Shown here piece after piece: positions 1 to 64,000 of a stretch of DNA of 64,000 nucleotides; the stretch's first letter is position 1, and every line of letters begins with the position of its first letter. A program made the position numbers and the translations under genes. The notes under the pieces are model-generated. The model saw nothing but the letters and a program-made list of their open reading frames with translations. It searched no databases and was not told the origin of the DNA. Origin of the DNA: Microvirga roseola (GTDB lineage: Bacteria; Pseudomonadota; Alphaproteobacteria; Rhizobiales; Beijerinckiaceae); assembly GCF_020866965.1 (NCBI RefSeq), contig NZ_JAJATX010000008.1, forward strand, positions 78,925 to 142,924, read 5' to 3'.

Positions 1-765
<765 letters not shown>

Positions 766-771
766 GCCGCC

Positions 772-1542
772 TCAGACGGCGCCCTCGTCGGGAATGTTGA
801 GGATCGTGCCGCAGGCCTTGCAGTGTACCGCATCCCGATCGTGACGTTGCAGGCCGCAGACAGGACAGGGATGGCGGACCTTGTTCGGCCTCAACAGGAC
901 CTGCACGAGCCTTAGAAACAGCGTCACGCCGAAGATCATGATGACGACGGACAGAAGATGGCCGAGCGTGCCTGTCAAGGTAATGTCGCCGAAGCCGGTC
1001 GTGGTGAGAGCCGCTATGGTGAAATAGAGCGCATCCACGTAGTTGCCGATCTCAGGATTGGTCCATCGCTGCGTCTCGTAGACGAAGCCGGTCATGATGA
1101 AGATGAAGACGCCGAGATTGACGGTTGCGATGATCAGTTCCTCGTTCCGGCGGAAGAAGGTACTGTCGCTCCGCAGGCGGACGAGCAGTTGATAGGTATG
1201 CAGGAGACGCACCGTCCGTAGGATGCGAATGAAGCCAAATCCCTCTCCCACAACCGGCGCCAGGAAGGAGACGATGGCGGCGAGGTCAGCCAGGGTCACC
1301 GGATGCACCAGATATCTCCAGGGCCTGCCGCTGATCGCGAGGCGGGCCGATAAATCGGCCAGGATGAAGATTCCGAAGATGGCATCGAGCCACCACTCAA
1401 GCTCCCGCAGACGCGGCAGGAACGATGACACGACGATATAGGCGATCGTGGTCAGGTCAAAGAGGAGGAGCGCATAGCGGAAGCGATGGGCTTCCGGCGT
1501 GTCGCCCTCATAGAGAAGCCTAAGCTTGCCGACGATCCTCAT
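772..1542 (-). CDS. Six-TM voltage-gated-type potassium channel with C-terminal zinc ribbon
   Basis: The 256-residue protein has several hydrophobic segments, an S4-like stretch with regularly spaced arginines (FIRILRTVRLLHTYQLLVRL), a pore helix and the K+ selectivity filter TTTGFGD before the last membrane helix. This is the Kv/ion_trans plan (Pfam PF00520/PF07885). The cytoplasmic tail carries two CxxC knuckles (CPVCGL and CKACG) that would bind one zinc as a small ribbon, an uncommon ending for a bacterial channel. It should sit in the inner membrane and conduct K+. The gene converges with the ABC ATPase gene and is divergent from the HAD phosphatase gene, with 178 bp between the starts. 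Confidence is high for the channel and moderate for zinc binding. Confidence 0.88.
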   Translation of the reverse strand: MRIVGKLRLLYEGDTPEAHRFRYALLLFDLTTIAYIVVSSFLPRLRELEWWLDAIFGIFILADLSARLAISGRPWRYLVHPVTLADLAAIVSFLAPVVGEGFGFIRILRTVRLLHTYQLLVRLRSDSTFFRRNEELIIATVNLGVFIFIMTGFVYETQRWTNPEIGNYVDALYFTIAALTTTGFGDITLTGTLGHLLSVVIMIFGVTLFLRLVQVLLRPNKVRHPCPVCGLQRHDRDAVHCKACGTILNIPDEGAV

Positions 1543-1720
1543 CGGGACAGCCCGTCAAAGCGGCCGGGAAAAGTGCGGGTCATGGGAGCAACGGGGCGAG
1601 GTGAAGGTTTATCCATTGCTCATTTATCTGTAAGGCAGGGGCGAAATTCCAACGGGCGAGTCTCGAAGCTTTGCCTTGCCCACCTTCTTTTCCTCCCGAT
1701 CCGCACGACGAGACAGCCCG

Positions 1721-2380
1721 ATGCTTAAAGCCCTGATCTTCGACATGGACGGCACCCTGGTCCACAGCGACCCCATCCACCTCCAGGCTTTTGCCGAGAT
1801 TCTCGGCCCCGAGGGCGTCGAGATCACCGATGACCTCTACAGGACTTCGATCATCGGCCGGACCAACGAGGCCATTTTTGCCTCCCTTCTGCCGGATCAT
1901 CCGGTCGAAGAGCACCAGGCCTTTGCCGACCGCAAGGAGGCGGCCTTCCGCCGCCTGGCGCTGAATCTCAAGCCCCTGGACGGGCTGAACCATCTGCTCG
2001 ACTGGGCCGATGCGCGCGGCATAAGGATCGGCCTCGTGACCAATGCTCCGCTGCTGAACGCAACCCACATGCTGGACGTGCTCGACATCACGGATCGGTT
2101 CGAGGTCAAGATCACCATCGAGCAGGTCGCCCGCGGCAAGCCGGATCCCCTGCCCTACCTCACGGCCCTGGAGCGACTGGGCGTTGCGGCAGAGGCGGCC
2201 ATCGCCTTCGAGGATTCTCCCTCAGGCATGCGCGCCGCCAAGGGCGCGGGGATGTTCTCGGTGGGCGTGCTGACGGGCCTGACGGCGGACGAGATGAAGG
2301 CCGTCGGCGCCGATGCGACCATCGACACCTTCCATGACAGCGCTCTCTGGGACATCCTGGAGCGCAGGACCGCCGCCTGA
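1721..2380 (+). CDS. HAD-superfamily phosphatase (beta-phosphoglucomutase/phosphoglycolate phosphatase-like)
   Basis: The 219-residue protein shows all HAD motifs: FDMDGTLV with the nucleophile and acid Asp pair near the N-terminus, the motif II threonine in LVTNA, the motif III lysine in GKPDP and the motif IV acid pair in FEDSPSG. The segment between motifs I and II is a helical cap (subfamily IA). It probably dephosphorylates a small sugar- or glycolate-type phosphate in the cytoplasm; the exact substrate is unknown. The frame is open 45 bases further upstream, but ATG 1721 starts the conserved MLKALIFDMDGT strand directly and was chosen for that reason. Confidence 0.9.
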   Translation: MLKALIFDMDGTLVHSDPIHLQAFAEILGPEGVEITDDLYRTSIIGRTNEAIFASLLPDHPVEEHQAFADRKEAAFRRLALNLKPLDGLNHLLDWADARGIRIGLVTNAPLLNATHMLDVLDITDRFEVKITIEQVARGKPDPLPYLTALERLGVAAEAAIAFEDSPSGMRAAKGAGMFSVGVLTGLTADEMKAVGADATIDTFHDSALWDILERRTAA

Positions 2381-2393
2381 GGCAGGTCCTCGC

Positions 2394-2801
2394 TCAGGCC
2401 GCCCTGTACGGCTTCGGCACCGGAGCCGAATCGGCAGCTTCGGCCCTGTCGTAGCGCCGGCGCGCCTCCAGGATCTCGTCGCGGTTCGCGACAGCCCACA
2501 TGCCGAGCTCACGAACCGTCTTGAGCAGGGAGCAGCCTAATCCTGTGAGCTCATAGTCAACCCGGGGCGGAATCGTCGGATAGACGGTGCGCGTCACGAG
2601 GCCATCCCGCTCGAGTCCTCGCAGCGTCAGGGTCAGCATCCGCTGCGAGATGCCATCGACGACCCGGCGCAGCTCGTTGAAACGCCTGGGTCCCTCGCCG
2701 AGCTGGACCACGACCTGAACGCTCCACTTGTCGCCGATCTGGGACAGGATCTCCGTCACGATCCGGCAATCGGTAGGCACATGGATGTAACTGAGTGACA
2801 A
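2394..2801 (-). CDS. HxlR-family winged-helix transcriptional regulator
   Basis: This 135-residue protein has the HxlR pattern: an N-terminal Cys (TDCRI), IGDKWSVQVVVQLGEGPRRF, then ISQRMLTLTLRGLERDGLVTR followed by a beta wing. Such proteins bind DNA as dimers and often repress or activate a divergent redox or detoxification gene. The start is a TTG codon placed 7 bases after a perfect AGGAGG. The neighbouring divergent gene (102 bp apart) encodes a flavin reductase-like protein, the likely target. The shared intergenic region holds an inverted repeat, GGAAC-N9-GTTCC, near 2860-2878. Confidence 0.9.
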   Translation of the reverse strand: MSLSYIHVPTDCRIVTEILSQIGDKWSVQVVVQLGEGPRRFNELRRVVDGISQRMLTLTLRGLERDGLVTRTVYPTIPPRVDYELTGLGCSLLKTVRELGMWAVANRDEILEARRRYDRAEAADSAPVPKPYRAA

Positions 2802-2903
2802 GAAAGTGCCTCCTTGTGCGCTTTTCAGAAAGTTACTTAATGAGCATCGGTTACAAAACGGAACTTAGTCGTTGTTCCGGCCCATGGCAAATCAGGAGAC
2901 ACA

Positions 2904-3500
2904 ATGACCCTCAAGCTTCACACCATCGTCGTCAGCACCCGCCCCGGCCGGATCGGGCCGAGATTGCGAAATGGTTCAACGGCTTTGTAGCAGAGCACGG
3001 CAAGTTCGATCCGACCCTGATCGACCTGGTCGATTTCAAGCTGCCGATCTTCGACGAACCCGACTTTCCGATGATGCAGAACTACAAGAATGCCCACACG
3101 AAGGTCCGGGCGGAGAGCGTGAGATCCGCCGATGCATTCGTGTTCGTGACCCCGGAATACAACTACTCGCCGCCTCCCTCCCTCGTTAACGCCATCAGCT
3201 ATCTCTCGCTGGAGTGGAACTATGCCCCCGTCGGCTTCGTGAGCTATGGCGGCATTTCGGGCGGTCTGCGTTCCGTGCAGGCGGCCAAGCAGCTCGTGAC
3301 GTCGATGAAGATGATGCCGATTCCGGAAGGCGTGCCCATGCCGATGGTCTTCCAGAACCTGGACGAGAGCGGCAATCTCAAGCCGACCGACATCTACAAG
3401 TCCTCGGCCGCGGCGATGCTCGACGAACTGCACCGGTGGGCCGAGACGCTGAAGCCGCTGCGGATCGAGCGCAAGACGCCCCCTCAAGGCGGCTGCCTGA
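2904..3500 (+). pseudogene. NADPH-dependent FMN reductase-like protein, broken by two compensating single-base indels
   Basis: ATG 2904 follows AGGAG and starts MTLKLHTIVVSTRPGRIGP, the N-terminus of the flavodoxin-like FMN reductase family. The frame then ends early (TAG about 2988). The rest of the family sequence (IAKWFNGFVAEHGKFD, FVFVTPEYNYSPPPSLVNA, SYGGISGGLR) continues in another frame from about 2961, as if one G were missing from CCGGAG. At 3469-3483 one extra C in a five-C run throws off the C-terminus; with four C the protein would end KTPLKAAA at TGA 3498-3500. The span of 597 bases is exactly 199 codons, so the two indels cancel. An intact version would be a cytoplasmic FMN- and NAD(P)H-binding reductase. 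Either a sequencing error or a true lesion is possible. Confidence 0.8.
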
Positions 3501-3521
3501 GCCGAACGCTGGATAATGGAA

Positions 3522-3554
3522 AAAGGCACCGCCGTGGCGAACGGCGGTGCCTTT
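3522..3554. terminator. Bidirectional hairpin terminator between convergent genes
   Basis: A perfect 13-bp stem (AAAGGCACCGCCG / CGGCGGTGCCTTT) with a 7-base loop lies between the FMN reductase stop and the end of the alcohol dehydrogenase gene. A-rich and T-rich edges give a short U tract on both strands, so it can stop both converging transcripts. Confidence 0.85.
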
Positions 3555-3576
3555 CCCGTTTGCGGACGCGAGCCGG

Positions 3577-4740
3577 TCAGAGCCGCCCGGCCAGCGCGTC
3601 CTCGAAGAGCTTGCGGGCGCTTTCCTTGGTGATCGGCACCGGGTTGCCGCCGGCGGTCGGATCGTTGGGCGCCATGTCGGACATCTCGTCGAAGCGCGCG
3701 CTGTCGACTTTCAGGCCTTCGAGGGTGTGCGGCACGCCGAGATCCTTGCGCAGTTGCAGCACCCAGTCGAGGAAGGTCTGGAAGCTCGGCTCAAGGCCGA
3801 TATAGGCGGACAGCCGCGCGATCCTCTCCTCGATGGCATTGCGGTTATAGACCAGCACGTAAGGCATGAAGACCGCATTGGTCAGGCCATGATGCGTGTC
3901 GTAGAGCGCACCGGTCGGATGCGAGAGCGCATGGATCGCCCCCAGCCCTTTCTGGAAGGCGGTGGCGCCCATGGCGGCGGCGGACATCATCTGCGCGCGG
4001 GCCTCGATGTCCCTGCCGTCTTTGTAGGCGCGCGGCAGGTATTCCTTCACGAGGCGGATGCCCTCCACCGCGATGCCGTCGGCCATCGGGTGATAGCCCG
4101 GCGCGCAATAGGCCTCGATGCAATGCGCGAGTGCATCGAGGCCCGTGCCTGCCGTGATGTGGGGCGGCATGCCCACCGTCAGTTCCGGATCGCAGATCAC
4201 GATCTTCGGCATCATGAGAGGATGGAAGATCACCTTCTTGGTGTGCGTGGCTTCCTGCGTGATCACGCCGGCGCGACCGACCTCCGAGCCTGTGCCGGCC
4301 GTCGTCGGCACGGCGATGATCGGCAGAATGCCGTTGGGATCCGCCCGGGTCCACCAGTCGCCGATATCCTCGAAATCCCACATGGGCCGGGTCTGTCCCG
4401 CCATGAAGGCGATGACCTTGCCGGCATCCAGCGCCGAACCGCCGCCGAAGGCCACGACGCCGTCATGCCTACCGCTCTTGAGAGCTTCCAGCCCCCTGTA
4501 GACATTCGTCTCGACCGGATTCGGCTTGATGTCGGAGAAGATCGCCGCCTTGAGACCAGCCGTGAGAAGCTGGTCGAGCGCCGCCTTCGTCATGGCTTGA
4601 GTCGCCAGAAACGGATCCGTGACGATGAGAGGAGCCGAGATGCCGACGGCCTTGCAGGCCTCGGCCAGTTCCGAAATGCGGCCTACGCCGAAGCGCACGG
4701 CGGTGGGATAGTTCCAGTTGGAGCGAGGTGATGAGGTCAT
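3577..4740 (-). CDS. Iron-containing (group III) alcohol dehydrogenase
   Basis: The 387-residue protein has the NAD-binding GGGSALDAGK motif, the PTTAGTGSEV motif and the metal-binding Asp/His set in GTGLDALAHCIEAY, HALSHPTGALYDTHHG. It would oxidise a primary alcohol to an aldehyde with NAD+ and Fe2+ in the cytoplasm. It is the last gene of a five-gene minus-strand run (9972 to 3577), 11 bases after the aldehyde dehydrogenase stop, and is followed by a terminator. Putrescine pathways use an amine oxidase at this step. An alcohol dehydrogenase instead suggests that the substrate carries a hydroxyl group, as gamma-glutamyl-ethanolamide does. That assignment is inference from the gene set. Confidence 0.92.
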   Translation of the reverse strand: MTSSPRSNWNYPTAVRFGVGRISELAEACKAVGISAPLIVTDPFLATQAMTKAALDQLLTAGLKAAIFSDIKPNPVETNVYRGLEALKSGRHDGVVAFGGGSALDAGKVIAFMAGQTRPMWDFEDIGDWWTRADPNGILPIIAVPTTAGTGSEVGRAGVITQEATHTKKVIFHPLMMPKIVICDPELTVGMPPHITAGTGLDALAHCIEAYCAPGYHPMADGIAVEGIRLVKEYLPRAYKDGRDIEARAQMMSAAAMGATAFQKGLGAIHALSHPTGALYDTHHGLTNAVFMPYVLVYNRNAIEERIARLSAYIGLEPSFQTFLDWVLQLRKDLGVPHTLEGLKVDSARFDEMSDMAPNDPTAGGNPVPITKESARKLFEDALAGRL

Positions 4741-4751
4741 CTTGTTTTCTA

Positions 4752-6143
4752 TCAGATCTGACGGAGGTGGTAGGATTTCGGGCGGGTGAGCGATTCATAG
4801 GCCAGCCGCGACAGGCTTGCGCCGCGGCCCGTCTCCTTCACGCCGGTCCAGGCGAGCGCGGGATCGAGATAGTCGCAGCGGTTCATGAAAACGGTGCCGG
4901 TCTCGAGCTTCTCCCCGATGGCCTCCGCCGCGTCGACGTCGGACGTCCAGATGGCGGCCGAGAGACCATAGGGCGAATCGTTCATGAGGCGGATGGCCTC
5001 CTCGTCGCCCTTCACCTTCATGATGCCGACGGTGGGGCCGAAGCTTTCGTCCCGCATGACGCTCATGGAGTGATCGACATCGGTCAGCACCTGCGGCGCG
5101 AGATAGGCCGTATTGCCCGTATCCGCCAGGAAGCGTTTGGCATCGATGTGGGCCCCTGCGCCCTTTGCCACCGCTTCCGCATTCTGCTGGCGCACGAGAT
5201 CGGCGAAGCGCTTGTGCGCCATGGGGCCGAGCGTCGTCGCCTCTTCGAGCGGGTTGCCGAGCACGTATGTGTTCACGAGATCGACCGCGCCCTCGACGAA
5301 GCGGTCATAATGCTTCTCGTGCACGTAGATGCGCTCGATGCCGCAGCAGCACTGGCCCGAGTTGAAGAAGGCGCCGTCGACGAGGTTCTCGATGGCATGG
5401 TCGATGTTCGCGTCCTCGCGCACATAGGCCGGGTCCTTGCCGCCGAGTTCGAGGCCGAGAGAGGTGAAGGTCCCCGCCGCCGCGCGCTCGATGGAGCGCC
5501 CGCCGGTGACGGAACCGGTGAAGTTGCAGTGATCGACGAGACCGCCGCTCAGGATCCGGCTCGTCTGATCGTGGCTGAGATGCAAGTTTTGGAACAGGCC
5601 CTTCGGCAGGCCCGCCCGGTCCATGGCCATCTGGAAGCGTTCGCCGGCCAGAACCGTCTGGGATGCGTGCTTCAGCAGCACCGCATTGCCGGCCATGAGT
5701 GCCGGCACGATAGTGTTGATGGCGGTCAGGTACGGATAGTTCCAGGGCGCGATCACGAGAACGAGCCCCACGGGCTCGCGCTTGATCATGCGGCGGAAGC
5801 CCGACTTCTCGTCATCGGCGGGAATGGGCTGGAGGCTCTCCTCCGCGATGCCGATCATATGGCGCGCGCGCTCCTCGACCCCGCGGAACTCGCCGCCGTA
5901 GCGCACCGGACGGCCCATCATCTGGGCGATCTCAGGCACCACCTCCTGGTTCATGGCCAGCAGGGCATCGAGGAAAGCGGAGAGCCTGCTCGCGCGCTCA
6001 GCCATGGATGTGCTGCGCCATGCCTTCTGCGCCTCGCGTGCCGCGGCGATGGCCGCATCGATGGCCGCCTCGGACATGATGGGACGGCGGACGAACTCAC
6101 GCCCGTCGATGGGAGAAATACAGACGATATCGGTGTCGGCCAT
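4752..6143 (-). CDS. NAD(P)-dependent aldehyde dehydrogenase
   Basis: The 463-residue protein has the full aldehyde dehydrogenase fold markers: APWNYPY (cofactor pocket), FTGSVTGGRSI, the general base in LELGGKDP and the catalytic Cys in FFNSGQCCCGIERI. It would oxidise an aldehyde to its acid using NAD(P)+. Its place between the glutamine-synthetase-like gene (12 bases upstream) and the alcohol dehydrogenase gene (11 bases downstream) indicates that the two dehydrogenases act in series on the same gamma-glutamylated intermediate. PuuC plays the equivalent role in putrescine breakdown. Substrate assignment is inferred. Confidence 0.92.
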   Translation of the reverse strand: MADTDIVCISPIDGREFVRRPIMSEAAIDAAIAAAREAQKAWRSTSMAERASRLSAFLDALLAMNQEVVPEIAQMMGRPVRYGGEFRGVEERARHMIGIAEESLQPIPADDEKSGFRRMIKREPVGLVLVIAPWNYPYLTAINTIVPALMAGNAVLLKHASQTVLAGERFQMAMDRAGLPKGLFQNLHLSHDQTSRILSGGLVDHCNFTGSVTGGRSIERAAAGTFTSLGLELGGKDPAYVREDANIDHAIENLVDGAFFNSGQCCCGIERIYVHEKHYDRFVEGAVDLVNTYVLGNPLEEATTLGPMAHKRFADLVRQQNAEAVAKGAGAHIDAKRFLADTGNTAYLAPQVLTDVDHSMSVMRDESFGPTVGIMKVKGDEEAIRLMNDSPYGLSAAIWTSDVDAAEAIGEKLETGTVFMNRCDYLDPALAWTGVKETGRGASLSRLAYESLTRPKSYHLRQI

Positions 6144-6155
6144 GATGATGCTTTA

Positions 6156-7526
6156 TCAGATGATTTCGAAGTAGCGGGCGAGCTGCCAGTCGGTGATGGC
6201 CTTGCGGGCCTCACGCTCCTCCCATTCGCGCGTTGCGGCGTAATGGTCAACAAAGGTATCGCCAAAGAGCTGGCGCGCCGCCTGAGAGCCCTTGAGCCGC
6301 TCGGCGGCCTCACCCAGCGAGCGCGGCAGGGCGCGCTCCTTCGGGTGTTCGACCGCATAGGCGTTGCCCGCGACGGGCTCGCCCGGATCGACCCGGTTCT
6401 CGATGCCCCAGAGGCCTGAGCCGATGGCGGCGGCGAGCGCGATATACGGATTGATATCGGCGGCGGCGACCCGGTACTCCACCCGCTGCGACTTCTCGGA
6501 GCCCGGAATGACGCGCAGCGCCGTGGTGCGGTTCTCCACGCCCCAGGCGGAATCCGTCGGCGCCCAGAAGCCGGGGATCAGCCGTGTGTAGCTGTTCACC
6601 GTGCAGGCGACCATGGCAAGGATCTCGGGCATCAGCCTCTGCTGGCCGCCCACGAACCAGCGCATGGTCTCGGACATGCTGTGCGGCTTCTCGGGATCAT
6701 AGAAGGCGCCCTTGCCGGTGCGGATATCGCGCAAGGACGCGTGCAGGTGGCCGGACTGGCCGGGCCAGTCGCGCGACCACTTGGCCATGAAGGTCGCCAT
6801 CCAGCCACGGCGCTGCGCCAGGATCTTGGTATATGTCTTGAACAGGGCCGCCTTGTCCGCCGCGCTCAGCGCATCGTCCACGCGGATTGCGGCTTCCAGC
6901 ACGCCGGGACCGGTCTCCGTGTGCAGGCCCTCGATCTCGAAATCCATCTTCCGCCCGAGGTCGAGAAGCTCGTGGTAGAAATCGGAATGGACGCCGGAGC
7001 GCAGCACCGAATAGCCGAAGAAGCCCGGCGTGATGTTCTTCAGGTCCCGGTAGCTCTTCTCGCGCACGGAATGCGGAGTTTCCTCGAACAGGAAGAACTC
7101 GAACTCGGCGGCGGCCGAGACGGCGAAGCCCATATCCTCCGCCTTCTTCAGAACCCGGCGCAGAACGCCGCGCGGACAGGCGGCCTCCGCATAGCCCTCG
7201 AACTCGGCGAGGAAGAACGGCAGGTCGTTCTCGAACGGAACGAGCCGCATGGATTCAGGGATCACCCGCGCCGTCGCATCGGGATAGGCCGTGTGCCAGC
7301 CGGTGAGCGTCGTGTTGTCGTAGAGCTGATCGTTGGAGTCCCAGCCCAGCACCACGTCGCAGAAGCCGAATCCCTTCTCCAGGGCAGATTCGAACTTGTC
7401 GCGGGCCATGTACTTGCCGCGCATGATGCCGTCCACATCGGTGAGGCCGATCTTGACGAAGGGAAGATCGCGGCTGCGTACGTATTCGGCAGCGTCGGCG
7501 GCTGTCTTGATCTTGGGAGCGTCCAT
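6156..7526 (-). CDS. Glutamine synthetase-family ligase (gamma-glutamyl-amine synthetase-like)
   Basis: The 456-residue protein carries glutamine synthetase motifs: EFEFFLFEE (metal ligands), SGHLHASL, PTDSAWGVENRTTALRVI and VEYRVAAADINPY. It lacks the adenylylation-loop pattern of nitrogen-assimilating GlnA, and its context is catabolic. Family members such as PuuA, IpuC and GlnA4 join glutamate to an amine with ATP. Here it probably caps an incoming amine imported by the permease encoded just upstream. The gap to the permease gene (65 bases) holds a strong hairpin. The start codon ATG 7526 has only a weak ribosome-binding site, so coupling to upstream translation is possible. Confidence 0.9.
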   Translation of the reverse strand: MDAPKIKTAADAAEYVRSRDLPFVKIGLTDVDGIMRGKYMARDKFESALEKGFGFCDVVLGWDSNDQLYDNTTLTGWHTAYPDATARVIPESMRLVPFENDLPFFLAEFEGYAEAACPRGVLRRVLKKAEDMGFAVSAAAEFEFFLFEETPHSVREKSYRDLKNITPGFFGYSVLRSGVHSDFYHELLDLGRKMDFEIEGLHTETGPGVLEAAIRVDDALSAADKAALFKTYTKILAQRRGWMATFMAKWSRDWPGQSGHLHASLRDIRTGKGAFYDPEKPHSMSETMRWFVGGQQRLMPEILAMVACTVNSYTRLIPGFWAPTDSAWGVENRTTALRVIPGSEKSQRVEYRVAAADINPYIALAAAIGSGLWGIENRVDPGEPVAGNAYAVEHPKERALPRSLGEAAERLKGSQAARQLFGDTFVDHYAATREWEEREARKAITDWQLARYFEII

Positions 7527-7557
7527 CCGGAAAAAACCTTGAGCGAGGGAATGTATG

Positions 7558-7582
7558 GGGAGCGCGCCTCATGCGCGCTCCC
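7558..7582. other. Intercistronic hairpin in the amine operon
   Basis: A perfect 10-bp stem (GGGAGCGCGC / GCGCGCTCCC) with a CTCAT loop lies between the permease and synthetase-like genes. On the transcribed minus strand no U-run follows, so it looks more like an mRNA-stabilising or attenuating structure than a full terminator. Confidence 0.55.
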
Positions 7583-7591
7583 TTGGTCTCG

Positions 7592-9121
7592 TCAGTAGGA
7601 CTTGTATTCGCCCTGCCCCTTGGTGAGAGCGAACTCCTCCTCGGGAGAGAGGATCAGCTTGTGACGGCCGTGGACCAGGAAGTAGGCCATCATGACCGCA
7701 TAGTAGATCGCCACGCCGATCACGCCGGCCCGGAACACGGGATCCGCGAACTGGAAGTAGAGCGTGACCGCCGCGATGATCATGCAGATCGCCGCGCCTG
7801 CGATGCCGAACGGGCTCTTGTAAGGCCGTGCGATGTGCGGGAACTTCTTCTTGAGGACGATGTAGGACATGCCCTGCATGAAGTAGGCCAGCATCGCGCC
7901 CGCCACCGCCATGTTGAGCAGGGTGCCGCCGATCACGCCGGCGCCGGCCTCGGCGCCGACCGAGAACCAGATGATCATCATCACCACGAGGCCCATCACC
8001 GCGCCTGCGATCAGCGCCACGTGCGGCGTCTGGCGCCCGCCATGCGTCACCGACAGGAAGCTCGGGAAGTAGCCCGCCCGCGAGAGCGAGTAGATCTGCC
8101 GCCCGAAGGCAAAGATGATGGTGTGGAACGAGGCGATGAGGCCGATGACCGCGATCGCCGCGAGGATCTTCGCGATGTCCGAACCGAACAGGGTGCGGAA
8201 CCCATCGAGAAGCGGCTCGCCCGACTTGCCGAGAACGGCGGCACCCGGCGCGATACCCGTGTTCAGGAAGAGCACGAGGAAGGCGGAGACGATGAGCGTC
8301 AGGATGCCCGCGATGATGCCCTTCGGCATGTCGCGCTGCGGGTCGTGCGATTCCTCCGCCGCCAATGGGAGCTGTTCGATGGCGAGGAACAGCCAGACGG
8401 CGAAGGGCAGCGACGTCAGGATGCCGGCGACGCCCATCGGCAGGAACGGCCCGTTTCCTTGGGGCAGTTCTGTGCCGTCGGCGCCGATGTTCAGCGCCCA
8501 GCGGGAGAAGTCGAACTCACCGGAGACCAGCACCGAGACGTAGAAGAAGGCGAGCACCGCGAGCGCCATGAGCGTCACGGTGACGGTCACCTTGAACGAC
8601 AGTTCGACGCCGACGATGTTGAGCCCGACGAAGAGCGCATAACAGAGGACCCAGTAGACCGGCTGGAATGCAGGCGACGTCTCGAAGATCGCCGAGAGAT
8701 AGGCGCTGATGAAGAACACGATCACGGCCGGGGTCAGCACGAACTCGATGTTCTCGGCAATGCCCGTGATATAGCCCGCCCACGGCCCCATGGAGGTGCG
8801 GGCGAAGGAATATGCGCCGCCCGTATGCGGCAGGGCCGGCGACATCTCGGCCAGCGAGAAGGTGAGACCGAGATACATGATCGCGATGATGATCGTCGCG
8901 AAGAACATCGAGCCGAAGCCGTTGGCGAGGCCGAGGTTCCAGCCCGAATAGTGGCCCGAGATCACCGCGCCGACGCCGAGCGCCCAGAGCGACCAAACGC
9001 GGGCGTGCCGCTTGAGGCGACGCGCTTCGAAATAGGTTGCGTCCACCGTGGTGTAGGTAATTCCGGCGGCGCTGTGCACCCCGGTCTGCGGGGTCGGTGC
9101 CCCGGCGCTTTCGATCGACAT
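7592..9121 (-). CDS. APC-superfamily amino acid/amine permease, ethanolamine permease-like
   Basis: The protein from ATG 9121 has 509 residues and about 12 membrane helices. Its opening (GAVISGHYSGWNLGLANGFG) and the segments SLAEMSPALPHTGGAYSFAR and FLAIEQLPLAAEESHDP resemble the ethanolamine/basic amino acid branch of the APC superfamily. It would import an amine by proton symport across the inner membrane. The frame is open further upstream to 9235, but that extension overlaps the previous gene. GGAGGAAGAGAC directly before ATG 9121 is an excellent ribosome-binding site and decides the start. It is the second gene of the operon, 62 bases after the amidohydrolase-like gene. Confidence 0.9.
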   Translation of the reverse strand: MSIESAGAPTPQTGVHSAAGITYTTVDATYFEARRLKRHARVWSLWALGVGAVISGHYSGWNLGLANGFGSMFFATIIIAIMYLGLTFSLAEMSPALPHTGGAYSFARTSMGPWAGYITGIAENIEFVLTPAVIVFFISAYLSAIFETSPAFQPVYWVLCYALFVGLNIVGVELSFKVTVTVTLMALAVLAFFYVSVLVSGEFDFSRWALNIGADGTELPQGNGPFLPMGVAGILTSLPFAVWLFLAIEQLPLAAEESHDPQRDMPKGIIAGILTLIVSAFLVLFLNTGIAPGAAVLGKSGEPLLDGFRTLFGSDIAKILAAIAVIGLIASFHTIIFAFGRQIYSLSRAGYFPSFLSVTHGGRQTPHVALIAGAVMGLVVMMIIWFSVGAEAGAGVIGGTLLNMAVAGAMLAYFMQGMSYIVLKKKFPHIARPYKSPFGIAGAAICMIIAAVTLYFQFADPVFRAGVIGVAIYYAVMMAYFLVHGRHKLILSPEEEFALTKGQGEYKSY

Positions 9122-9183
9122 GTCTCTTCCTCCAAGAAATGTCTGTCCCTCGGGCCACGGCACATCATGCGCCATGCCCGTCA

Positions 9184-9972
9184 TCAGAGCGTCCGTGCCC
9201 CCTCCCTCAAAAGCGGCGCGAGACGGCTTGCCCACGACGCCTGGCCGTCTTCCGTGCGGATCAGGTCGTTGCGGATCTCGATCATCAGCGGTGCGAGCCC
9301 GCGCCTTTCGGCGTGGCGTTCGAGGGTGTGGAACACCCGGTCCGCTGGCGAATAGGGTTCGTTCATGCCGACAATCAGCGCGGGTTCGCGCTTCAGGCCT
9401 GCTTCGACGCTGCGGGCGAGGCGCTCGTCCCGGTCGAAGATGAGCCCGATCTGCCAGGGACGCGGCACGTCGCGGTAGACCGGCGTGAAGGAATGGATGG
9501 AGACGACAGCCCGCGTCTGTTCCGTCCGGACGCGGGGCTCAATGAGCCGGTCAACGCCGCGATGGAAGGCGTCATAGACCTCCCGGACCCGGTAGGCCCG
9601 CTCATCCGGATCGATGGTCTCGTTCGCCGGAATGACCGTCCGCTCGCTCAGGGTCCAGATGGAATCGGGGGCGGAGGGATCGCGGTTGAGATCGAGCACG
9701 AGGCGCGAGACCGTCGCGTGAACGAGCGGCGCATCGAGGAGACGCGACAGCTCCCTCGCGGCGCCGAGCGCGCCCGGGTCCCAGGCGATGTGGCTCTCCA
9801 GTTCGGCAGGGCCTAGTCCGAGGGTGCCGTAGCGGCGGGGGAGAAAATTGGAGGCATGCTCGCAGATGAGGAGGATGGGGGAGCGCCCTTGGGGATTCTC
9901 CACGCGGGCGACCGGCTCTGCTGCCTCGGCAGCAGGCTCGACATCGGTCGCCACCCGACTCGCATTCCTCAT
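9184..9972 (-). CDS. N-formylglutamate amidohydrolase-family hydrolase
   Basis: The 262-residue protein contains the family (Pfam PF05013) metal- and substrate-site segments CEHASNFLP, HIAWDPGALG, LVLDLNRDPSAPDSI, SIHSFTP and IEIRNDLI. Members cleave N-acyl-glutamate amide bonds with zinc. Here it is the first gene of the amine operon, so it may release glutamate from a gamma-glutamylated end product, the step done by PuuD in the putrescine pathway. A role in histidine breakdown is less likely because no hut genes are near. It is divergent from the RpiR-type regulator gene across a 124-bp region with two inverted repeats. Confidence 0.88.
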   Translation of the reverse strand: MRNASRVATDVEPAAEAAEPVARVENPQGRSPILLICEHASNFLPRRYGTLGLGPAELESHIAWDPGALGAARELSRLLDAPLVHATVSRLVLDLNRDPSAPDSIWTLSERTVIPANETIDPDERAYRVREVYDAFHRGVDRLIEPRVRTEQTRAVVSIHSFTPVYRDVPRPWQIGLIFDRDERLARSVEAGLKREPALIVGMNEPYSPADRVFHTLERHAERRGLAPLMIEIRNDLIRTEDGQASWASRLAPLLREGARTL

Positions 9973-10016
9973 GCGGTCCTCCGTTGCCCTGCCGGAGCAG
10001 GTTTAGGTCCCTCTTT

Positions 10017-10080
10017 GAACGATTGGTACGTTCATTATCGTTTTTTGCTATTTTGAAATTTCTGATACAGCTTTTCAGAA
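10017..10080. promoter_or_regulatory. Divergent regulatory region with two candidate operators
   Basis: Between the amine operon and the RpiR-type regulator gene are an inverted repeat GAACG-N7-CGTTC (10017-10033) and a second one TTCTGA-N9-TCAGAA (10060-10080). Both are A/T-rich compared with the surroundings. RpiR-family proteins bind such dyads, so these are plausible sites for the adjacent regulator. Binding is inferred from position only. Confidence 0.45.
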
Positions 10081-10096
10081 CCGTCAAGGAGGGGCT

Positions 10097-10984
10097 GTGG
10101 ATCGATCCGGAATGCGCGATGGGAGAGACCTCCCCCCAGCCGACCAGCCCAGCCTCGCCGAGCGCATCCGGCACGAGATGGATTCCTTCACGCCGAGCGA
10201 AAAACGGGCGGCGCACCTGCTCCTGAGCCATTATCCCTTCGCCGGCCTGGATACCGCTGCGGAATTCGCCTCGCGCGCGGGGATCTCCGCCCCCTCGGTC
10301 CTGCGTTTCGTCACGCGGCTGGGATTCGGCGGCTTTCCCGATTTCCAGAAGCATTTGCGCGAGGAACTCGAGGCCCAGCTCCTGTCCCCGCTCGCCAAGG
10401 CCGGCCCCTCCGACAAGGGACAGGGCGCACCCGCCCTCGCCTCCTTCGCGGAAGCGGTGATCGGGAACCTGCGTGCGACGGTGGACAATATCGCCCCGGC
10501 CGAGTTCGATGCGGTGGTCGCGCTGCTCAGCGACCCGCGCCGGAACATCCATTTCACGGGAGGGCGTTTCACGGGCGCACTCGCCCGCTATGCGGAAAGC
10601 CATTTCCGCATCGTCCGCAGCCAGGTGGACTTCATCGAAGGACAGCCCGCCCTCTGGCGCGACCGGATGATCGAGATCGGAAGGAAGGACGTGATCGTCG
10701 CCTTCGACATCCGCCGTTACCAGGAGGATGTGATCGCCCTGTCAGAAACCGCGGCGGGACAGGGTGCGACGGTCGTGCTCCTCACCGACCCCTGGCTCTC
10801 CCCCATCGCCCGCGTGGCGCGCCATGTGCTGCCGGCCCATATCGCAGCACCCTCGAACTGGGATTCCTCGGCGGCGCTTCTCCTGCTCACGGAGGCCATC
10901 GTCGCAGCCGTCACCAAGCGCCTGTGGGAGACGGCGAAGCCGCGCATGGAGGCGGTCGAGCGGCTCAGAAACGAGCGCTCCTGA
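10097..10984 (+). CDS. MurR/RpiR-family transcriptional regulator with SIS domain
   Basis: The 295-residue protein has an N-terminal helix-turn-helix (about residues 15-90: FTPSEKRAAHLLLSHYP, GISAPSVLRFVTRLGFGGF) and a C-terminal SIS-like domain (NIHFTGGRFTGALARY; GATVVLLTDPWLSPIA) that senses a ligand. The start is GTG 10097, 3 bases after AAGGAGGGG. It faces the amine operon and most likely controls it in response to an amine-derived metabolite, even though RpiR proteins are best known for sugar phosphates. The stop lies 3 bases before the end of the next, convergent gene. Confidence 0.9.
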   Translation: MDRSGMRDGRDLPPADQPSLAERIRHEMDSFTPSEKRAAHLLLSHYPFAGLDTAAEFASRAGISAPSVLRFVTRLGFGGFPDFQKHLREELEAQLLSPLAKAGPSDKGQGAPALASFAEAVIGNLRATVDNIAPAEFDAVVALLSDPRRNIHFTGGRFTGALARYAESHFRIVRSQVDFIEGQPALWRDRMIEIGRKDVIVAFDIRRYQEDVIALSETAAGQGATVVLLTDPWLSPIARVARHVLPAHIAAPSNWDSSAALLLLTEAIVAAVTKRLWETAKPRMEAVERLRNERS

Positions 10985-10987
10985 TCC

Positions 10988-12037
10988 TCACTCTCCCGGC
11001 GCCACCTTTTCCCGCTGCAGCCAGCCGATGAGGAAGGGCAGGATGAGGCCGATGCCAAGAAACCGGACGAGGTGGTGGATGCCGACGTAAAGCGGATCGA
11101 GCCCGAGAACGAGGGCCAGCACCGTCATGGCCTCGAGCCCGCCCGGCGCGAAGGCGACGAGGCTGTTGGCGAAGCTCACCCCCGCGAGCAGAGCGGCGAG
11201 CGCAGCGAAGAGCGTGGCGACAGTCATCCCGACGAGAAAGGAACCGAGCGCCGCCGTCAGGGCCCGCCGCAGGGTCGAGCGCTGGATGTTGCGGAAACGC
11301 TCGGCGATGAAGATGCCGATGAGCACGAGGCCGCCCGTCGCGATGACGGGAGGAATGACGCCGGTCACCACCTCCGTGGCATGGCTCACCGTGCTCACGA
11401 CGGTGGCGCCGAGCAGAACCGGCGCGGCAACTTTCAGGATCTTGAACACGGCACCCAGAGCAAGGCCGCCCAGCAGAACGACGGCCATGCCGACCGGCGT
11501 CGCGACCGGCAGCCCCTCGCCGATCAGGGCGCCGATATTGGCCCCTCCGCCGGTGAGAACCACGAGGCTCGGCAACAGCGCGATCAGCACGAAGAGACGC
11601 AGGTTCTGGGCGATGGCGATGGAGGCCACATCCGCCTTCCGGTCGGCCGCGACCGCAAGCACCGTCGAGAGCGCGCCGGGAACGGAGGCCAGCACCGCAT
11701 CCGCCCTGCGCCAGCCGGACATGCGGGTAAGCCAGAGCGTGGAGGCGGCAGAGATCGCGAAGACACCGATGACCAGAAGGACGAGGCTGCCCGGATAGCG
11801 CCCCACGGCTGCAACCGCCGCCGGCGTCACCGCAGCGCCCATGGCCGCGCCCGAAATCAGCATCGCCGCATCGGCGAGAGCCCGCGGCATGGACACGGCC
11901 CAGCCGGTCAGTCCCCAGAGCGTCGTCGCAATCGCAGCGCCGGAGAGCCATGCGGCCGGGACGCCGAGCCAGTGGAAGACGAGGCCGCCGAGGCAGGCAA
12001 CGAGAATCTGGGCGAGATGGGCAAGGATGAGGCGCAT
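10988..12037 (-). CDS. AbrB-family integral membrane protein (putative transporter)
   Basis: From ATG 12037 (MRLILAHLAQILVACLGG) the protein has 349 residues, nearly all in about ten hydrophobic helices arranged as two similar halves. Landmarks are GLVFHWLGVPAAWLSGA, LASVPGALSTVLAVAADR and AFAPGGLEAMTVLALVLG. This matches Pfam PF05145 (AbrB, once called ammonia monooxygenase regulator), whose substrate is not firmly known. An upstream extension in frame to 12175 has no membrane or domain character and crosses a large hairpin, so it was not used. Inner membrane location is secure and the function is open. Confidence 0.85.
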   Translation of the reverse strand: MRLILAHLAQILVACLGGLVFHWLGVPAAWLSGAAIATTLWGLTGWAVSMPRALADAAMLISGAAMGAAVTPAAVAAVGRYPGSLVLLVIGVFAISAASTLWLTRMSGWRRADAVLASVPGALSTVLAVAADRKADVASIAIAQNLRLFVLIALLPSLVVLTGGGANIGALIGEGLPVATPVGMAVVLLGGLALGAVFKILKVAAPVLLGATVVSTVSHATEVVTGVIPPVIATGGLVLIGIFIAERFRNIQRSTLRRALTAALGSFLVGMTVATLFAALAALLAGVSFANSLVAFAPGGLEAMTVLALVLGLDPLYVGIHHLVRFLGIGLILPFLIGWLQREKVAPGE

Positions 12038-12142
12038 GATCGAAACTGAACGGAGTCGAAAGCCGCTGACGGTCGGGCGGGACTTCCCGCCCCCACGTCC
12101 CAGGACCATTTCGGCGGCGACACCGTCACCGAATCCGCTTTT

Positions 12143-12176
12143 CATGAAGCTCCTCCTTGCAGGAAGGAGCTTCATG
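12143..12176. repeat. Perfect 12-bp inverted repeat between aminotransferase and AbrB-family genes
   Basis: CATGAAGCTCCT and AGGAGCTTCATG flank a 10-base spacer. The dyad lies 106 bases upstream of the AbrB-family start and downstream of the aminotransferase stop on the same strand. It could be a weak terminator (no clear U-run), an operator, or an mRNA hairpin that presents an AAGGAG-like sequence. A second short dyad (TGAGGT/ACCTCA) is at 12221-12241. Confidence 0.5.
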
Positions 12177-12255
12177 CCGGGATCACCGAAGGGTCAATCT
12201 TGAATCAAGTTATCAACCTATGAGGTCTCTTCCTCACCTCAGCGGATGAGAGCCG

Positions 12256-13458
12256 TCACGCCACGAGCTTCGGCAGGGCGGCGGCGATGCGCCGGACCGC
12301 CTCCTCCAGATCCTCCGCCTTGCGCAGGTAGCAGAGGCGTAGGTAGCCCTCGCCCGCCTCGCCGAAGGCGGAGCCGGGCGCGAGACCGACATTCGCCTCG
12401 TCGATGAGGCGGAATGCGATGTCCTTGGAGCTGGTCGCACCCTTGATCTTGAGGAAGGCGTAGAATGCGCCGCTCGGTGGCGGAAGCTCCACGAGGCCCG
12501 TTTCCGCCAGCCGTCCGACGATCTCGCGCCCGGCCTTCGCCTGGGCGATCTGCTCGGCAAGGAAGTCGTCGCCCTGCTCGATGGCGGCGACGCCCGCCCG
12601 CTGAACGAAGACCGGCGTCCCCGATGTCTGGTACTGGAGCAGGTTCTCGATGACTTGCCCGAGTGCGGGCGGGGCCTCGATCCAGCCGAGCCGCCAGCCG
12701 GTCATCGCCCAGTTCTTGGAGAAGGTCTGAACGAAGAGGATCTTGTCTTCCGGCGTCATGATGTCACGGAAGGACGGCGAGCGTCCCTCGACCGTCAACG
12801 CCGGATCATGAACGAACCGGCTGTAGATCTCGTCGGCGACGATCCAGAGGCCGTGCCTGCGGGCCAGTTCCAGCGCGGCCTTGAGATCCGCGCGGCTTGC
12901 GGTCCAGCCCGTCGGGTTCGAGGGCGAGTTGATGACAAGTACGCGGGTGCGCGGCGTGATGGATTGTTCCAGCCGCTCGAAGTCGAGGTGCCAGCCCTGC
13001 GCATCGATGGTCATCGGCACGGCGACGGCCCGTGCGCCGGAAATCGTGATGGCGCCCACGAAGTTCGGCCAGGCGGGGGTCGGCACCAGCACCTCGTCGC
13101 CGGCGCCGCAGGTCATGCGAAAGGCGATCTGCATCGCAGGCATTCCGCCGGAGGTGACGAAGATGCGCTCCAGATCGAACGGCTTGCCGTAGACCTGCTC
13201 GTGGTAGCTGGCGATGGCCTGGCGCAGTTCCGGAATGCCGCGCTGGTAGGTGTAGAAGGTCTCGCCGTCCTTCAGCGACCGGGCCGCCGCCTCGCAGATG
13301 AAGGCGGGCGTCGGCAGATCGCCCTCGCCCACCCAGAGCGGGATGATGCCCGGGCGTCCCCGACCGTAGCTGAACACATCCACGATGCCGCTCGTCGGAG
13401 CCTGCTCCGCTTCCGGGCGCAGATTGAGAAGGGAGGAAATCGAAACGGATGCGTTCAT
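12256..13458 (-). CDS. PLP-dependent class I/II aminotransferase
   Basis: The 400-residue protein is a fold-type I aminotransferase. It has the motif INSPSNPTGW, the Asp/Tyr pair in VADEIYSRF and the Schiff-base lysine in VQTFSKNWAMTGWRLGW. It would exchange amino groups between an amino acid (aspartate or an aromatic one is typical) and 2-oxoglutarate in the cytoplasm. ATG 13458 lies 9 bases after GAGGA. A TTG three codons earlier is an alternative start. It is not obviously part of an operon, being followed 74 bases after its stop by an inverted repeat. Confidence 0.9.
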   Translation of the reverse strand: MNASVSISSLLNLRPEAEQAPTSGIVDVFSYGRGRPGIIPLWVGEGDLPTPAFICEAAARSLKDGETFYTYQRGIPELRQAIASYHEQVYGKPFDLERIFVTSGGMPAMQIAFRMTCGAGDEVLVPTPAWPNFVGAITISGARAVAVPMTIDAQGWHLDFERLEQSITPRTRVLVINSPSNPTGWTASRADLKAALELARRHGLWIVADEIYSRFVHDPALTVEGRSPSFRDIMTPEDKILFVQTFSKNWAMTGWRLGWIEAPPALGQVIENLLQYQTSGTPVFVQRAGVAAIEQGDDFLAEQIAQAKAGREIVGRLAETGLVELPPPSGAFYAFLKIKGATSSKDIAFRLIDEANVGLAPGSAFGEAGEGYLRLCYLRKAEDLEEAVRRIAAALPKLVA

Positions 13459-13532
13459 CAAGGCCAATCCTCAAACAGGCGCTCAGGCATGGCCCGTTCG
13501 CCTGCCAAAGGCAAGCGTCGCCGCCCCATTCA

Positions 13533-14003
13533 TCAAAAGAAGCGAAAGGATCCATCGGATCCGGTGATGGAACAGGCGGCCTTCTGTTCTTTGAGGATGT
13601 CGCGGATTTCCGAAAGGAGCTGCACGTCGGCGGGGAGTTCCGGCGCCTTCGCTGTGCCCGCCTTGTCGTCCTCCGTACGCCGCAGCCGGTTCATCGCCCT
13701 CACCACGAAGAAGAGGATGAGGGCCACGATGAGGAAAATGATCGTGACCGTGATGAAGTTGCCCCAGGCGAGGACTGCGCCCTGCTTCTTGGCTTCGACG
13801 AGCGACTGCGCCGTGACGGTGTCGGCCAGCGGGATGAAGTAGTTCGAGAAATCGAGGCCGCCTGTGATGGCCCCGATGATCGGCGTGAAGATGTCGCCGA
13901 CGATGGAATCCACGATCCGGCTGAAGGCCGCGCCGATGATGACGCCGATGGCGAGGTCGACCACATTGCCGCGCAGGGCGAACTTCTTGAACTCGTTCAA
14001 CAT
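13533..14003 (-). CDS. mscL: Large-conductance mechanosensitive channel MscL
   Basis: The 156-residue protein begins [21 protein letters not shown], the conserved amphipathic helix and first membrane helix of MscL. It continues with [21 protein letters not shown], a periplasmic loop, a second helix ([18 protein letters not shown]) and a cytoplasmic helix. It forms a pentameric pore in the inner membrane that opens under osmotic down-shock. It is slightly longer than the E. coli protein because of a longer C-terminal tail. ATG 14003 was chosen over an in-frame codon at 14024 because it starts the conserved MLNEFK motif. Confidence 0.97.
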
Positions 14004-14060
14004 GGCCGGACCCTCTCGTCTCAATCGTCGAGCTTAAAGGTGTCCGGCCTGCAATTTTCG

Positions 14061-14588
14061 TCAAGCGCTGCGTGCCGCCAGCAGGTCCTGCAGGTCGAGG
14101 CGGCGGGTGACCATCTGCAATTCGCCGTCCGGCGTGCGCGGCCACTGGTCCGTCGGCCTGTCGACATAGAGTTCGATGCCGTTGCCGTCCGGATCGCTCA
14201 GGTAGAGCGCCTCGCTCACCCCGTGATCGCTCGCGCCCTGGAGCGGGATATCCGCCTCCGCCAGCCGGCCGAGAGCATCGGCCAAAGCCGCCCGCGTCGG
14301 ATAAAGGATCGCCACATGGTAGAGGCCCGTCGTGCCGGGAGGCGGCGGCGAGCCGCCTTTGCTCTCCCAGGTATTGAGCCCGATATGGTGGTGATAGCCG
14401 CCTGCCGAGACGAAGGCGGCCTGGGTGCCGTAGCGCTGCATCAACTCGAAGCCGAGAACGCCGCAATAGAAGGCGAGCGAGCGGTCAAGGTCGGCCACCT
14501 TCAGGTGGACATGCCCGATACGGACGCCGGGATCGATGGGGCGGGCCGCCGGAGATCCGGCGGCCGGGGAAGCATTGGGATCGCTCAT
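14061..14588 (-). CDS. VOC-family (glyoxalase/extradiol dioxygenase-like) protein
   Basis: The 175-residue protein begins, after a short variable leader, with IGHVHLKVADLDRSLAFY and ends with YLSDPDGNGIELY, the two beta-alpha-beta halves of one VOC module. Metal-ligand positions are the His in GHVHLK, the His in GLYHVAI and the Glu in GIELY. Such proteins act as dioxygenases, glyoxalases or resistance proteins. It follows the DoxX-like gene by 11 bases and is probably co-transcribed with it. DoxX plus catechol-dioxygenase-like pairs are known as quinone/catechol stress operons (for example catDE in Bacillus). GGAAG five bases before ATG 14588 supports that start. Confidence 0.85.
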   Translation of the reverse strand: MSDPNASPAAGSPAARPIDPGVRIGHVHLKVADLDRSLAFYCGVLGFELMQRYGTQAAFVSAGGYHHHIGLNTWESKGGSPPPPGTTGLYHVAILYPTRAALADALGRLAEADIPLQGASDHGVSEALYLSDPDGNGIELYVDRPTDQWPRTPDGELQMVTRRLDLQDLLAARSA

Positions 14589-14599
14589 GGCTGCTTCCA

Positions 14600-15034
14600 T
14601 CAGGCCGACCGGGTGGACAACGCGGGAGCAGCCTTTGCCGATCCGGACGACAGGGCGTAGGCACCGTCGCCGAGGAGGGCCTGCGCCCCCAGGGCCGCGA
14701 TCCAGAACGCCAGGAATTCCCAACCGCCGTTGGGGTTGGAGAAGAAGAACCCGGCCGAGCCGTGGACCGTGACGATGGCACCAAGGAGGATCGGGATGAG
14801 CGCCAGCGCCGCCCAGCGGGTCAGGAAGCCGAGGATCAGGGCGAGGCCGCCGGCCAGTTCGGCCAGAATGACCACATAGGCCAGGAAGGACGGCAGGCCG
14901 AGAGTGCCGAAGAACTGCGCCGTGCCGGCGGGCGTGAAGACGAAGATCTTGAGGCCCGCATGGGCCAGGAAAAGAGCCCCCAGCGTCACACGGAGGACAA
15001 GGGCGGCATAGGGAGCGGTGCGGGTGTCGATCAT
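14600..15034 (-). CDS. DoxX-family membrane protein
   Basis: The 144-residue protein has four hydrophobic helices. It begins APYAALVLRVTLGALFLAHA and contains LAELAGGLALILGFLTRWAA, typical of the DoxX/DoxD family (Pfam PF07681). These are small inner-membrane proteins linked to quinone and thiol redox chemistry. It is the first gene of a two-gene unit with the VOC-family gene. It is divergent from a LysR-type gene 98 bp away, which is its probable regulator. ATG 15034 starts just before the first helix and was preferred over a longer in-frame extension that enters the promoter region. Confidence 0.88.
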   Translation of the reverse strand: MIDTRTAPYAALVLRVTLGALFLAHAGLKIFVFTPAGTAQFFGTLGLPSFLAYVVILAELAGGLALILGFLTRWAALALIPILLGAIVTVHGSAGFFFSNPNGGWEFLAFWIAALGAQALLGDGAYALSSGSAKAAPALSTRSA

Positions 15035-15086
15035 GGGGAGAGGTCTCCTGCTTTGGAACTCCCATATGACCTCAAACCAAAGACAT

Positions 15087-15111
15087 GATAATCGCTCCAT
15101 CCGAATATCAG
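15087..15111. promoter_or_regulatory. Candidate LysR-type operator in the doxX/lysR divergent region
   Basis: A dyad TGATA-N15-TATCA is centred in the 98-bp divergent region. LysR-type regulators bind interrupted dyads placed like this between their own gene and the target. Assignment rests on position and symmetry only. Confidence 0.4.
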
Positions 15112-15132
15112 CTCACACCCGGGGAGTGAGAC

Positions 15133-16047
15133 ATGCTCGACCGCGTCACCAGCATGCAGGTCTTCGTTCGCGTGGCCGCGCTCGGCAGCTTCTCGGCGGC
15201 GGCGCGGGCGCTTCACCTCTCACAGACCATGGTGACGAAGCACATCGCCGCCCTTGAGGAACGGCTCGGGATCAAGCTTCTGAACCGCTCGACGCGCCGG
15301 CTGGTCCTGACCGAAGGCGGGCGCAGCTATCTGGCCGCCTGCGAGCGCATTCTGGCCGAGATCGAGGAGGCGGAAGCCTCGGCCAGCCTCGACCGGATCG
15401 AGCCCCGGGGCACCTTGCGCCTCAATGTCCCCCTCACCTTCGGCTTCCGTCAGATCGTCCCGGCTCTCGCCGAGTTCAGCCGCCTCTACCCGGCCATTTC
15501 CGTCGATCTCGGCCTAGCGGACCGCTATGTGGACCTGATCGAGGAGGGCTGGGATCTGGCGATAAGGATCGGGCGGCTGAAGGATTCGAGCCTCATCGCC
15601 CGGCGGCTTGCCCCCTGCCGCATCGTCGTCTGCGCCGCGCCGTCCTACCTCGAGGCGCATGGGACACCGAAGACCCTGGAGGATCTCTCCCGCCACAACT
15701 GCCTCGGCTACACCTTGTCCAGCACCGTCGGCGCCGATCGCTGGGCGTTCGGAGCGGAGGGCGAGATGGTGGCGTCGGTCCAGGGCAATCTGCGCGCCAA
15801 CAACGGCGACGCCCTGCTTGCCGCGGCGCTGGCCGGACAGGGGCTGATCTATCAGCCGACCTTCCTCGTGGGCGACAGCCTTCGCGAGGGAACGCTCATT
15901 CGCCTCCTCGACGACTACCCGGCCTACGAGGTGGGCGTCCACGCCGTCCTGCCCTCGGGCCGGCAGGTCCCGGCCAAGGTGCGCGCCTTCGTGGAGTTCC
16001 TGAGCCGGCGCTTCGCGCCTGAGCCGGAATGGGACCGGGGCTTGTGA
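15133..16047 (+). CDS. LysR-family transcriptional regulator
   Basis: The 304-residue protein has the LysR helix-turn-helix at residues 3-60 (MQVFVRVAALGSFSAAARAL, LSQTMVTKHIAALEERLGIK) and the LTTR effector domain after it (GTLRLNVPLTFGFRQIVPAL, DLAIRIGRL). It belongs to the DsdC/PecT-like subgroup that often controls quinone- or aromatic-stress genes. ATG 15133 is preceded by GGGGAGTGAGAC. The gene is divergent from the DoxX/VOC unit and probably controls it in response to an electrophile or aromatic compound. Confidence 0.92.
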   Translation: MLDRVTSMQVFVRVAALGSFSAAARALHLSQTMVTKHIAALEERLGIKLLNRSTRRLVLTEGGRSYLAACERILAEIEEAEASASLDRIEPRGTLRLNVPLTFGFRQIVPALAEFSRLYPAISVDLGLADRYVDLIEEGWDLAIRIGRLKDSSLIARRLAPCRIVVCAAPSYLEAHGTPKTLEDLSRHNCLGYTLSSTVGADRWAFGAEGEMVASVQGNLRANNGDALLAAALAGQGLIYQPTFLVGDSLREGTLIRLLDDYPAYEVGVHAVLPSGRQVPAKVRAFVEFLSRRFAPEPEWDRGL

Positions 16048-16115
16048 CGATGCCTCTGTGGCGTTCGAGAGCCTGAACGGCTAAACCTGTAGCAGTTTCT
16101 TGCGAGGATCCATCC

Positions 16116-19100
16116 ATGGTCGCCAGCTGGGCGGTTATCCTGACGGCGCTGGTCTATCTCTGCCTGCTCTTCGCGGTCGCCCACTGGGGCGACAATGCGG
16201 GGCGGCGTTTCGTGCAGGGGCCGTACCGCGCGACGGTCGCCGCCCTGGCGCTCGCCGTCTACTGCACCTCCTGGACCTTCTTCGGATCGGTGGGGCTTGC
16301 CACCCATTCGGGCCTCGACTTCCTCGCCATCTATATCGGCCCCATCCTCGTCATCGGCCTGGGCCATGTCCTCATCGCCCGCATCGTGCGGGTCGCAAAG
16401 ACCCAGAACATCTCGTCCATCGCCGACTTCGTCGCCGCCCGCTATGGCAAGAGCGAGCGCGTCGCCGCTCTCGTGAGCCTGATCGCCCTGATCGGCTCCA
16501 TTCCCTATATCGCGCTACAGCTGAAGGCGGTTTCGTCCTCCCTCGACGTGTTCCTGACCGCCGCCAACGGCACCGTGCCGACGGAAATCCCGTTCGTCGG
16601 GAATCTCTCGCTCGTGGTCGCCTTCGTGCTCGCGGGTTTTGCGGTCGCCTTCGGCACGCGCCACACGGACGCCACCGAGCACCAGGACGGGCTGATGATG
16701 GCGATCTCGCTCGAATCCGTGGTGAAGCTCGTCGCCTTTCTGGTCGTCGGCGGCTACGTCACCTTCATCATGTTCGACGGCTACGACGCCATCGTCGACA
16801 GGCTTCATGCACAGGGTATCAGCGCGAACATCGCAGGGCGCACCTCGGGCTTCGGCAGCTACATCACCCTGATCCTGCTCTCCGCCTGCGCCGCCCTGCT
16901 GCTGCCGCGCCAGTTCCACATGACCGTGGTCGAGAACCGTGGCATCGGGGACATCAAGCGCGCGGCCTGGATGTTTCCGCTCTACCTCGTGCTCATCAAT
17001 CTCTTCGTGATCCCGGTGGCGCTCGCAGGCCTCGCCGTTTTCCCCGAGGGCACCATCGACCGCGACATGACGGTGCTGGCCCTGCCGCTCCTCAACGATG
17101 CGGGCACCATCGCCATCATCGCCTTCCTCGGCGGCTTCTCGGCGGCCACCGCCATGGTCATCGTCGATTCCGTGGCGGTGGCGGTGATGATCTCGAACCA
17201 CCTCGTCATGCCCATCGTCCTGCGGCGGCGGTCCTTCGCCGGCATGGATCCCGGCGGGTTCGTCATCGCCGTCCGGCGCGCCTCGATCGTGGCGGTCATC
17301 CTCCTCGCCTATGTCTATTACCGGAACTCGGGCGAGGCGGCGCTCGCCGCTATCGGCCTGCTCTCGTTCGCCGCCATCGCGCAGGTCGCCCCGGCCTTCC
17401 TCGGCGGGCTGATCTGGTCGCGCGGCACGGCGCTGGGCGCCAGCGCCGGCCTCATCGCTGGCTTCATCACCTGGGCCTACACGCTGCTCCTGCCCAGCCT
17501 CGTCTGGGACGGGGTGTTCTGGTCCGATGTGGTCGTGACCGGTCCCTTCGGGATCACCGCCCTCAAGCCCACCGCCCTGTTCGGAGTGGACCTGCCCCAG
17601 CTCACCCACGGCGTCGTCTGGAGCCTGTCGCTCAATATTCTCTGCTATGTCGGCTTCTCCTTCTGGCGGCCCGCGACGGCCTTGGAGCAGATCCAGTCCA
17701 ACGTCTTCGTCGGCGAGACGCCCGTTTCCGTCGCGCCGAGCTTCCGCCTTTTCCGCGCGAGCGTGACCGTGGACGAGCTGCGCGCGACCATCGCCCGCTA
17801 TCTCGGCGAGGAGCGCACGACGCGCTCCTTCGAGGGCTTCGCCCACAGCCGCGGGCAGAGCCTGGAGCCGCGGGCCGAGGCCGACATCCACCTCCTGCGC
17901 TATGCGGAGCACCTCCTGGCGTCGGCCATCGGAACCGCGTCCTCGCGCCTCGCCCTCTCGCTGCTTTTGCGCCGCCGCACCGTCTCGACCAAGGCCGCCC
18001 TCAAGCTGCTGGACGACGCTTCGGCTGCGATCCAGCACAGCCGCGATCTGCTCCAGCACGCGATCAACTATGCCAAGCAGGGCATCACGGTGCTCGACCG
18101 CGACCTGCGCCTGCTCGCCTGGAACCAGGCCTTCGTCGATCTCTACGACCTGCCGCCCAACCTCGTGCGCGTCGGCGTCGGCATGGACAGCATCATCCGC
18201 TTCAATGCGGAGCGCGGCTCCTACGGCGCCGGCGAGCTGAATGCGCTGATCCAGGCGCGCATCGATTCCTTCCTGCACGATTTCGCACCGGTGCGCCTCA
18301 GGCTCTATCCCTCCGGCAAGGTGATCGAGATCCGCTCCAACCCGCTGCCCGATGGAGGTCTTGTCACAACCTACACGGACGTGACCGAAACCGTGCAGGC
18401 GGAGGAGGAAAGCCGCCGCGCCAACGAGACGCTGGAACAGCGCGTGCGCGAGAGAACCGAGGAGCTGACGCGCCTCAACGAGGCGCTCAGGAACGCCAAG
18501 GCCGAGGCGGACGAGGCGAACATCTCGAAGACGCGCTTTCTCGCCGCCGCCTCCCACGACATTCTCCAGCCGCTCAACGCAGCGCGGCTTTACGCGACAT
18601 CGCTCGTGGAGCGCGACCGGGACGCGGGCGACGCGACCCTCGCCGAGAATATCGACGCCTCCCTCGACGCGGTGGAGGAAATCCTCACGGCGCTTCTCGA
18701 CATCTCGCGCCTCGATACGGGCGCGATGAAGCCGCAATGGTCGAGCTTCCGCATCGACGAGCTCTTCCGTCAACTCGAGCGCGAATTCGACCCGGTCGCG
18801 CGGGAGAAGGGTCTGAAGCTTACCTTCGTCCCCTCCTCCCTCACGATCCGCTCCGACCGCCGCCTGCTGCGCCGCCTCCTGCAGAACCTGATCTCGAATG
18901 CGATCAAATACACGCTGAAGGGACGCGTGCTCGTCGGCGCGCGGCACCGCCACGGGCATCTCGTGCTGGAGGTCTGGGATACGGGCCTCGGCATCCCGCC
19001 CTCGAAGCAGCGCATCGTGTTCCGCGAGTTCCAGCGCCTCGACCAGGGCATGAAGGCCGCGCGCGGCCTTGGCCTTGGCCTGTCCATCGTGGAGCGCATC

Positions 19101-19625
19101 GGCCGCGTGCTGAAGCACCCCGTGACGCTGACATCGGAGGTCGGGCGCGGCTCGGTCTTCAGGGTCGAGGTGCCGGTCGTCGCAGCGCTGCCCGCCACGG
19201 AGATGGCCGCCGAACCGCCGAAGCCGCCGGTGACGCCGCTCTCGGGCCTGCGCATCCTCGTGGTCGACAACGAGCCGGCGATCCTGGAAGGCATGCGCCT
19301 GCTGCTCGCGGGCTGGGGCTGTGAGGTCTGGACCGCCTCGCACCTCGAAAGCGCACAGCAGGTCCTGAAGACCAGCAGGCTGCTGCCCGAGGTCTTCATC
19401 GCCGATTACCACCTGGACGAAGGCGACGGCCTCGAACTCATCAAGGCCCTGCGCTGGAAGACGCAGGTCAACACGCCCGCCGTGCTCGTGACCGCCGACC
19501 GCACGCCCGCCGTGCGCGAGGAGGCCACGGCCATGAACGTCCACATCCTCAACAAGCCGCTGAAGCCCGCAGCTCTCAGGGCTCTGCTCACCCAGTGGCG
19601 CGCGACACGGGTCGCAGCGGAGTAG
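16116..19625 (+). CDS. Hybrid sensor histidine kinase: SLC5 transporter-like module, PAS, kinase and receiver
   Basis: The 1169-residue protein starts with about 13 membrane helices of the sodium:solute symporter fold (residues 1 to about 510). A linker, a PAS-like domain (about 640-760: GITVLDRDLRLLAWNQAF) and a coiled coil (about 765-800) follow. The phosphorylated His is near residue 814 in AAASHDILQPLNAA, the ATPase domain has N and G boxes (LISNAIKYTLKG, VWDTGLGIPP, GLGLGLSI), and the C-terminal receiver has Asp near 1097 in VFIADYHLDEGDG. The plan matches CbrA/NahK-like kinases that link solute sensing to carbon use. No cognate regulator is adjacent; the orphan LuxR-type regulator at 43749 is one candidate. 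The start ATG 16116 follows GCGAGGAT. Confidence 0.93.
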   Translation: MVASWAVILTALVYLCLLFAVAHWGDNAGRRFVQGPYRATVAALALAVYCTSWTFFGSVGLATHSGLDFLAIYIGPILVIGLGHVLIARIVRVAKTQNISSIADFVAARYGKSERVAALVSLIALIGSIPYIALQLKAVSSSLDVFLTAANGTVPTEIPFVGNLSLVVAFVLAGFAVAFGTRHTDATEHQDGLMMAISLESVVKLVAFLVVGGYVTFIMFDGYDAIVDRLHAQGISANIAGRTSGFGSYITLILLSACAALLLPRQFHMTVVENRGIGDIKRAAWMFPLYLVLINLFVIPVALAGLAVFPEGTIDRDMTVLALPLLNDAGTIAIIAFLGGFSAATAMVIVDSVAVAVMISNHLVMPIVLRRRSFAGMDPGGFVIAVRRASIVAVILLAYVYYRNSGEAALAAIGLLSFAAIAQVAPAFLGGLIWSRGTALGASAGLIAGFITWAYTLLLPSLVWDGVFWSDVVVTGPFGITALKPTALFGVDLPQLTHGVVWSLSLNILCYVGFSFWRPATALEQIQSNVFVGETPVSVAPSFRLFRASVTVDELRATIARYLGEERTTRSFEGFAHSRGQSLEPRAEADIHLLRYAEHLLASAIGTASSRLALSLLLRRRTVSTKAALKLLDDASAAIQHSRDLLQHAINYAKQGITVLDRDLRLLAWNQAFVDLYDLPPNLVRVGVGMDSIIRFNAERGSYGAGELNALIQARIDSFLHDFAPVRLRLYPSGKVIEIRSNPLPDGGLVTTYTDVTETVQAEEESRRANETLEQRVRERTEELTRLNEALRNAKAEADEANISKTRFLAAASHDILQPLNAARLYATSLVERDRDAGDATLAENIDASLDAVEEILTALLDISRLDTGAMKPQWSSFRIDELFRQLEREFDPVAREKGLKLTFVPSSLTIRSDRRLLRRLLQNLISNAIKYTLKGRVLVGARHRHGHLVLEVWDTGLGIPPSKQRIVFREFQRLDQGMKAARGLGLGLSIVERIGRVLKHPVTLTSEVGRGSVFRVEVPVVAALPATEMAAEPPKPPVTPLSGLRILVVDNEPAILEGMRLLLAGWGCEVWTASHLESAQQVLKTSRLLPEVFIADYHLDEGDGLELIKALRWKTQVNTPAVLVTADRTPAVREEATAMNVHILNKPLKPAALRALLTQWRATRVAAE

Positions 19626-19640
19626 GAGTTCCGCCTTTCC

Positions 19641-20345
19641 TCAATTAGCGAGGGCGTAGTCGACGGCGGAAAGGGCGTGGATCGTCGTGGTGTCGAACAG
19701 CGGCACGGCGCTATCCTCACCTGAGACCAGCAGCATGATTTCGGTGCAGCCGAGAATGACGGCCTGCGCGCCCCGCGCGATCAGGCGGGCGATGATCTTG
19801 CGGTAGGCCTGCCGTGACTCCGGCCTGATCCGTCCGAGCACGAGTTCCTTATAGATGATCTCGTGGACGATGCGCCGGTCCTCCGCCTCGGGCACGATCA
19901 CCTCGAGGCCGTGGGCCTGCTGCAGGCGGCCCTTGTAGAAGTCCTGCTCCATGGTGAAGGCGGTGCCGAGCAGGCCGATCTGGTTGAGGCCGGCAGCCTT
20001 TATCCTCTCGGCCGTCGGATCGGCGATATGCAGCAGTGGAATGCTTGCAGCCGAAGTGATCGCATCGGCCAGGCGATGCATGGTGTTGGTGCAGAGGACG
20101 ACGAAATCGGCGCCGCCGCGCTCCAGCCGGATCGCCGCATCCTGCATGGACCGGGAGAGCCGGTCCCAGTCTCCCGCATGCTGAAGCTGCTCGATCTCGC
20201 CGAAATCGACCGAGTACATGAGGCTGCGCGCCGAGTGGACGCCGCCGAGGCGTCTCTGCATCTCCGGATTGATGATGCGGTAGTACTCGGCCGAGTTCTC
20301 CCAGCTCATCCCGCCGATGAGGCCGATCGTCTTTTGCTGCGTCAT
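19641..20345 (-). CDS. Aspartate/glutamate racemase-family protein
   Basis: The 234-residue protein shows GLIGGMSWENSAEYYR, LCTNTMHRLAD with one catalytic Cys and VILGCTEIMLL with the second. These are the two-cysteine signatures of PLP-independent aspartate racemases (YgeA type). It would interconvert L- and D-aspartate or a related amino acid in the cytoplasm. It follows the isomerase-like gene by only 4 bases on the same strand, so both are probably co-transcribed, though no functional link is evident. Confidence 0.9.
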   Translation of the reverse strand: MTQQKTIGLIGGMSWENSAEYYRIINPEMQRRLGGVHSARSLMYSVDFGEIEQLQHAGDWDRLSRSMQDAAIRLERGGADFVVLCTNTMHRLADAITSAASIPLLHIADPTAERIKAAGLNQIGLLGTAFTMEQDFYKGRLQQAHGLEVIVPEAEDRRIVHEIIYKELVLGRIRPESRQAYRKIIARLIARGAQAVILGCTEIMLLVSGEDSAVPLFDTTTIHALSAVDYALAN

Positions 20346-20349
20346 CGCC

Positions 20350-20973
20350 TCACACGTTCGGCCGGTAAGGCGCGCGTCCGCCTGTCAGGGCGTCGTCGAG
20401 GAGTTCCAGGCGGTCCTGCCCCCAGAAAACCTCGCCGTCGAGGACATAGGCCGGGGAACCGAAGATGTCTCCCGCGACCGCATTCTCGAGGTTGAGCGCG
20501 TAGAGCGCCTCGGTTGTCGTGCCCGTCGCGGTTTCCATCAGGGAGGAGGAATCGAGCCCGGCCTGCTCGGCGATTTCGGTCAGCACCAGGGGATCGGCCA
20601 GATTCCGCTCCTCCTCCCAGACAGCGGCATAGGCGCGGCGCAGAAAGGCGTCGGGGCTCTTTCCGGCAATCGTGATGGCGATCGCGAAGCGATCCGCCAG
20701 GTTCACGTCGAAGGGCCAGTGCTTGGGCTGGAGATTGAAGGAAAGGCCACGCTTCTCCCGCCAGCGCTGCAGCTCGACCATGCGGTAGCGCTGGCGCGCC
20801 GGGTGGCGCTGGGGAAGCGGCAGGCCGCCGGTCTCGGCGAAAACACGGCCAAGGAAGACGGGCTTGTAGTTGATCTCGACCCCGTGCCTCTCCGCAATCT
20901 CCATGAAGGGGGCGTGGCCGATATAGGCCCAGGGGCTCACGAGGGAGAAGTAATAGTCGATAATGCGGGGCAT
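20350..20973 (-). CDS. DsbA-family 2-hydroxychromene-2-carboxylate isomerase-like protein
   Basis: The 207-residue protein starts IIDYYFSLVSPWAYIGHAPF, the thioredoxin-fold opening of kappa-class GST/HCCA isomerases. The active-site Ser replaces the CxxC of DsbA. Later landmarks are NYKPVFLGRVFAETGGLPLP and FGSPAYVLDGEVFWGQDRL, the latter with the cis-Pro segment. Members use glutathione to isomerise aromatic ring-cleavage products, but no naphthalene genes are near, so the substrate is unknown. It sits in a minus-strand run with the racemase gene. Confidence 0.88.
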   Translation of the reverse strand: MPRIIDYYFSLVSPWAYIGHAPFMEIAERHGVEINYKPVFLGRVFAETGGLPLPQRHPARQRYRMVELQRWREKRGLSFNLQPKHWPFDVNLADRFAIAITIAGKSPDAFLRRAYAAVWEEERNLADPLVLTEIAEQAGLDSSSLMETATGTTTEALYALNLENAVAGDIFGSPAYVLDGEVFWGQDRLELLDDALTGGRAPYRPNV

Positions 20974-21030
20974 GGGCTCAGCTTCGCTTCTGTGACAGGC
21001 AGCACGAAACTACAGCACCACGCCGAACCA

Positions 21031-21579
21031 TCAAGCCGCCTGCTTCAAGGTCTCCTCGGAACTCAGAAAGGCCAGGACCTCGGGCGAGGCTGCCGGCGGC
21101 TCCGCCTTCAGGCCGATCTCGCCGAGCAGGCGCTCCATCGAGACGAAGCTCTTTTTCTTGCGGTCGTAGAGTCCGGCCCGCACGAGAGCGATGGCGTTGA
21201 GGACCGGGCTGCCGTCCCTGGCTTTCGACACCAGCCGGTGCTCCATCACCACATGGCTCTCGGACCAGGTGAGAATACGGGTTTCCAGGGTGAAGGGCTG
21301 GAACGGCCTCAGCTCCCGCCGGAAACGGATCTGGCCAGCGCCGACGATGGGCACCCAGCCGTTCTTGAGGATCACCCGCCACAGTCCCGAACGGACCATG
21401 ATGTCGGTCCGACCGAGATCCATCAGCGTCCAGTAGCGGCCGTTGTTCAGGTGGAGCGACGTGTCGAGATCGTGGGGCCAGACCCGGAAGGACAGGCGCG
21501 AGACGTCCCGAACCGGGTCGAGCCTCGGGCGGACGAAGGCGGAAACGATCAGGGAGATGAGGCGCAGCCAAAGGTTCAT
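21031..21579 (-). CDS. Thioesterase-like hotdog protein (THEM6/4HBT_2-like)
   Basis: The 182-residue protein has an N-terminal hydrophobic helix (LWLRLISLIVSAFV) and a hotdog domain with DLDTSLHLNNGRYWTLMDLGR, the D-x-N-x-H-x-N-N-type motif of acyl-CoA/acyl-ACP thioesterase relatives. It resembles THEM6-type proteins of unknown substrate. Its ATG overlaps the DinB-family stop (ATGA), so the two are translationally coupled. An in-frame extension upstream lies wholly within the preceding gene and was rejected. Confidence 0.82.
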   Translation of the reverse strand: MNLWLRLISLIVSAFVRPRLDPVRDVSRLSFRVWPHDLDTSLHLNNGRYWTLMDLGRTDIMVRSGLWRVILKNGWVPIVGAGQIRFRRELRPFQPFTLETRILTWSESHVVMEHRLVSKARDGSPVLNAIALVRAGLYDRKKKSFVSMERLLGEIGLKAEPPAASPEVLAFLSSEETLKQAA

Positions 21580-22085
21580 GCCATGCCCATGCCGGTTTCG
21601 CGCTGGAACGGAACGAGGTCGAGAGATGGCGCCTCGCGACCGAACCCGGTCAGGATGCAATGGGCCTGGCCCCGATGATGGGTCTGGTGGTTGAAGAAGT
21701 GGAGCAGCGCCGGCGCAAGCGGCTGCTCCACGGTCTCCGGCCTTGAGATGAGATTGTAGCGGATGGGTCCGGACAGATCGGACTCCGACAGGCGGTCGAC
21801 ATAGGCGACGATCCGCGCATCCTCGGCCTCTCGCGCCTGGCGCAAGTGTTCAAGCTCATCGAACAGGATGGCGTCGAGGCGCGTCGGCGCATCGCCCTCG
21901 CCGGTGAAGCGCCGCAACCAGATCCGGTCGGCCACGAGGATGTGGTTCAGCGTGCCGTGCAGGGACTTGAAGAATGCCCCGCGGTCAGCACGGTAGTCCT
22001 CGTCTGAGAGCTCGGACGCCGCGTCGTACAGGCGTCGATTGCACCAGGCGTTGTAGCCCGCCAGCATGGTGAAGAGGGGTTTCAT
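21576..22085 (-). CDS. DinB-family (YfiT-like) metal-dependent protein
   Basis: The 169-residue protein is an all-helical DinB-fold protein. It has LAGYNAWCNRRLYDAASELS, a His in LHGTLNHILVADRIW and the paired His in FFNHQTHHRGQAHCIL, giving the usual three-His metal site. DinB/YfiT proteins include thiol transferases; no SOS box is visible here, and damage inducibility is not implied by the name. It lies 54 bases after the FadB-like stop in the opposite transcriptional sense to nothing nearby and is coupled to the thioesterase-like gene downstream. Confidence 0.88.
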   Translation of the reverse strand: MKPLFTMLAGYNAWCNRRLYDAASELSDEDYRADRGAFFKSLHGTLNHILVADRIWLRRFTGEGDAPTRLDAILFDELEHLRQAREAEDARIVAYVDRLSESDLSGPIRYNLISRPETVEQPLAPALLHFFNHQTHHRGQAHCILTGFGREAPSLDLVPFQRETGMGMA

Positions 22086-22139
22086 GGTCGGCTCCTGTTG
22101 TTCCGGGGCCAGGAAATGGCCCCGGAACGCCGGATGAGG

Positions 22140-24347
22140 TCAAGCAGCCTTCTTCGCCGCGGCGCGGCCGTAGAAGGTCTCGCCGGAGGCGGCCATGTCG
22201 AGCAGGATCTTCGGCGGGGCGAAACGGTCGCCGTGCTTCGCCTGCAGCTTCCCGCACAGCTCCACGAAGGCCTTGGGCCCCATGAAGTCGATGTAGGAGA
22301 GCGCGCCGCCCGTATAGGGCGCGAAGCCGAAGCCGAGGATCGAGCCCACATCCGCCTCGCGGGGATCGGTGATGACGCCCTCCTCCACCGTGCGCGCGGC
22401 CTCCAGTGCCTGCGTCACGAGGAGGCGCTGCTTCAACTCCTGCATGTCAATGAGTTCGGCAGCCGCCGGATTCACCTGGAGACCCTTCAGGCCGGGCCAA
22501 AGGCGCTTGGGGCCGCCTTCCGGATAATCGTAGAAGCCCTTGCGGTTCTTGCGGCCGAGACGGCCCTCCTTCTCCACCAGGGTCGTCAGCAGCTGCTCCT
22601 GCTCCGGGATGATGGCGGCATCGCCCAGCTGCGCCCTCGTGGCCCTGAGGATCTTGAGGCCGAGATCGACGCCGACTTCGTCGTTGAGCGAGAGCGGGCC
22701 GACAGGCATGCCCGCCTGCTTGCCTGCCTGTTCGATCATCGTCGCAGGCACGCCTTCGGTCAGCATGAGATGACCTTCGAGGATATAGGCCAGCACGCAG
22801 CGATTGGCGAAGAAGCCGCGGGAATCGTTGACGACGATGGGCGTCTTCTTGATGGCCCGCACGTAGTCGAGCGCAGTGGCGAGCGCCTTCTCGCCCGTCT
22901 CCTTGCCCATGATGATCTCGACCAGCATCATCTTCTCGACCGGCGAGAAGAAGTGGATGCCGATGAACTGGCCTGCGTTCTTCGAGGTCTTGGCGAGCCC
23001 CGTGATCGGCAGCGTCGAGGTGTTGGAGGCGAAGATGCAGTCGGGACGGATCGCCGCCTCCACCTTCGCGATCACCTCGGCCTTCACCTGCGGATCCTCG
23101 AACACGGCCTCGATGACGAGGTCGCAATCCTTCAGGTCGCTGTAACCGGCCGACGGCGTGATGCGCGCGAGCAGCGCATCGCGATCCGCGGTCTTGGCGC
23201 GGCCCTTCATGATCTGGTCGGACATGAGCTTGTGCGAGTGGGCCTTGCCCTTTTCCGCCGCCTCCACGTCGCGGTCGATCAGAACGACCTCGAAGCCCGC
23301 ATTGGCGGTGACATAGGCCACGCTCGCGCCCATGAAGCCTGCGCCGATGACGCCGACCTTCTTGAGCGACGTGGGCGGCACGTCCTTGGGACGGCGCGCG
23401 CCCTTGTTGAGGTCCTGCATGGAGACGAAGAGCGTGCGGATCATGGCCGCCGCCACCTTCGAGCGCAGGATCTTGGCGAACCAGCGCGACTCCACCTTCA
23501 GCGCCAGATCCATCGGAAGCTGCAGGCCCTGGTAGACCGATTCCAGGATCGCGTAGATGGCCGGGTGGTTGTCCTGCGTCTCGCGGCGATAGATGGCGTT
23601 GGCCGGAGGCCAGATCTGCATGCCGGCCGCCGAATAGACCTTGTTGGAGGGAAGCTTAAAGCCCTTCTGGTCCCACGGCGCTTCAGCCGAGCCGCCCTGC
23701 TTGATCCAGTCCTTCGCCGCCTGGACGATCTGATCGCGCGGCGCGACCGCGTGGGCGAGGCCCATGTTGCGCGCCATGAGCGGGCGGATCTGGTCGCCCT
23801 TAAACAGCATCTGCAGCGCATCGCCCGTCTGCATCAGGCGCGCCACGCGCTGTGTGCCGCCGGCGCCCGGGAAGAGCCCGACCTTCACCTCGGGCAGGCC
23901 GACGCGGGTGGAATCCACATCCGACAGCACGCGGTAATGGCAGGCGAGCGCCAGTTCGAATGCGCCGCCGAGGCACACGCCGTGGACCGCGGCCGCGAAC
24001 GGCTTGCCGCAGGTCTCGAGGCGGCGGTAGAGCAGCGAGAGCTTGCGCGACTCGTCGAAGAAGAACTGCATCGCAGCCTCTTCGCCCTTCTCCTTCGCCA
24101 GCCGCTCGTATTCCGCGCCGAGTCCCTGGAGCATGTTGAGGTCCGCGCCGCCGGAGAACGAGTCCTTTCCGGAGGTGATGACGCAGCCCTTGATGGCTTC
24201 GTCGCCCGCGACCTTATCGACGATCTGCGACAGCTCTTCCATCACTTGCGGCGTGATGACGTTCATGGAGCGGTCGGCCATGTCCCAGGTCGCGAGCGCA
24301 ATCCCGTCGCCGTCGACCTCGAAGCGGAAGTTGGTGAAGTTCGTCAT
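22140..24347 (-). CDS. Bifunctional enoyl-CoA hydratase/3-hydroxyacyl-CoA dehydrogenase (FadB/FadJ-type)
   Basis: The 735-residue protein joins an N-terminal crotonase domain (oxyanion-hole segments SGKDSFSGGADLNML and HGVCLGGAFELALACHYR) to a Rossmann domain (VGVIGAGFMGASVAY) and two 3HCDH C-terminal domains (IGIHFFSPVEKMMLVEII; RGFFANRCV). It hydrates trans-2-enoyl-CoA and oxidises the 3-hydroxyacyl-CoA with NAD+, the two middle steps of beta-oxidation. ATG 24347 follows GGGAGAG. The frame is open much further upstream, but that extension is antisense-like noise through the thiolase gene. It ends the acyl-CoA dehydrogenase-thiolase-FadB run. Confidence 0.95.
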   Translation of the reverse strand: MTNFTNFRFEVDGDGIALATWDMADRSMNVITPQVMEELSQIVDKVAGDEAIKGCVITSGKDSFSGGADLNMLQGLGAEYERLAKEKGEEAAMQFFFDESRKLSLLYRRLETCGKPFAAAVHGVCLGGAFELALACHYRVLSDVDSTRVGLPEVKVGLFPGAGGTQRVARLMQTGDALQMLFKGDQIRPLMARNMGLAHAVAPRDQIVQAAKDWIKQGGSAEAPWDQKGFKLPSNKVYSAAGMQIWPPANAIYRRETQDNHPAIYAILESVYQGLQLPMDLALKVESRWFAKILRSKVAAAMIRTLFVSMQDLNKGARRPKDVPPTSLKKVGVIGAGFMGASVAYVTANAGFEVVLIDRDVEAAEKGKAHSHKLMSDQIMKGRAKTADRDALLARITPSAGYSDLKDCDLVIEAVFEDPQVKAEVIAKVEAAIRPDCIFASNTSTLPITGLAKTSKNAGQFIGIHFFSPVEKMMLVEIIMGKETGEKALATALDYVRAIKKTPIVVNDSRGFFANRCVLAYILEGHLMLTEGVPATMIEQAGKQAGMPVGPLSLNDEVGVDLGLKILRATRAQLGDAAIIPEQEQLLTTLVEKEGRLGRKNRKGFYDYPEGGPKRLWPGLKGLQVNPAAAELIDMQELKQRLLVTQALEAARTVEEGVITDPREADVGSILGFGFAPYTGGALSYIDFMGPKAFVELCGKLQAKHGDRFAPPKILLDMAASGETFYGRAAAKKAA

Positions 24348-24368
24348 AGTTCTCTCCCGGACTTTCGT

Positions 24369-24470
24369 GTCATTCCCGACCGGAGCGCAGCGGAGGGGAA
24401 GGGAATCCACTTGCGTGCGCGCCGGTTGATGGATCCCCTTCCCGGCCCTTGCGGGCCGCCAGGGATGACA
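24369..24470. repeat. Dispersed imperfect palindrome, family A, copy 1
   Basis: This sequence of about 102 bases begins TGTCATTCCCGACCGGAGCG and ends GGCCGCCAGGGATGACA. Its two ends are inverted complements, and an AAGGGAATCCA / GGATCCCCTT inner pair adds a second arm. Closely similar copies are at 33524-33625 and, inverted, at 39720-39817. All three lie between genes. It is probably a REP/ERIC-like non-coding repeat that forms a long hairpin. Confidence 0.8.
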
Positions 24471-24475
24471 AAGCG

Positions 24476-25684
<1,209 letters not shown>

Positions 25685-25816
25685 GAAAGCCTCCCAGAGT
25701 GATTGTGCGGCGTCCCGGGCACGCCGACCGCGACCCGGGACCATTTGCGGATATTCGTACTCAGCGACGCGATCCCGGCCCTCGCTCACGCTCGGGCCGG
25801 GATGACAGTCCTACAA

Positions 25817-27610
25817 TCAGAATGCCTCCATCGGCATCGCCATGGTGACGTCCGCACCGGTGGTGATGCGGGCGAGCCGCGTGGCGGTCTCCGGCATCAG
25901 GCGCTCCATGAAGAAGCGGCCGGTGAGCAGCTTGGCGTCCATCCTGTCGGCCGCGCCGTTGCCTTGAGCCCTCTTCGCATTCGCGGCCTTCGCCATCTTC
26001 GCCCACATGTAGCCCATGGCCACGAGGCCGAAGAGGTGCATGTAGTCGGTCGCGCCCGCCCCTGCATTGTTGGGATTGGCCATGGCGTTCTGCATGAACC
26101 ACATGGTGGCCTGCTGGAGGTGGCCGATGCCCTGCTGCAGCGGAGCGATGAAGGGCTTGAGATTCTCGTCGCCCTCGTTCTCCTGGCAGAAGGCTCCGAC
26201 CTCGTTGAAGAAGGTCATGATGGCGCGCCCGCCGTCCTTGGCGAGCTTGCGGCCGACGAGATCCATCGCCTGAATGCCGTTGGCGCCTTCGTAGATCATG
26301 GCGATGCGGGCATCGCGCACGAACTGCGACATGCCCCATTCCTCGATATAGCCGTGACCGCCGAACATCTGCTGCGCCTTCACGGCGTTGTCGAAGCCGA
26401 GATCGGTCAGCACGCCTTTCACCACGGGCGTCAGGAGGCCCATGTAGTCGTCGGCCACCTGGCGCTGCGCCTCGTCGGAGGAGCGGTGGGCGATGTCGCT
26501 GTTGAGACCCGTCCAGACGATGAGGGCGCGGGCGGCCTCGTTGATCGCCTTGACGGTCAGAAGCGTCTGGCGCACGTCCGGATGCACGATGATCGGATCG
26601 GCGGGCCTGTCGGGGAACTTCGCGCCTGTGAGCGAGCGGCCCTGGAGGCGGTCCTTCGCATAGGCCACGGCGTTCTGGTAAGCGACCTCGGACTGGGCGA
26701 GGCCCTGCACGCCCACGGCGAGGCGCGCCTCGTTCATCATCACGAACATGGCGTTGAGGCCGCGGTTTGCCTCACCCACGAGCCAGCCCTTCGCGCCGTC
26801 GTAGTTCATGACGCAGGTGGCATTGCCGTGAATGCCCATCTTGTGCTCGAGAGAGCCGCAGGCGACGCCGTTGCGCTCCGCCAGCGAACCGTCCTCATTG
26901 ACGAGGACCTTGGGCACGAGGAAGAGCGAGATGCCCTTGGTGCCCTGGGGTGCGCCCTCGATGCGGGCCAGCACCAGATGGACGATGTTCTCCGCCATGT
27001 CGTGTTCGCCGGCCGAGATGAAGATCTTCGTACCGGAGATGGCGTAGGAGCCGTCGCCGTTCGGCACGGCCTTGGTCTTGAGCAGGCCCAGATCCGTGCC
27101 GCAATGGGGCTCGGTCAGGTTCATGGTGCCGGTCCAGGCGCCCTCGACCATCTTGGGCAGGTACTTCGTCTTCTGCTCCTGCGTGCCGTGCACCAGCAGC
27201 GCGGCGATCGCGCCTTGAGTCAGGCCCGGATACATGCCGAGCGCGAGGTTCGACGAGGAGACGAATTCCTGCATGATGGTGTTGAGGACGGAAGGCAGCC
27301 CCTGTCCGCCATATTCCTCCGGCACCGAAAGCCCCATCCAGCCGCCGGAGGCATAGGCCTCATAGGCCTCCTTGAAGCCCTTCGGCGTGGTGACGGAGCC
27401 GTCCGGGTTGCGGGTGCAGCCTTCCAGATCGCCGGTGCGGTTGAGAGGGGCGAACACCTCTTCGCAGAGCTTCGCGCCCTCGCCAAGGATCGCCTCCACC
27501 ATGTCCGGCGTCGCTTCGGCGAAGCCCGGCAGGTTGTTGTAGCGCTCGATGGAAAAGACGTCGTTCAGAAGAAAGGTCACGTCTTCGACGGGGGCCTTGT
27601 AGACCGGCAT
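25817..27610 (-). CDS. Acyl-CoA dehydrogenase with extra C-terminal domain (DmdC/FadE-like)
   Basis: The 597-residue protein is longer than classic acyl-CoA dehydrogenases (about 380) and matches the long family with an added C-terminal domain. Visible are the N-terminal helix typical of the group (YKAPVEDVTFLLNDVF), FAD-binding MNLTEPHCGTDLG and ISGTKIFISAGEHDMAENI, the catalytic Glu region IYEGANGIQAMDLVGRKL and a helical tail. It oxidises acyl-CoA to trans-2-enoyl-CoA and passes electrons to ETF. It heads the beta-oxidation run. A perfect palindrome lies 56 bases upstream of its start and is the probable site for the MerR-type regulator encoded next. Confidence 0.93.
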   Translation of the reverse strand: MPVYKAPVEDVTFLLNDVFSIERYNNLPGFAEATPDMVEAILGEGAKLCEEVFAPLNRTGDLEGCTRNPDGSVTTPKGFKEAYEAYASGGWMGLSVPEEYGGQGLPSVLNTIMQEFVSSSNLALGMYPGLTQGAIAALLVHGTQEQKTKYLPKMVEGAWTGTMNLTEPHCGTDLGLLKTKAVPNGDGSYAISGTKIFISAGEHDMAENIVHLVLARIEGAPQGTKGISLFLVPKVLVNEDGSLAERNGVACGSLEHKMGIHGNATCVMNYDGAKGWLVGEANRGLNAMFVMMNEARLAVGVQGLAQSEVAYQNAVAYAKDRLQGRSLTGAKFPDRPADPIIVHPDVRQTLLTVKAINEAARALIVWTGLNSDIAHRSSDEAQRQVADDYMGLLTPVVKGVLTDLGFDNAVKAQQMFGGHGYIEEWGMSQFVRDARIAMIYEGANGIQAMDLVGRKLAKDGGRAIMTFFNEVGAFCQENEGDENLKPFIAPLQQGIGHLQQATMWFMQNAMANPNNAGAGATDYMHLFGLVAMGYMWAKMAKAANAKRAQGNGAADRMDAKLLTGRFFMERLMPETATRLARITTGADVTMAMPMEAF

Positions 27611-27665
27611 GCGGACTCCTCCCAGTTCGGAGGCCGGCAGGCGTCAGGGCCATGCCGGCGAATAA

Positions 27666-27687
27666 GATAGTTTACATATAAACTATC
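27666..27687. promoter_or_regulatory. Perfect palindromic operator upstream of the beta-oxidation operon
   Basis: GATAGTTTA and TAAACTATC flank CATA: a 9-bp perfect dyad in A/T-rich DNA, 56 bases before the acyl-CoA dehydrogenase start. MerR/LiuR-type fatty acid and leucine regulators bind TTTAC/GTAAA-type dyads, and the adjacent gene encodes such a protein, so it is the likely ligand of this site. Confidence 0.7.
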
Positions 27688-27772
27688 CGATCTCCGTAGG
27701 GAAGAGGTAGGGCGCGAGATCGCCCCTGAAATGGGTCAAAAGGCCGTCGGGTCAGCCCCTCGCGCCCATGCG

Positions 27773-27802
27773 AAAAGCGCCGGAGAAGGGCTCTCCGGCG
27801 CT
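27773..27802 (-). terminator. Rho-independent terminator of the MerR-family gene
   Basis: A perfect 11-bp stem (AGCGCCGGAGA / TCTCCGGCGCT) with a 5-base loop is followed on the minus strand by a TTTT run (AAAA at 27773-27776 on the plus strand). It starts 30 bases after the stop of the MerR-type gene and separates it from the beta-oxidation operon. Confidence 0.85.
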
Positions 27803-27831
27803 CGGAGGAAAAGAAATTGAAGGCGATCTGC

Positions 27832-28239
27832 TCAGGCGGCGGCGAGGGTCGTGCGGCGGGCCTTGAGCTCGATGAGGGCCTCTTCGATCTCCATCTTCTG
27901 CTGCTCGAGATGGCGGATCTGATCCTCGACCTGGTCGAGGGAGAGGTTGAGGTTCAGGGACGGCGTGCCGCCGGCACGGTCCTCGGCGAGCATGGCGCGG
28001 ATCTCGGTCAGGGTGAAGCCGAGCTGCTTGCCCTTCAGGATGACGGAAAGGCGCTCACGGTCGCGGGCATCGTAGATGCGGGCGGTGCCGTCGCGGCGCG
28101 GCGAGAGAAGGCCGCGATCCTCATAGAAGCGCCGCGTCCGCAGCATTACGCCGAATTCGCGCGCCAGATCTCCGATGGTGTAGGAGTTTGCGCCATTGCC
28201 CGGCTCCGCATGGCCGGAGGCGCTCGCGTTGAGTGTCAT
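27832..28239 (-). CDS. MerR-family transcriptional regulator (LiuR-like)
   Basis: The 135-residue protein has the MerR winged helix (YTIGDLAREFGVMLRTRRFYEDRGLL, ARIYDARDRERL), then the dimer helix (LEQQKMEIEEALIELKARR) and almost no effector domain. It resembles the MerR regulators placed beside leucine and fatty acid oxidation genes in proteobacteria. ATG 28239 was chosen over a TTG five codons earlier. It probably represses the acyl-CoA dehydrogenase operon via the dyad at 27666-27687. A looser TTACA-N11-TGTAA dyad just upstream of its own start suggests autoregulation. Confidence 0.9.
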   Translation of the reverse strand: MTLNASASGHAEPGNGANSYTIGDLAREFGVMLRTRRFYEDRGLLSPRRDGTARIYDARDRERLSVILKGKQLGFTLTEIRAMLAEDRAGGTPSLNLNLSLDQVEDQIRHLEQQKMEIEEALIELKARRTTLAAA

Positions 28240-28597
28240 ATCGTGCCCCGTCAATTCATTATTGGTTCCGCGCTTACACGCGCATCACTTGTAATAGTAT
28301 GATAGAACGTTATTTATGCTTATTGCAAGCATGTTACGTCTTGTGGCTCCCGCTGGGGCAAAGCCCCCTCCCTTTGGAGAGGCTCCCTGAGAGGAATGAG
28401 CCGCTCCGGGCCGGCGGCCGCCGCTAAATGCCCCGCGCTTAACAGCTTTTTTACTACGTTCGCCAAAAGCTGCGCCATCGGTCAGAGAACCCGGAGGCGT
28501 CGCCGCGATTCGCCCGCGCCGGCTCTGATCGTCGCGGCGGGCATGGACATGGGGCCATGGGCGTCGCCAGCGTTCCAGTACCCCCTGCGAGCCGGCC
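28240..28597. other. 358-bp divergent intergenic region
   Basis: No convincing gene is seen. It holds a TTACA-N11-TGTAA dyad close to the MerR-type start, an ATGCTT-N5-AAGCAT dyad near 28316-28332 and a GGGGC-AAA-GCCCC hairpin near 28355-28367. It must contain the promoters of the MerR-type gene and the large coiled-coil gene; no promoter could be assigned with confidence. Confidence 0.5.
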
Positions 28598-31500
28598 ATG
28601 AGACGATACGTCCTCCCGAATCTCGACGATCTCGACCTTGAGGCCCGCGATCTGGCGAAGGTCGCAGCACGCCGGGCGGGCCTGAGCCTCGAGGACTGGG
28701 CGGCCCGGATCCTCGCCGGGCAGGACGGCGCGGCCGAAACGCTCACCACGCGCGCCCGCCGGATCACGGCCGAGGACCGGGAGGCGCTCATGGCGGCCGC
28801 CGCGGCCGAGAGCGAGCGCCGTTTCAGGGAGCGGCAGACCGAAGTCCGGATGCCGCGGGAGGCATCCAACACGCGCACCGAGATCGCTCTCGAATCCATG
28901 GCGAGCTGGATGGAGCAGACCGAGGAGCGCCTGACCGAAACGGCCCGCGCCTCCGCCGATCACCGGGACCGGACGACGGAAGCCCTGTCGCAGATCCTGT
29001 CCGCGGTGAAGGACCGCCTCGACACGGTCGAGCAGCGGACGGCTCCGGCCCGCATCGAGTTTCCGGTCCAGGACGCCCTCAAGGCGCTGGCTCCGCTCTC
29101 GGAGACCCTGGTCGGCCTTCGCTCTGACATGTCGCGCCTTGCCGAACGGCTGGAGCAGCCGGGCGCATCGAGCCCCGCGGTGGAGGGAATCCGTGCGGAG
29201 ATCGAGCATCTGCGCTCCTCCATGGAGAGCCTCGCCACCCGCGAGGAGATCACCGCTCTCGACCATGCGGTGAAGGACCTCGCCCGCGGCCTGGACAAAG
29301 GGCGCGCCAGCAAGGACCTCCTCACCCTCGCCTCCTCTGTCGCCGCCCTCTACCGGCAGGTCCAGACCCTCTCGGAGGAGCTGGCGGAGGGCATGCACCG
29401 GCGCCTCGGCGGTGAGATCGAAATTCTCCAGCGCAAGATCGACCGGATCGCCGAGACGGGCGTGGACCGCTCGGTGATCGACTTCCTGAGCAGCCAGATC
29501 GTCGACATGCGCCACGACCTCGCCCAGAGAGCCGAGCCGCAGCAGATCGAGCGCCTGTCCGGCGAGATCGCAGCCCTCGGCGGGCAGATCGCGGAGTTGC
29601 GCGCGCATCAGGTCGGCAAGGCCGATTTCGCGGCCCTCAAGACCTCGCTCGAGAATGTCTGCACGGCGCTCGGCCGCACCGTCGCGGCGCAGGAAGCGAG
29701 CGACGTGCCCGAACAGCTCCAGTCCCTGAGCCAGCGCCTCGACGTTCTCGTGAGCCGTCCGGAGCCGGAGCCCGCCAATCTCGATCCTATCGCCATGCAG
29801 CTCGCGCTCCTGACCGAGCGGATGTCCGAGCTTTCCAGCAGCCGATTCGATCAGGCCGAAGCCCTGACCGAGATGATCGGCCGCCTGTCCTCGCAGGTCC
29901 AGGATGTCGCATCCCGCGAGGCTCCCTCGCAGGAGCCCCTGTTCCGTCGCTTCGACCAGCTCGAGGAGGAAGTGCGGCAGGTCGGCCAGCGGATGGACAC
30001 CTCCGCCCTCGAGCTCATGCTGCGCAATCTCGACGAAAAGCTCGACCGGGCTCCTGCCGGAACGGGCGCGCCCCTCCAGAAGGCCGTGGACGAGGCGGCG
30101 ACCTATCTCAAGAGCCTGCAAGACGAGGCCTCGGGTCTGGCGGAGCGCACCGCCAGGGCCGTGCTCAAGGATATCGGGCCCAGCCTGCCGCATCCCGGCG
30201 ACGTGGACGCCCTCAAGCAGGGCTTCGTCGAGCTGAAGGCTCTGCAGGCTCGCGCCGACAAGAAGACCCAGGAGACCCTGCGCGCCGTTCACGGCGCGCT
30301 CGAAACGCTGATCGCCCGCTTCCCGGACCAGGGCGTCGCCCTGCGCCTCGCCGGGGCAGGCATCCACACGCAGCCGGAACGCGCGCCGGAGAAGCTTCCC
30401 TCGGCCGACCGTCTGGAAGCCGCCGTGCGCCGGCTTCATGCGGCCGCCCTGTCCCAGATGGAGGAGGTCTCCGCCTCCCTCGCAGCGGTCGACGCCACGG
30501 AGCCTCGCGTCGTTTCGATGACGAGCAGGGCGTCGCCCGGCCTCGAATCGCCTGCCGCGGCCTCCCCGCAGCAGGAGGCCGAACTCGGCAATCTGCGCGC
30601 GAGCTTCATCGCGGCGGCCCGCCGCGCCGCGCAGACCATCATACCGGACAGGTCCGAACCGGAACTGTCCGCGCCCGCGGATACGGGAGCCAACCTCCGT
30701 CATGAGGCCGGGCGCGGCCCGGCGGACGAAGCCGCGCTCCCGATGCCCTCTCTCCTCGAGCGTCTCCGCCGAACCCTGGACAGCCATCGCCGTCCCCTTC
30801 TCCTGGGGATCGCCCTCCTGATCCTTGCCGCCGGCACGGCGCAGGTCCTGCTGGCGGGAAGGCATGCGCCGTCCCTCACCGCGGCATCGCCCGACGTCGC
30901 GCCGGTCGAGACGGCAAACGCCGTCGGCACGTTGCCCCCTGCGGATGGGGCGGGCCTGTTCCGCGCCGTGAGCCTTTCCGAAACCGCCTCCCATTTTGCC
31001 CTTCCGGCTCAGGCGAAGTTCTTCATCGACCCCACCACGGTGGGCGTCATTCCGGAAGAGGCGCCCGCCGTCCTGAGGCAGGCGGCGCTCTCCGGCGATG
31101 CGGCGGCGCTCTACGCCATCGCCGCGCAGGCGGCCGAAGGGCGCGGGATCCCCCAGGACATGACCCTGGCCCTGCGGCTCTTCGAGCGGGCGGCCCAGGC
31201 CGGCCTGCCCCCGGCTCAGGAACGGCTCGCCATGATCTACGACAAGGGGGCGGGCGTTCCCCGGGACGCGAAGCTCGCCGCCACCTGGTACGAGCGCGCG
31301 GCCCAGGGCGGCAACATCCGCTCCATGCACAACCTCGCCACCCTGCTCGCCTCCGGCGCGCTCGGGAAGCCGGACTACGCGGCGGCGATGCGCTGGTTCG
31401 GCGAGGCCGCCGCCGGAGGCTGGCGCGACAGCCAGTTCAACATGGGCGTGCTCCTGGCCCGCGGCGCCGGCGGGGTCAAGAACCTGGCCGAGGCTTTCAC

Positions 31501-31714
31501 GTGGTTCGCGCTCGCGGCCCGGCAGGGCGATGCGGAAGCGGGCAAAAGGCGCGACGAGATCGCGGCGCGGCTCTCCGCCGCCGATCTCCGGACCGCCCAG
31601 GCGGCTCTGGAGCAATGGCGGGCGCGCACTGTGGACCCGGAGGCCAACGATATTCCGGTCTCGTCCCCAGGCCAGACGGTGGCCCTGGATCGAACCGGAG
31701 CGGACAGGAGTTGA
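28598..31714 (+). CDS. Large coiled-coil membrane protein with periplasmic Sel1 repeats (PodJ-like architecture)
   Basis: The 1038-residue protein has a long N-terminal region of heptad-like coiled coil (about residues 85-650, with repeated LxxQLxxL-type spacing). A low-complexity linker and one membrane helix follow near residues 731-755 (LLLGIALLILAAGTAQVLLA). The C-terminal half has at least four Sel1/TPR-like repeats (about 830-1010: AAEGRGIPQDMTLALRLFER, YDKGAGVPRDAKLAATWYER and similar). This is the topology of the polarity factor PodJ and related alphaproteobacterial localisation proteins. Cytoplasmic coils would recruit partners at a cell pole, and the Sel1 part would face the periplasm. 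Sequence identity to PodJ cannot be judged here. ATG 28598 begins MRRYVLPNLDDLDLEARDLA. Confidence 0.8.
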   Translation: MRRYVLPNLDDLDLEARDLAKVAARRAGLSLEDWAARILAGQDGAAETLTTRARRITAEDREALMAAAAAESERRFRERQTEVRMPREASNTRTEIALESMASWMEQTEERLTETARASADHRDRTTEALSQILSAVKDRLDTVEQRTAPARIEFPVQDALKALAPLSETLVGLRSDMSRLAERLEQPGASSPAVEGIRAEIEHLRSSMESLATREEITALDHAVKDLARGLDKGRASKDLLTLASSVAALYRQVQTLSEELAEGMHRRLGGEIEILQRKIDRIAETGVDRSVIDFLSSQIVDMRHDLAQRAEPQQIERLSGEIAALGGQIAELRAHQVGKADFAALKTSLENVCTALGRTVAAQEASDVPEQLQSLSQRLDVLVSRPEPEPANLDPIAMQLALLTERMSELSSSRFDQAEALTEMIGRLSSQVQDVASREAPSQEPLFRRFDQLEEEVRQVGQRMDTSALELMLRNLDEKLDRAPAGTGAPLQKAVDEAATYLKSLQDEASGLAERTARAVLKDIGPSLPHPGDVDALKQGFVELKALQARADKKTQETLRAVHGALETLIARFPDQGVALRLAGAGIHTQPERAPEKLPSADRLEAAVRRLHAAALSQMEEVSASLAAVDATEPRVVSMTSRASPGLESPAAASPQQEAELGNLRASFIAAARRAAQTIIPDRSEPELSAPADTGANLRHEAGRGPADEAALPMPSLLERLRRTLDSHRRPLLLGIALLILAAGTAQVLLAGRHAPSLTAASPDVAPVETANAVGTLPPADGAGLFRAVSLSETASHFALPAQAKFFIDPTTVGVIPEEAPAVLRQAALSGDAAALYAIAAQAAEGRGIPQDMTLALRLFERAAQAGLPPAQERLAMIYDKGAGVPRDAKLAATWYERAAQGGNIRSMHNLATLLASGALGKPDYAAAMRWFGEAAAGGWRDSQFNMGVLLARGAGGVKNLAEAFTWFALAARQGDAEAGKRRDEIAARLSAADLRTAQAALEQWRARTVDPEANDIPVSSPGQTVALDRTGADRS

Positions 31715-31817
31715 AACCACGGATGGCGGCTGTCACCTTCCGTTCATCAGGTGAGCCGTAAACCGCCTGACGATGTCCTAACAACAGGATGGCTGCGCCG
31801 GCCATAGGGGAACCGGG

Positions 31818-32747
31818 TTGCAAATCTATTTGCCTATCGCCGAAATGCCTGTGAGCGTACTTCTCATTCTGGGAATGGGTGCGGCGGTCGGCTTCATATC
31901 GGGCCTCTTCGGCATTGGCGGCGGCTTTCTCATGACGCCGCTCCTGATCTTCATCGGCATTCCGCCGGCGGTCGCGGTCGCGACCCAGACCGCGCAGATC
32001 GTCGCCTCCTCCACCACCAGCGTCCTCGGGGCCCTGCGCCGCAGGGCGCTCGACATGAAACTCGGCGGGATCCTCGTCGCCGGAGGCTTCGTCGGCTCGG
32101 TGCTGGGCGTCTGGTTCTTCGCGGCGGCCCGGCGGGCGGGCCTGCTCGATCTCGTGATCGTCGTCTCCTACGTGACGCTCTTCACCGTGGTCGGCAGCCT
32201 CATGCTGAAGGAGAGCATCCGGGAGTTCTGGACTAAGAGGAAAGGCGGCTCCGTGCGCCCGCGGCGCAGGGCCGGCGAGCACCCGCCCTATCTCGGCTGG
32301 CCGCTGCGCATGCGTTTCTACCGCTCGAAGCTCTACGTGAGCGTGATCCCGATCACGGGGCTCGCCCTCTTCGTCGGCTTCGCGGGCGCGCTGCTCGGCA
32401 TCGGCGGCGGCTTCATCGTGGTCCCGGCGCTGCTCTACATCTTCCGGGTGCCGACCACCATCGTCGTGGGGACCTCCCAGTTCCAGATCGTCTGCACGAC
32501 CATCGTCGCCCTGGTCCTGCACGCGGTGCAGAACCAGGCAGTGGACCTCGTTCTCGCCATCCTGCTCATCGTCGGCGGCGTCTTCGGAGCGCAGTTCGGC
32601 GCACGGGTCGGGCGTAACCTGAGGGCCGAACTCTTCCGTTTCCTGCTCGCGATCCTGCTGCTGGCCGTGGGCCTGCGCTTCGCGCTCGAACTCGTGGTTC
32701 GCCCGGAGGATCCCTTCACCGTCACGACGCAGGAGGTCCACCAGTGA
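31818..32747 (+). CDS. TauE/SafE-family sulfite/organosulfonate exporter-like permease
   Basis: The 309-residue protein has about eight membrane helices in two repeats, each with the family glycine motif (FISGLFGIGGGFLMTPLL and FVGFAGALLGIGGGFIVVPALL). It belongs to Pfam PF01925 and probably moves a small sulfur-containing or organic anion across the inner membrane. The best start is TTG 31818, 7 bases after a GGGG ribosome-binding site; ATG 31845 is an alternative. Its stop overlaps the GTG start of the TIGR02186-family gene, a pairing seen widely in Hyphomicrobiales. Confidence 0.88.
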   Translation: MQIYLPIAEMPVSVLLILGMGAAVGFISGLFGIGGGFLMTPLLIFIGIPPAVAVATQTAQIVASSTTSVLGALRRRALDMKLGGILVAGGFVGSVLGVWFFAAARRAGLLDLVIVVSYVTLFTVVGSLMLKESIREFWTKRKGGSVRPRRRAGEHPPYLGWPLRMRFYRSKLYVSVIPITGLALFVGFAGALLGIGGGFIVVPALLYIFRVPTTIVVGTSQFQIVCTTIVALVLHAVQNQAVDLVLAILLIVGGVFGAQFGARVGRNLRAELFRFLLAILLLAVGLRFALELVVRPEDPFTVTTQEVHQ

Positions 32748-33505
32748 GAGCGCTGGGCCTTCTCCTGTTCTTCCTGTGCAGCATCACGGCCGCCTCGGCG
32801 GAGAACCTGATCATCACCCTGTCGAACCACCGGGTGCTGATCAGCTCCAATTATACCGGCACGTCGATCGCGGTGTTCGGCACCATCGAGCGGGATGCGC
32901 AGACGGTCGCCCGCAGCGCAGGCTACGACATCGTGGTCACCGTGCGCGGGCCGCTGCAGTTTCTCGTCGTGCGCGAGAAGGAGCAGTTCGGGCCGGTCTG
33001 GATCAACCAGGGTCAACAGAAATTTCCCATGGCCCCGGCCTACCTGAGCGTGCTGACCTCACGGCCCGTCGCGGAAATGACGAGCATTCAGCTGCGCCAG
33101 CGGCAGAAGATCGGCCTGTGGGCCATCATCAACTCCCCCGATCTCACCAACGAGCGCAGCGGAGCGGACCAGCCCTTCCGCGAGGCCCTCTACCGCATCA
33201 GGTCGCAGGAGGGGCTCTATCTGGAGGATCCCCGGGGCGTCTCGTTCCTGACGCCCACGATCTTCCGCGCCAACATCCCCCTGCCCGCCACCGCCCCTCC
33301 GGGCACGTACGACGTGGAGGTCACGCTGCTCGCGGACACGGTGATCCTCGACCGCGAGGTGACCCATTTCGAGCTGGTCAAGACCGGCTTCGAGCAGCAG
33401 GTAGGCGAGGTCGCCCGGGACTGGTCGGCCCTCTACGGCCTTGCAACCGCGCTCATCGCCATCCTCTTCGGCTGGGTCGCCAACGTCATCTTCAGGCGGG
33501 ATTAA
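32744..33505 (+). CDS. TIGR02186-family (Alph_Pro_TM) exported membrane protein
   Basis: The 253-residue protein has an N-terminal signal sequence (LLLFFLCSITAASA), a beta-rich body (LIITLSNHRVLISSNYTGTS, VTVRGP) and a C-terminal membrane helix (LYGLATALIAILFGWVANVIF) followed by RRD. It matches the alphaproteobacterial family TIGR02186/PF09608 of unknown function. The start is GTG 32744 in a GTGA overlap with the permease stop, with AGGAGGT just upstream. Coupling suggests that it is a periplasm-facing partner of the TauE-like permease. No enzymatic motif was seen. Confidence 0.85.
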   Translation: MRALGLLLFFLCSITAASAENLIITLSNHRVLISSNYTGTSIAVFGTIERDAQTVARSAGYDIVVTVRGPLQFLVVREKEQFGPVWINQGQQKFPMAPAYLSVLTSRPVAEMTSIQLRQRQKIGLWAIINSPDLTNERSGADQPFREALYRIRSQEGLYLEDPRGVSFLTPTIFRANIPLPATAPPGTYDVEVTLLADTVILDREVTHFELVKTGFEQQVGEVARDWSALYGLATALIAILFGWVANVIFRRD

Positions 33506-33523
33506 GAAGCCCTTGTCTGTCCG

Positions 33524-33625
33524 TGTCGTTCCCGGCCGGAGCGAAGCGGAGGGGAAGGGAATCCACCCGTCTGCGCCGCGCCAATGGGTCCCCTTCCCGG
33601 CCCTGACGGGCCGCCGGGGATGACA
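33524..33625. repeat. Dispersed imperfect palindrome, family A, copy 2
   Basis: It reads TGTCGTTCCCGGCCGGAGCG at one end and GGCCGCCGGGGATGACA at the other, with the same inner AAGGGAATCCA arm as copy 1. It lies between the convergent TIGR02186-family and pdeM genes, where it may serve as a shared transcript end. Confidence 0.8.
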
Positions 33626-33633
33626 ACAGGACC

Positions 33634-34335
33634 TCAATCCCGGCAGAGCATGGACTTCGCGATGGCGAAGATGCGCTCCGTGCCGATGAGGTGAGCGGTG
33701 AAGCCCTTCGGGAAAAGCGGCTTGAAGGCGGCGTCGCAGGCATTCAGCCCGCCCGCATAGGCGCCGAGCGCCGGCATCACGCAGCGCACGCCATCGGTCA
33801 CGAAGCAGCGCCGCCGGGTGGCGCGCCCGCGCATCACCACCTTGCCGACCGGGTGAAGGTGGCCTGCGATCTCCGCCTGCTCGCCGGCCGAAGGCTCGTG
33901 GCGCAGGGTCAGGCCGCCCAGCGCCATCTCCTCCACCACCTCGCCCCCGATGCTCTCCGGCAGGATGCGGTCGTGGTTGCCCGTGACCCAGATCCAGTCG
34001 CGCCCCTTCTGCACATCGGCGAGCGTGGCGCGCTCCTCGGTTCCGAGCCGGTCCGGCCCGCCGATGTCGTGGAAGCTGTCGCCCAGCGCGATGACGGTTT
34101 TCGGATCGAAGCGGAAAACCGCCTCGGAGAGGGCGACAAGCGTCTCGCGGGTATCGTAGGGCGGCAGCATCATGCCGCGCCTGGCGAAGGACGAGCCCTT
34201 CTCGAAATGGAGGTCCGCCACGAGCAGCGCGTCGTGCGCCGGCAGGACCATCGCCCCGGTGAGGTCGAGGATGGCCGCCTGACCGTTCAGGTCGATCTCG
34301 TAGGTTGTCTGTTTGTTCTTGAGCAAAGCCGTCAC
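33634..34335 (-). CDS. pdeM: Ligase-associated DNA damage response endonuclease PdeM
   Basis: The 233-residue protein is a calcineurin-like phosphoesterase: VADLHFEKGSSFARRG (DLH metal ligands), VIALGDSFHD, VTGNHDRIL and GHLHPV. It matches the metallophosphoesterase of the ligase-associated DNA damage response cluster (TIGR04123; PdeM in Pseudomonas putida), a manganese-dependent DNA endonuclease. It starts with GTG 34335, which overlaps the stop of the Lhr-type helicase gene (GTGA), so the two are co-translated. The other half of the cluster (exonuclease and ligase) is 6 kb away on the opposite strand. Confidence 0.93.
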   Translation of the reverse strand: MTALLKNKQTTYEIDLNGQAAILDLTGAMVLPAHDALLVADLHFEKGSSFARRGMMLPPYDTRETLVALSEAVFRFDPKTVIALGDSFHDIGGPDRLGTEERATLADVQKGRDWIWVTGNHDRILPESIGGEVVEEMALGGLTLRHEPSAGEQAEIAGHLHPVGKVVMRGRATRRRCFVTDGVRCVMPALGAYAGGLNACDAAFKPLFPKGFTAHLIGTERIFAIAKSMLCRD

Positions 34336-37019
34336 GCCAAAGCCTCGTCGAGAAGCGCCGCTTCCGCCTCGGCCAGAATCTCGTCCGCATCGTCGCTATA
34401 GACGCGCTCGCGGCCGATCTCCAGCATGACGGACACGCTTAAGGGAGAAACCCGGTCGAGCGGCTTGTGGATGATTCGCCCCCGGATGCGCTCCAACATC
34501 ATGCCGAGGCGCCTCACGTCGAGGAGTCCCGTTGCCGCATCCGCCCGCGCCGCCCGCAGCAGCACATGGTCGGGCTCGTGCTTGCGCAGCACGTCATAGA
34601 CGAGATCGGTGGAGATCGTGACCTGACGGCCGGTCTTCTTCTCTCCGGGAAAGCGGCGCTCGATGAGGCCCGCGATCACGGCGCATTGGCGGAAGGTGCG
34701 CTTCATGAGGGCGGATTCCGCGAGCCAGTCCTCCAGGTCGTCGCCCAGCATGTCCTCGGAGAAAAGCTCATCCAGGAAGCCCGCATCGCGCGCCGCCTTT
34801 GCGGCGATGTCGCCCGAGGCATAGACTGCGATGCCGTAGTCGTTCGCCACGAAGCCGAGGGGCTTGATCCGCGCGCGCTCCAGGCGGCGGGTGAGCAGCA
34901 TGCCCAGCGTCTGGTGCGCGAGCCTGCCCTCGAAGGGAAAGCAGGTCATGTAGAAGCGGTTGCCGCGCGGAAACGTCTCGACCAGCAGATCGCGCGGCCC
35001 CGGCACGACAGAGCGCCGCCGCTGCTGCAGGAGCCATTCCGTCATCTGCGGCGGCAGCCGGTCCCACTCGAAGGGATCGGCGAGGATGGCGCGCACGCGG
35101 GCGGCGAGAAAGGTCGAGAGAGGAAACTTCCCGCCCTCGTAGGACGGGATCATCGGATCGGTTCCGGCGCCGGCCCGCGTCGCCAGCACCTCGTCCTCGG
35201 CGATGCCCTCGAAACGCAGGACCTCGCCTGCAAACAGGAAGGTGTCGCCGGGCGTGAGCGTCTCCGCGAAATACTCCTCGATCTCGCCGAGGATGCGTCC
35301 GCGCGGCAGCACGGTGCCCGGCCGCGAGCGCATGGACCTGCCGAGCCGCACCTTGATCATGCTCGACTCGACAATGGTGCCGACATTCAGCCGGTACTGC
35401 TGCGCGACCTTCGCATCGCGCACGCGCCACAGCCCGTCCTGCCCCCTCACGATCTTGGCGAAGCGCTCGTAGGCGCGAAGGGCATAACCGCCGGTGGCGA
35501 CGAAGGCGACGCAGGCCTCGAAGTCTTCCCAGGTGAGTTGCGCGTAAGGCGCGGCGGAGCGGACCTCCTCGTAAAGCTCTTCGAGCCTGAACGGCTCGGC
35601 GCAGGCCATGCCGAGGATGTGCTGGCAGAGCACGTCGAGCGCGCCGATGCGCGCGTCCGGCGTATCCTGCGCCGCCTCGTGCACAGCATCCAAGGCCGCG
35701 CGGCATTCGAGAATCTCGAAGCGGTTGGCAGGAACGAGATAGGCCTCCGACGGCTCGTCCATGCGATGGTTCGAGCGGCCGATGCGCTGCATGATGCGCG
35801 AGGCTCCCTTGGGCGCGCCCACATTCACCACGAGGTCCACATCGCCCCAGTCGATGCCCAAATCGAGGGTCGCGGTGCAGACCACGGCCTTCAGCTTTCC
35901 CGCCGCCATCGCCTCCTCGACCCGGCGGCGCTGCGCCACGTCGAGAGAGCCGTGATGGAGCGCGATGGCGAGTCCGTCGTCATTGAGCCTCCAGAGTTCC
36001 TGGAAGGTGTATTCCGCCTGCAGCCGCGTATTGACGAAGACGAGCGTGGTCTTGTGCGCGCGGATGAGTTCATAGATCGCGGGCATCGAGAGAGAAGCCG
36101 TGTGTCCCGCAAGCGGCAGGCGCTCCTCGAGTTCGAGCATGCGGATGTCGGGCTGCGCCCCGCCCTCGGCGACGACGAGATCGGCCATCGGCATTTCCCC
36201 TCCCCCCTGCGGGGAGGGGCCAGGGGTGGGGGGGGTTCGGCGGGGCGAGCGTTCAACCGACTTTGGCGCTGTACCGGCGTTTGCGTTCGCTGGGTGGCCT
36301 GCAGAGCTTCGACTTTCCGACCCCCACCCTTTATCCCTCCCCGCAAGGGGGAGGGAATTCGCGGAAAGCTGCCCCGCCAGATACCTCCTCAGCTCGTCCG
36401 GCTCGCGCACGGTCGCGGACAGGCCCACGGCGGCGGCCTCCGGCGCAAGCGTCATCAGCCGCGCGAGACCGAGTGACAGGAGGTCCCCGCGCTTCGACGT
36501 GACCAACGAATGCAGCTCGTCGAGCACTACCCGCCGCAGATTTTGGAAGAACTCCCGCGCCTCAGGATGGGCGAGCAGCAACGCCAGCTGCTCCGGCGTG
36601 GTGAGCAGGATATCCGGCGGCCGCTCGATCTGCCGCGCGCGCTTGTGCGAGGGCGTGTCGCCGGTGCGCGTCTCAATGCGGATGGGAAGCCCCATCTCCG
36701 CGACGGGCCGCTCAAGATTGCGGGCGATGTCCGTGGCGAGCGCCTTCAGGGGGGAGATGTAGAGCGTGTGCAGGCCCTGCTTTTCCTGGCTCTTTTGCTT
36801 GCTCTTTCCCTTGCCCCCTGCCCTGTCCGCCAGCTCCACCAGGCTCGGCAGGAACCCCGCCAGCGTCTTGCCCGCCCCCGTGGGCGCGACGAGCAGCACG
36901 GAGCGGCCCTCCTTCGCCTTAGCGAGCAGATCGAGCTGATGCGCCCTCGGCGTCCAGCCGCGGCCTGCGAACCAGTCACGGAAGGTCTTGGGGAGAAGGG
37001 ATGGGGAGGCTTTCGGCAT
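34332..37019 (-). CDS. Ligase-associated DNA damage response DEXH-box helicase (Lhr-Core type) with an in-frame repeat insertion
   Basis: From ATG 37019 the protein has 895 residues. Motifs: Walker A APTGAGKT (residues 45-52), VVLDELHSLV (DEXH-type), VGLSATV, LVFVNTRLQAE, ALHHGSLDVAQRRRVE and QRIGRSNHR. A winged-helix region and the Lhr-core C-terminal domain follow. This 3'-5' SF2 translocase (TIGR04121) acts with PdeM, an MBL exonuclease and an ATP-dependent ligase in DNA repair. Residues about 221-276 are foreign: a proline/glycine/serine-rich stretch ending PTPGPSPQGGGE, encoded by a palindromic repeat at 36194-36357 between the two RecA lobes. A start at ATG 37058 (MAKSPRAS) is also possible, since neither has a strong ribosome-binding site. 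Confidence 0.92.
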   Translation of the reverse strand: MPKASPSLLPKTFRDWFAGRGWTPRAHQLDLLAKAKEGRSVLLVAPTGAGKTLAGFLPSLVELADRAGGKGKSKQKSQEKQGLHTLYISPLKALATDIARNLERPVAEMGLPIRIETRTGDTPSHKRARQIERPPDILLTTPEQLALLLAHPEAREFFQNLRRVVLDELHSLVTSKRGDLLSLGLARLMTLAPEAAAVGLSATVREPDELRRYLAGQLSANSLPLAGRDKGWGSESRSSAGHPANANAGTAPKSVERSPRRTPPTPGPSPQGGGEMPMADLVVAEGGAQPDIRMLELEERLPLAGHTASLSMPAIYELIRAHKTTLVFVNTRLQAEYTFQELWRLNDDGLAIALHHGSLDVAQRRRVEEAMAAGKLKAVVCTATLDLGIDWGDVDLVVNVGAPKGASRIMQRIGRSNHRMDEPSEAYLVPANRFEILECRAALDAVHEAAQDTPDARIGALDVLCQHILGMACAEPFRLEELYEEVRSAAPYAQLTWEDFEACVAFVATGGYALRAYERFAKIVRGQDGLWRVRDAKVAQQYRLNVGTIVESSMIKVRLGRSMRSRPGTVLPRGRILGEIEEYFAETLTPGDTFLFAGEVLRFEGIAEDEVLATRAGAGTDPMIPSYEGGKFPLSTFLAARVRAILADPFEWDRLPPQMTEWLLQQRRRSVVPGPRDLLVETFPRGNRFYMTCFPFEGRLAHQTLGMLLTRRLERARIKPLGFVANDYGIAVYASGDIAAKAARDAGFLDELFSEDMLGDDLEDWLAESALMKRTFRQCAVIAGLIERRFPGEKKTGRQVTISTDLVYDVLRKHEPDHVLLRAARADAATGLLDVRRLGMMLERIRGRIIHKPLDRVSPLSVSVMLEIGRERVYSDDADEILAEAEAALLDEALA
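36194..36357. repeat. Family B palindromic repeat inserted in frame in the helicase gene
   Basis: About 164 bp bounded by CCCCTCCCCCCTGCGGGGAG and CTCCCCGCAAGGGGGAGGGA. The ends are inverted repeats of each other and each is a small hairpin. An inner element (GCTTCGACTTTCCGACCCCC) is the reverse complement of one in the DNA ligase copy. The insertion keeps the reading frame and adds about 55 residues. Related copies are at 41582-41741 (in the ligase gene) and 39631-39716 (between genes). Confidence 0.85.
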
Positions 37020-37136
37020 GCAGAGCCGAAGATAGGACGCCCTCGGCGACTTAGCCATGGCAGAGGACGCACCCTGCAATCGGCCAGCTTGACCTTGTGC
37101 CCCCCTTCCCCTTTGCTGGCCCGGGAGGACAGGCCT

Positions 37137-37621
37137 GTGAGCTACCACATCCGAACGGCCCGGCGGGACGAGCTGGAAGAGATTGGCCGGCTCTATCACG
37201 CCGTCTGGCTCGAAACGCAGGCTCCCCTCCAGCCCCGCAGCGTCGCCGAATACCGGAACGAGGCCTTCTTCATCGCCCGGGTTCGCCGCCTCCCCTCTTC
37301 GCCCCTCGTCGCAGTCTCACAGAATGCAATCCTCGGCTTTTCCGCATGGAGCGGCAACTATCTCGGCCAGCTCTACGTGCTGCCGGAAGGACGCTCCCTC
37401 GGCCTCGGGCGCTCGCTCCTGCAGGAAAGCGAGAACGCCATGCGCGCCTCAGGCTCGGACTGCGCCTCCCTCCATTGCTGGTCGGCAACGACAGGGGCCG
37501 CTCCTTCTATGAGCGGAGCGGCTGGCGGGTTTCGTCCACCCTCACGGAGGAGGCCGAGACCCTGAACGGCCCGGTTCCGGTGGCATGCTGGGAAATGACG
37601 AAGGACCTGCGCGCCGCCTGA
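37137..37621 (+). pseudogene. GNAT-family N-acetyltransferase, broken by one single-base deletion
   Basis: GTG 37137, after GGGAGGAC, starts SYHIRTARRDELEEIGRLYH, the first GNAT strand and helix. The acetyl-CoA loop LYVLPEGRSLGLGRSLLQES follows. At about 37476-37479 (CATTGCTGG) the frame is lost. The expected continuation LVGNDRGRSFYERSGWRVSS is in another frame and ends at TGA 37619-37621. The span of 485 bases is one short of 162 codons, as if one C were missing from TGCCTGG. An intact protein would acetylate a small amine in the cytoplasm. The gene is divergent from the Lhr-type helicase gene. Confidence 0.8.
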
Positions 37622-37709
37622 CAGGGGACGAGCCTCGGCCCGCTTGCCATCCGGCCGGGATCGTTTCAGCTTGGCCTCAACGCCACCACGACAACAAGGG
37701 CTTGCCACC

Positions 37710-38531
37710 ATGCCGCACGAAATGCAGTTCCAGAACGCCGTCGCCGTGATCACCGGGGCCACCCAGGGCCTGGGAGAAGCCATCGCCCGCCTGCTTGCCG
37801 AGCGCCGCGCCAAGGGCCTCGTGATCTGCGGGCGCAACGAGGAGCGCGGCCATGCGGTGGCGCGGGAGATTTCCGGCCAGGGCTGCCACACGGAATTCGT
37901 GCGGGCCGATCTCGAGAGCGTCGAGGAGGCGCGCCAGGTCACGGCGCGGGCGGACCATGTCTTCGGGCGCATCGACGCCCTGGTGAACGCCGCCGGCATC
38001 ACCGACCGCGGCACGATCTTCGATACGAGCCCGGAACTCTTCGACCGCATGTTCGCGGTCAATGTGCGCGCGCCGTTCTTCCTCATGCAGGAGACCGCGA
38101 AGATCATGCGGCGGGAGAGGATCGAGGGCGCGATGGTCAACATCCTGTCCATGTCGGCTCATGGCGGCCAGCCCTTCATCACCGCCTATTCCGGCTCGAA
38201 GGGCGCGCTTGCGACGCTCACCAAGAACGCCGCATTCAGCCTCATGCCCTGGCGCATCCGCGTGAACGCGCTCAACATCGGCTGGATGAACACGCCGGGC
38301 GAGCACCTGACCATGAAGACCTATCACGACGCGCCCGACGACTGGCTGGAGAAAGCCGTGAAGGAGCAGCCTTTCGGCCGCCTGCTGGAGCCAAGGGAGG
38401 TCGCCCGCGCGGTGGCGTTCCTCGCGAGCGCCGAATCCGGCATGATGACGGGCTCGGTGATCGATTTCGACCAGTCGGTGGCGGGCTGCTACGAGAGCGC
38501 CCCGCATCCCTCGACGCCGCCGCAATATTGA
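37710..38531 (+). CDS. SDR-family NAD(P)-dependent oxidoreductase
   Basis: The 273-residue protein has the SDR dinucleotide motif VITGATQGLGEAIAR, NAAG (LVNAAGITD), the Ser in NILSMSAHGG and the catalytic YxxxK in TAYSGSKGAL. It would oxidise or reduce a sugar, polyol or keto acid with NAD(P)(H). ATG 37710 was chosen because the preceding in-frame codons are not domain-like. Its stop abuts the stop of the convergent methyltransferase gene with no bases between. Confidence 0.92.
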   Translation: MPHEMQFQNAVAVITGATQGLGEAIARLLAERRAKGLVICGRNEERGHAVAREISGQGCHTEFVRADLESVEEARQVTARADHVFGRIDALVNAAGITDRGTIFDTSPELFDRMFAVNVRAPFFLMQETAKIMRRERIEGAMVNILSMSAHGGQPFITAYSGSKGALATLTKNAAFSLMPWRIRVNALNIGWMNTPGEHLTMKTYHDAPDDWLEKAVKEQPFGRLLEPREVARAVAFLASAESGMMTGSVIDFDQSVAGCYESAPHPSTPPQY

Positions 38532-39461
38532 TCACCGCTGCAGCACGCACAAAAACCCTGGAACCGGTGCGCCGCGATCCTCCCGGATCGAGGCGCGCTC
38601 GAAGACGAGGATCGTGAAGCCGACCGTCTCCGCGAGCTCCCGCAGACAGGTCTCGCTGTGCGCATAGCGCGCATCATGGCCCAGAACGACGCCGTCTCCC
38701 GGATGCGACTGGACCGTGAAGACGAAGAGCCCGCCGGGTTTCAGCACACGGTGCGTCTCGCGAAACACGGGTGCGAGGTCCGCCAGATAGATGAACACGT
38801 CGGCTGCGATCACGAGGTCCGCCTCGCCCTCGCCGCGACCCACGAGGAACGGCGTGAGGTGGCCCTGGTGGAGCCCCGCATAGAGCCCGCTTTGGCGGGC
38901 GCGCTCCAGCATGCGGCCTGAGAGATCCACGCCCTCCATGGTCCCGAAGGCGCCCTGCAGCGCCTTCGCCATCAGCCCGGTGCCGCAGCCGAGATCGAGC
39001 GCCCGCTCGAAATGCACGGGATGCGAGCCTGTGGCGCAGACCCGGCGAAGGGCCTCCACGATCAGGTCCGGCCCGCAATAGCCGAGGCTCTCGGTCAGAT
39101 GCTTCTCGAACCGGGGGGCGTAACCATCGAAGAGCGCGCGCACATAGCCGTCGGCGATGGCCGCTCCCGGCTCGAGCGCGCCCAGCCGGGCAAGATCGAT
39201 GCGCAGGCCGAGCGCATCCTCGGGCTCGAGCTCCAGCGCCTGGAGAAGCGCCGTCACGGCCTCACCCTGCGGACCCGTCATTGCCAGCGAGCGCCCCAGC
39301 AGGGCATGGGCCGCGGCGAAGCCCGGCGCGAGCTCGATCACCTGCCGCGCTAGATCGGCGGCGGCCGCGAAATCCCGCTCGTCGAAGGCGGCGCGGGCGT
39401 ATTCGTAGCGGCGGTCGGCCCGAAAATCGCCGGAGGATCGGTGGGTCGCAGTCAGGGACAT
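38532..39461 (-). CDS. SAM-dependent methyltransferase with N-terminal TPR-like region
   Basis: The 309-residue protein begins with TPR-like helices (FAAAADLARQVIELAPGFAA, LALGRSLA-type packing). A class I methyltransferase domain follows, with motif I ALDLGCGTGLMAKAL, motif II region VIAADVFIYLADLAPVF and VLKPGGLFVFTVQ. The domain order is that of NDUFAF5/BioC-like TPR-methyltransferases, but the substrate is unknown. ATG 39461 was chosen; the frame is open about 400 bases upstream through the repeats, with no protein character. Upstream of the start is a family B repeat. Confidence 0.88.
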   Translation of the reverse strand: MSLTATHRSSGDFRADRRYEYARAAFDERDFAAAADLARQVIELAPGFAAAHALLGRSLAMTGPQGEAVTALLQALELEPEDALGLRIDLARLGALEPGAAIADGYVRALFDGYAPRFEKHLTESLGYCGPDLIVEALRRVCATGSHPVHFERALDLGCGTGLMAKALQGAFGTMEGVDLSGRMLERARQSGLYAGLHQGHLTPFLVGRGEGEADLVIAADVFIYLADLAPVFRETHRVLKPGGLFVFTVQSHPGDGVVLGHDARYAHSETCLRELAETVGFTILVFERASIREDRGAPVPGFLCVLQR

Positions 39462-39630
39462 GGCGCTGCAATGAGCGAGGCCGGAAAGGCTGTCAATCGG
39501 GTCCGAAGAGGCCGCGATGCCGCTGCCTGGCATGACAGGCGCGGCGCGAACTCTCCTCCCCGCAGGCCTCGGGCCCTGCCCCGACCTGCTGTCTCTTGCG
39601 CAAGTCGGGAGTGACGAGCGCGACCGAAGC

Positions 39631-39716
39631 CCTCCTCCCCCTTGTGGGGAGGAGTTGGAGGTGGGGGTGTCATGGTCTGAAGCCTTGGCCCCACCCCACA
39701 ATGGGGAGGGGAATGG
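39631..39716. repeat. Family B palindromic repeat, short intergenic copy
   Basis: CCTCCTCCCCCTTGTGGGGA at the left and CCACAATGGGGAGGGGAAT at the right share the hairpin ends and the GGAGGTGGGGGTG core of the copies in the helicase and ligase genes, but the centre is shorter. It shows that the element also occurs outside genes. Confidence 0.75.
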
Positions 39717-39719
39717 GCG

Positions 39720-39817
39720 TGTCATCCCCGGCGACTCGAAGAGCCGGGAAGGGGATCCATGGCAGCGCGGGAGGGTGGCTTCCCTTCCCCTCCGCTGCGC
39801 TTCGGCCGGGAATGACA
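39720..39817. repeat. Dispersed imperfect palindrome, family A, copy 3 (inverted)
   Basis: It runs from TGTCATCCCCGGCGACTC to GCTTCGGCCGGGAATGACA, the reverse orientation of copies 1 and 2, and directly follows the family B copy. Together the two repeats fill about 190 bases upstream of the SOS box. Confidence 0.8.
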
Positions 39818-39863
39818 CCTTCCTGCTCCCCTCGCCGTCGTCCCCGGCGTTGTTCCGGAGCAT

Positions 39864-39878
39864 GTTCTTATTTTGTTC
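39864..39878. promoter_or_regulatory. SOS (LexA) box upstream of the exonuclease-ligase operon
   Basis: GTTCTTATTTTGTTC is an exact GTTC-N7-GTTC, the alphaproteobacterial LexA consensus, in A/T-rich DNA. It abuts a plausible promoter (TTTACT at 39879-39884, 16 bases, CTATAA at 39901-39906). LexA bound here would block transcription toward the exonuclease-ligase operon, 363 bases downstream. Confidence 0.75.
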
Positions 39879-40190
39879 TTTACTGTGGGGACAAGCTTTG
39901 CTATAAGCGGATCAGATCTGCTCCACGAGGGGCGCGCTCGCGAGGCGTCGCAAGAACGGGAGCAGGCACGGTCCTGCGGGAGGGCGACACGCACGCGCTC
40001 CCGACGGGAGGCCAGTCGCATCCGGCAACGGGTGATGGACCGCCTAAAAAAGCCGTGCGCGAGGGGCCACCCGGCTCTTTCCATCTCACCCATTTCTGAG
40101 CCGGATGCCTCTCGCGCCCCCTCTTCACCCCTTCAGGCTCGGAGCCAACAGGCTCCGGGCCCGAAGGTGCTGCTCTTTTTCGGATCAGCC
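39879..40190 (+). ncRNA. Candidate SOS-controlled leader or small RNA
   Basis: From the predicted start near 39913 the sequence can form several stems, including CGGGAGC (about 39957) with GCTCCCG (about 39998), an internal CAGG-N6-CCTG hairpin, and GGAGCC-AACA-GGCTCC followed by a CTCTTTTT run near 40175. It could be a structured 5' leader of the exonuclease gene, or a separate RNA ending at that run. No known RNA family was recognised. Low confidence. Confidence 0.3.
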
Positions 40191-40240
40191 CCTTTGACAC
40201 CCTGCCTGACATCCCTCCGGCTCTGCCTATATCCTTATCC

Positions 40241-41293
40241 ATGGCGCTGCGTTCCACCGATATCCTCACCCAGACCCCGCAAGGGCTCTACTGCCCCTTA
40301 GGCGACTTCCACATCGACCCGGTCCGTCCCGTGGAGCGGGCGCTCATCACCCATGGCCATTCGGACCATGCCCGCGCAGGCCACCGTCACGTCATGGCGA
40401 CGCGGGAGACGCTGCGCATCATGGGCGTGCGCTACGGCGAGGATTTCGCGGGCACGACGCAGGAGGCGGTGCTTGGCGAGGGCCTCCGCATCGGGGATGC
40501 GGGTGTGCGTTTCACGCCCGCGGGCCATGTGCTGGGCTCGGCGCAGATTGTCATCGAGGCCGGCGGCACCCGCATCGCGGTGTCGGGCGATTACAAGCGG
40601 GCGGAAGACCCGACCTGCATGCCCTACGAGGTCGTGCCCTGCGATGTCTTCATCACGGAGGCGACCTTCGGCCTGCCCGTCTTCCGCCATCCCGACACAC
40701 GGGCGGAAGTGCGAAAGCTTCTCGATTCCGTCGCCCTGTTCCCCGAGCGCGCCCACATCGTCGGCGCCTATGCACTCGGCAAGGCGCAGAGGGTCATGGC
40801 GCTGCTGCGCGAGGAAGGCTACGACCGGCCGATCCATCTCCACGGCGCCATGGAGCGCCTGACGGAGTTCTACAAGTCCGAGGGCATTCCTCTCGGCGAG
40901 ACGCCGAAGGTGGTCGCGTCCGAGCGCTCGAAGCTCGCAGGCACCATCGTGATCTGCCCGCCCTCCTCCATCCAGGACCTCTGGTCCCGCCGCTTTCCCG
41001 ATCCCGTCACCTGCTTCGCCTCCGGCTGGATGCGGGTGCGGGCGCGGGCGCGGCAGAAGGGCGTGGAGCTGCCGCTCGTAATCTCCGACCATTCCGACTG
41101 GGACGACCTGTGCCGCACGATCCGGGAAACGGGGGCGGGCGAAGTCTGGGTCACGCACGGACAGGAGGACGCCCTGGTCCATTGGTGCGAGACCCGCGGC
41201 ATCAAGGCGCGGCCCCTGCACATGCTGGGCTACGGCGACGAGGGCGAGGCGGAGGAGGCTCCCGCATCCGAAGACGCGGGAGGCGCGGCATGA
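40241..41293 (+). CDS. Ligase-associated DNA damage response exonuclease (MBL fold)
   Basis: The 350-residue protein has the metallo-beta-lactamase motif THGHSDHARAG, further metal ligands in TPAGHVLGSAQ and SGDYKRAEDP, and the C-terminal beta-CASP-like motif VISDHSDWDDL. It matches TIGR04122, a DNA exonuclease of the ligase-associated response cluster. It would trim DNA ends before sealing by the ligase, whose ATG overlaps this stop (ATGA). It is preceded by a long leader with an SOS box 363 bases upstream. Confidence 0.93.
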   Translation: MALRSTDILTQTPQGLYCPLGDFHIDPVRPVERALITHGHSDHARAGHRHVMATRETLRIMGVRYGEDFAGTTQEAVLGEGLRIGDAGVRFTPAGHVLGSAQIVIEAGGTRIAVSGDYKRAEDPTCMPYEVVPCDVFITEATFGLPVFRHPDTRAEVRKLLDSVALFPERAHIVGAYALGKAQRVMALLREEGYDRPIHLHGAMERLTEFYKSEGIPLGETPKVVASERSKLAGTIVICPPSSIQDLWSRRFPDPVTCFASGWMRVRARARQKGVELPLVISDHSDWDDLCRTIRETGAGEVWVTHGQEDALVHWCETRGIKARPLHMLGYGDEGEAEEAPASEDAGGAA

Positions 41294-43155
41294 ACCGCTT
41301 CGCCGCCTTCCTCGACCGGCTCGGCTACGAGCCGCGCCGCAACGCCAAGCTGCGGCTGCTCACCGATTACTTCAGCCGCACGCCGGACCCAGAGCGCGGC
41401 TATGCGCTGGCCGCCATGACCGGCGCGCTCATGTTCAAGGAAGCCAAGCCCGGCCTGATCCGCGGCCTCGTGGAGGAGCGCACGGACCCGGTGCTCTTCC
41501 GCATGTCCTACCATTATGTGGGCGACCTGGCGGAGACGGTGGCGCTGATCTGGCCTGCGCCGGGGCATGAGGCGGGCTTGATCCCCTCCCCCTTGCGGGG
41601 AGGGGCAGGGGTGGGGGTCGGAAAGTCGGAGCGCATCCCGAAGCTTGCTGAGAATGAAGCCCCTACAAGCGCTTCACCTGTGGACGCCTCATCCGGTCGA
41701 ACCACCCCCACCTCCACCTCCTCCCCGCAAGGGGGAGGAGAGATCGGCATCGGCCACAACAATCCTCCGCCCCATGTGCCGAGCCTCACGGAAGTCGTCG
41801 AGGCTCTGGCGACGGTCAGCAAGAGCGACCTGCCGGGCCGCATCGCTGGATGGATGGACGCCCTCGACGAGACCGGGCGCTGGGCCCTCATCAAGCTGAT
41901 CACCCGGGAGCTGCGCGTCGGTGTCTCGGCGCGTCTCGCCAAGACGGCGGTGGCGCAGCTCGGGGGTGTCGAGCCCGACGAGATCGAGCTGCTCTGGCAC
42001 GGGCTTGAGCCGCCATACGAAGATCTCTTCGCCTGGGTCGAAGGAAGGGGCGAGAAGCCCGAATCCGGCAACCCGGCACCATTCCGCCCGCCCATGCTCT
42101 CGCATCCGCTGGAGGAGGAGGATTTCGAGAAGCTCGACGCCGCCGACTTCCTGGCCGAGTGGAAATGGGACGGCATCCGCCTCCAGGCCGTGGCGGGCCA
42201 TGCGGGCGACGGCCGCCCCGTGCGGCGCATCTATTCGCGCACGGGCGAGGACGTCTCCCGCGCCTTCCCGGATCTCGTGGAGGCGCTTGCCTTCGAGGGG
42301 GCCATGGACGGCGAATTGCTGATCGTGCGCGAGGGCCGGGTGCAGAGCTTCAACGTGCTCCAGCAGCGCCTGAACCGGAAGGCCGTGACGCCCAAGCTCG
42401 TTGCGGAGTTCCCGGCGCACCTGCGCGTCTACGACATTCTGGCCGAGGGCGAGGAGGATCTGCGCGACCTGTCCTTCGCCGAACGGCGCAAGCGCCTGGA
42501 GGCGCTGGTCGCCCGGCTCGACGATCCGCGCATCGACCTCTCCCCCATGGTGCCGTTCGCGACCTGGGAGGACCTCGCCGCCGCGCGCTCCGACCCGGCC
42601 TCCGTCGGCGCAGGACCCGATGCGGACGCCATCGAGGGCTGCATGATCAAGCGCGCGAACAGCCCCTACCTTCCCGGCCGGCCCAAGGGCTACTGGTACA
42701 AGTGGAAGCGCGACCCGTACCTTGTCGATGCGGTGATGATGTATGGCCAGCGCGGCCACGGAAAGCGCTCGTCCTTTTACTCCGACTACACCTTCGGCGT
42801 CTGGCGCGACGGACCGGGCGGCGAGGAGCTGGTGCCGGTGGGCAAGGCCTATCACGGCTTCACCGACGAGGAGCTGGTGAAGCTCGACCGCTATGTCCGC
42901 AACCACACGGTCAATCGCTTCGGCCCGGTGCGGGAGGTGGAATACGGCAGGGACCGGGGTCTCGTGCTGGAGGTGGCCTTCGAGGGGCTGCAGCGCTCGA
43001 CCCGGCACAAGTCCGGCGTTGCCATGCGCTTTCCACGGATCAACCGCATCCGCTGGGACAAGCCTGCGGCGGAGGCCGACCGGATCGAGACCCTGGAAAA
43101 GATCCTCGAGCGGGGCGAGAAGGAGATCCACCCGCTGCAGGATCAGGAGACATGA
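41290..43155 (+). CDS. ATP-dependent DNA ligase of the ligase-associated damage response, with in-frame repeat insertion
   Basis: The 621-residue protein has an N-terminal DNA-binding region, the adenylated lysine near residue 292 in EWKWDGIR, then MDGELLIV, VEGC-like IEGCMIKR and YWYKWKRD (motifs I, IIIa, IV, V), and an OB domain. It belongs to the PP_1105-type ATP ligases (TIGR04120), which seal nicks in the cluster with Lhr helicase, PdeM and MBL exonuclease. Residues about 98-150 are foreign: IPSPLRGGAGVGVG through TSTSSPQGGGE, encoded by the repeat at 41582-41741 in the N-terminal domain. The insertion lies in a loop ahead of PSLTEVVEAL, so activity may persist. Confidence 0.93.
   Translation: MNRFAAFLDRLGYEPRRNAKLRLLTDYFSRTPDPERGYALAAMTGALMFKEAKPGLIRGLVEERTDPVLFRMSYHYVGDLAETVALIWPAPGHEAGLIPSPLRGGAGVGVGKSERIPKLAENEAPTSASPVDASSGRTTPTSTSSPQGGGEIGIGHNNPPPHVPSLTEVVEALATVSKSDLPGRIAGWMDALDETGRWALIKLITRELRVGVSARLAKTAVAQLGGVEPDEIELLWHGLEPPYEDLFAWVEGRGEKPESGNPAPFRPPMLSHPLEEEDFEKLDAADFLAEWKWDGIRLQAVAGHAGDGRPVRRIYSRTGEDVSRAFPDLVEALAFEGAMDGELLIVREGRVQSFNVLQQRLNRKAVTPKLVAEFPAHLRVYDILAEGEEDLRDLSFAERRKRLEALVARLDDPRIDLSPMVPFATWEDLAAARSDPASVGAGPDADAIEGCMIKRANSPYLPGRPKGYWYKWKRDPYLVDAVMMYGQRGHGKRSSFYSDYTFGVWRDGPGGEELVPVGKAYHGFTDEELVKLDRYVRNHTVNRFGPVREVEYGRDRGLVLEVAFEGLQRSTRHKSGVAMRFPRINRIRWDKPAAEADRIETLEKILERGEKEIHPLQDQET
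41582..41741. repeat. Family B palindromic repeat inserted in frame in the DNA ligase gene
   Basis: About 160 bp bounded by TCCCCTCCCCCTTGCGGGGA and CTCCTCCCCGCAAGGGGGAG, with the core GGGGGTCGGAAAGTCGGAGC shared with the helicase copy. The reading frame is kept. The encoded peptide ends SSPQGGGE, as the helicase peptide ends PSPQGGGE, so both copies sit in the same orientation relative to their genes. Confidence 0.87.
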
Positions 43156-43157
43156 CC

Positions 43158-43610
43158 ATGCCCGACATCGAGACCCTCGCCGAGGGCAGCGTGACGCGAC
43201 AGGCCAGCGGGCGCCTCACGGTGGAGACCAGGGGACAGGGCTTCACCGAGATCACCGGCGCGGCGTCGCGATGGGTCGCTGGAACCGGCATCCGCGATGG
43301 CCTGCTCACCGTGTTCTGCCGCCATACCTCGGCCTCGCTCCTCATCCAGGAGAATGCCGATCCGGATGTCCGCCGGGACCTCCTCGCCGCCTTCGACCGC
43401 CTGGCTCCGCGCAATGCGGGCTATGTCCATTCCACGGAGGGGCCGGACGACATGCCGGCCCATATCCGGACCATGCTCTCGGGGAGCTCCCTCGGCATCC
43501 CGGTCGTGGAGGGACGGATGGTGCTGGGGACCTGGCAGGGCCTCTACCTCGTGGAGCACCGGGACCGGCCCCTTAGCCGCGAACTTGTTTTCCACCTGAT
43601 CGGAGCGTAA
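43158..43610 (+). CDS. YjbQ-family (secondary thiamine-phosphate synthase-like) protein
   Basis: The 150-residue protein has FCRHTSASLLIQENADPDVRR, YVHSTEGPDDMPAHIRTML and LGTWQGLYLVEHR, the hallmark segments of the UPF0047/YjbQ family. E. coli YjbQ has weak thiamine-phosphate synthase activity, but the true role is unclear. ATG 43158 is 9 bases after AGGAG. ATG 43152, which overlaps the ligase stop, is too close to the ribosome-binding site. It follows the ligase gene without a gap and is probably co-transcribed. Confidence 0.9.
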   Translation: MPDIETLAEGSVTRQASGRLTVETRGQGFTEITGAASRWVAGTGIRDGLLTVFCRHTSASLLIQENADPDVRRDLLAAFDRLAPRNAGYVHSTEGPDDMPAHIRTMLSGSSLGIPVVEGRMVLGTWQGLYLVEHRDRPLSRELVFHLIGA

Positions 43611-43748
43611 TCCACATACCGTAAGTTCCCGGATGTTGTCCCCCGGTGCTTTCCAGTAGAATGGCCGTGGTTTTCCATTGCCGCCTTGCTATTTCATCGG
43701 GGAAGCGGCTAAGGCACTTGAAAAAGCCTCTCGTGGGAGAAGACGACA

Positions 43749-44420
43749 GTGCAGGGTCCCGCCACCACGATCATCATCGCCGATGACCACCCCCTGTTCC
43801 GCGGTGCGCTGCGGCAGGCCATCGCCTCTTCCATGCCGCAGGCGCGCGTCATCGAGGCGAGCGGCATGGAGGACCTGAACGCGGCTCTGACCCAGGAGCG
43901 GGACGTGGACCTGATCCTGCTCGACCTCACCATGCCGGGCGTGCAGGGCTTTTCGGGCCTCATGTCCCTCCGGGCGCAGTTCCCGGAACTGCCGGTGGTC
44001 ATCGTTTCCGCAACGGAAGAGCCTACCGTCATCCGCCGCGCCATGGACTTCGGCGCCTCGGGCTTCATTCCGAAATCCATCGACACGGACAGCATCGGCG
44101 GTGCGATCCAGGCCGTACTCGACGGCGACACCTGGACCCCGCCGGACGTGGATCTTTCGGCTGCGGAAGACAAGGAAACCGCCGATCTCGTCCGCCGCCT
44201 CGGCACCCTCACCCCACAGCAGGTCCGCGTGCTGACCATGCTGTCGGAGGGACTGCTCAACAAGCAGATCGCCTATGAGCTGGGCGTCTCGGAGGCCACC
44301 GTGAAGGCCCACGTTTCCGCCATCCTCGACAAGCTCGGCGTCGACAGCCGCACCCAGGCCGTGATCGCCGCCTCGAAGATCGGCGTCACCCAGCGCCCCT
44401 CCCCCGCCAGCGCCGATTAA
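43749..44420 (+). CDS. LuxR/NarL-type response regulator
   Basis: The 223-residue protein has an N-terminal receiver domain (IIIADDHPLFRGAL with the acidic pair, LILLDLTMPGVQG with the phospho-Asp, VIVSATE, and the Lys in GFIPKS). The C-terminal LuxR helix-turn-helix is LTPQQVRVLTMLSEGLLNKQIA followed by SEATVKAHVSAILDKL. The start is GTG 43749, 9 bases after GGAGA. No histidine kinase gene is adjacent, so it is an orphan here. The hybrid kinase at 16116 is one possible partner, as similar regulators work with SLC5-type kinases. Its stop overlaps the convergent esterase stop. Confidence 0.92.
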   Translation: MQGPATTIIIADDHPLFRGALRQAIASSMPQARVIEASGMEDLNAALTQERDVDLILLDLTMPGVQGFSGLMSLRAQFPELPVVIVSATEEPTVIRRAMDFGASGFIPKSIDTDSIGGAIQAVLDGDTWTPPDVDLSAAEDKETADLVRRLGTLTPQQVRVLTMLSEGLLNKQIAYELGVSEATVKAHVSAILDKLGVDSRTQAVIAASKIGVTQRPSPASAD

Positions 44421-45358
44421 AGCGCCTCCACGAACGCATCGATCCGCGACAGGGCCTGCTCCGACATCGCGCTGTCGAAGCGGATGAAGACATGGCAGCC
44501 GCCCGGCCAGATGGCGAGCTCGGTCCGGTTGTTGGCGGCAGCCCAGCGGGAGGCCATGAAGAGGGTATCATCCAGGAGCATGTCCCGCGTGCCGACGGAA
44601 AAGAGTGCGGGCGGCAGGCCCTTGAGATCGGCATAGAGCGGAGAAACCGCGGGGTCGCGCCGGTCGAGGTTCGGACCGCAGAAATTGTCGGCGAAAACCT
44701 TGACGCCGGGGGTGTTCAGGATGAGCGGTTCGTTGCCCCAGTTGGCGGCGCTCGGGGTCATGCTGACGTCGTAGCAGCCTGCAAAGAGGTTCGCGCCACG
44801 GAACGGGCTGAGGCCGTGCCTATCGCGCAGGCGCAGCAGGGTCAGGGCCAAAAGATGCGCTCCGGCCGACTCGCCGCCGATGAAGAGGCGCGACGTGCCG
44901 AAGCGGCTCTCCGCCTCCCGAGCAAGCCAGAGGGCCGCCGCCTCGCAATCGTCCGGGCCGGCCGGGAACGGGTGTTCGGGAGCAAGCCTGTATTCCACCG
45001 AGACCACCGCAAGGCCGCATCTGTCCGCTAAGCGGTCGAGCCAGGGGTCCTGCTCGTCGGCGGTGCCGATGGTCCATCCGCCGCCGTGGATGTGGAGATA
45101 GGCTCCGCGAGGATTGTCCGGGGCGATGATCCGCAAGGGGATCGGCCCGCCCGGGCCGTCGATGGCGATCGTTTTGGCCCTGAGGCTGAAAGGCAGGGGC
45201 GGAAAAATCCCTGCGCCCTTGCGGCGGTTCTCCCGGATGAGGGCGGGGGGAGCCTCCCAGTAGCGCCCCATGCCGGAGAGCTTCGCCACGATGTCCGCAT
45301 TCTGAGCACGGATCTCGTCGCTGATGGCTGCGGGGTCGAAAAGCGCTGGATCGATCAT
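44417..45358 (-). CDS. Alpha/beta hydrolase, hormone-sensitive-lipase-type esterase
   Basis: The 313-residue protein has the HSL-family oxyanion-hole motif YLHIHGGGWTIG, the nucleophile motif FIGGESAGAHL, and the Asp and His of the triad in SVGTRDMLLDD and GCHVFIRF. It is a cytoplasmic esterase of short- to medium-chain esters; the natural substrate is unknown. ATG 45358 follows CGAGGCC. An extension to 45409 in frame has no domain support. The stop overlaps that of the convergent response regulator. Confidence 0.9.
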   Translation of the reverse strand: MIDPALFDPAAISDEIRAQNADIVAKLSGMGRYWEAPPALIRENRRKGAGIFPPLPFSLRAKTIAIDGPGGPIPLRIIAPDNPRGAYLHIHGGGWTIGTADEQDPWLDRLADRCGLAVVSVEYRLAPEHPFPAGPDDCEAAALWLAREAESRFGTSRLFIGGESAGAHLLALTLLRLRDRHGLSPFRGANLFAGCYDVSMTPSAANWGNEPLILNTPGVKVFADNFCGPNLDRRDPAVSPLYADLKGLPPALFSVGTRDMLLDDTLFMASRWAAANNRTELAIWPGGCHVFIRFDSAMSEQALSRIDAFVEAL

Positions 45359-45453
45359 GCCGGCCTCGGATGGGTTGCGTTCGTCATCGACCCTTGCGAT
45401 GAAGCACACGCCAATGCGCAGGTCCAGTTACGCTTTCTGACGAGATTGAGGAT

Positions 45454-45714
45454 ATGTCCAACCTGAACCGGTTTCTCGGCGGCTCCCCCGGCACTGTGCT
45501 GGCGAAGCTGATCTTCCTGTCCCTGCTCGTCGGCGCCTTCATGGCGTTTCTCGATATCACGCCGGTCGGGCTGATCGAGGGCCTCTTCAACTGGCTCGCC
45601 TCGATCCTGGACCTCAGCTTCGAGACCGTGAAGGAGGTCGGGCTCTGGATCCTCTACGGCGCCGTCATCGTCGTGCCGCTCTGGCTCATCTCCCGCCTGC
45701 TCAGCCGGCGCTGA
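45454..45714 (+). CDS. Small DUF6460-type membrane protein
   Basis: The 86-residue protein starts SNLNRFLGGSPGTVLAKLIF and has two hydrophobic helices (LIFLSLLVGAFMAFLDI and LWILYGAVIVVPLWLISRLL). It resembles the DUF6460 family common in Hyphomicrobiales, of unknown function, probably in the inner membrane. The gene is 12 bases upstream of the MATE gene and may share its mRNA. Confidence 0.75.
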   Translation: MSNLNRFLGGSPGTVLAKLIFLSLLVGAFMAFLDITPVGLIEGLFNWLASILDLSFETVKEVGLWILYGAVIVVPLWLISRLLSRR

Positions 45715-45729
45715 TCGTCGAGGATCGTG

Positions 45730-47067
45730 ATGGACGGCTCCCTTAACACCGAGCGCCCCGAAGTCTCCCACCGGCGGATCCTGGCGCTCGCGCTGCCGAT
45801 GACCCTGTCGCATGTGACGACGCCCCTGCTCGGCCTCGTCGATGCGACGGTCATCGGACGCCTGGGCGACGCCTCTCTGCTGGGGGCCGTGGCGCTCGGC
45901 GCCGTCATCTTCGACTTTGTCTTCTGGAGTTTTGGGTCGCTGCGCATGGCCACCGCGGGCCTGACGGCCCAGGCGACCGGCGCCGGAAACCGGCACGAGG
46001 TCGATCTTACGCTTGCCCGTGCGTTTCTGGTGGCGGGCGTGACCGGTGTCCTGCTGATCCTGCTGCAATGGCCCATTGCAGCAGCCGCCTTTTCGCTCGC
46101 CGGCGCGAGCCAGGCGGTGACGGAGGCCCTGTCCGTCTATTTCTTCATCCGCATCTGGTCCGCCCCGTTCACGCTGGCGAATTACGTGATCCTCGGCTCG
46201 ACGCTGGGACGGGGCCGCACGGATCTCGGCCTGCTGCTGCAGGTCGCGATCAACGTCGCCAACATCATCCTCACCGCCGTGCTGGTCCTCGTCTTCGAGA
46301 TCGGCATCGCGGGCGCGGCCATCGGCACGGCAGTTGCGGAGGTGTTCGGCGTCGGCCTCGGGATGCTGGTCCTGCGCCGCCTCGGCTCTAACCCGTTTGC
46401 CGTGACATGGCCCGAGGTCCTGAACCGGGCGGCGATCCTGCAGACGCTCGCCATGAACCGGGACATCATGATCCGTAACGTGGCGCTGATCCTCGCCTTC
46501 TCGATCTTCAGCTCGCTCGGCGCGCGCTCCGGCGATGTCACGCTCGCCGCGAATGCGGTGCTCTACAACATGTTCCTGATCGGCGGCTATTTCCTCGACG
46601 GCTTTGCGACCGCCGCCGAGACCCTTTGCGGCCAGAGTCTTGGAGCCAAGGACGAAAGAGGGTTCCGCCGCGCCATCCATCTGAGCCTCGGCTGGAGCAT
46701 CGGCTTCGGCCTTGCGGTCTCGTCCGTCTTCCTCATCGGCGGCGGGCTCTTCATCGATTTCGTCTCGACGAGCCCCGAGGTGCGGGCCTATGCGCGGGAC
46801 TATCTCGTCTTCGCGGCGCTCACGCCCCTTTTCGGGGCCGCCGCCTTCGCATTCGACGGCATCTATACGGGCGCAACCTGGACCAAGGCCATGCGCGACC
46901 TCATGCTCGTGGCCCTTGCCGCCTACGGCCTCGTGCTCCTCGCCGCCAGCAGCCTCGGTAACACGGCGCTCTGGGTCGCGATGCTCGTGTTCCTGAGCGC
47001 GCGAGGCGTCGGCCAGGCCCTGCTCTATCCGAGCCTTGCAAGGCGAACCTTCGCGGCCATTGCCTGA
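45730..47067 (+). CDS. MATE-family efflux transporter (DinF-like)
   Basis: The 445-residue protein has 12 predicted helices in two similar halves, with LALPMTLSHVTTPLLGLVDA at the start and the MATE segments GFATAAETLCGQSLGAKDER and LMATAGL-like SLRMATAGLTAQATG. It exports cationic or organic compounds in exchange for H+ or Na+. ATG 45730 follows GAGGA. GTG 45727 immediately before is an alternative. The DinF group is only loosely tied to DNA damage, and no SOS box is seen here. Confidence 0.93.
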   Translation: MDGSLNTERPEVSHRRILALALPMTLSHVTTPLLGLVDATVIGRLGDASLLGAVALGAVIFDFVFWSFGSLRMATAGLTAQATGAGNRHEVDLTLARAFLVAGVTGVLLILLQWPIAAAAFSLAGASQAVTEALSVYFFIRIWSAPFTLANYVILGSTLGRGRTDLGLLLQVAINVANIILTAVLVLVFEIGIAGAAIGTAVAEVFGVGLGMLVLRRLGSNPFAVTWPEVLNRAAILQTLAMNRDIMIRNVALILAFSIFSSLGARSGDVTLAANAVLYNMFLIGGYFLDGFATAAETLCGQSLGAKDERGFRRAIHLSLGWSIGFGLAVSSVFLIGGGLFIDFVSTSPEVRAYARDYLVFAALTPLFGAAAFAFDGIYTGATWTKAMRDLMLVALAAYGLVLLAASSLGNTALWVAMLVFLSARGVGQALLYPSLARRTFAAIA

Positions 47068-47076
47068 CAGCGCGGC

Positions 47077-48159
47077 TCAGAATCGCCCCTGCGCAATGGC
47101 GGCGGCGTCGCGGCCCAAGGCCTGGGCGAGATTCGTGTTCTCGCTCTCGAGCTTGCGCAGCAGGCCCTGCTTGATGTCGCCGATCAGCCCCGGCCCCTTG
47201 TAGACCATCGCCGAATAGAGCTGCACCAAGCTTGCGCCCGCCCGGATCTTCGCCCAGGCAGCTTCTGCTGAATCGATGCCGCCGACGCCGATCAGCGGAA
47301 GCTTGCGCTCCACACGAAGAAAGGTTTCGGCCAAGAGCTTCGTCGACGGCACGAAGAGCGGCTTGCCCGACAGACCACCCGTTTCCGTAGCGAGCGCCCG
47401 TTCCTGGAGGCTGTCAGGCCGCGCGATGGTGGTGTTGGAGACAGTGAGCCCATCGATGCCGCGGTGGAGCGCGGTCGCCACCATGGCGTCGAGCGCATCG
47501 AGGGAAATATCGGGCGCGATCTTGAGCAGGATGATGGTTTTTCCGTCCCGGTCGGCTTCGCTGCGCGCCTCGACGCAGCGCGCGAGAAGGTCGTCGAGAA
47601 AGGCCTCGCCCTGCAGGTCGCGCAGGCCCGGCGTATTGGGTGAAGAGACGTTGATCGTGAGGAAATCGACGAGGCCGCACAGGCTCCGGATACACGTCAC
47701 ATAATCGGCGATGCGATCGGTGGAATCCTTGTTCGCGCCGATATTGACGCCGACGATGCCGGGCCTGCCGCGGCGGCGCTCAAGGCGCTGGCGCGCGACC
47801 TCCAACCCGTCGCTGTTGAGGCCGAAGCGGTTGATCACGGCCTCGTCGCGGGTCAGGCGGAACACCCGCGGGCGCGGATTGCCTGCCTGCGGCTTCGGCA
47901 CCACGCCTCCGAGCTCCACGAATCCGAAGCCGAGCGCCAGGAGCTGGTCGGGAGCCTCGCATTGCTTGTCGAAGCCGGCAGCAAGGCCGACGGGGTTCGG
48001 GACATGACGGCCGAACACATCCACCGCGAGGCGTGGATCGTCCGACGTTAGCGACACGGGCGGCATCAGGGAGAGGCTGCGGATCGTCAGCTGATGCGCG
48101 GTTTCCGCATCGAGGGCGTGGAGAGCCGGTTTGGCCAGAGAGAAGAGCGCGCCGATCAT
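47077..48159 (-). CDS. pyrD: Quinone-dependent dihydroorotate dehydrogenase (class 2)
   Basis: The 360-residue protein has an N-terminal membrane-associating helix region, [36 protein letters not shown] with the catalytic Ser, and [11 protein letters not shown]. These are class 2 (PyrD) features. It oxidises dihydroorotate to orotate in pyrimidine synthesis, passing electrons to the quinone pool at the inner membrane. ATG 48159 overlaps the stop of the DUF952 gene (ATGA). Confidence 0.97.
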
Positions 48160-48500
48160 GGGGCAAGGTCCGGAAAGATGTGTTGGCCGTCCGCGCCCAA
48201 GGGAAGAGGCTTCACCCAGAGAACGGCGGATAGAGGCAGATGGGCGTAGAGATGAGGGAAGAGATCCCCGCCTCTCGAGGGCTCGAAGCGCAGCGCATCG
48301 CCAAGCGAGTCGGCATCGATGCCGATCAGCAGGAGATCGCTCTGCCCCGTGAAGTGCTTTGCCACGGTTTCGCGCAGCTGTTTTTCCGTCGAAAAGTGGA
48401 GGTACCCATCTTGTATGTCGATGGGAGCCCCAACGAAAATTCCGGCCTTTTCGGCCTCTTCCCAGAGAGATTTCGGACAGATTTTGTAAATGATGCGCAT
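48156..48500 (-). CDS. DUF952-family protein
   Basis: The 114-residue protein begins [20 protein letters not shown] and contains [20 protein letters not shown] and [14 protein letters not shown], typical of Pfam PF06108 (DUF952), a small mono-ADP-ribosyltransferase-like fold of unknown role. It is translationally coupled to pyrD (ATGA overlap), an arrangement often kept in Hyphomicrobiales. Confidence 0.9.
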
Positions 48501-48656
48501 GAGTTGTGAGTAGTGCCCTGTCGCTTCAGGAGCAACCCCGACTAGACATATTGTCTCAATGAACCGTTGCGTGTTGCCGGAGTCATAGAAGAACCTTAAT
48601 TCCTAAACTTGCTTCGGTTTCATCAATTTTTTCGCAGCGTTCGAAGGTTTCATACA

Positions 48657-49289
48657 ATGTTGTCTCACGACCGGGTTTGGGCTGCGATCGATGCGCTGGC
48701 CGCACGTCACGGGATGACCGCATCGGGGCTGGCCCGCAAGGCCGGTCTCGACGCGACGAGTTTCAACAAGTCCAAGCGCGTCAGCCCCGAGGGACGTGAG
48801 CGCTGGCCCTCCACGGAGTCGATCGCCAAGATCCTGCGCGCTACCGGCGCATCTCTTGAGGACTTCCTGCGGCTCGTGGAGCCTGCAGGCTCGCTGCGCC
48901 GTTCCATGATCCCCATGATCGCGCTGCCCCAGGCCAGCGACAACAAGCTCTTCACCGACGAGGGCCTGCCGACGAGCGGACCGGGCTGGGACGAGATCGA
49001 GTTCCCCGACTTCGGCCAGGAGAGGGTTTTCGCCCTCGAAGTGACGGGCGACAGCATGGCTCCTCTCTACCGCGACGGAGACGTGCTCATCGTCTCGCCC
49101 ACCGCCAGCACGCGCAAGGGCGACCGTGTCGTCGTCTGCACCACAAATGGCGACATCATCGCCAAGGAGCTCAAGCGCCGCTCCGCCAAGACCCTGGAGC
49201 TCGCCTCCTTCACGCCGGGCCAGGAGGATCAGGCGATCCCGGCGGAGGAGGTCGTCTGGAGCGCCCGCATCATGTGGGCGCGGCAGTAG
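48657..49289 (+). CDS. S24-family HTH transcriptional regulator (phage-repressor-like)
   Basis: The 210-residue protein has an N-terminal helix-turn-helix (HGMTASGLARKAGLDATSFNK) and a C-terminal S24 peptidase domain with the nucleophilic Ser in VTGDSMAPLYRDGD and the Lys in RKGDRVVV. Such proteins repress genes and may cleave themselves on activation by RecA. It is not LexA, as the usual Ala-Gly cleavage region is not evident. The start ATG 48657 follows GAAGG by 9 bases. Its target is unknown; the usual chromosomal copy in Hyphomicrobiales lies beside genes such as this lysyl-tRNA synthetase. Confidence 0.9.
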   Translation: MLSHDRVWAAIDALAARHGMTASGLARKAGLDATSFNKSKRVSPEGRERWPSTESIAKILRATGASLEDFLRLVEPAGSLRRSMIPMIALPQASDNKLFTDEGLPTSGPGWDEIEFPDFGQERVFALEVTGDSMAPLYRDGDVLIVSPTASTRKGDRVVVCTTNGDIIAKELKRRSAKTLELASFTPGQEDQAIPAEEVVWSARIMWARQ

Positions 49290-49292
49290 AGG

Positions 49293-51026
49293 TTACGCCG
49301 CGCGCCCGGCCCCGCGCTCCTTCAGGAAAGCCTCGTGCTCTCGCACGAGGTCGCCGTTCAGCGCCTTTCTGATCAGCGCGCGGGTTTCCTTCACGCCATA
49401 GAGCGCAACGAAGGAGCCGAAGCGCGGACCGCGCGGCTCGCCCAGCAGCACCTGATAGATCGTGTTGAACCACTCGATGGATACGCCGGGGCGTTCGGGT
49501 GTCGCGCCCTTGGCCTTGAGATCCTGGTAGCGCGGCTCGGCGCGGCCCACATTGTAGATCTCTTCCTGGATCGCCTCAGCGGTGGCAGGCCGCTCGCCCG
49601 CTTCGAACGCGCCTAGCACCTCTTCCAGGCGGCGCAGGGAGGCAACTTCCACCTCGTCCGCCAGGCGGTAAGTCTTCTGCGGCTTCACGAAGTCCTCGAA
49701 GTAGCGCACGGCGCGCTTCACGAGGCTGTCGAGGCGCGGATGCGTCTCGGGCGACACACCCGGCGCATAGCGGCGAATGAAGCCCCAGAGCACGGCGGGG
49801 TCCTCGGAGTTCGCCACGGCGACGAGGTTGAGCAGCATGGAGAAGGAAATCGTCGTGCCAGGCTGGTTGCCACCTCCGGACGAGACCAGCTCCGGCGCTG
49901 GCGGCTCGCCCGCATGGAGATGCCAGACTGGGTTCATCAGGCGCACCTTGGCGTCCTGCGCGGGGTACTTCTCCAGGAAGGTGAGGTAGTCGTCCACCTG
50001 GCGCGGGATCACGTCGAAATAGAGTCTCTTGGCCTCGCGCGGCTTGTTGAACATGAACAGCCCCAGGCTGTCCGGCGTGCCGTAGGTGAGCCACTCGTCG
50101 ATGGTCAGGCCGTTGCCCTTGGACTTGGAGATCTTCTGGCCCTTCTCGTCGAGGAAGAGTTCGTAGTTGAAGCCCTCCGGCGGTAACCCGCCGAGCGCCT
50201 TGGCGATCTCGCCCGACAGCTTGACGCTGTCGATCAGGTCCTTGCCCGCCATTTCGTAATCGACGCCGAGCGCCACCCAGCGCATGGCCCAGTCGGGCTT
50301 CCACTGCAGCTTGGCGTGGCCGCCCGTCACGGGCGTCTCGAAGCGCTCGCCCGTCTCTGGATCGCGCCAGACGATGGTGCCGGCATCCAGCTTGCGCTCG
50401 TCGATGGGCACCTGCATCACGATGCCGATCTTCGGGTGGATCGGCAGGAAGGGCGAATAGGATTGCTGGCGCTCCTCGCGCAGCGACGGCAGCATGATCG
50501 CCATGACCGCGTCGTAGCGCTCGAGCACGGTCAGCAGGGTCTTGTCGAAGAGGCCCGCCTTGTAGCACTCGGTCGCGGATTTGAACTCGTAGTCGAAGCC
50601 GAAGGCGTCGAGGAATTCGCGAAGCCGCGCATTGTTGTGGTGCGCGAAGCTCTCGTGCGTGCGGAACGGGTCCGGCACCTGGGTCAGCGGCTTGCCGAGA
50701 GCGGCCGCGACCAGCTCCTTGTTCGGGATGTTGTCCGGCACCTTGCGCAGGCCGTCCATATCGTCGGAGAAGGCGACGAGACGGGTCGGGATGGCATCGC
50801 CTGTCAGGACGCGGAAGGCATGGCGCACCATGCTCGTGCGGGCGACCTCGCCGAAGGTGCCGATATGCGGCAGGCCCGAGGGACCGTAGCCCGTCTCGAA
50901 GAGCGCCTCTTTCTTGCCCGTCTTTTCCAGCCGCTCGACGAGCTTGCGCGCCTCCTCGAAAGGCCAGGCGGTAGCCGTCTGGGCGGCTTCAACAAGAGCG
51001 GGGTCGAGAGACAGGGAGCGGGACAT
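49293..51026 (-). CDS. lysK: Class I lysyl-tRNA synthetase
   Basis: The 577-residue protein has the class I HIGH-like motif [13 protein letters not shown] and KMSKS-like [13 protein letters not shown], with an all-helical C-terminal anticodon-binding region. Class I LysRS is found in archaea and in alphaproteobacteria, replacing the class II enzyme. It charges tRNA-Lys in the cytoplasm. ATG 51026 ([14 protein letters not shown]) was chosen over an in-frame TTG three codons earlier. The gene converges on the S24 regulator gene with 3 bases between. Confidence 0.96.
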
Positions 51027-51103
51027 GGGATCCAAGGCTTGCAGAACGGTGCTTGCGGAAAGGGCGGCACACTAGGGTCACAGGCCAGCAGGGTCAATGC
51101 GGC

Positions 51104-51991
51104 TTAGAAGAGGCTGACCGGGAAGAAGCGCAGGTACAGCTCGGCATATTTGCCCTCCTTCCAGAGCTGGAGCAGGGCGTAGTCCAGGGCCCGGCGGAGG
51201 GTGTCGTCGTCCTTGCGGGTGATGAAACCCACGCCCTCGCCGAAGAACCGGCTCTCGAGATAAGGCCCGCCGACGAAATCGCAGCACCCTTCGGATTCCT
51301 CGCCGCCGATCCAGAGAGCGAGGCCGAGGGCGTCCGCGAACAGGTAGTCGAGCTCCCCGCCCTTGAGCGCCGTCTGGGCCGCCGCGAGATCCGGATAGGG
51401 CTTGAGGGTCGTACCCGGCATGAAGGCCTTGGCGAAGGCCTCATGGGCCGTGCCCGAGATCACGCCGATGGTCTTGCCCTGAAGAGTCTTGGCCTCGGGG
51501 ACGGGCAGGTTGCGGTCCTTCCGGGCGGCGAAGCGCGCCGGGATCTTGAAATAGGGCGCAGTAACATCGAAGCGCTGCCTCAAGCCCGCATTCAGGGGAA
51601 TGGCCGCGGCCACCACGTCTCCCTCCCCTGCGGCGAGGGCGTCGAGGAGCGTGTCGAAGCGGCGGACCTGAACGGTGCAGGTGATGCCCAAGCGCTCGCA
51701 GGCCGCCCGGGCGAGTTCGACGGAAAAGCCCGTCGGGGCGCCATCCAGACCCGGGAAGTGAAGCGGCGGAAAATCGTCGTCAACGAGGAAGCGGACCGTG
51801 CGCATCCCCGTCAGATCGGGCCTCTCGAGCGGGGCTTTCGGATCCCAGAAGTTGGGGACCGATACGCCCTGAGCGGCAGCGGGGCCGGACAGCCATCCGA
51901 GCAGCAGGAGGAGGGATAAGAGAGCTCTCCTCGCGGAAAGGGGCTTGATCTCATGCCGGAGGCAGGCGACGAATGAAATAATATTTCGCAT
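51104..51991 (-). CDS. Periplasmic solute-binding protein (amino acid ABC/SBP family 3)
   Basis: From ATG 51991 the protein has 295 residues with an export signal (RRALLSLLLLLGWLSGPAAAQG). A family 3 binding domain follows: VRFLVDDDFPPLHFPGLDG, GFSVELARAACERLGITC, DALAAGEGDVVAAAI, and GVISGTAHEAFAKAF. It would deliver a polar amino acid or organic acid to an ABC permease, but no permease or ATPase gene is next to it, so it is an orphan. AAGGAAAG lies 13 bases upstream of the start, a wide spacing. Confidence 0.85.
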   Translation of the reverse strand: MRNIISFVACLRHEIKPLSARRALLSLLLLLGWLSGPAAAQGVSVPNFWDPKAPLERPDLTGMRTVRFLVDDDFPPLHFPGLDGAPTGFSVELARAACERLGITCTVQVRRFDTLLDALAAGEGDVVAAAIPLNAGLRQRFDVTAPYFKIPARFAARKDRNLPVPEAKTLQGKTIGVISGTAHEAFAKAFMPGTTLKPYPDLAAAQTALKGGELDYLFADALGLALWIGGEESEGCCDFVGGPYLESRFFGEGVGFITRKDDDTLRRALDYALLQLWKEGKYAELYLRFFPVSLF

Positions 51992-52082
51992 ATTCAACCG
52001 GTACTTTCCTTGCCTCACCGCCTCGCACAACCGCGGAACGTTCCCGCAGGAGCCACCCTGGCCGGTTAGGCAGGGTCTAGCG

Positions 52083-53896
52083 GAGGGACGTCGGCAGTCA
52101 ACTGCGCTGCCGGTCGAGATCGGCTTTCTGGCGCGGCATGGGATCGCCCCCGAGCTTCTGCAGGATGCGGCCTTTCTCGCCGAGATCACCGGCGTCTCTG
52201 CCGACGAATACCTGCTGAGGACGGGCCTTGTCAGGGAACACGACTTCTACCGGGCGCTTGCAGATGAGCTCGGCCTGCCTTTCGCCGCATCTCCCAAGCC
52301 GTCGCGCCATGCAGCCTATCCCGGCGCAATCCTCGCGGGCTTTGCGCCCCTGGCGGGTCCCGAGGGCGGTTTCGTGCTCGCTCCACGCGGCGCGGCTCTG
52401 AGGCAACTCCTGAAGAACTGTGCCCTGCCCGGCCGCCTGGTCATCACAAGCCCGACCTTGCTCAGGCGGGCGGTCTTCCGCCTCCATGCCCGGGCGATCG
52501 CCTATCGCGCCGCAAACGCTCTGCCCGACTGGAACCCGCACCTGTCGAGCCGCGACCGTGCCAGTGCGTTTCAGATCGGCGGCATCGCCATTCTCGCCCT
52601 GCTCCTCGTGACCGGCGGAATTCTCGCGCCCGGTCCAACCTTGGCCATCGCGACGGGAACTTTAAGCCTTTCTTCGGCATGGTCCTACTGCGGCTGGCTG
52701 CCTCGTTCCTGAGCCATCCGGTCGAGCCGAAGAATCCGCTGCCGCGCACGGACGATACGAGCCTGCCGGTCTATACGGTGATCGTCGCCCTCTACCGGGA
52801 AAGGCGGATCGCATCGCGCCTGATCGCCGCCCTCAAGCGCCTCGACTATCCGGCGGCCAAGCTCGACGCCAAGCTGGTGCTCGAAGCCGACGACCGGGAA
52901 ACGCTTCATGCGCTCACAGCCCTCGACCTGCCGGGCTTCATCGAGATCGTCGTCGCGCCGAGCGGCCAACCGCGGACGAAGCCTCGCGCGCTGAATGTCG
53001 CCCTGCCTCTGGCACGCGGCGCCTTCACGGTGATCTACGATGCGGAGGACGTGCCCGATCCGGGACAGTTGCGCCTGGCGCTGGCCGCCTTTGTGCGCGA
53101 GGCGCAGGATGTCGCCTGCCTCCAGGCTCGGCTTACCATCGACAACACGGACGATACCTGGCTCACGCGTCTCTTCACCATTGAGTATGCGGCGCTGTTC
53201 GACGTCCTCAATCCGGGCCTTGCGGAGATCGGAAGCCCGATTCCTTTAGGCGGAACCTCCAACCACTTCCGCACCTCCGTGCTGAAGGAGATCCATGGCT
53301 GGGATGCCTGGAACGTTACGGAGGATGCGGATCTCGGCATCCGTATGGCCCGGCTCGGGTACCACATCGCGGACCTTCCCTCTTCCACCCTCGAGGAAGC
53401 GCCCGGGACACTTCGCGCCTGGATGAACCAGCGGACGCGCTGGATGAAGGGTTTCATGCAGACGAGCCTCAGCCATTCGCGAAAGCCATGGATCGGCCTA
53501 TCCCAGCTCGGCCCCTGGCGCGCCTATGCCGCCCTCGTCTTGACCGCAGGCACAGTGCTCAGCGCGCTGGGCTATCCCTTCTTCACGGGACTGGTGCTGA
53601 TCCCCTGGCTTGCGGGTACGCCCGTGATCGCTCCCACGGAGTGGCACGTTCTCTGGCGTTCCGTCAGCGTCACCCTTTTCACGATGGGCGTTCTCGCCGT
53701 CTTCGTCCCGGCCGTCGTCGCGCTCCATCGGAGGCGTCTGTGGCGGCTTTTGCCCTGGGTGCCGCTGCTGCCGATCTATTACGGGCTCGTCAGCCTCGCG
53801 GCATGGCGTGGCCTCTGGGAATTGGTGACGGATACTTTCCGCTGGAACAAGACGAGCCACGGGCTCGCCCGGACCTCGCGCAACGGTCTGCTCTAG
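52083..53896 (+). pseudogene. Membrane glycosyltransferase 2 with N-terminal MshEN-like domain, split by a one-base deletion
   Basis: The first part (to TGA 52710-52712) has a MshEN/GSPII_E-like domain (IGFLARHGIAPELLQDAAFL, YRALADELGLPF) and a first membrane helix, then loses frame in AAGCCTTTCTTCGGC near 52665-52675. One more T would restore SLFFGMVLLRLAAS. The second part, from about 52679, is a processive GT2 domain: YTVIVALYRER, a D-x-D-type YDAEDVPDP, EDADLGIRMAR and QRTRWMKGFMQT. Several membrane helices follow. An intact protein would polymerise or add sugar at the inner membrane. The start is unclear (no good start codon near the GGAGGG at 52082-52087). The stop TAG at 53894-53896 includes the first base of an insertion sequence. 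Confidence 0.75.
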
Positions 53897-54734
53897 GGTC
53901 AGGCCTCATAACCAGAAAGCGACAATTGCGGCGATGTGGACGGCGGCGAGATGGTTTCGGGCCAACCTGTCATAACGTGTTGCGATCCGACGGAAATCCT
54001 TGAGCCGGCAGATGGTGCGCTCGATGCGATTGCGGCCGCGATAGATCTCACGATCAAAGGGATGGCGGCGCTTGCGCGTCGGGTTGTTCGGAATTACCGG
54101 CTGCGTGCCACGCGCCAGCAGAAACCGGCGCAAACCATCGCTGTCGTAAGCCGCATCCGCCAGGCACAGACAGGGCGCCGGCAGAGCGCCGATGAGAGGG
54201 AGAGCGCCACGCGCGCATCACCGCGCTGGCCGGGGCTCAGCTCGATGGCGACCGGCCGGCCCTGGGCGTCGACCGCCGTGTGGATCTTGGTGGTGCGCCC
54301 GCCGCGCGAGCGCCCGATGGCCTGCGCCTCGCCCCCCCTTTGCCGCCGCCCGCGCAGCGATGCGCCTTGGCATGGGTGGAATCGAGCAGGAGGGCGGCTG
54401 GCGGTCCGCCGGCGCGGGAGAGTGTCTCGAACACCTCGCGCCAGACGCCCCGCGCCGCCCAGCGCACGAAGCGGTTGTAGAGGGTCTTGCGGGGGCCATA
54501 GGCGGGTGACGCATCGGCCCAGCGTCCGCCGGAGCGCAGCACCTGCACGATGCCGGAGATCACACGCCGGTCGTCCACCCGCGGCACGCCGCGGGTGTTG
54601 CTGGGCAGAAGCGGCGCATCGCGGGCAAACTGCGCGTCGGACAGCCAGAACAGATCCGTCATGGAAAGGCACCTCGCTTCAGGTCCTCACCAGATCACCA
54701 GCCAATTCCGTCCAATTCATGGGTCCAGACCCTA
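53894..54734. mobile_element. IS5-family (IS427-like) insertion sequence with TA target duplication
   Basis: The element spans 53896-54732 (837 bp). Its ends are imperfect inverted repeats: GGGTCAGGCCTCATAA at the left and the complement of TTCATGGGTCCAGACCC at the right. TA dinucleotides at 53894-53895 and 54733-54734 are the target duplication. It carries a broken transposase on the minus strand. The insertion point is inside the TAG stop of the glycosyltransferase gene, and the first G of the element rebuilds the stop. Confidence 0.88.
53906..54662 (-). pseudogene. IS5/IS427-type transposase, multiply frameshifted
   Basis: The start at 54662 gives MTDLFWLSDAQFARDAPLLP and a normal first half (to about the DSTHAKAHRC motif with its Asp). 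At AAAGGGGGGG (about 54336-54345 on the complement) the continuation AQAIGRSRGGRTTKIHT lies in another frame, as expected for the programmed slippage of this group. A second frame change near 54190-54205 (a CT dinucleotide too many) separates DARVAL from LPAPCLCLADAAYDSDGL. The last part (GRNRIERTICRLKDFRRIATRYDRL) carries the DDE glutamate. The second break suggests that the copy is dead. Confidence 0.75.
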
Positions 54735-54763
54735 GGGCATTTGGAATGCCGCTATTTCGGACG

Positions 54764-54777
54764 GGGAACCGGTTCCC
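54764..54777. repeat. 14-bp perfect palindrome downstream of the insertion sequence
   Basis: GGGAACCGGTTCCC lies just past the element, before the end of a small membrane protein gene. It sits in a short A/T- and G-rich context that looks like part of a common intergenic repeat, and could be a protein-binding site or transcript end. Confidence 0.4.
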
Positions 54778-54789
54778 ACTTTGTGGGCT

Positions 54790-54957
54790 CTAGAAACACC
54801 AGGCGAGGACGGAGACCACCATGTCATTGAAGACAATGCCGCCATAGCGCCACCACAGCAGCCCGCCGGATGCGACAAGACACAGCACGGCCGCACTTAC
54901 GAGCGCAAGGCTTACGCGGCGCTCGGTTCTGCCGGTCTGGTCGGTCTCGATGCTCAT
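54790..54957 (-). CDS. Small single-helix membrane protein
   Basis: The 55-residue protein begins MSIETDQTGRTERRVSLAL and has one hydrophobic helix (VSLALVSAAVLCLVASGGLLWW) and a second hydrophobic tail (GIVFNDMVVSVLAWCF). It follows the RecD2 gene on the same strand by 38 bases and may be its last cistron. No family is recognised with certainty, though small proteins of this shape are common in Hyphomicrobiales. Confidence 0.6.
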   Translation of the reverse strand: MSIETDQTGRTERRVSLALVSAAVLCLVASGGLLWWRYGGIVFNDMVVSVLAWCF

Positions 54958-54995
54958 GGACACATGATAAGCGGCCTGGAGGCCCAAGGGAAGGC

Positions 54996-57176
54996 TCAAG
55001 TCCTCAGCCAGTGCCCGAGCCTCGTCAGACGCAGCTCCTCCTCGCCGGCGACCGCCTGCGCCAGAGCTGCGCGGCTCCCGACGAGCACCACGAGGCGGCT
55101 TGCGCGGGTCACGCCCGTATAGAGATGCTTGCGCCGCAGCATCGCACCTCGCTGGAGGGTGACGGGAACAATGACGGCGGGATACTCGGACCCTTGCGCC
55201 TTGTGGATCGTTACTGCATAGGCCAGGGCCAGCTCGTCGAGTTCCTTCAGGGAATAGCCCACGAGCCGGTCCTCGAAGGCCACCGTGAGCTCCCCATGGG
55301 TCCTGTTGACCTCGCGCACGATGCCGACCTCGCCGTTATAGACGTCTCGGTCGTAGTCGTTGCGGACCTGCATGACCTTGTCGCCCGGCCCATAGACGGT
55401 GCCTGCCCGGTGGAGGCTCTCCGGCCCCGGCGGGTTGAAAAGCTGCTGCAATTCGCCGTTCAGCATGTGCGTACCGAGCTTTCCCCGGTTCATCGGGCAG
55501 ATGACCTGTACGTCGCGCATGGGATCGAGTCCGAATCTTCGCGGAATCCGCTCACGGATGAGGATCGCCACCTTGGCCATGGCGTCCAGGGGATTGTTGG
55601 CTTCGACGAAGTAGAAATCCGAATCCGCCCTGTGCTCCAGATCCGGCACCTGACCCCGGTTGATGGCGTGGGCTGCTGCGATGATGCGGCTATCCCGCTC
55701 CTGCCGGAAGACTTCCGTCAGGTGCACCACCGGAACGGCGCCGGATGCGATGATGTCTGAGAGGATCTGCCCCGGACCGATGGAGGGAAGCTGGTCCACG
55801 TCGCCGACGAGAAGCAACGAGGCCTCGTCGGGCAGCGCGCGAAGCAGCGCCGCCATCAGACGGATGTCGAGCATGGAGGCCTCGTCGACGACGAGGAGAT
55901 GGCACTCGAGCGGGGCCTTGGCGTTGCGGCGAAAGCCGCCCTCCGATGCTTCGAGCAGCCGGTGGATCGTCCTGGCAGGCGCGCCGGTGCTCTCCGCCAG
56001 ACGCTTGGCGGCGCGGCCCGTGGGCGCTGCGAGCGCAATCGTGAGGCCATGCTCCGCCGCCAGATGAGTGAGGCTTCGGATCAGGGTCGTCTTGCCCACG
56101 CCCGGTCCGCCGGTCACGACCAGCACCTTCGAGCGGCACGCCGCCGCCAGCGCCTCGCGCTGGCTCGGGGAATAGGAAACGCCGATGGCGATCTGGGCCT
56201 CCGCAATGACCTGCTTGCTGTCGAGGCGGCTCCAGGGATGCATCCCTTCCGCAAGTTCCTTCAGGCGCTGCGCGATGAAGATCTCGGCCCCGTAGAGATT
56301 CCTGAGAAAGACGCAGCGCCGCCCGTCGAGATCGTCCGCAATCAGACGGCCTGCGGCGCATTCCGCATCAAGGGCAGGCTGCAGTGCGGCCTCAGGGATT
56401 TCGAGCAGCCGGGACGCCTTGCGCAGCAGATCCTCCGCCGGCAGGCCGCAATGTCCGTCCCCCACCGCCTCGCCCAGAACGCTCGCGAGACCGGCCTGGA
56501 GCCGCACCTCGGCGCTTGGCCCGAAATCGAGCTGAGCGGCGATGCGGTCGGCGAGAGCGAACTCGAAATCGGGAAGGTCGAGGGTGAGGCTGTAGGGATT
56601 GGCCTGGATGATCTCGATCGCCTGCATCCCATAGGCGCGATAGATCCGCGTGAGCAGGAAGCCGCCGATCCCGAAGGAGTTAAGGAAAGCGGCGATGTCC
56701 TTCATCGTGCGATGCTCGGCAAAGGACGTGGCGATGCTGAGCGCTTTCGCCATGCCGATGCCGTGCACCCGCGTGAGTTCGTGCGGGCGCTGCTCGATCA
56801 CATCGAGAATACGCGAGCCGAAGGAGGCGATAAGTCTCTGCGCGCTCGACGGGCCGATGCCTTTCAGCAGCCCCGATGCGAGGAAGCGCTGCAGGTCCTC
56901 CTCCGTCGTCGGCGCGGAGGTGCGCAGTTCGCCTGCACGGAACTGAATGCCGTGATTGCGGTCCTTGAGCCAGGATCCGCTCGCCTCGACGACTTCGCCG
57001 ATGGCGATCCGCGGAGCATGGCCGACGACGGTGACCGGCTTGCGATGGCCGCGTGCCCTCACCCGCAGAACGCAGAATCCGGTCTCGTCGTTGTGGAACG
57101 TAATTCGCTCGATGGTGCCGGTGAGATGCTCTGAAAGGGAAAGCGCTTCCTGGGCGACCGCGGGGTTATTCGGCAT
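54996..57176 (-). CDS. recD2: RecD2-type SF1B DNA helicase
   Basis: The 726-residue protein has an N-terminal OB-like/HhH region (ERITFHNDETGFCVLRVRA; LLKGIGPSSAQRLIASFG) and SF1 motifs: Walker A VVTGGPGVGKTTLI, VDEASMLD, GDVDQLPSIGPG, and C-terminal AYAVTIHKAQGSEY and YTGVTRASRLV. It translocates 5'-3' on single-stranded DNA without RecB or RecC. It lies 95 bases downstream of the possible annealing protein gene with a hairpin between, so it may be controlled by the same SOS box (58008). Confidence 0.95.
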   Translation of the reverse strand: MPNNPAVAQEALSLSEHLTGTIERITFHNDETGFCVLRVRARGHRKPVTVVGHAPRIAIGEVVEASGSWLKDRNHGIQFRAGELRTSAPTTEEDLQRFLASGLLKGIGPSSAQRLIASFGSRILDVIEQRPHELTRVHGIGMAKALSIATSFAEHRTMKDIAAFLNSFGIGGFLLTRIYRAYGMQAIEIIQANPYSLTLDLPDFEFALADRIAAQLDFGPSAEVRLQAGLASVLGEAVGDGHCGLPAEDLLRKASRLLEIPEAALQPALDAECAAGRLIADDLDGRRCVFLRNLYGAEIFIAQRLKELAEGMHPWSRLDSKQVIAEAQIAIGVSYSPSQREALAAACRSKVLVVTGGPGVGKTTLIRSLTHLAAEHGLTIALAAPTGRAAKRLAESTGAPARTIHRLLEASEGGFRRNAKAPLECHLLVVDEASMLDIRLMAALLRALPDEASLLLVGDVDQLPSIGPGQILSDIIASGAVPVVHLTEVFRQERDSRIIAAAHAINRGQVPDLEHRADSDFYFVEANNPLDAMAKVAILIRERIPRRFGLDPMRDVQVICPMNRGKLGTHMLNGELQQLFNPPGPESLHRAGTVYGPGDKVMQVRNDYDRDVYNGEVGIVREVNRTHGELTVAFEDRLVGYSLKELDELALAYAVTIHKAQGSEYPAVIVPVTLQRGAMLRRKHLYTGVTRASRLVVLVGSRAALAQAVAGEEELRLTRLGHWLRT

Positions 57177-57227
57177 CGTTGAGGCTTGAACCGCGAGCGC
57201 CGGAACGCTGCCCTATCGGGAAAGGAG

Positions 57228-57255
57228 AGGCAGGACGGCGAAAGCCACCCTGCCT
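57228..57255. other. Hairpin between the annealing-protein and recD2 genes
   Basis: AGGCAGG and CCTGCCT form an outer stem around GGC-GAAA-GCC (GNRA-type loop on the plus strand). A TTTT run follows on the plus strand only, so on the transcribed minus strand termination would be weak. It may reduce RecD2 expression relative to the first gene. Confidence 0.55.
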
Positions 57256-57271
57256 TTTCATCAAGCGGATT

Positions 57272-57934
57272 TTACGCCGCCTTCTTGGTCGGCCAGCCGA
57301 GCTCCACGAGGCGCGCCTTGGCGTAATCGCGGATCTCGTCGCGGATGCCTTCCGGAAGATCGTTGAGAAGGCGCTGCGTGTCGGCGTGGAGCATCAGGTC
57401 CGTGACCGCATTGATGGTCTTGGCCTTCTTGATCTTCTGCTTCAGCTCGTCCTCGGTCTCACCGCTGGATGCAGCCGCCTCGACCCTGCCCTTCTGCGGC
57501 TCGGTCTTCTCCACCTCGACAGGCGCTTCCATGCCGGGACGGCCCTGCTTGAACTCGTCGGCCTCCTCTTCGGAATAGACGTAGCCGTGCAGCTCGATGA
57601 GCTTGAGGATGACGCGATCCTTCGCCCGCTTCTCAGCCATGGCATAGACGTAGGCCGCCTGCTTGCCGGAGACGCGGTAGTTCACGCCGATCAGCGCCTC
57701 GCCGATGGACCACTCGACCCGGTCGCCCATGCGGCCCGTCACCTGGATCACCGCCTCGTCGCGCTCGGCGCGGATGATCTTGGGCTCGTCGAAGATAACC
57801 TTCGCCTGAGCCGCGATGCGCTCCAGGGTCTTGTGGTAGATCACGGCCGTGCCCTGGACGCGCCAGACATTGCCGGCCATGGGCTCTCCGAACTTCCCAA
57901 GCACCTCGGCGATTTTCTTGTCCGTCGTGTTCAT
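57272..57934 (-). CDS. Possible Rad52/Sak-like single-strand annealing protein, SOS-controlled
   Basis: The 220-residue protein starts MNTTDKKIAEVLGKFGEPMA. Its core is a beta-rich stretch (GTAVIYHKTLERIAAQAKVI, EAVIQVTGRM) and a helix YVYAMAEKRAKDRVILKLIE that resembles the conserved Lys/Arg helix of phage annealing proteins (Rad52/Sak groups). The C-terminal tail is charged and probably flexible. This identification is tentative, resting on pattern and context. It is preceded 74 bases upstream by an exact SOS box (58008-58022) and is followed by recD2. ATG 57934 follows AGGATCGAGA. Confidence 0.55.
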   Translation of the reverse strand: MNTTDKKIAEVLGKFGEPMAGNVWRVQGTAVIYHKTLERIAAQAKVIFDEPKIIRAERDEAVIQVTGRMGDRVEWSIGEALIGVNYRVSGKQAAYVYAMAEKRAKDRVILKLIELHGYVYSEEEADEFKQGRPGMEAPVEVEKTEPQKGRVEAAASSGETEDELKQKIKKAKTINAVTDLMLHADTQRLLNDLPEGIRDEIRDYAKARLVELGWPTKKAA

Positions 57935-58007
57935 TCTCGATCCTACTCTCAAAGGTGCCCGCAATCGGTCCCACGCTCTTTCTGACAGGCTCTGATCGGA
58001 CAGGCAT

Positions 58008-58022
58008 GTTCGTTATTTGTTC
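58008..58022. promoter_or_regulatory. SOS box upstream of the annealing-protein gene
   Basis: GTTCGTTATTTGTTC is GTTC-N7-GTTC. It is 74 bases before the minus-strand start at 57934 and overlaps an A/T-rich stretch (TATAGAACAAATAACG on the minus strand) that could hold the -10 region. Confidence 0.8.
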
Positions 58023-58183
58023 TATACCAGATCCGAGTCTCAGGGTCCAGTTCCAGCCCGATCAACCAAGCCCGAAAGCGCTTATCCTTCAGCATGTTGG
58101 CCCAGCGTCATTTTGACTCAAGCAACGTGCAGTCAAGCTTGGGCAGCCCTTTAGTGAACCCTGGCCTGATGCTTCTGCTCCAT

Positions 58184-58215
58184 TTGACGAAATCCCAATC
58201 GTTCTATATTCGTTC
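58184..58215 (+). promoter_or_regulatory. Promoter and SOS box of the gene at 58287
   Basis: TTGACG (58184-58189) and TATTCG (58207-58212) are 17 bases apart. GTTCTATATTCGTTC (58201-58215), a GTTC-N7-GTTC SOS box, covers the -10 region. LexA would block this promoter directly. The start codon is 72 bases downstream. Confidence 0.75.
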
Positions 58216-58286
58216 TCATTCATCCCACCCGCGAGACCTTGCCTCATCCGGCAGGGCCTTGACCCAAACCGTTTCCGGAGGAGCCG

Positions 58287-58937
58287 ATGTCTGCGCAAGA
58301 GATCCTCGACCTGGCGGACCGGCGCCCCGCCCGCCGCTCCGGATCCCGGCGCGCCCAGAAGCGCCCGTCCACGCCGCTGACCCGCAACGGGCTCATCGCC
58401 GACTTCCTGGGGATCTGCGAGCTCGATCCCGAGGTCGAGACCTTGCGTGCGCCGGCCGATCCGGCCACGTTCGAGATCGGCGGCGAGACCGTCGAGCATG
58501 TCGCCGATTTCGAGATCGTGCGGGATGGCGTTTCCTCCCTCGTCGATGTGATGACGGATGACGACCTGCTGACCCATTCCCTGCGCGCGGCGGCCCTGCA
58601 CGGCGTGACGGCGCAGGATGGACGCCCTTTCCTGATCGAGACCGCCGCGAGCATCCGCGCCGAGCCGCGCTTCACGACGGTGCGCCTCGTCATGGCCTGC
58701 AAGCGCACGTCCGTCACAGCCGGCGACCGGGTGCGGATCCTGCATCAGCTCGATGAGGTCGGCGCCATGCGGCTGGTCGATTGCGCGAGCGGCGTCATGA
58801 ACACGCAGGACGGCGTCGCCGCCGTCCTGGCGCTGGCCTGCGAAGGCCTGATCGCGGTCGATATCAGCCGCCCCATCCTTCCTGAGACGCAGGTGCGCCG
58901 ACGCCGCCTGCCCTATTCCGATCCATTCGGGTTCTAG
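58287..58937 (+). CDS. SOS-controlled protein of unknown function (weak TnsA-like pattern)
   Basis: The 216-residue protein begins MSAQEILDLADRRPARRSGS with a basic, probably disordered N-terminus. Its core (LIADFLGICELDPEVETL, HVADFEIVRDGVSSLVDVM) recalls the start of a TnsA-type or other PD-(D/E)xK nuclease fold, but the catalytic ExK is replaced by VDVMTDDD. It may be a non-catalytic relative. The C-terminal half is helix/strand-rich with no motif recognised. ATG 58287 has GGAGG 7 bases upstream. It has its own SOS box and promoter and converges on the SbcD-like gene. Confidence 0.7.
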   Translation: MSAQEILDLADRRPARRSGSRRAQKRPSTPLTRNGLIADFLGICELDPEVETLRAPADPATFEIGGETVEHVADFEIVRDGVSSLVDVMTDDDLLTHSLRAAALHGVTAQDGRPFLIETAASIRAEPRFTTVRLVMACKRTSVTAGDRVRILHQLDEVGAMRLVDCASGVMNTQDGVAAVLALACEGLIAVDISRPILPETQVRRRRLPYSDPFGF

Positions 58938-58947
58938 AACCGTTGCT

Positions 58948-59949
58948 CTAGGATTGGGCCGCGTGGCGCTCCACCGCCTCAGAGAGGAGCGAGCGCACGA
59001 TCGCGCGCACCGCGTCCGACGTGTTGTCCTCTGAGAATTTCGCCTCAATTTCGTCGCGGACGATGGAGCCGTCGCCGCTGCGCTTCAGCTCCGTCGAAGT
59101 CTCGGCCTGAAGCAGCGTGACGAAGGCGCTCTCGACCTCGCGCGCGACTGCCCCAGCATCGGCCGCATCGACAAGGCGTCCCGTCAGGTCGAACACGCCG
59201 CTCTCGAAGGGCAGCGCCTGTGCCTCCAGTTCACCGCCCGCGTCGAGAATCCAGGCGCGTGGAACGTGATCGACGAGATCCACCGATTGCCGGGTGATGT
59301 TGCCGGGATTGGCCCAGCGCGTCCGGCCCGCGAGAACCGATTTCTGCGTCTTGTGAATGTGCCCGTTCACGAGAAGGTCGCAGCCTTCCACCGCGAAGGG
59401 CGGAACCGCTCCGGGATAGCCGCCATCGAAAGCGATGTCGTGGTGGGTGAACCAGGCCTGCAGATCGACGCCGGAGAAGGAGCCGCGCATGTCCGTCGGG
59501 ATCGCCTGGCCGTAGGGCGTCATGCCGATCCCTAACCGGCGCGTACCGATCAGGACCTCCATTACGGGGGCGGAGGTCGCCACCACATCGACCACGTCGC
59601 AGAGCCCGAGGAGCGCCAGCGAGTCGCTGTCGGTGAGCACCGTGTGCTGGATGTCGTGGTTGCCCACATTCACGATGGGACGGCGGCGAAATCCCTTAAG
59701 GACCCGGATGAGCTGGTTCTTCAGCGACTCGTCAGGTTCCACGGGCCTGTCGAAGAGATCGCCGAGGATGATGACGCCAAGATCGCGCTCATTTGCAATG
59801 GCGACGCAACGCTCGAGCTTGCCGAGCACGGCCTGCGGCCACACGGCATCCCTGCGCCGCCCCGGACGGCGCGAGCCTACATGCGGGTCGCCGATGACGA
59901 GAAGGCCCTCGCAGGCCACGGGTTCGAGACGGTCTCCAGACAGGATCAT
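58948..59949 (-). CDS. SbcD/Mre11-like metallophosphoesterase
   Basis: The 333-residue protein carries the five phosphoesterase motifs: GDPHVG (about residue 20), GDLFD (63-67), GNHD (96-99), THHD (168-171) and GHIH (196-199). The C-terminal tail is a capping region. It would be the nuclease partner of the SMC-like ATPase encoded directly upstream, whose stop overlaps this ATG (ATGA). Shared translation suggests a fixed 1:1 or 2:2 complex like SbcCD. It is the last gene of the minus-strand operon starting near 62074. Confidence 0.88.
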   Translation of the reverse strand: MILSGDRLEPVACEGLLVIGDPHVGSRRPGRRRDAVWPQAVLGKLERCVAIANERDLGVIILGDLFDRPVEPDESLKNQLIRVLKGFRRRPIVNVGNHDIQHTVLTDSDSLALLGLCDVVDVVATSAPVMEVLIGTRRLGIGMTPYGQAIPTDMRGSFSGVDLQAWFTHHDIAFDGGYPGAVPPFAVEGCDLLVNGHIHKTQKSVLAGRTRWANPGNITRQSVDLVDHVPRAWILDAGGELEAQALPFESGVFDLTGRLVDAADAGAVAREVESAFVTLLQAETSTELKRSGDGSIVRDEIEAKFSEDNTSDAVRAIVRSLLSEAVERHAAQS

Positions 59950-61781
59950 GCGGTCAGCCGCTCCGAGGGCTTCGAGGAATGGGACGAATGGGCGTGATGC
60001 TCCAGCAGGTTGTCGGCGCTGACCGGCGAGCCGCAGGTGGGGCAGAGCCCGCCTGTCTCCTCGACCAATTGCGCCATCTCGGCCTGGACGGATTTCAGCT
60101 CCTCGTCGATCTTCGCCATGCGGCCCTGGACGATCAGGGCGGCGCTGCGCAGATCGGTGAGGCGCTTGAGGATGTCTTTCTGCGGCCCCGTGTTTTCAAG
60201 GGCCGGAACGGTTGCAGGCAGGTCCCGCAGCGCCGCAGCCCGGTGCTTGGCGTTGGCGAGCGAGCGCGAGATCTGCACGACTTGGCGGCCGAGCCGCTCG
60301 CGTTCGCGGCTCCGTTCGACCGTCCGGCTCAGCTTTGCCAGCTGCTCCGGCTCCGGCAGCGCCGCCGTCGCCTCGGTCCGCGCCTTCGCCTTCGCCAGGC
60401 GCTGCCGGATGCCGGACAGCTGCATCGCGCGCGCCTGAAGCCTCTCGAGGCGAAGGGTGGCAGCCTTGACCTGATCGGCCTGCCCTCGCGCCTGTGCCAG
60501 ATCCTCCTTCAAGGAATCGAGCTCGACCAGCTGGTCGAGCGTTTCCTTCAGCGCGATCAGCTCCTTCTCGCCATTGCGGACGAGGGCGTTGTCGCGCGCG
60601 CAGCGTTCGCGATGGATGACGAGCATGTCGCGGATGTAGCTCGCCTCCTGTCCAATGGAGAGAACAGCCGAACGCCGCGAGGCGGTCTCGCCGAGGAGGA
60701 AGACGGGAAACTTCTGGTGCGCGATATGGACGTCGAGGTCCTCCACCTTGGTGATGCGGAAGAGGTCGGCCGCCCAGTCCGGGACGTTGCGTCCGCCGGT
60801 CTCGTAGCGCATGCCCTTCTCCTCGACGACGGAGCCGTCCGCCTCGTGCAGGGACCAGACATTGACCGGCGAGCGGCGCGGCTGGCGCGTGAAGCGTAGA
60901 ACCCGCCTGCCTGCAACCCCGATCTCGACAGTGGCGGCTTTCGTCCCGGCGCGCACGAGACTGTCGCGCGCCTCGCCGTAGAACACGGCGCGCAGGCTGC
61001 GGATGAAGGTGGACTTGCCCCGGTTGTTCGGTCCGATCAGGGCGTTCACGCCGGGGCTCAAGTGAAGCGTCGCATCCTCATAAGCCTGCACGTTGACGAG
61101 GCGGATGAAGCGCAGGCCCGGCTGCACATCGTCCCATTGCGGGCCGGTATCGACAGATTGCACCGTCACCCCGGAGCCGGGCTCGCCGACGATGCGCGCG
61201 ATATGGAACTTGCCGGAGAACTGCGACAGGTCGTGGTGGGAAACGGCAAGGCACTGCACGCCGAGCCGCGCAGCGCCGTCCTCCAGGACCTTGTAGAAGG
61301 ACGAGACGCGACCGGGCGCGATCCAGCAATCCGCCTCGTCGAGGGCGAGAAAGCGCGCTACATCCGCCTTGACCACCGCGATCAGCCGCAGGGCCATGCC
61401 GATCACGTTGGTAAGCGCGCCGCCATTGTCCTCCAGCACGTCTTCCAGGGTGCCGTCCGGACGCCTCACGCAGATATCGAGGGAGGCCAGCCCGCGCTCC
61501 GTCGAGAGTTCGAGCGCCACGGGCTTCTCGCCGGGCAGCACTTCCTGCACGAGGACCGTGAGCAGCGTCTCGAAGGCCGCGAGGCTGCGGCGGCTCGCGC
61601 TGCCGTGCACCGCTTCGATGAAGGCTTCCACCTCGTCCTTGACGGCAAGCCTTCCCTTGGCGAACTCCACGTCGCGGGTCAGCTCCGCGATGCGCGCTAC
61701 GACGCCATCGCGGCGGCCATCGAGGCGCGCGAGCAAGGCAGCGACGCGCGCCACATCATGGTCGATGGCGTGCACGCTCAA
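59946..61781 (-). CDS. Rad50/SbcC-like ATPase with circularly permuted domain order
   Basis: The 611-residue protein has the parts of an SMC/Rad50 ATPase in an unusual order. Residues 1-60 are coiled coil. Residues 75-200 form the C-lobe: signature-like NGGALTNVIGMALRLI (119-134), Walker B FLALDEAD (144-151) and the H-loop AVSHHD (179-184). Residues 225-365 form the N-lobe: Walker A IGPNNRGKS (249-257) and the Q-loop IAHQKFP (353-359). A coiled coil follows (about 370-575), then a C-terminal hook CPTC (580-583). In classical Rad50 the N-lobe comes first and the hook lies in the middle. The start is TTG 61781 in a TTGA overlap with the coiled-coil gene; GTG 61775 is possible. Confidence 0.85.
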   Translation of the reverse strand: MSVHAIDHDVARVAALLARLDGRRDGVVARIAELTRDVEFAKGRLAVKDEVEAFIEAVHGSASRRSLAAFETLLTVLVQEVLPGEKPVALELSTERGLASLDICVRRPDGTLEDVLEDNGGALTNVIGMALRLIAVVKADVARFLALDEADCWIAPGRVSSFYKVLEDGAARLGVQCLAVSHHDLSQFSGKFHIARIVGEPGSGVTVQSVDTGPQWDDVQPGLRFIRLVNVQAYEDATLHLSPGVNALIGPNNRGKSTFIRSLRAVFYGEARDSLVRAGTKAATVEIGVAGRRVLRFTRQPRRSPVNVWSLHEADGSVVEEKGMRYETGGRNVPDWAADLFRITKVEDLDVHIAHQKFPVFLLGETASRRSAVLSIGQEASYIRDMLVIHRERCARDNALVRNGEKELIALKETLDQLVELDSLKEDLAQARGQADQVKAATLRLERLQARAMQLSGIRQRLAKAKARTEATAALPEPEQLAKLSRTVERSRERERLGRQVVQISRSLANAKHRAAALRDLPATVPALENTGPQKDILKRLTDLRSAALIVQGRMAKIDEELKSVQAEMAQLVEETGGLCPTCGSPVSADNLLEHHAHSSHSSKPSERLTA

Positions 61782-62074
61782 CGCTCGTCCCCAAGCTGCC
61801 GGAGGCGGGTTTCGATATCGCGGAGAGCGTCTCCGAATTCCTCGACAAGCTTGGCGTTCTGCGTGAGCGCCGTCTCGATCAGCTGCTGGATCGCCGCCTC
61901 GTCATCCATGCCGAATTCATCAAGCGCGACCTTACGCGCCTCCTCCAGCTCGGCCGATAGGCGCTCGACCTCGCCTTCCGCGCGGATCCGCTCCGCCCGA
62001 AGCTTGTCGAAGGTCTTCCGCATTTCTTCGAGGCGCCGCAGGCTATCCGATTCCAGGCGTGTCAGGCTCGTCAT
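61778..62074 (-). CDS. Short coiled-coil protein, coupled to the permuted ATPase gene
   Basis: The 98-residue protein (from ATG 62074) is almost wholly alpha-helical, with a heptad-like region (LEEMRKTFDKLRAERIRAEG, RLSAELEEARKVAL) and no Cys or enzyme motif. Its stop overlaps the ATPase TTG start. It may supply the missing part of the second coiled-coil arm of the permuted ATPase (arm two in the ATPase is only about 60 residues against about 200 for arm one). That is inference. A start at 62104 (TTG) is also possible, but without a ribosome-binding site. Confidence 0.65.
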   Translation of the reverse strand: MTSLTRLESDSLRRLEEMRKTFDKLRAERIRAEGEVERLSAELEEARKVALDEFGMDDEAAIQQLIETALTQNAKLVEEFGDALRDIETRLRQLGDER

Positions 62075-62107
62075 GAGGGGGTTCCGATGCAGATGAATGG
62101 TCAAGCT

Positions 62108-62191
62108 TTAACTGATGATCGGCGATACTTCACCGCAACGACTTCGCCTCATTTTGGGCCGGATCATAGACGAACTCTTCAACGCTGACAT
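62108..62191 (-). CDS. Possible leader peptide upstream of the SMC-like operon
   Basis: ATG 62191 has GGAGGG 5 bases upstream, an unusually good site, and reads 27 codons (MSALKSSSMIRPKMRRSRCG...). A second frame in the same place (CTG start, LDVSVEEFVYDP...) is also protein-like. Either could be a remnant, a leader or chance. Low confidence. Confidence 0.25.
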   Translation of the reverse strand: MSALKSSSMIRPKMRRSRCGEVSPIIS

Positions 62192-62250
62192 CCAGCCCTC
62201 CACATAATGCCGGTTACTCCAAGATTACAGTCCAGCGCAACGGACTTTGC

Positions 62251-62290
62251 TTGACACAGGATGTGCCGGCATTATGTTCATGTTTTGTTC
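62251..62290 (+). promoter_or_regulatory. Strong promoter with SOS box at the divergent region
   Basis: TTGACA (62251-62256) and TATGTT (62273-62278) are 16 bases apart and read toward the gene at 62360. GTTCATGTTTTGTTC (62276-62290) is an exact GTTC-N7-GTTC SOS box overlapping the -10 region. It also lies upstream of the minus-strand SMC-like operon. Confidence 0.8.
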
Positions 62291-62301
62291 CACGTGAAAC
62301 A
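62286..62301. other. parS-like site (ParB-binding consensus)
   Basis: TGTTCCACGTGAAACA fits the ParB-binding consensus TGTTNCACGTGAAACA exactly and is a near-perfect palindrome around CACGTG. Its first five bases are part of the SOS box. No parA or parB gene is in the window, so the significance depends on chromosomal position. Confidence 0.65.
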
Positions 62302-62359
62302 TGCGCTTCGGATGTGACGCCATTGGGGCGGACAATCCCGTCGCCGGAGGAATGGCAGA

Positions 62360-62956
62360 ATGACCGCGATGACGGACGAGCGTCCAATCTTCGAGAACGA
62401 GGAATGGCTCGTGACCGAGAGCGGCCTCGAACATAAGACGACCGGCTATTTCATCGACCGCGACAGTCTCGGCCAGCGCCGCGAGGACGGGCTATGGGCC
62501 TGGCCGCTGCACATGGCCGAGAAGAGCTGGTGCACGGCTGCCGTTTTCGCCGAGGCGTTCGCCTGCGCGGCAGCGACTTACCGTGTCGAGATGGACGCCG
62601 ATCTCGCGCGCACGTTCCGGATCGCGCGGTCCGAAATATCGCCTTGGCCGCAGCCTGAAAAACAACGGTTTCATCCTGCTCCTCCCCTGCCCGCCTCCTT
62701 GCGGCCAGAGGAGTCAGACACCATCTTATGGACATCGAATTCGCCGCCGATTCCTCCGACGATTCAAGGTCCGGAGAATTCGCGTGACGGTTGGCGCCCG
62801 CAGAAGAAGGCGCGCCCGTTTTCGGCCCATGCACAGCAACATCTCGCGCACCTGATGATGGTGAGCAGTTCCGCTTCATCGCGGAAGCCGCGCCAGATTC
62901 GCAGGACCGGGACGAAGCTCGTTCGGTTGCTCCAGGCTGCCTGGAGCACAAGGTGA
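62360..62956 (+). CDS. SOS-promoter-linked protein of unknown function, possibly frameshifted
   Basis: From ATG 62360 (7 bases after GGAGGA) the frame reads 198 codons. Residues 1 to about 92 are protein-like (IFENEEWLVTESGLEHKTTG, DGLWAWPLHMAEKSWCTAAV), with a conserved look but no known domain. After about residue 92 the composition becomes Pro/Arg/Ser-rich. A one-base change near 62636 would instead end the protein at TGA 62656-62658 (ALAAA), giving 99 residues. The long frame ends in a GTGA overlap with the next gene, which argues for the long form. Either is possible. Confidence 0.5.
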   Translation: MTAMTDERPIFENEEWLVTESGLEHKTTGYFIDRDSLGQRREDGLWAWPLHMAEKSWCTAAVFAEAFACAAATYRVEMDADLARTFRIARSEISPWPQPEKQRFHPAPPLPASLRPEESDTILWTSNSPPIPPTIQGPENSRDGWRPQKKARPFSAHAQQHLAHLMMVSSSASSRKPRQIRRTGTKLVRLLQAAWSTR

Positions 62957-63375
62957 ATGCCATGCCACGGTTCGACGTCGAAGTTGAGAAGCGAAACGGC
63001 TCGGACGCTTTTTGCGGCGAAGCCGGTAAAGAGGAATTAGCAGAAATCGGTACAGCGGACGAGTTCGCGCAGCAGGTGATCCGCACCATTTGCCATGCAA
63101 GCGTGACCCCTTCCGTCGGACGCCATAGTTTCGAGCGCTGCATGCGCGCGCTCGCCTTCGGCTCGACCGCCCGCGCCGGCTTCCGCCACCCGGGTAAGGC
63201 CGATGCCATCGACCTGATCTGGCGTGAGCGCGCGCGCCTCTTTGCCGATTATGCCGCGAGCGCCGACAAGCTTGCGTTCCTCGCGACGCTCCCCTGGATC
63301 GGGCCCGTCACGAAACACTCTCTCGCCCGTCGCCTCGGCATCTTCGCCGAGGGCCGGGAAAAGGCTGTCGCCTGA
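62953..63375 (+). CDS. Protein with possible helix-hairpin-helix segment, unknown function
   Basis: From GTG 62953 (6 bases after GGAG) the protein has 140 residues. The C-terminal part (FLATLPWIGPVTKHSLARRL) resembles the helix-hairpin-helix of HhH-GPD DNA glycosylases (a Leu-Pro-x-Ile-Gly-Pro turn). It stops short of the catalytic Asp, so it would be a truncated or purely DNA-binding relative. The middle (SVTPSVGRHSFERCMRALAF) has no recognised motif. ATG 62962 and an upstream TTG (62791) are alternative starts. It probably shares the SOS promoter at 62251. Confidence 0.5.
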   Translation: MNAMPRFDVEVEKRNGSDAFCGEAGKEELAEIGTADEFAQQVIRTICHASVTPSVGRHSFERCMRALAFGSTARAGFRHPGKADAIDLIWRERARLFADYAASADKLAFLATLPWIGPVTKHSLARRLGIFAEGREKAVA

Positions 63376-63407
63376 TGCGAACGAAGAACAACAAGAGGAA
63401 TCACCCC

Positions 63408-63686
63408 ATGTCGAAAGTCCGAGCTAGCGATGTCGGCTTCTGCGTGACCGACAGCAACGCCAATGCCATCGCCGAAAATCTCGTGCACCGGATCCGTGAG
63501 TCCACCGCGGACATGGAGAGCCAGGTTAATCGGCTCTATCGTGGGCGCCAGGCCTATGATCTCGACGATGCCGCCAAGCTCGACCTCGACCGGGCGATCG
63601 AGCGCCTGACCTACATGGCGCGGACCCTGCGCGATGTTCGAAAAGAGCAGCAATCCGACATCGTCTACCTGCAGGCGGCCGAGTGA
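63408..63686 (+). CDS. Small conserved-looking protein in the SOS island
   Basis: The 92-residue protein begins MSKVRASDVGFCVTDSNANA and is rich in helix-forming residues (IRESTADMESQVNRLYRGRQ, AIERLTYMARTLRDVRKEQQ). No domain was recognised. ATG 63408 is preceded by AGAGGAA. An in-frame ATG at 63375 overlaps the preceding stop and is possible. It is the last gene before a terminator, so the run 62360-63686 may be one transcript. Confidence 0.65.
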   Translation: MSKVRASDVGFCVTDSNANAIAENLVHRIRESTADMESQVNRLYRGRQAYDLDDAAKLDLDRAIERLTYMARTLRDVRKEQQSDIVYLQAAE

Positions 63687-63758
63687 CAGGACCTTTCGGA
63701 GAACAACTCTGACAGCTCCTGCCGGAGACCTCCCGGTCAGCTATCTCATATCTGTCGA

Positions 63759-63792
63759 GAAATGCCGGTGCCCTGCGCCGGCATTTCCTTTT
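63759..63792 (+). terminator. Rho-independent terminator before ssb
   Basis: GAAATGCCGG and CCGGCATTTC make a perfect 10-bp stem with a 9-base loop, followed by CTTTT. It ends the plus-strand run and isolates the ssb promoter. Confidence 0.9.
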
Positions 63793-63851
63793 CAGCAGCC
63801 CCGACCTTCCCCCGGAAACCCGCGCTCCTGTCTCCGCTTGAGTTTTCTTCG

Positions 63852-63866
63852 GAACAAATGTAGAAC
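63852..63866. promoter_or_regulatory. SOS box upstream of ssb
   Basis: GAACAAATGTAGAAC is GAAC-N7-GAAC, the reverse form of the SOS consensus, 97 bases before the ssb start. SOS control of ssb, often shared with uvrA, is known in alphaproteobacteria. Confidence 0.85.
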
Positions 63867-63962
63867 ATTAGGCGATGCCATCGCGGCAGGAGAGTGCAGC
63901 AGACCCGAAGCCGGGCGGTGGCAAGGCTTTCCGCCCTTCGGGAGGAATGATAGGAGGCCGTT

Positions 63963-64000
63963 ATGGCTGGATCGGTGAACAAGGTGATTTTGGTGGGCAA
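63963..64000 (+). CDS. ssb: Single-stranded DNA-binding protein, 3'-truncated by the window edge
   Basis: ATG 63963 follows AGGAGG by 5 bases and reads MAGSVNKVILVG before the window ends, the standard N-terminus of alphaproteobacterial SSB. Only 12 full codons are visible. SSB coats single-stranded DNA and recruits repair proteins, so it fits the neighbouring recombination genes. The SOS box at 63852 is its probable control. Confidence 0.88.
   Translation, partial: MAGSVNKVILVG

Follow-up and report, generated by a model that had tools for sequence, protein, structure and literature searches.

In the window, a 64,000-nucleotide stretch of DNA from Microvirga roseola, three overlapping genes on the minus strand specify a small coiled-coil protein, an ATPase of the Rad50 type and a phosphoesterase of the Mre11/SbcD type (Table 1). 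In the ATPase the lobes of the ABC head are permuted, the C-lobe standing ahead of the N-lobe. The operon probably represents a permuted Mre11-Rad50 (SbcCD-type) machine with an open arm made of three pieces, which is likely to bind, tether and trim broken DNA ends; confidence in the architecture alone is higher than in this explanation as a whole. The draft genome from which the window is taken comprises 5.08 Mb in 230 contigs, and the window is part of contig C214. The gene for the ATPase overlaps by 4 nt with the coil gene upstream (61778-61781) and by 4 nt with the phosphoesterase gene downstream (59946-59949), in agreement with the direct coupling that an initial annotation of the sequence had noted between the ATPase gene and that of the 98-residue coiled-coil protein. 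As listed, the small ORF starts at an earlier TTG and comprises 108 aa.

Table 1. Features of the permuted Rad50-type cassette; positions refer to the window.
Feature	Residues	Position	Strand	Basis or remark
Small coiled-coil gene	98 aa from ATG	61778..62074	-	two helices separated by an EFGMDDE break (by eye)
Permuted Rad50-type ATPase gene	611 aa	59946..61781	-	start TTG at 61781
Two helices running into C-lobe (proximal return strand)	1-81	61539..61781	-	AlphaFold2 helices 3-46, 48-81
Rad50 C-lobe	82-208 (end approximate)	61158..61538	-	profile and fold matches
Signature-like motif NGGALTNVIGMALRLI	119-134	61380..61427	-	G121, N125, R132 invariant (22-row alignment)
Walker B FLALDEAD	144-151	61329..61352	-	D148, E149, D151 invariant (22-row alignment)
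H-loop SHHD	181-184	61230..61241	-	H182 invariant (22-row alignment)
Linker from C-lobe to N-lobe, ~12 residues	about 209-220	61122..61157	-	ends of lobe matches
Rad50 N-lobe	221-378	60648..61121	-	profile and fold matches
Walker A GPNNRGKS	250-257	61011..61034	-	G250, G255, K256 invariant (22-row alignment)
Q-loop glutamine	Q356	60714..60716	-	invariant, 22/22 rows
Helical arm	378-575	60057..60650	-	AlphaFold2 helices 378-473, 478-519, 532-575; block pLDDT 55-96
Terminal hook motif CPTC	580-583	60033..60044	-	sequence, alignments
His-rich tail HHAHSSH, behind hook	595-601	59979..59999	-	sequence
Mre11/SbcD-type phosphoesterase gene	333 aa	58948..59949	-	Pfam Metallophos 5e-06, phrog_100 9.4e-13
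Phosphoesterase motif GDPH	20-23	59881..59892	-	motif alignment
Phosphoesterase motif GNHD	96-99	59653..59664	-	motif alignment
Phosphoesterase motif THHD	168-171	59437..59448	-	motif alignment
Phosphoesterase motif NGHIH	195-199	59353..59367	-	motif alignment
Partners without GNHD and GHxH		third gene of L004, L005, L008, L010, L011, L012, L015		

The initial annotation had described a single frame with the C-lobe ahead of the N-lobe, the two being fused by a short linker, and this description was confirmed. In profile searches and fold comparisons, each half of the ATPase matches the opposite half of Rad50. The last C-lobe profile match stops at position 208, and the N-lobe match begins at residue 221, which corresponds to residue 1 of Rad50. 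The part taken for an ABC C-lobe, residues 75-200, is thereby placed at 82-208, and the linker falls at about 209-220 according to the match boundaries. All motifs predicted for the two lobes were located with their key residues invariant in 22 rows: Walker A and Q-loop in the N-lobe, and signature, Walker B and H-loop in the C-lobe, with a signature that differs in form from that of Rad50 and SbcC. The order of Rad50 and SbcC, N-lobe first and C-lobe last in one chain, is not the one found. The ATPase has 17 NCBIfam matches, and the SbcC model TIGR00618 is not one of them.

Structure prediction of the ATPase alone (AlphaFold2) yielded helices and lobe folds matching the Rad50 halves. When the whole model was compared by Foldseek, TM scores by query length were about 0.2 and only three matches were obtained at E 0.001, because one lobe was matched at a time. 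The VIA-align rows for the whole model span the N-lobe and the helices without the C-lobe; therefore, the C-lobe of a split relative was modelled separately, with a pLDDT of only 71.2. The best fold match of the ATPase model in BFVD is A7KV18, an Mre11/Rad50 fusion protein of a Bacillus phage.

Homologues with the same domain order were searched for and found. In total, 72 loci were scanned with profiles, comprising the window, 14 opened plasmid records and 57 genome-contig loci. Both lobes are contained in one ORF at 69 loci, and the C-lobe comes first in every case; relatives with the usual order and the same start, which would break the permutation claim, did not occur (0/69 with the N-lobe first). 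Of the three other loci, L013 and L085 are split forms and L086 is a fragment at a contig edge. The plasmid collection contains 22 matching records; in 21 of these, which range in length from 253 kb to 1.3 Mb, a single continuous match with 26-48% identity takes in parts of both lobes. The 14 plasmid records that were opened carry the three-gene cassette in 13 cases and a split form in one, Cetobacterium p3. In Microvirga sp. VF16 the cassette is chromosomal (L053).

The permuted gene is near-core inside Microvirga and patchy outside. It is present at full length in 42 of 48 genus genomes, in addition to five short weak matches and one fragment, and the named relatives among the matches listed (120 of 367) are Microvirga with 76-82% identity. 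Phylum-wide, a match at 1e-30 was detected in two out of 398 genomes, namely that of the window and a second one from its family. One genus genome, G008, holds two copies (C22 and C33), the second being more distant (434 vs 791 bits). Among the part of the candidates that was scored, nine genus genomes with the permuted gene, including that of the window, gave no SbcC match over the TIGR00618 cut-off, the longest match being an N-terminal stretch; this cut-off was passed by just one of 14 control genomes. Among 50,697 phage records no match to the permuted protein was obtained.

The phosphoesterase of the window has all five motifs intact. They are kept with small variations in ten other active-type partners aligned, which are mostly alphaproteobacterial but include Variovorax and Novimethylophilus (L083 has GSHD and THED). 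As in Mre11/SbcD operons, a phosphoesterase gene accompanies the ATPase: it is located downstream in 66 of the 69 two-lobe loci (58 by profile scan, eight more by tblastn); the remaining three loci are truncated at contig ends. From 12 gammaproteobacterial plasmid matches, seven cassettes were read (Pseudomonas, Vibrio, Alteromonas, Aeromonas), and GNHD and GHxH are gone in all seven partners. Profile comparison of these degenerate partners with the active set gave a probability of 99.2%, and a Pfam scan of four of them detected no phosphoesterase. Judged by these motif losses, the gammaproteobacterial plasmid partners are pseudo-nucleases. The SbcD model TIGR00619 is not listed among the NCBIfam matches of partner P0003 and has no match in the genome of the window; therefore, the model is blind to the phosphoesterase of the operon itself. 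In the nine genus genomes it gave four partial matches below the cut-off (3.9e-16, 6.5e-14, 3.4e-5 and 3.6e-4).

Three further genes lie behind the cassette (54996-57176 (-), 57272-57964 (-) and 58287-58937 (+)), one for a RecD2-type helicase and two for proteins that matched neither Pfam nor PHROG. This row is kept in those Microvirga loci that were read and, in part, also in Methylobacterium and Aurantimonadaceae; in the Microvirga loci, the cassette is followed by the opposite-strand ORF, by p57272 and, in many where the stretch is long enough, by the RecD2 helicase. These neighbors fit the reading as a DNA-end machine. Overlapping short ORFs at 53906-54672 (-) of the window resemble pieces of a transposase by eye.

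The coil that the initial annotation saw ending in CPTC was also confirmed, with a long helical arm predicted in front of it. In alignment A3, consisting of 63 chosen rows with many close relatives and without truncated matches (P0193, for example, stops within the arm), CxxC is present in all rows, 62 times as CPxC. The motif is located less than 70 residues from the chain end in 66 of 69 two-lobe ORFs, the remaining three (L070, L074 and L084) being cut by contig ends, and thus not midway along a hairpin arm as in Rad50 and SbcC. Nor is an SMC hinge present, since the arm stops at CPTC, 28 residues from the C-terminus. From Walker A to the hook, 290 to 409 residues were measured in permuted rows, leaving out P0191, for which no pattern match for Walker A was obtained. 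Many permuted pairs differ in arm length by about 37-40 residues, and prolines recur at similar spacing; the arms, both of permuted chains and of split N halves, look as if they were assembled from repeated units.

Split relatives, in which the lobes are specified by separate ORFs, were detected with the C-lobe of L085 as query, which matched 1684 proteins at E<=1e-3; P0298, among the matches listed (120 of 1684), carries the name Planctomycetes. A separate C-lobe gene is present in 10 of 294 genomes of the phylum of G452, the genome that contains L085. All ten split cassettes, which were read in stretches of 10 kb or 8.5 kb and include near copies, have the genes on one strand in the order N-lobe to CPxC, phosphoesterase, small coil, C-lobe (N-D-s-C), with GDPH, GNHD and GHxH kept in every phosphoesterase. 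Their distances from Walker A to the hook range from 311 to 467 residues. Another order, N-lobe to CPxC, small ORF, C-lobe, phosphoesterase (N-s-C-D), was found on Cetobacterium p3, where the N half is itself divided over two ORFs, and in Bacillus phage vB_BboS-125, where a gene for an AP2-domain protein (L088:6398-6970) comes after the N half. The operon on p3 contains an IscB gene (L013:6201-7454); both inserted genes are of the homing or RNA-guided kind. The Tunturi_5 phage has N-lobe, small ORF and phosphoesterase, with no C-lobe gene within 10.5 kb, and in L089 N-lobe and phosphoesterase alone were seen. With the Cetobacterium N-lobe as query 11 phage records matched, three of which were opened; with its C-lobe no phage record matched. 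The permuted form was absent in two scans of viral contigs, and the split C-lobe of L085 gave nothing in a viral-contig scan, absences that are weak because near-exact motifs were needed.

The small coil most likely completes the distal arm of the permuted Rad50, as the gene order of the window, a rotation of the split N-D-s-C order, suggests. A small coil is found by profile match upstream of the two-lobe ORF in 69 of 69 cases, a count that is partly circular because the profile was built from 26 of the scanned loci; adjacency and strand are not circular. In the ten N-D-s-C cassettes it immediately precedes the C-lobe gene, and these small genes match the profile of the permuted family at 4e-19 to 8e-23. 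The small ORFs of Cetobacterium p3 and vB_BboS-125 did not reach E 0.01 with this profile and gave weak matches in another search. In each of the four arrangements or fragments that has it, the small gene sits after the hook half and before the C-lobe, in agreement with a role as return strand. In the window, the strands are alike in length, 96, 42 and 44 residues up and about 43 + 38 (small coil) + 79 (residues 3-81) down, the values of 43 and 38 being read by eye around EFGMDDE. This similarity agrees with completion of the arm and is suggestive only. A metagenome ORF of 711 residues, P0094, merges the coil and ATPase genes; it was set aside, since its garbled joint reads like a frameshift.

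A tree calculated from N-lobe and C-lobe together (50 rows, 381 columns) unites all 36 permuted rows in a single clade (100/98) and the ten N-D-s-C rows in another (100/100). Rooted on the four phage and Cetobacterium rows, the two clades are sisters, in a tree with long branches meeting at the root and odd letter composition in seven rows. The split forms were used for rooting because SbcC of the E. coli type was too distant; it was dropped as outgroup, its matches being weak or absent. The permuted order s/C+N/D is a rotation of the split order N/D/s/C. By order alone a rotation is weak evidence, because with four pieces the chance is about 1 in 6; the weight rests on the tree and on what the pieces are. 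An ancestral split operon could have been rotated, most simply by tandem duplication, whereby the C-lobe gene would have been fused to the next N-lobe gene and the outer copies lost. It is possible that the order arose instead from N/s/C/D, with N moved past s and C.

How the machine works was inferred by analogy with Mre11-Rad50, from the assembly of the head and its ATP cycle to the joining of hooks, the completion of the arm and the function at DNA ends. The C-lobe and N-lobe of one chain would fold into one ABC head, and two heads would sandwich two ATP. The arm would climb from the N-lobe to the terminal hook, with the Mre11-like partner bound near its base, and the small coil would run back alongside it to the helices entering the C-lobe, replacing the return half of the arm removed by the cut at the hook. 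ATP binding and hydrolysis could switch the nuclease between a shielded and a DNA-engaged state, as in SbcCD, and two arms may be joined through zinc and their terminal hooks, perhaps with a contribution from the His-rich tails. The gammaproteobacterial megaplasmid version, apparently nuclease-dead, would act as a tether or clamp. The wider proposal of a circularly permuted SMC/Rad50-type machine produced by operon rotation, with a swapped-lobe head chain, a hook at a free end, a separable return-strand subunit, a ring openable by subunit exchange and a nuclease-dead tether branch on megaplasmids, might with equal ease prove right or wrong.

The tip of the arm could be understood differently. 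With the lobes permuted as described, CPxC and His tail might bind zinc within each chain as a Cys2His2-like cap, the small coil being a separate cap or regulator and the arms ending free on a head-only clamp with nuclease. Several observations are consistent with this possible but unlikely arrangement: HxH follows the hook in 47 of the 63 A3 rows, two or more His follow it in 54, the His share of the tails is 14% vs 2.5% overall, six of ten split N-D-s-C chains terminate in GHxH plus one or two residues, and arm length varies among members without a matching change in the small coil. However, HxH is missing in 16 of the 63 rows, all of which have CxxC, and the mere presence of a His close to the hook is nothing unusual, because the canonical SbcC proteins compared (n=3) also have one His after CPxCG. 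That the operon specifies a nuclease-independent, SMC-like clamp for large replicons, serving plasmid or chromosome maintenance with a mainly structural phosphoesterase, appears rather improbable. The gammaproteobacterial partners staying in the operon without GNHD and GHxH and the large plasmid records with 21 of the 22 matches would agree with it, but the active-site motifs kept in the window and in the ten N-D-s-C cassettes and the chromosomal location in strain VF16 argue against it.

A Lamassu/Wadjet-like system for defence against phages or plasmids is very unlikely and was rejected as an identity. The best PADLOC match of the ATPase is indeed LmuB (2.8e-11, residues 237-591), but it covers N-lobe and coil, and neither the small coil nor the phosphoesterase has a PADLOC model at E 0.01, so that the expected partner genes are missing. 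Most defence islands are unlike a near-core gene with conserved neighbors, and both properties apply in the genus genomes and the loci read. Nothing except the draft state of the assembly would speak for an ordinary ABC fusion or an assembly or ORF artefact with unlinked lobes; since the same architecture is found in many genomes, on a complete chromosome and on plasmid records titled complete, this explanation was rejected and has a negligible probability.

If the permuted Mre11-Rad50 reading is true, an ancient repair machine can be opened and rejoined in a different order. A natural version opened at the hook and between segments of the arm, its lobes fused in reverse order, would allow the connections that are needed to be tested, namely hook, arm continuity and ring closure, and the branch with a degenerate nuclease would separate the clamp role from the nuclease role. 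Split and permuted operons together would provide a protein permutation that can be followed through gene order and for which the tree gives a single origin and split forms as sister group.

SMC and Rad50 proteins consist of one folded-back chain with the head and the hook or hinge at opposite ends. The permuted operon has in common with Mre11-Rad50/SbcCD both lobe types, the ABC motifs, a helical arm, CxxC and an adjacent Mre11-type phosphoesterase. It differs by swapped lobes in one chain, by the hook motif at the chain end and by a separate small protein predicted to form part of the return strand of the arm. While the signature of SbcC and Rad50 is SGG(E/Q), most permuted rows have GG(A/S)xxN. 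Lamassu LmuB is similar in its Rad50-like N-lobe and coil, but has the usual lobe order and other partner genes. No description of a permuted Rad50 or of the split Rad50 system was found in open-access full text (PMC), and the passages considered from PMC7824862, PMC3175470 and PMC10853773 contain no permuted Rad50. SbcCD is described as near-universal in jumbo phages (PMC7824862). Mre11/Rad50 fusion proteins, including Mimivirus R555, are described, also from plasmids and viruses (PMC3175470); they represent another rearrangement of the same pair, in which Mre11 precedes Rad50, with no permutation in the passages considered. The N-D-s-C operons of the phylum of G452 and the N-s-C-D operons of phage and Cetobacterium (phrog_16465, phrog_15167) contain the same four pieces as the permuted operon, but there each lobe has a gene of its own and the lobe order is the usual one.
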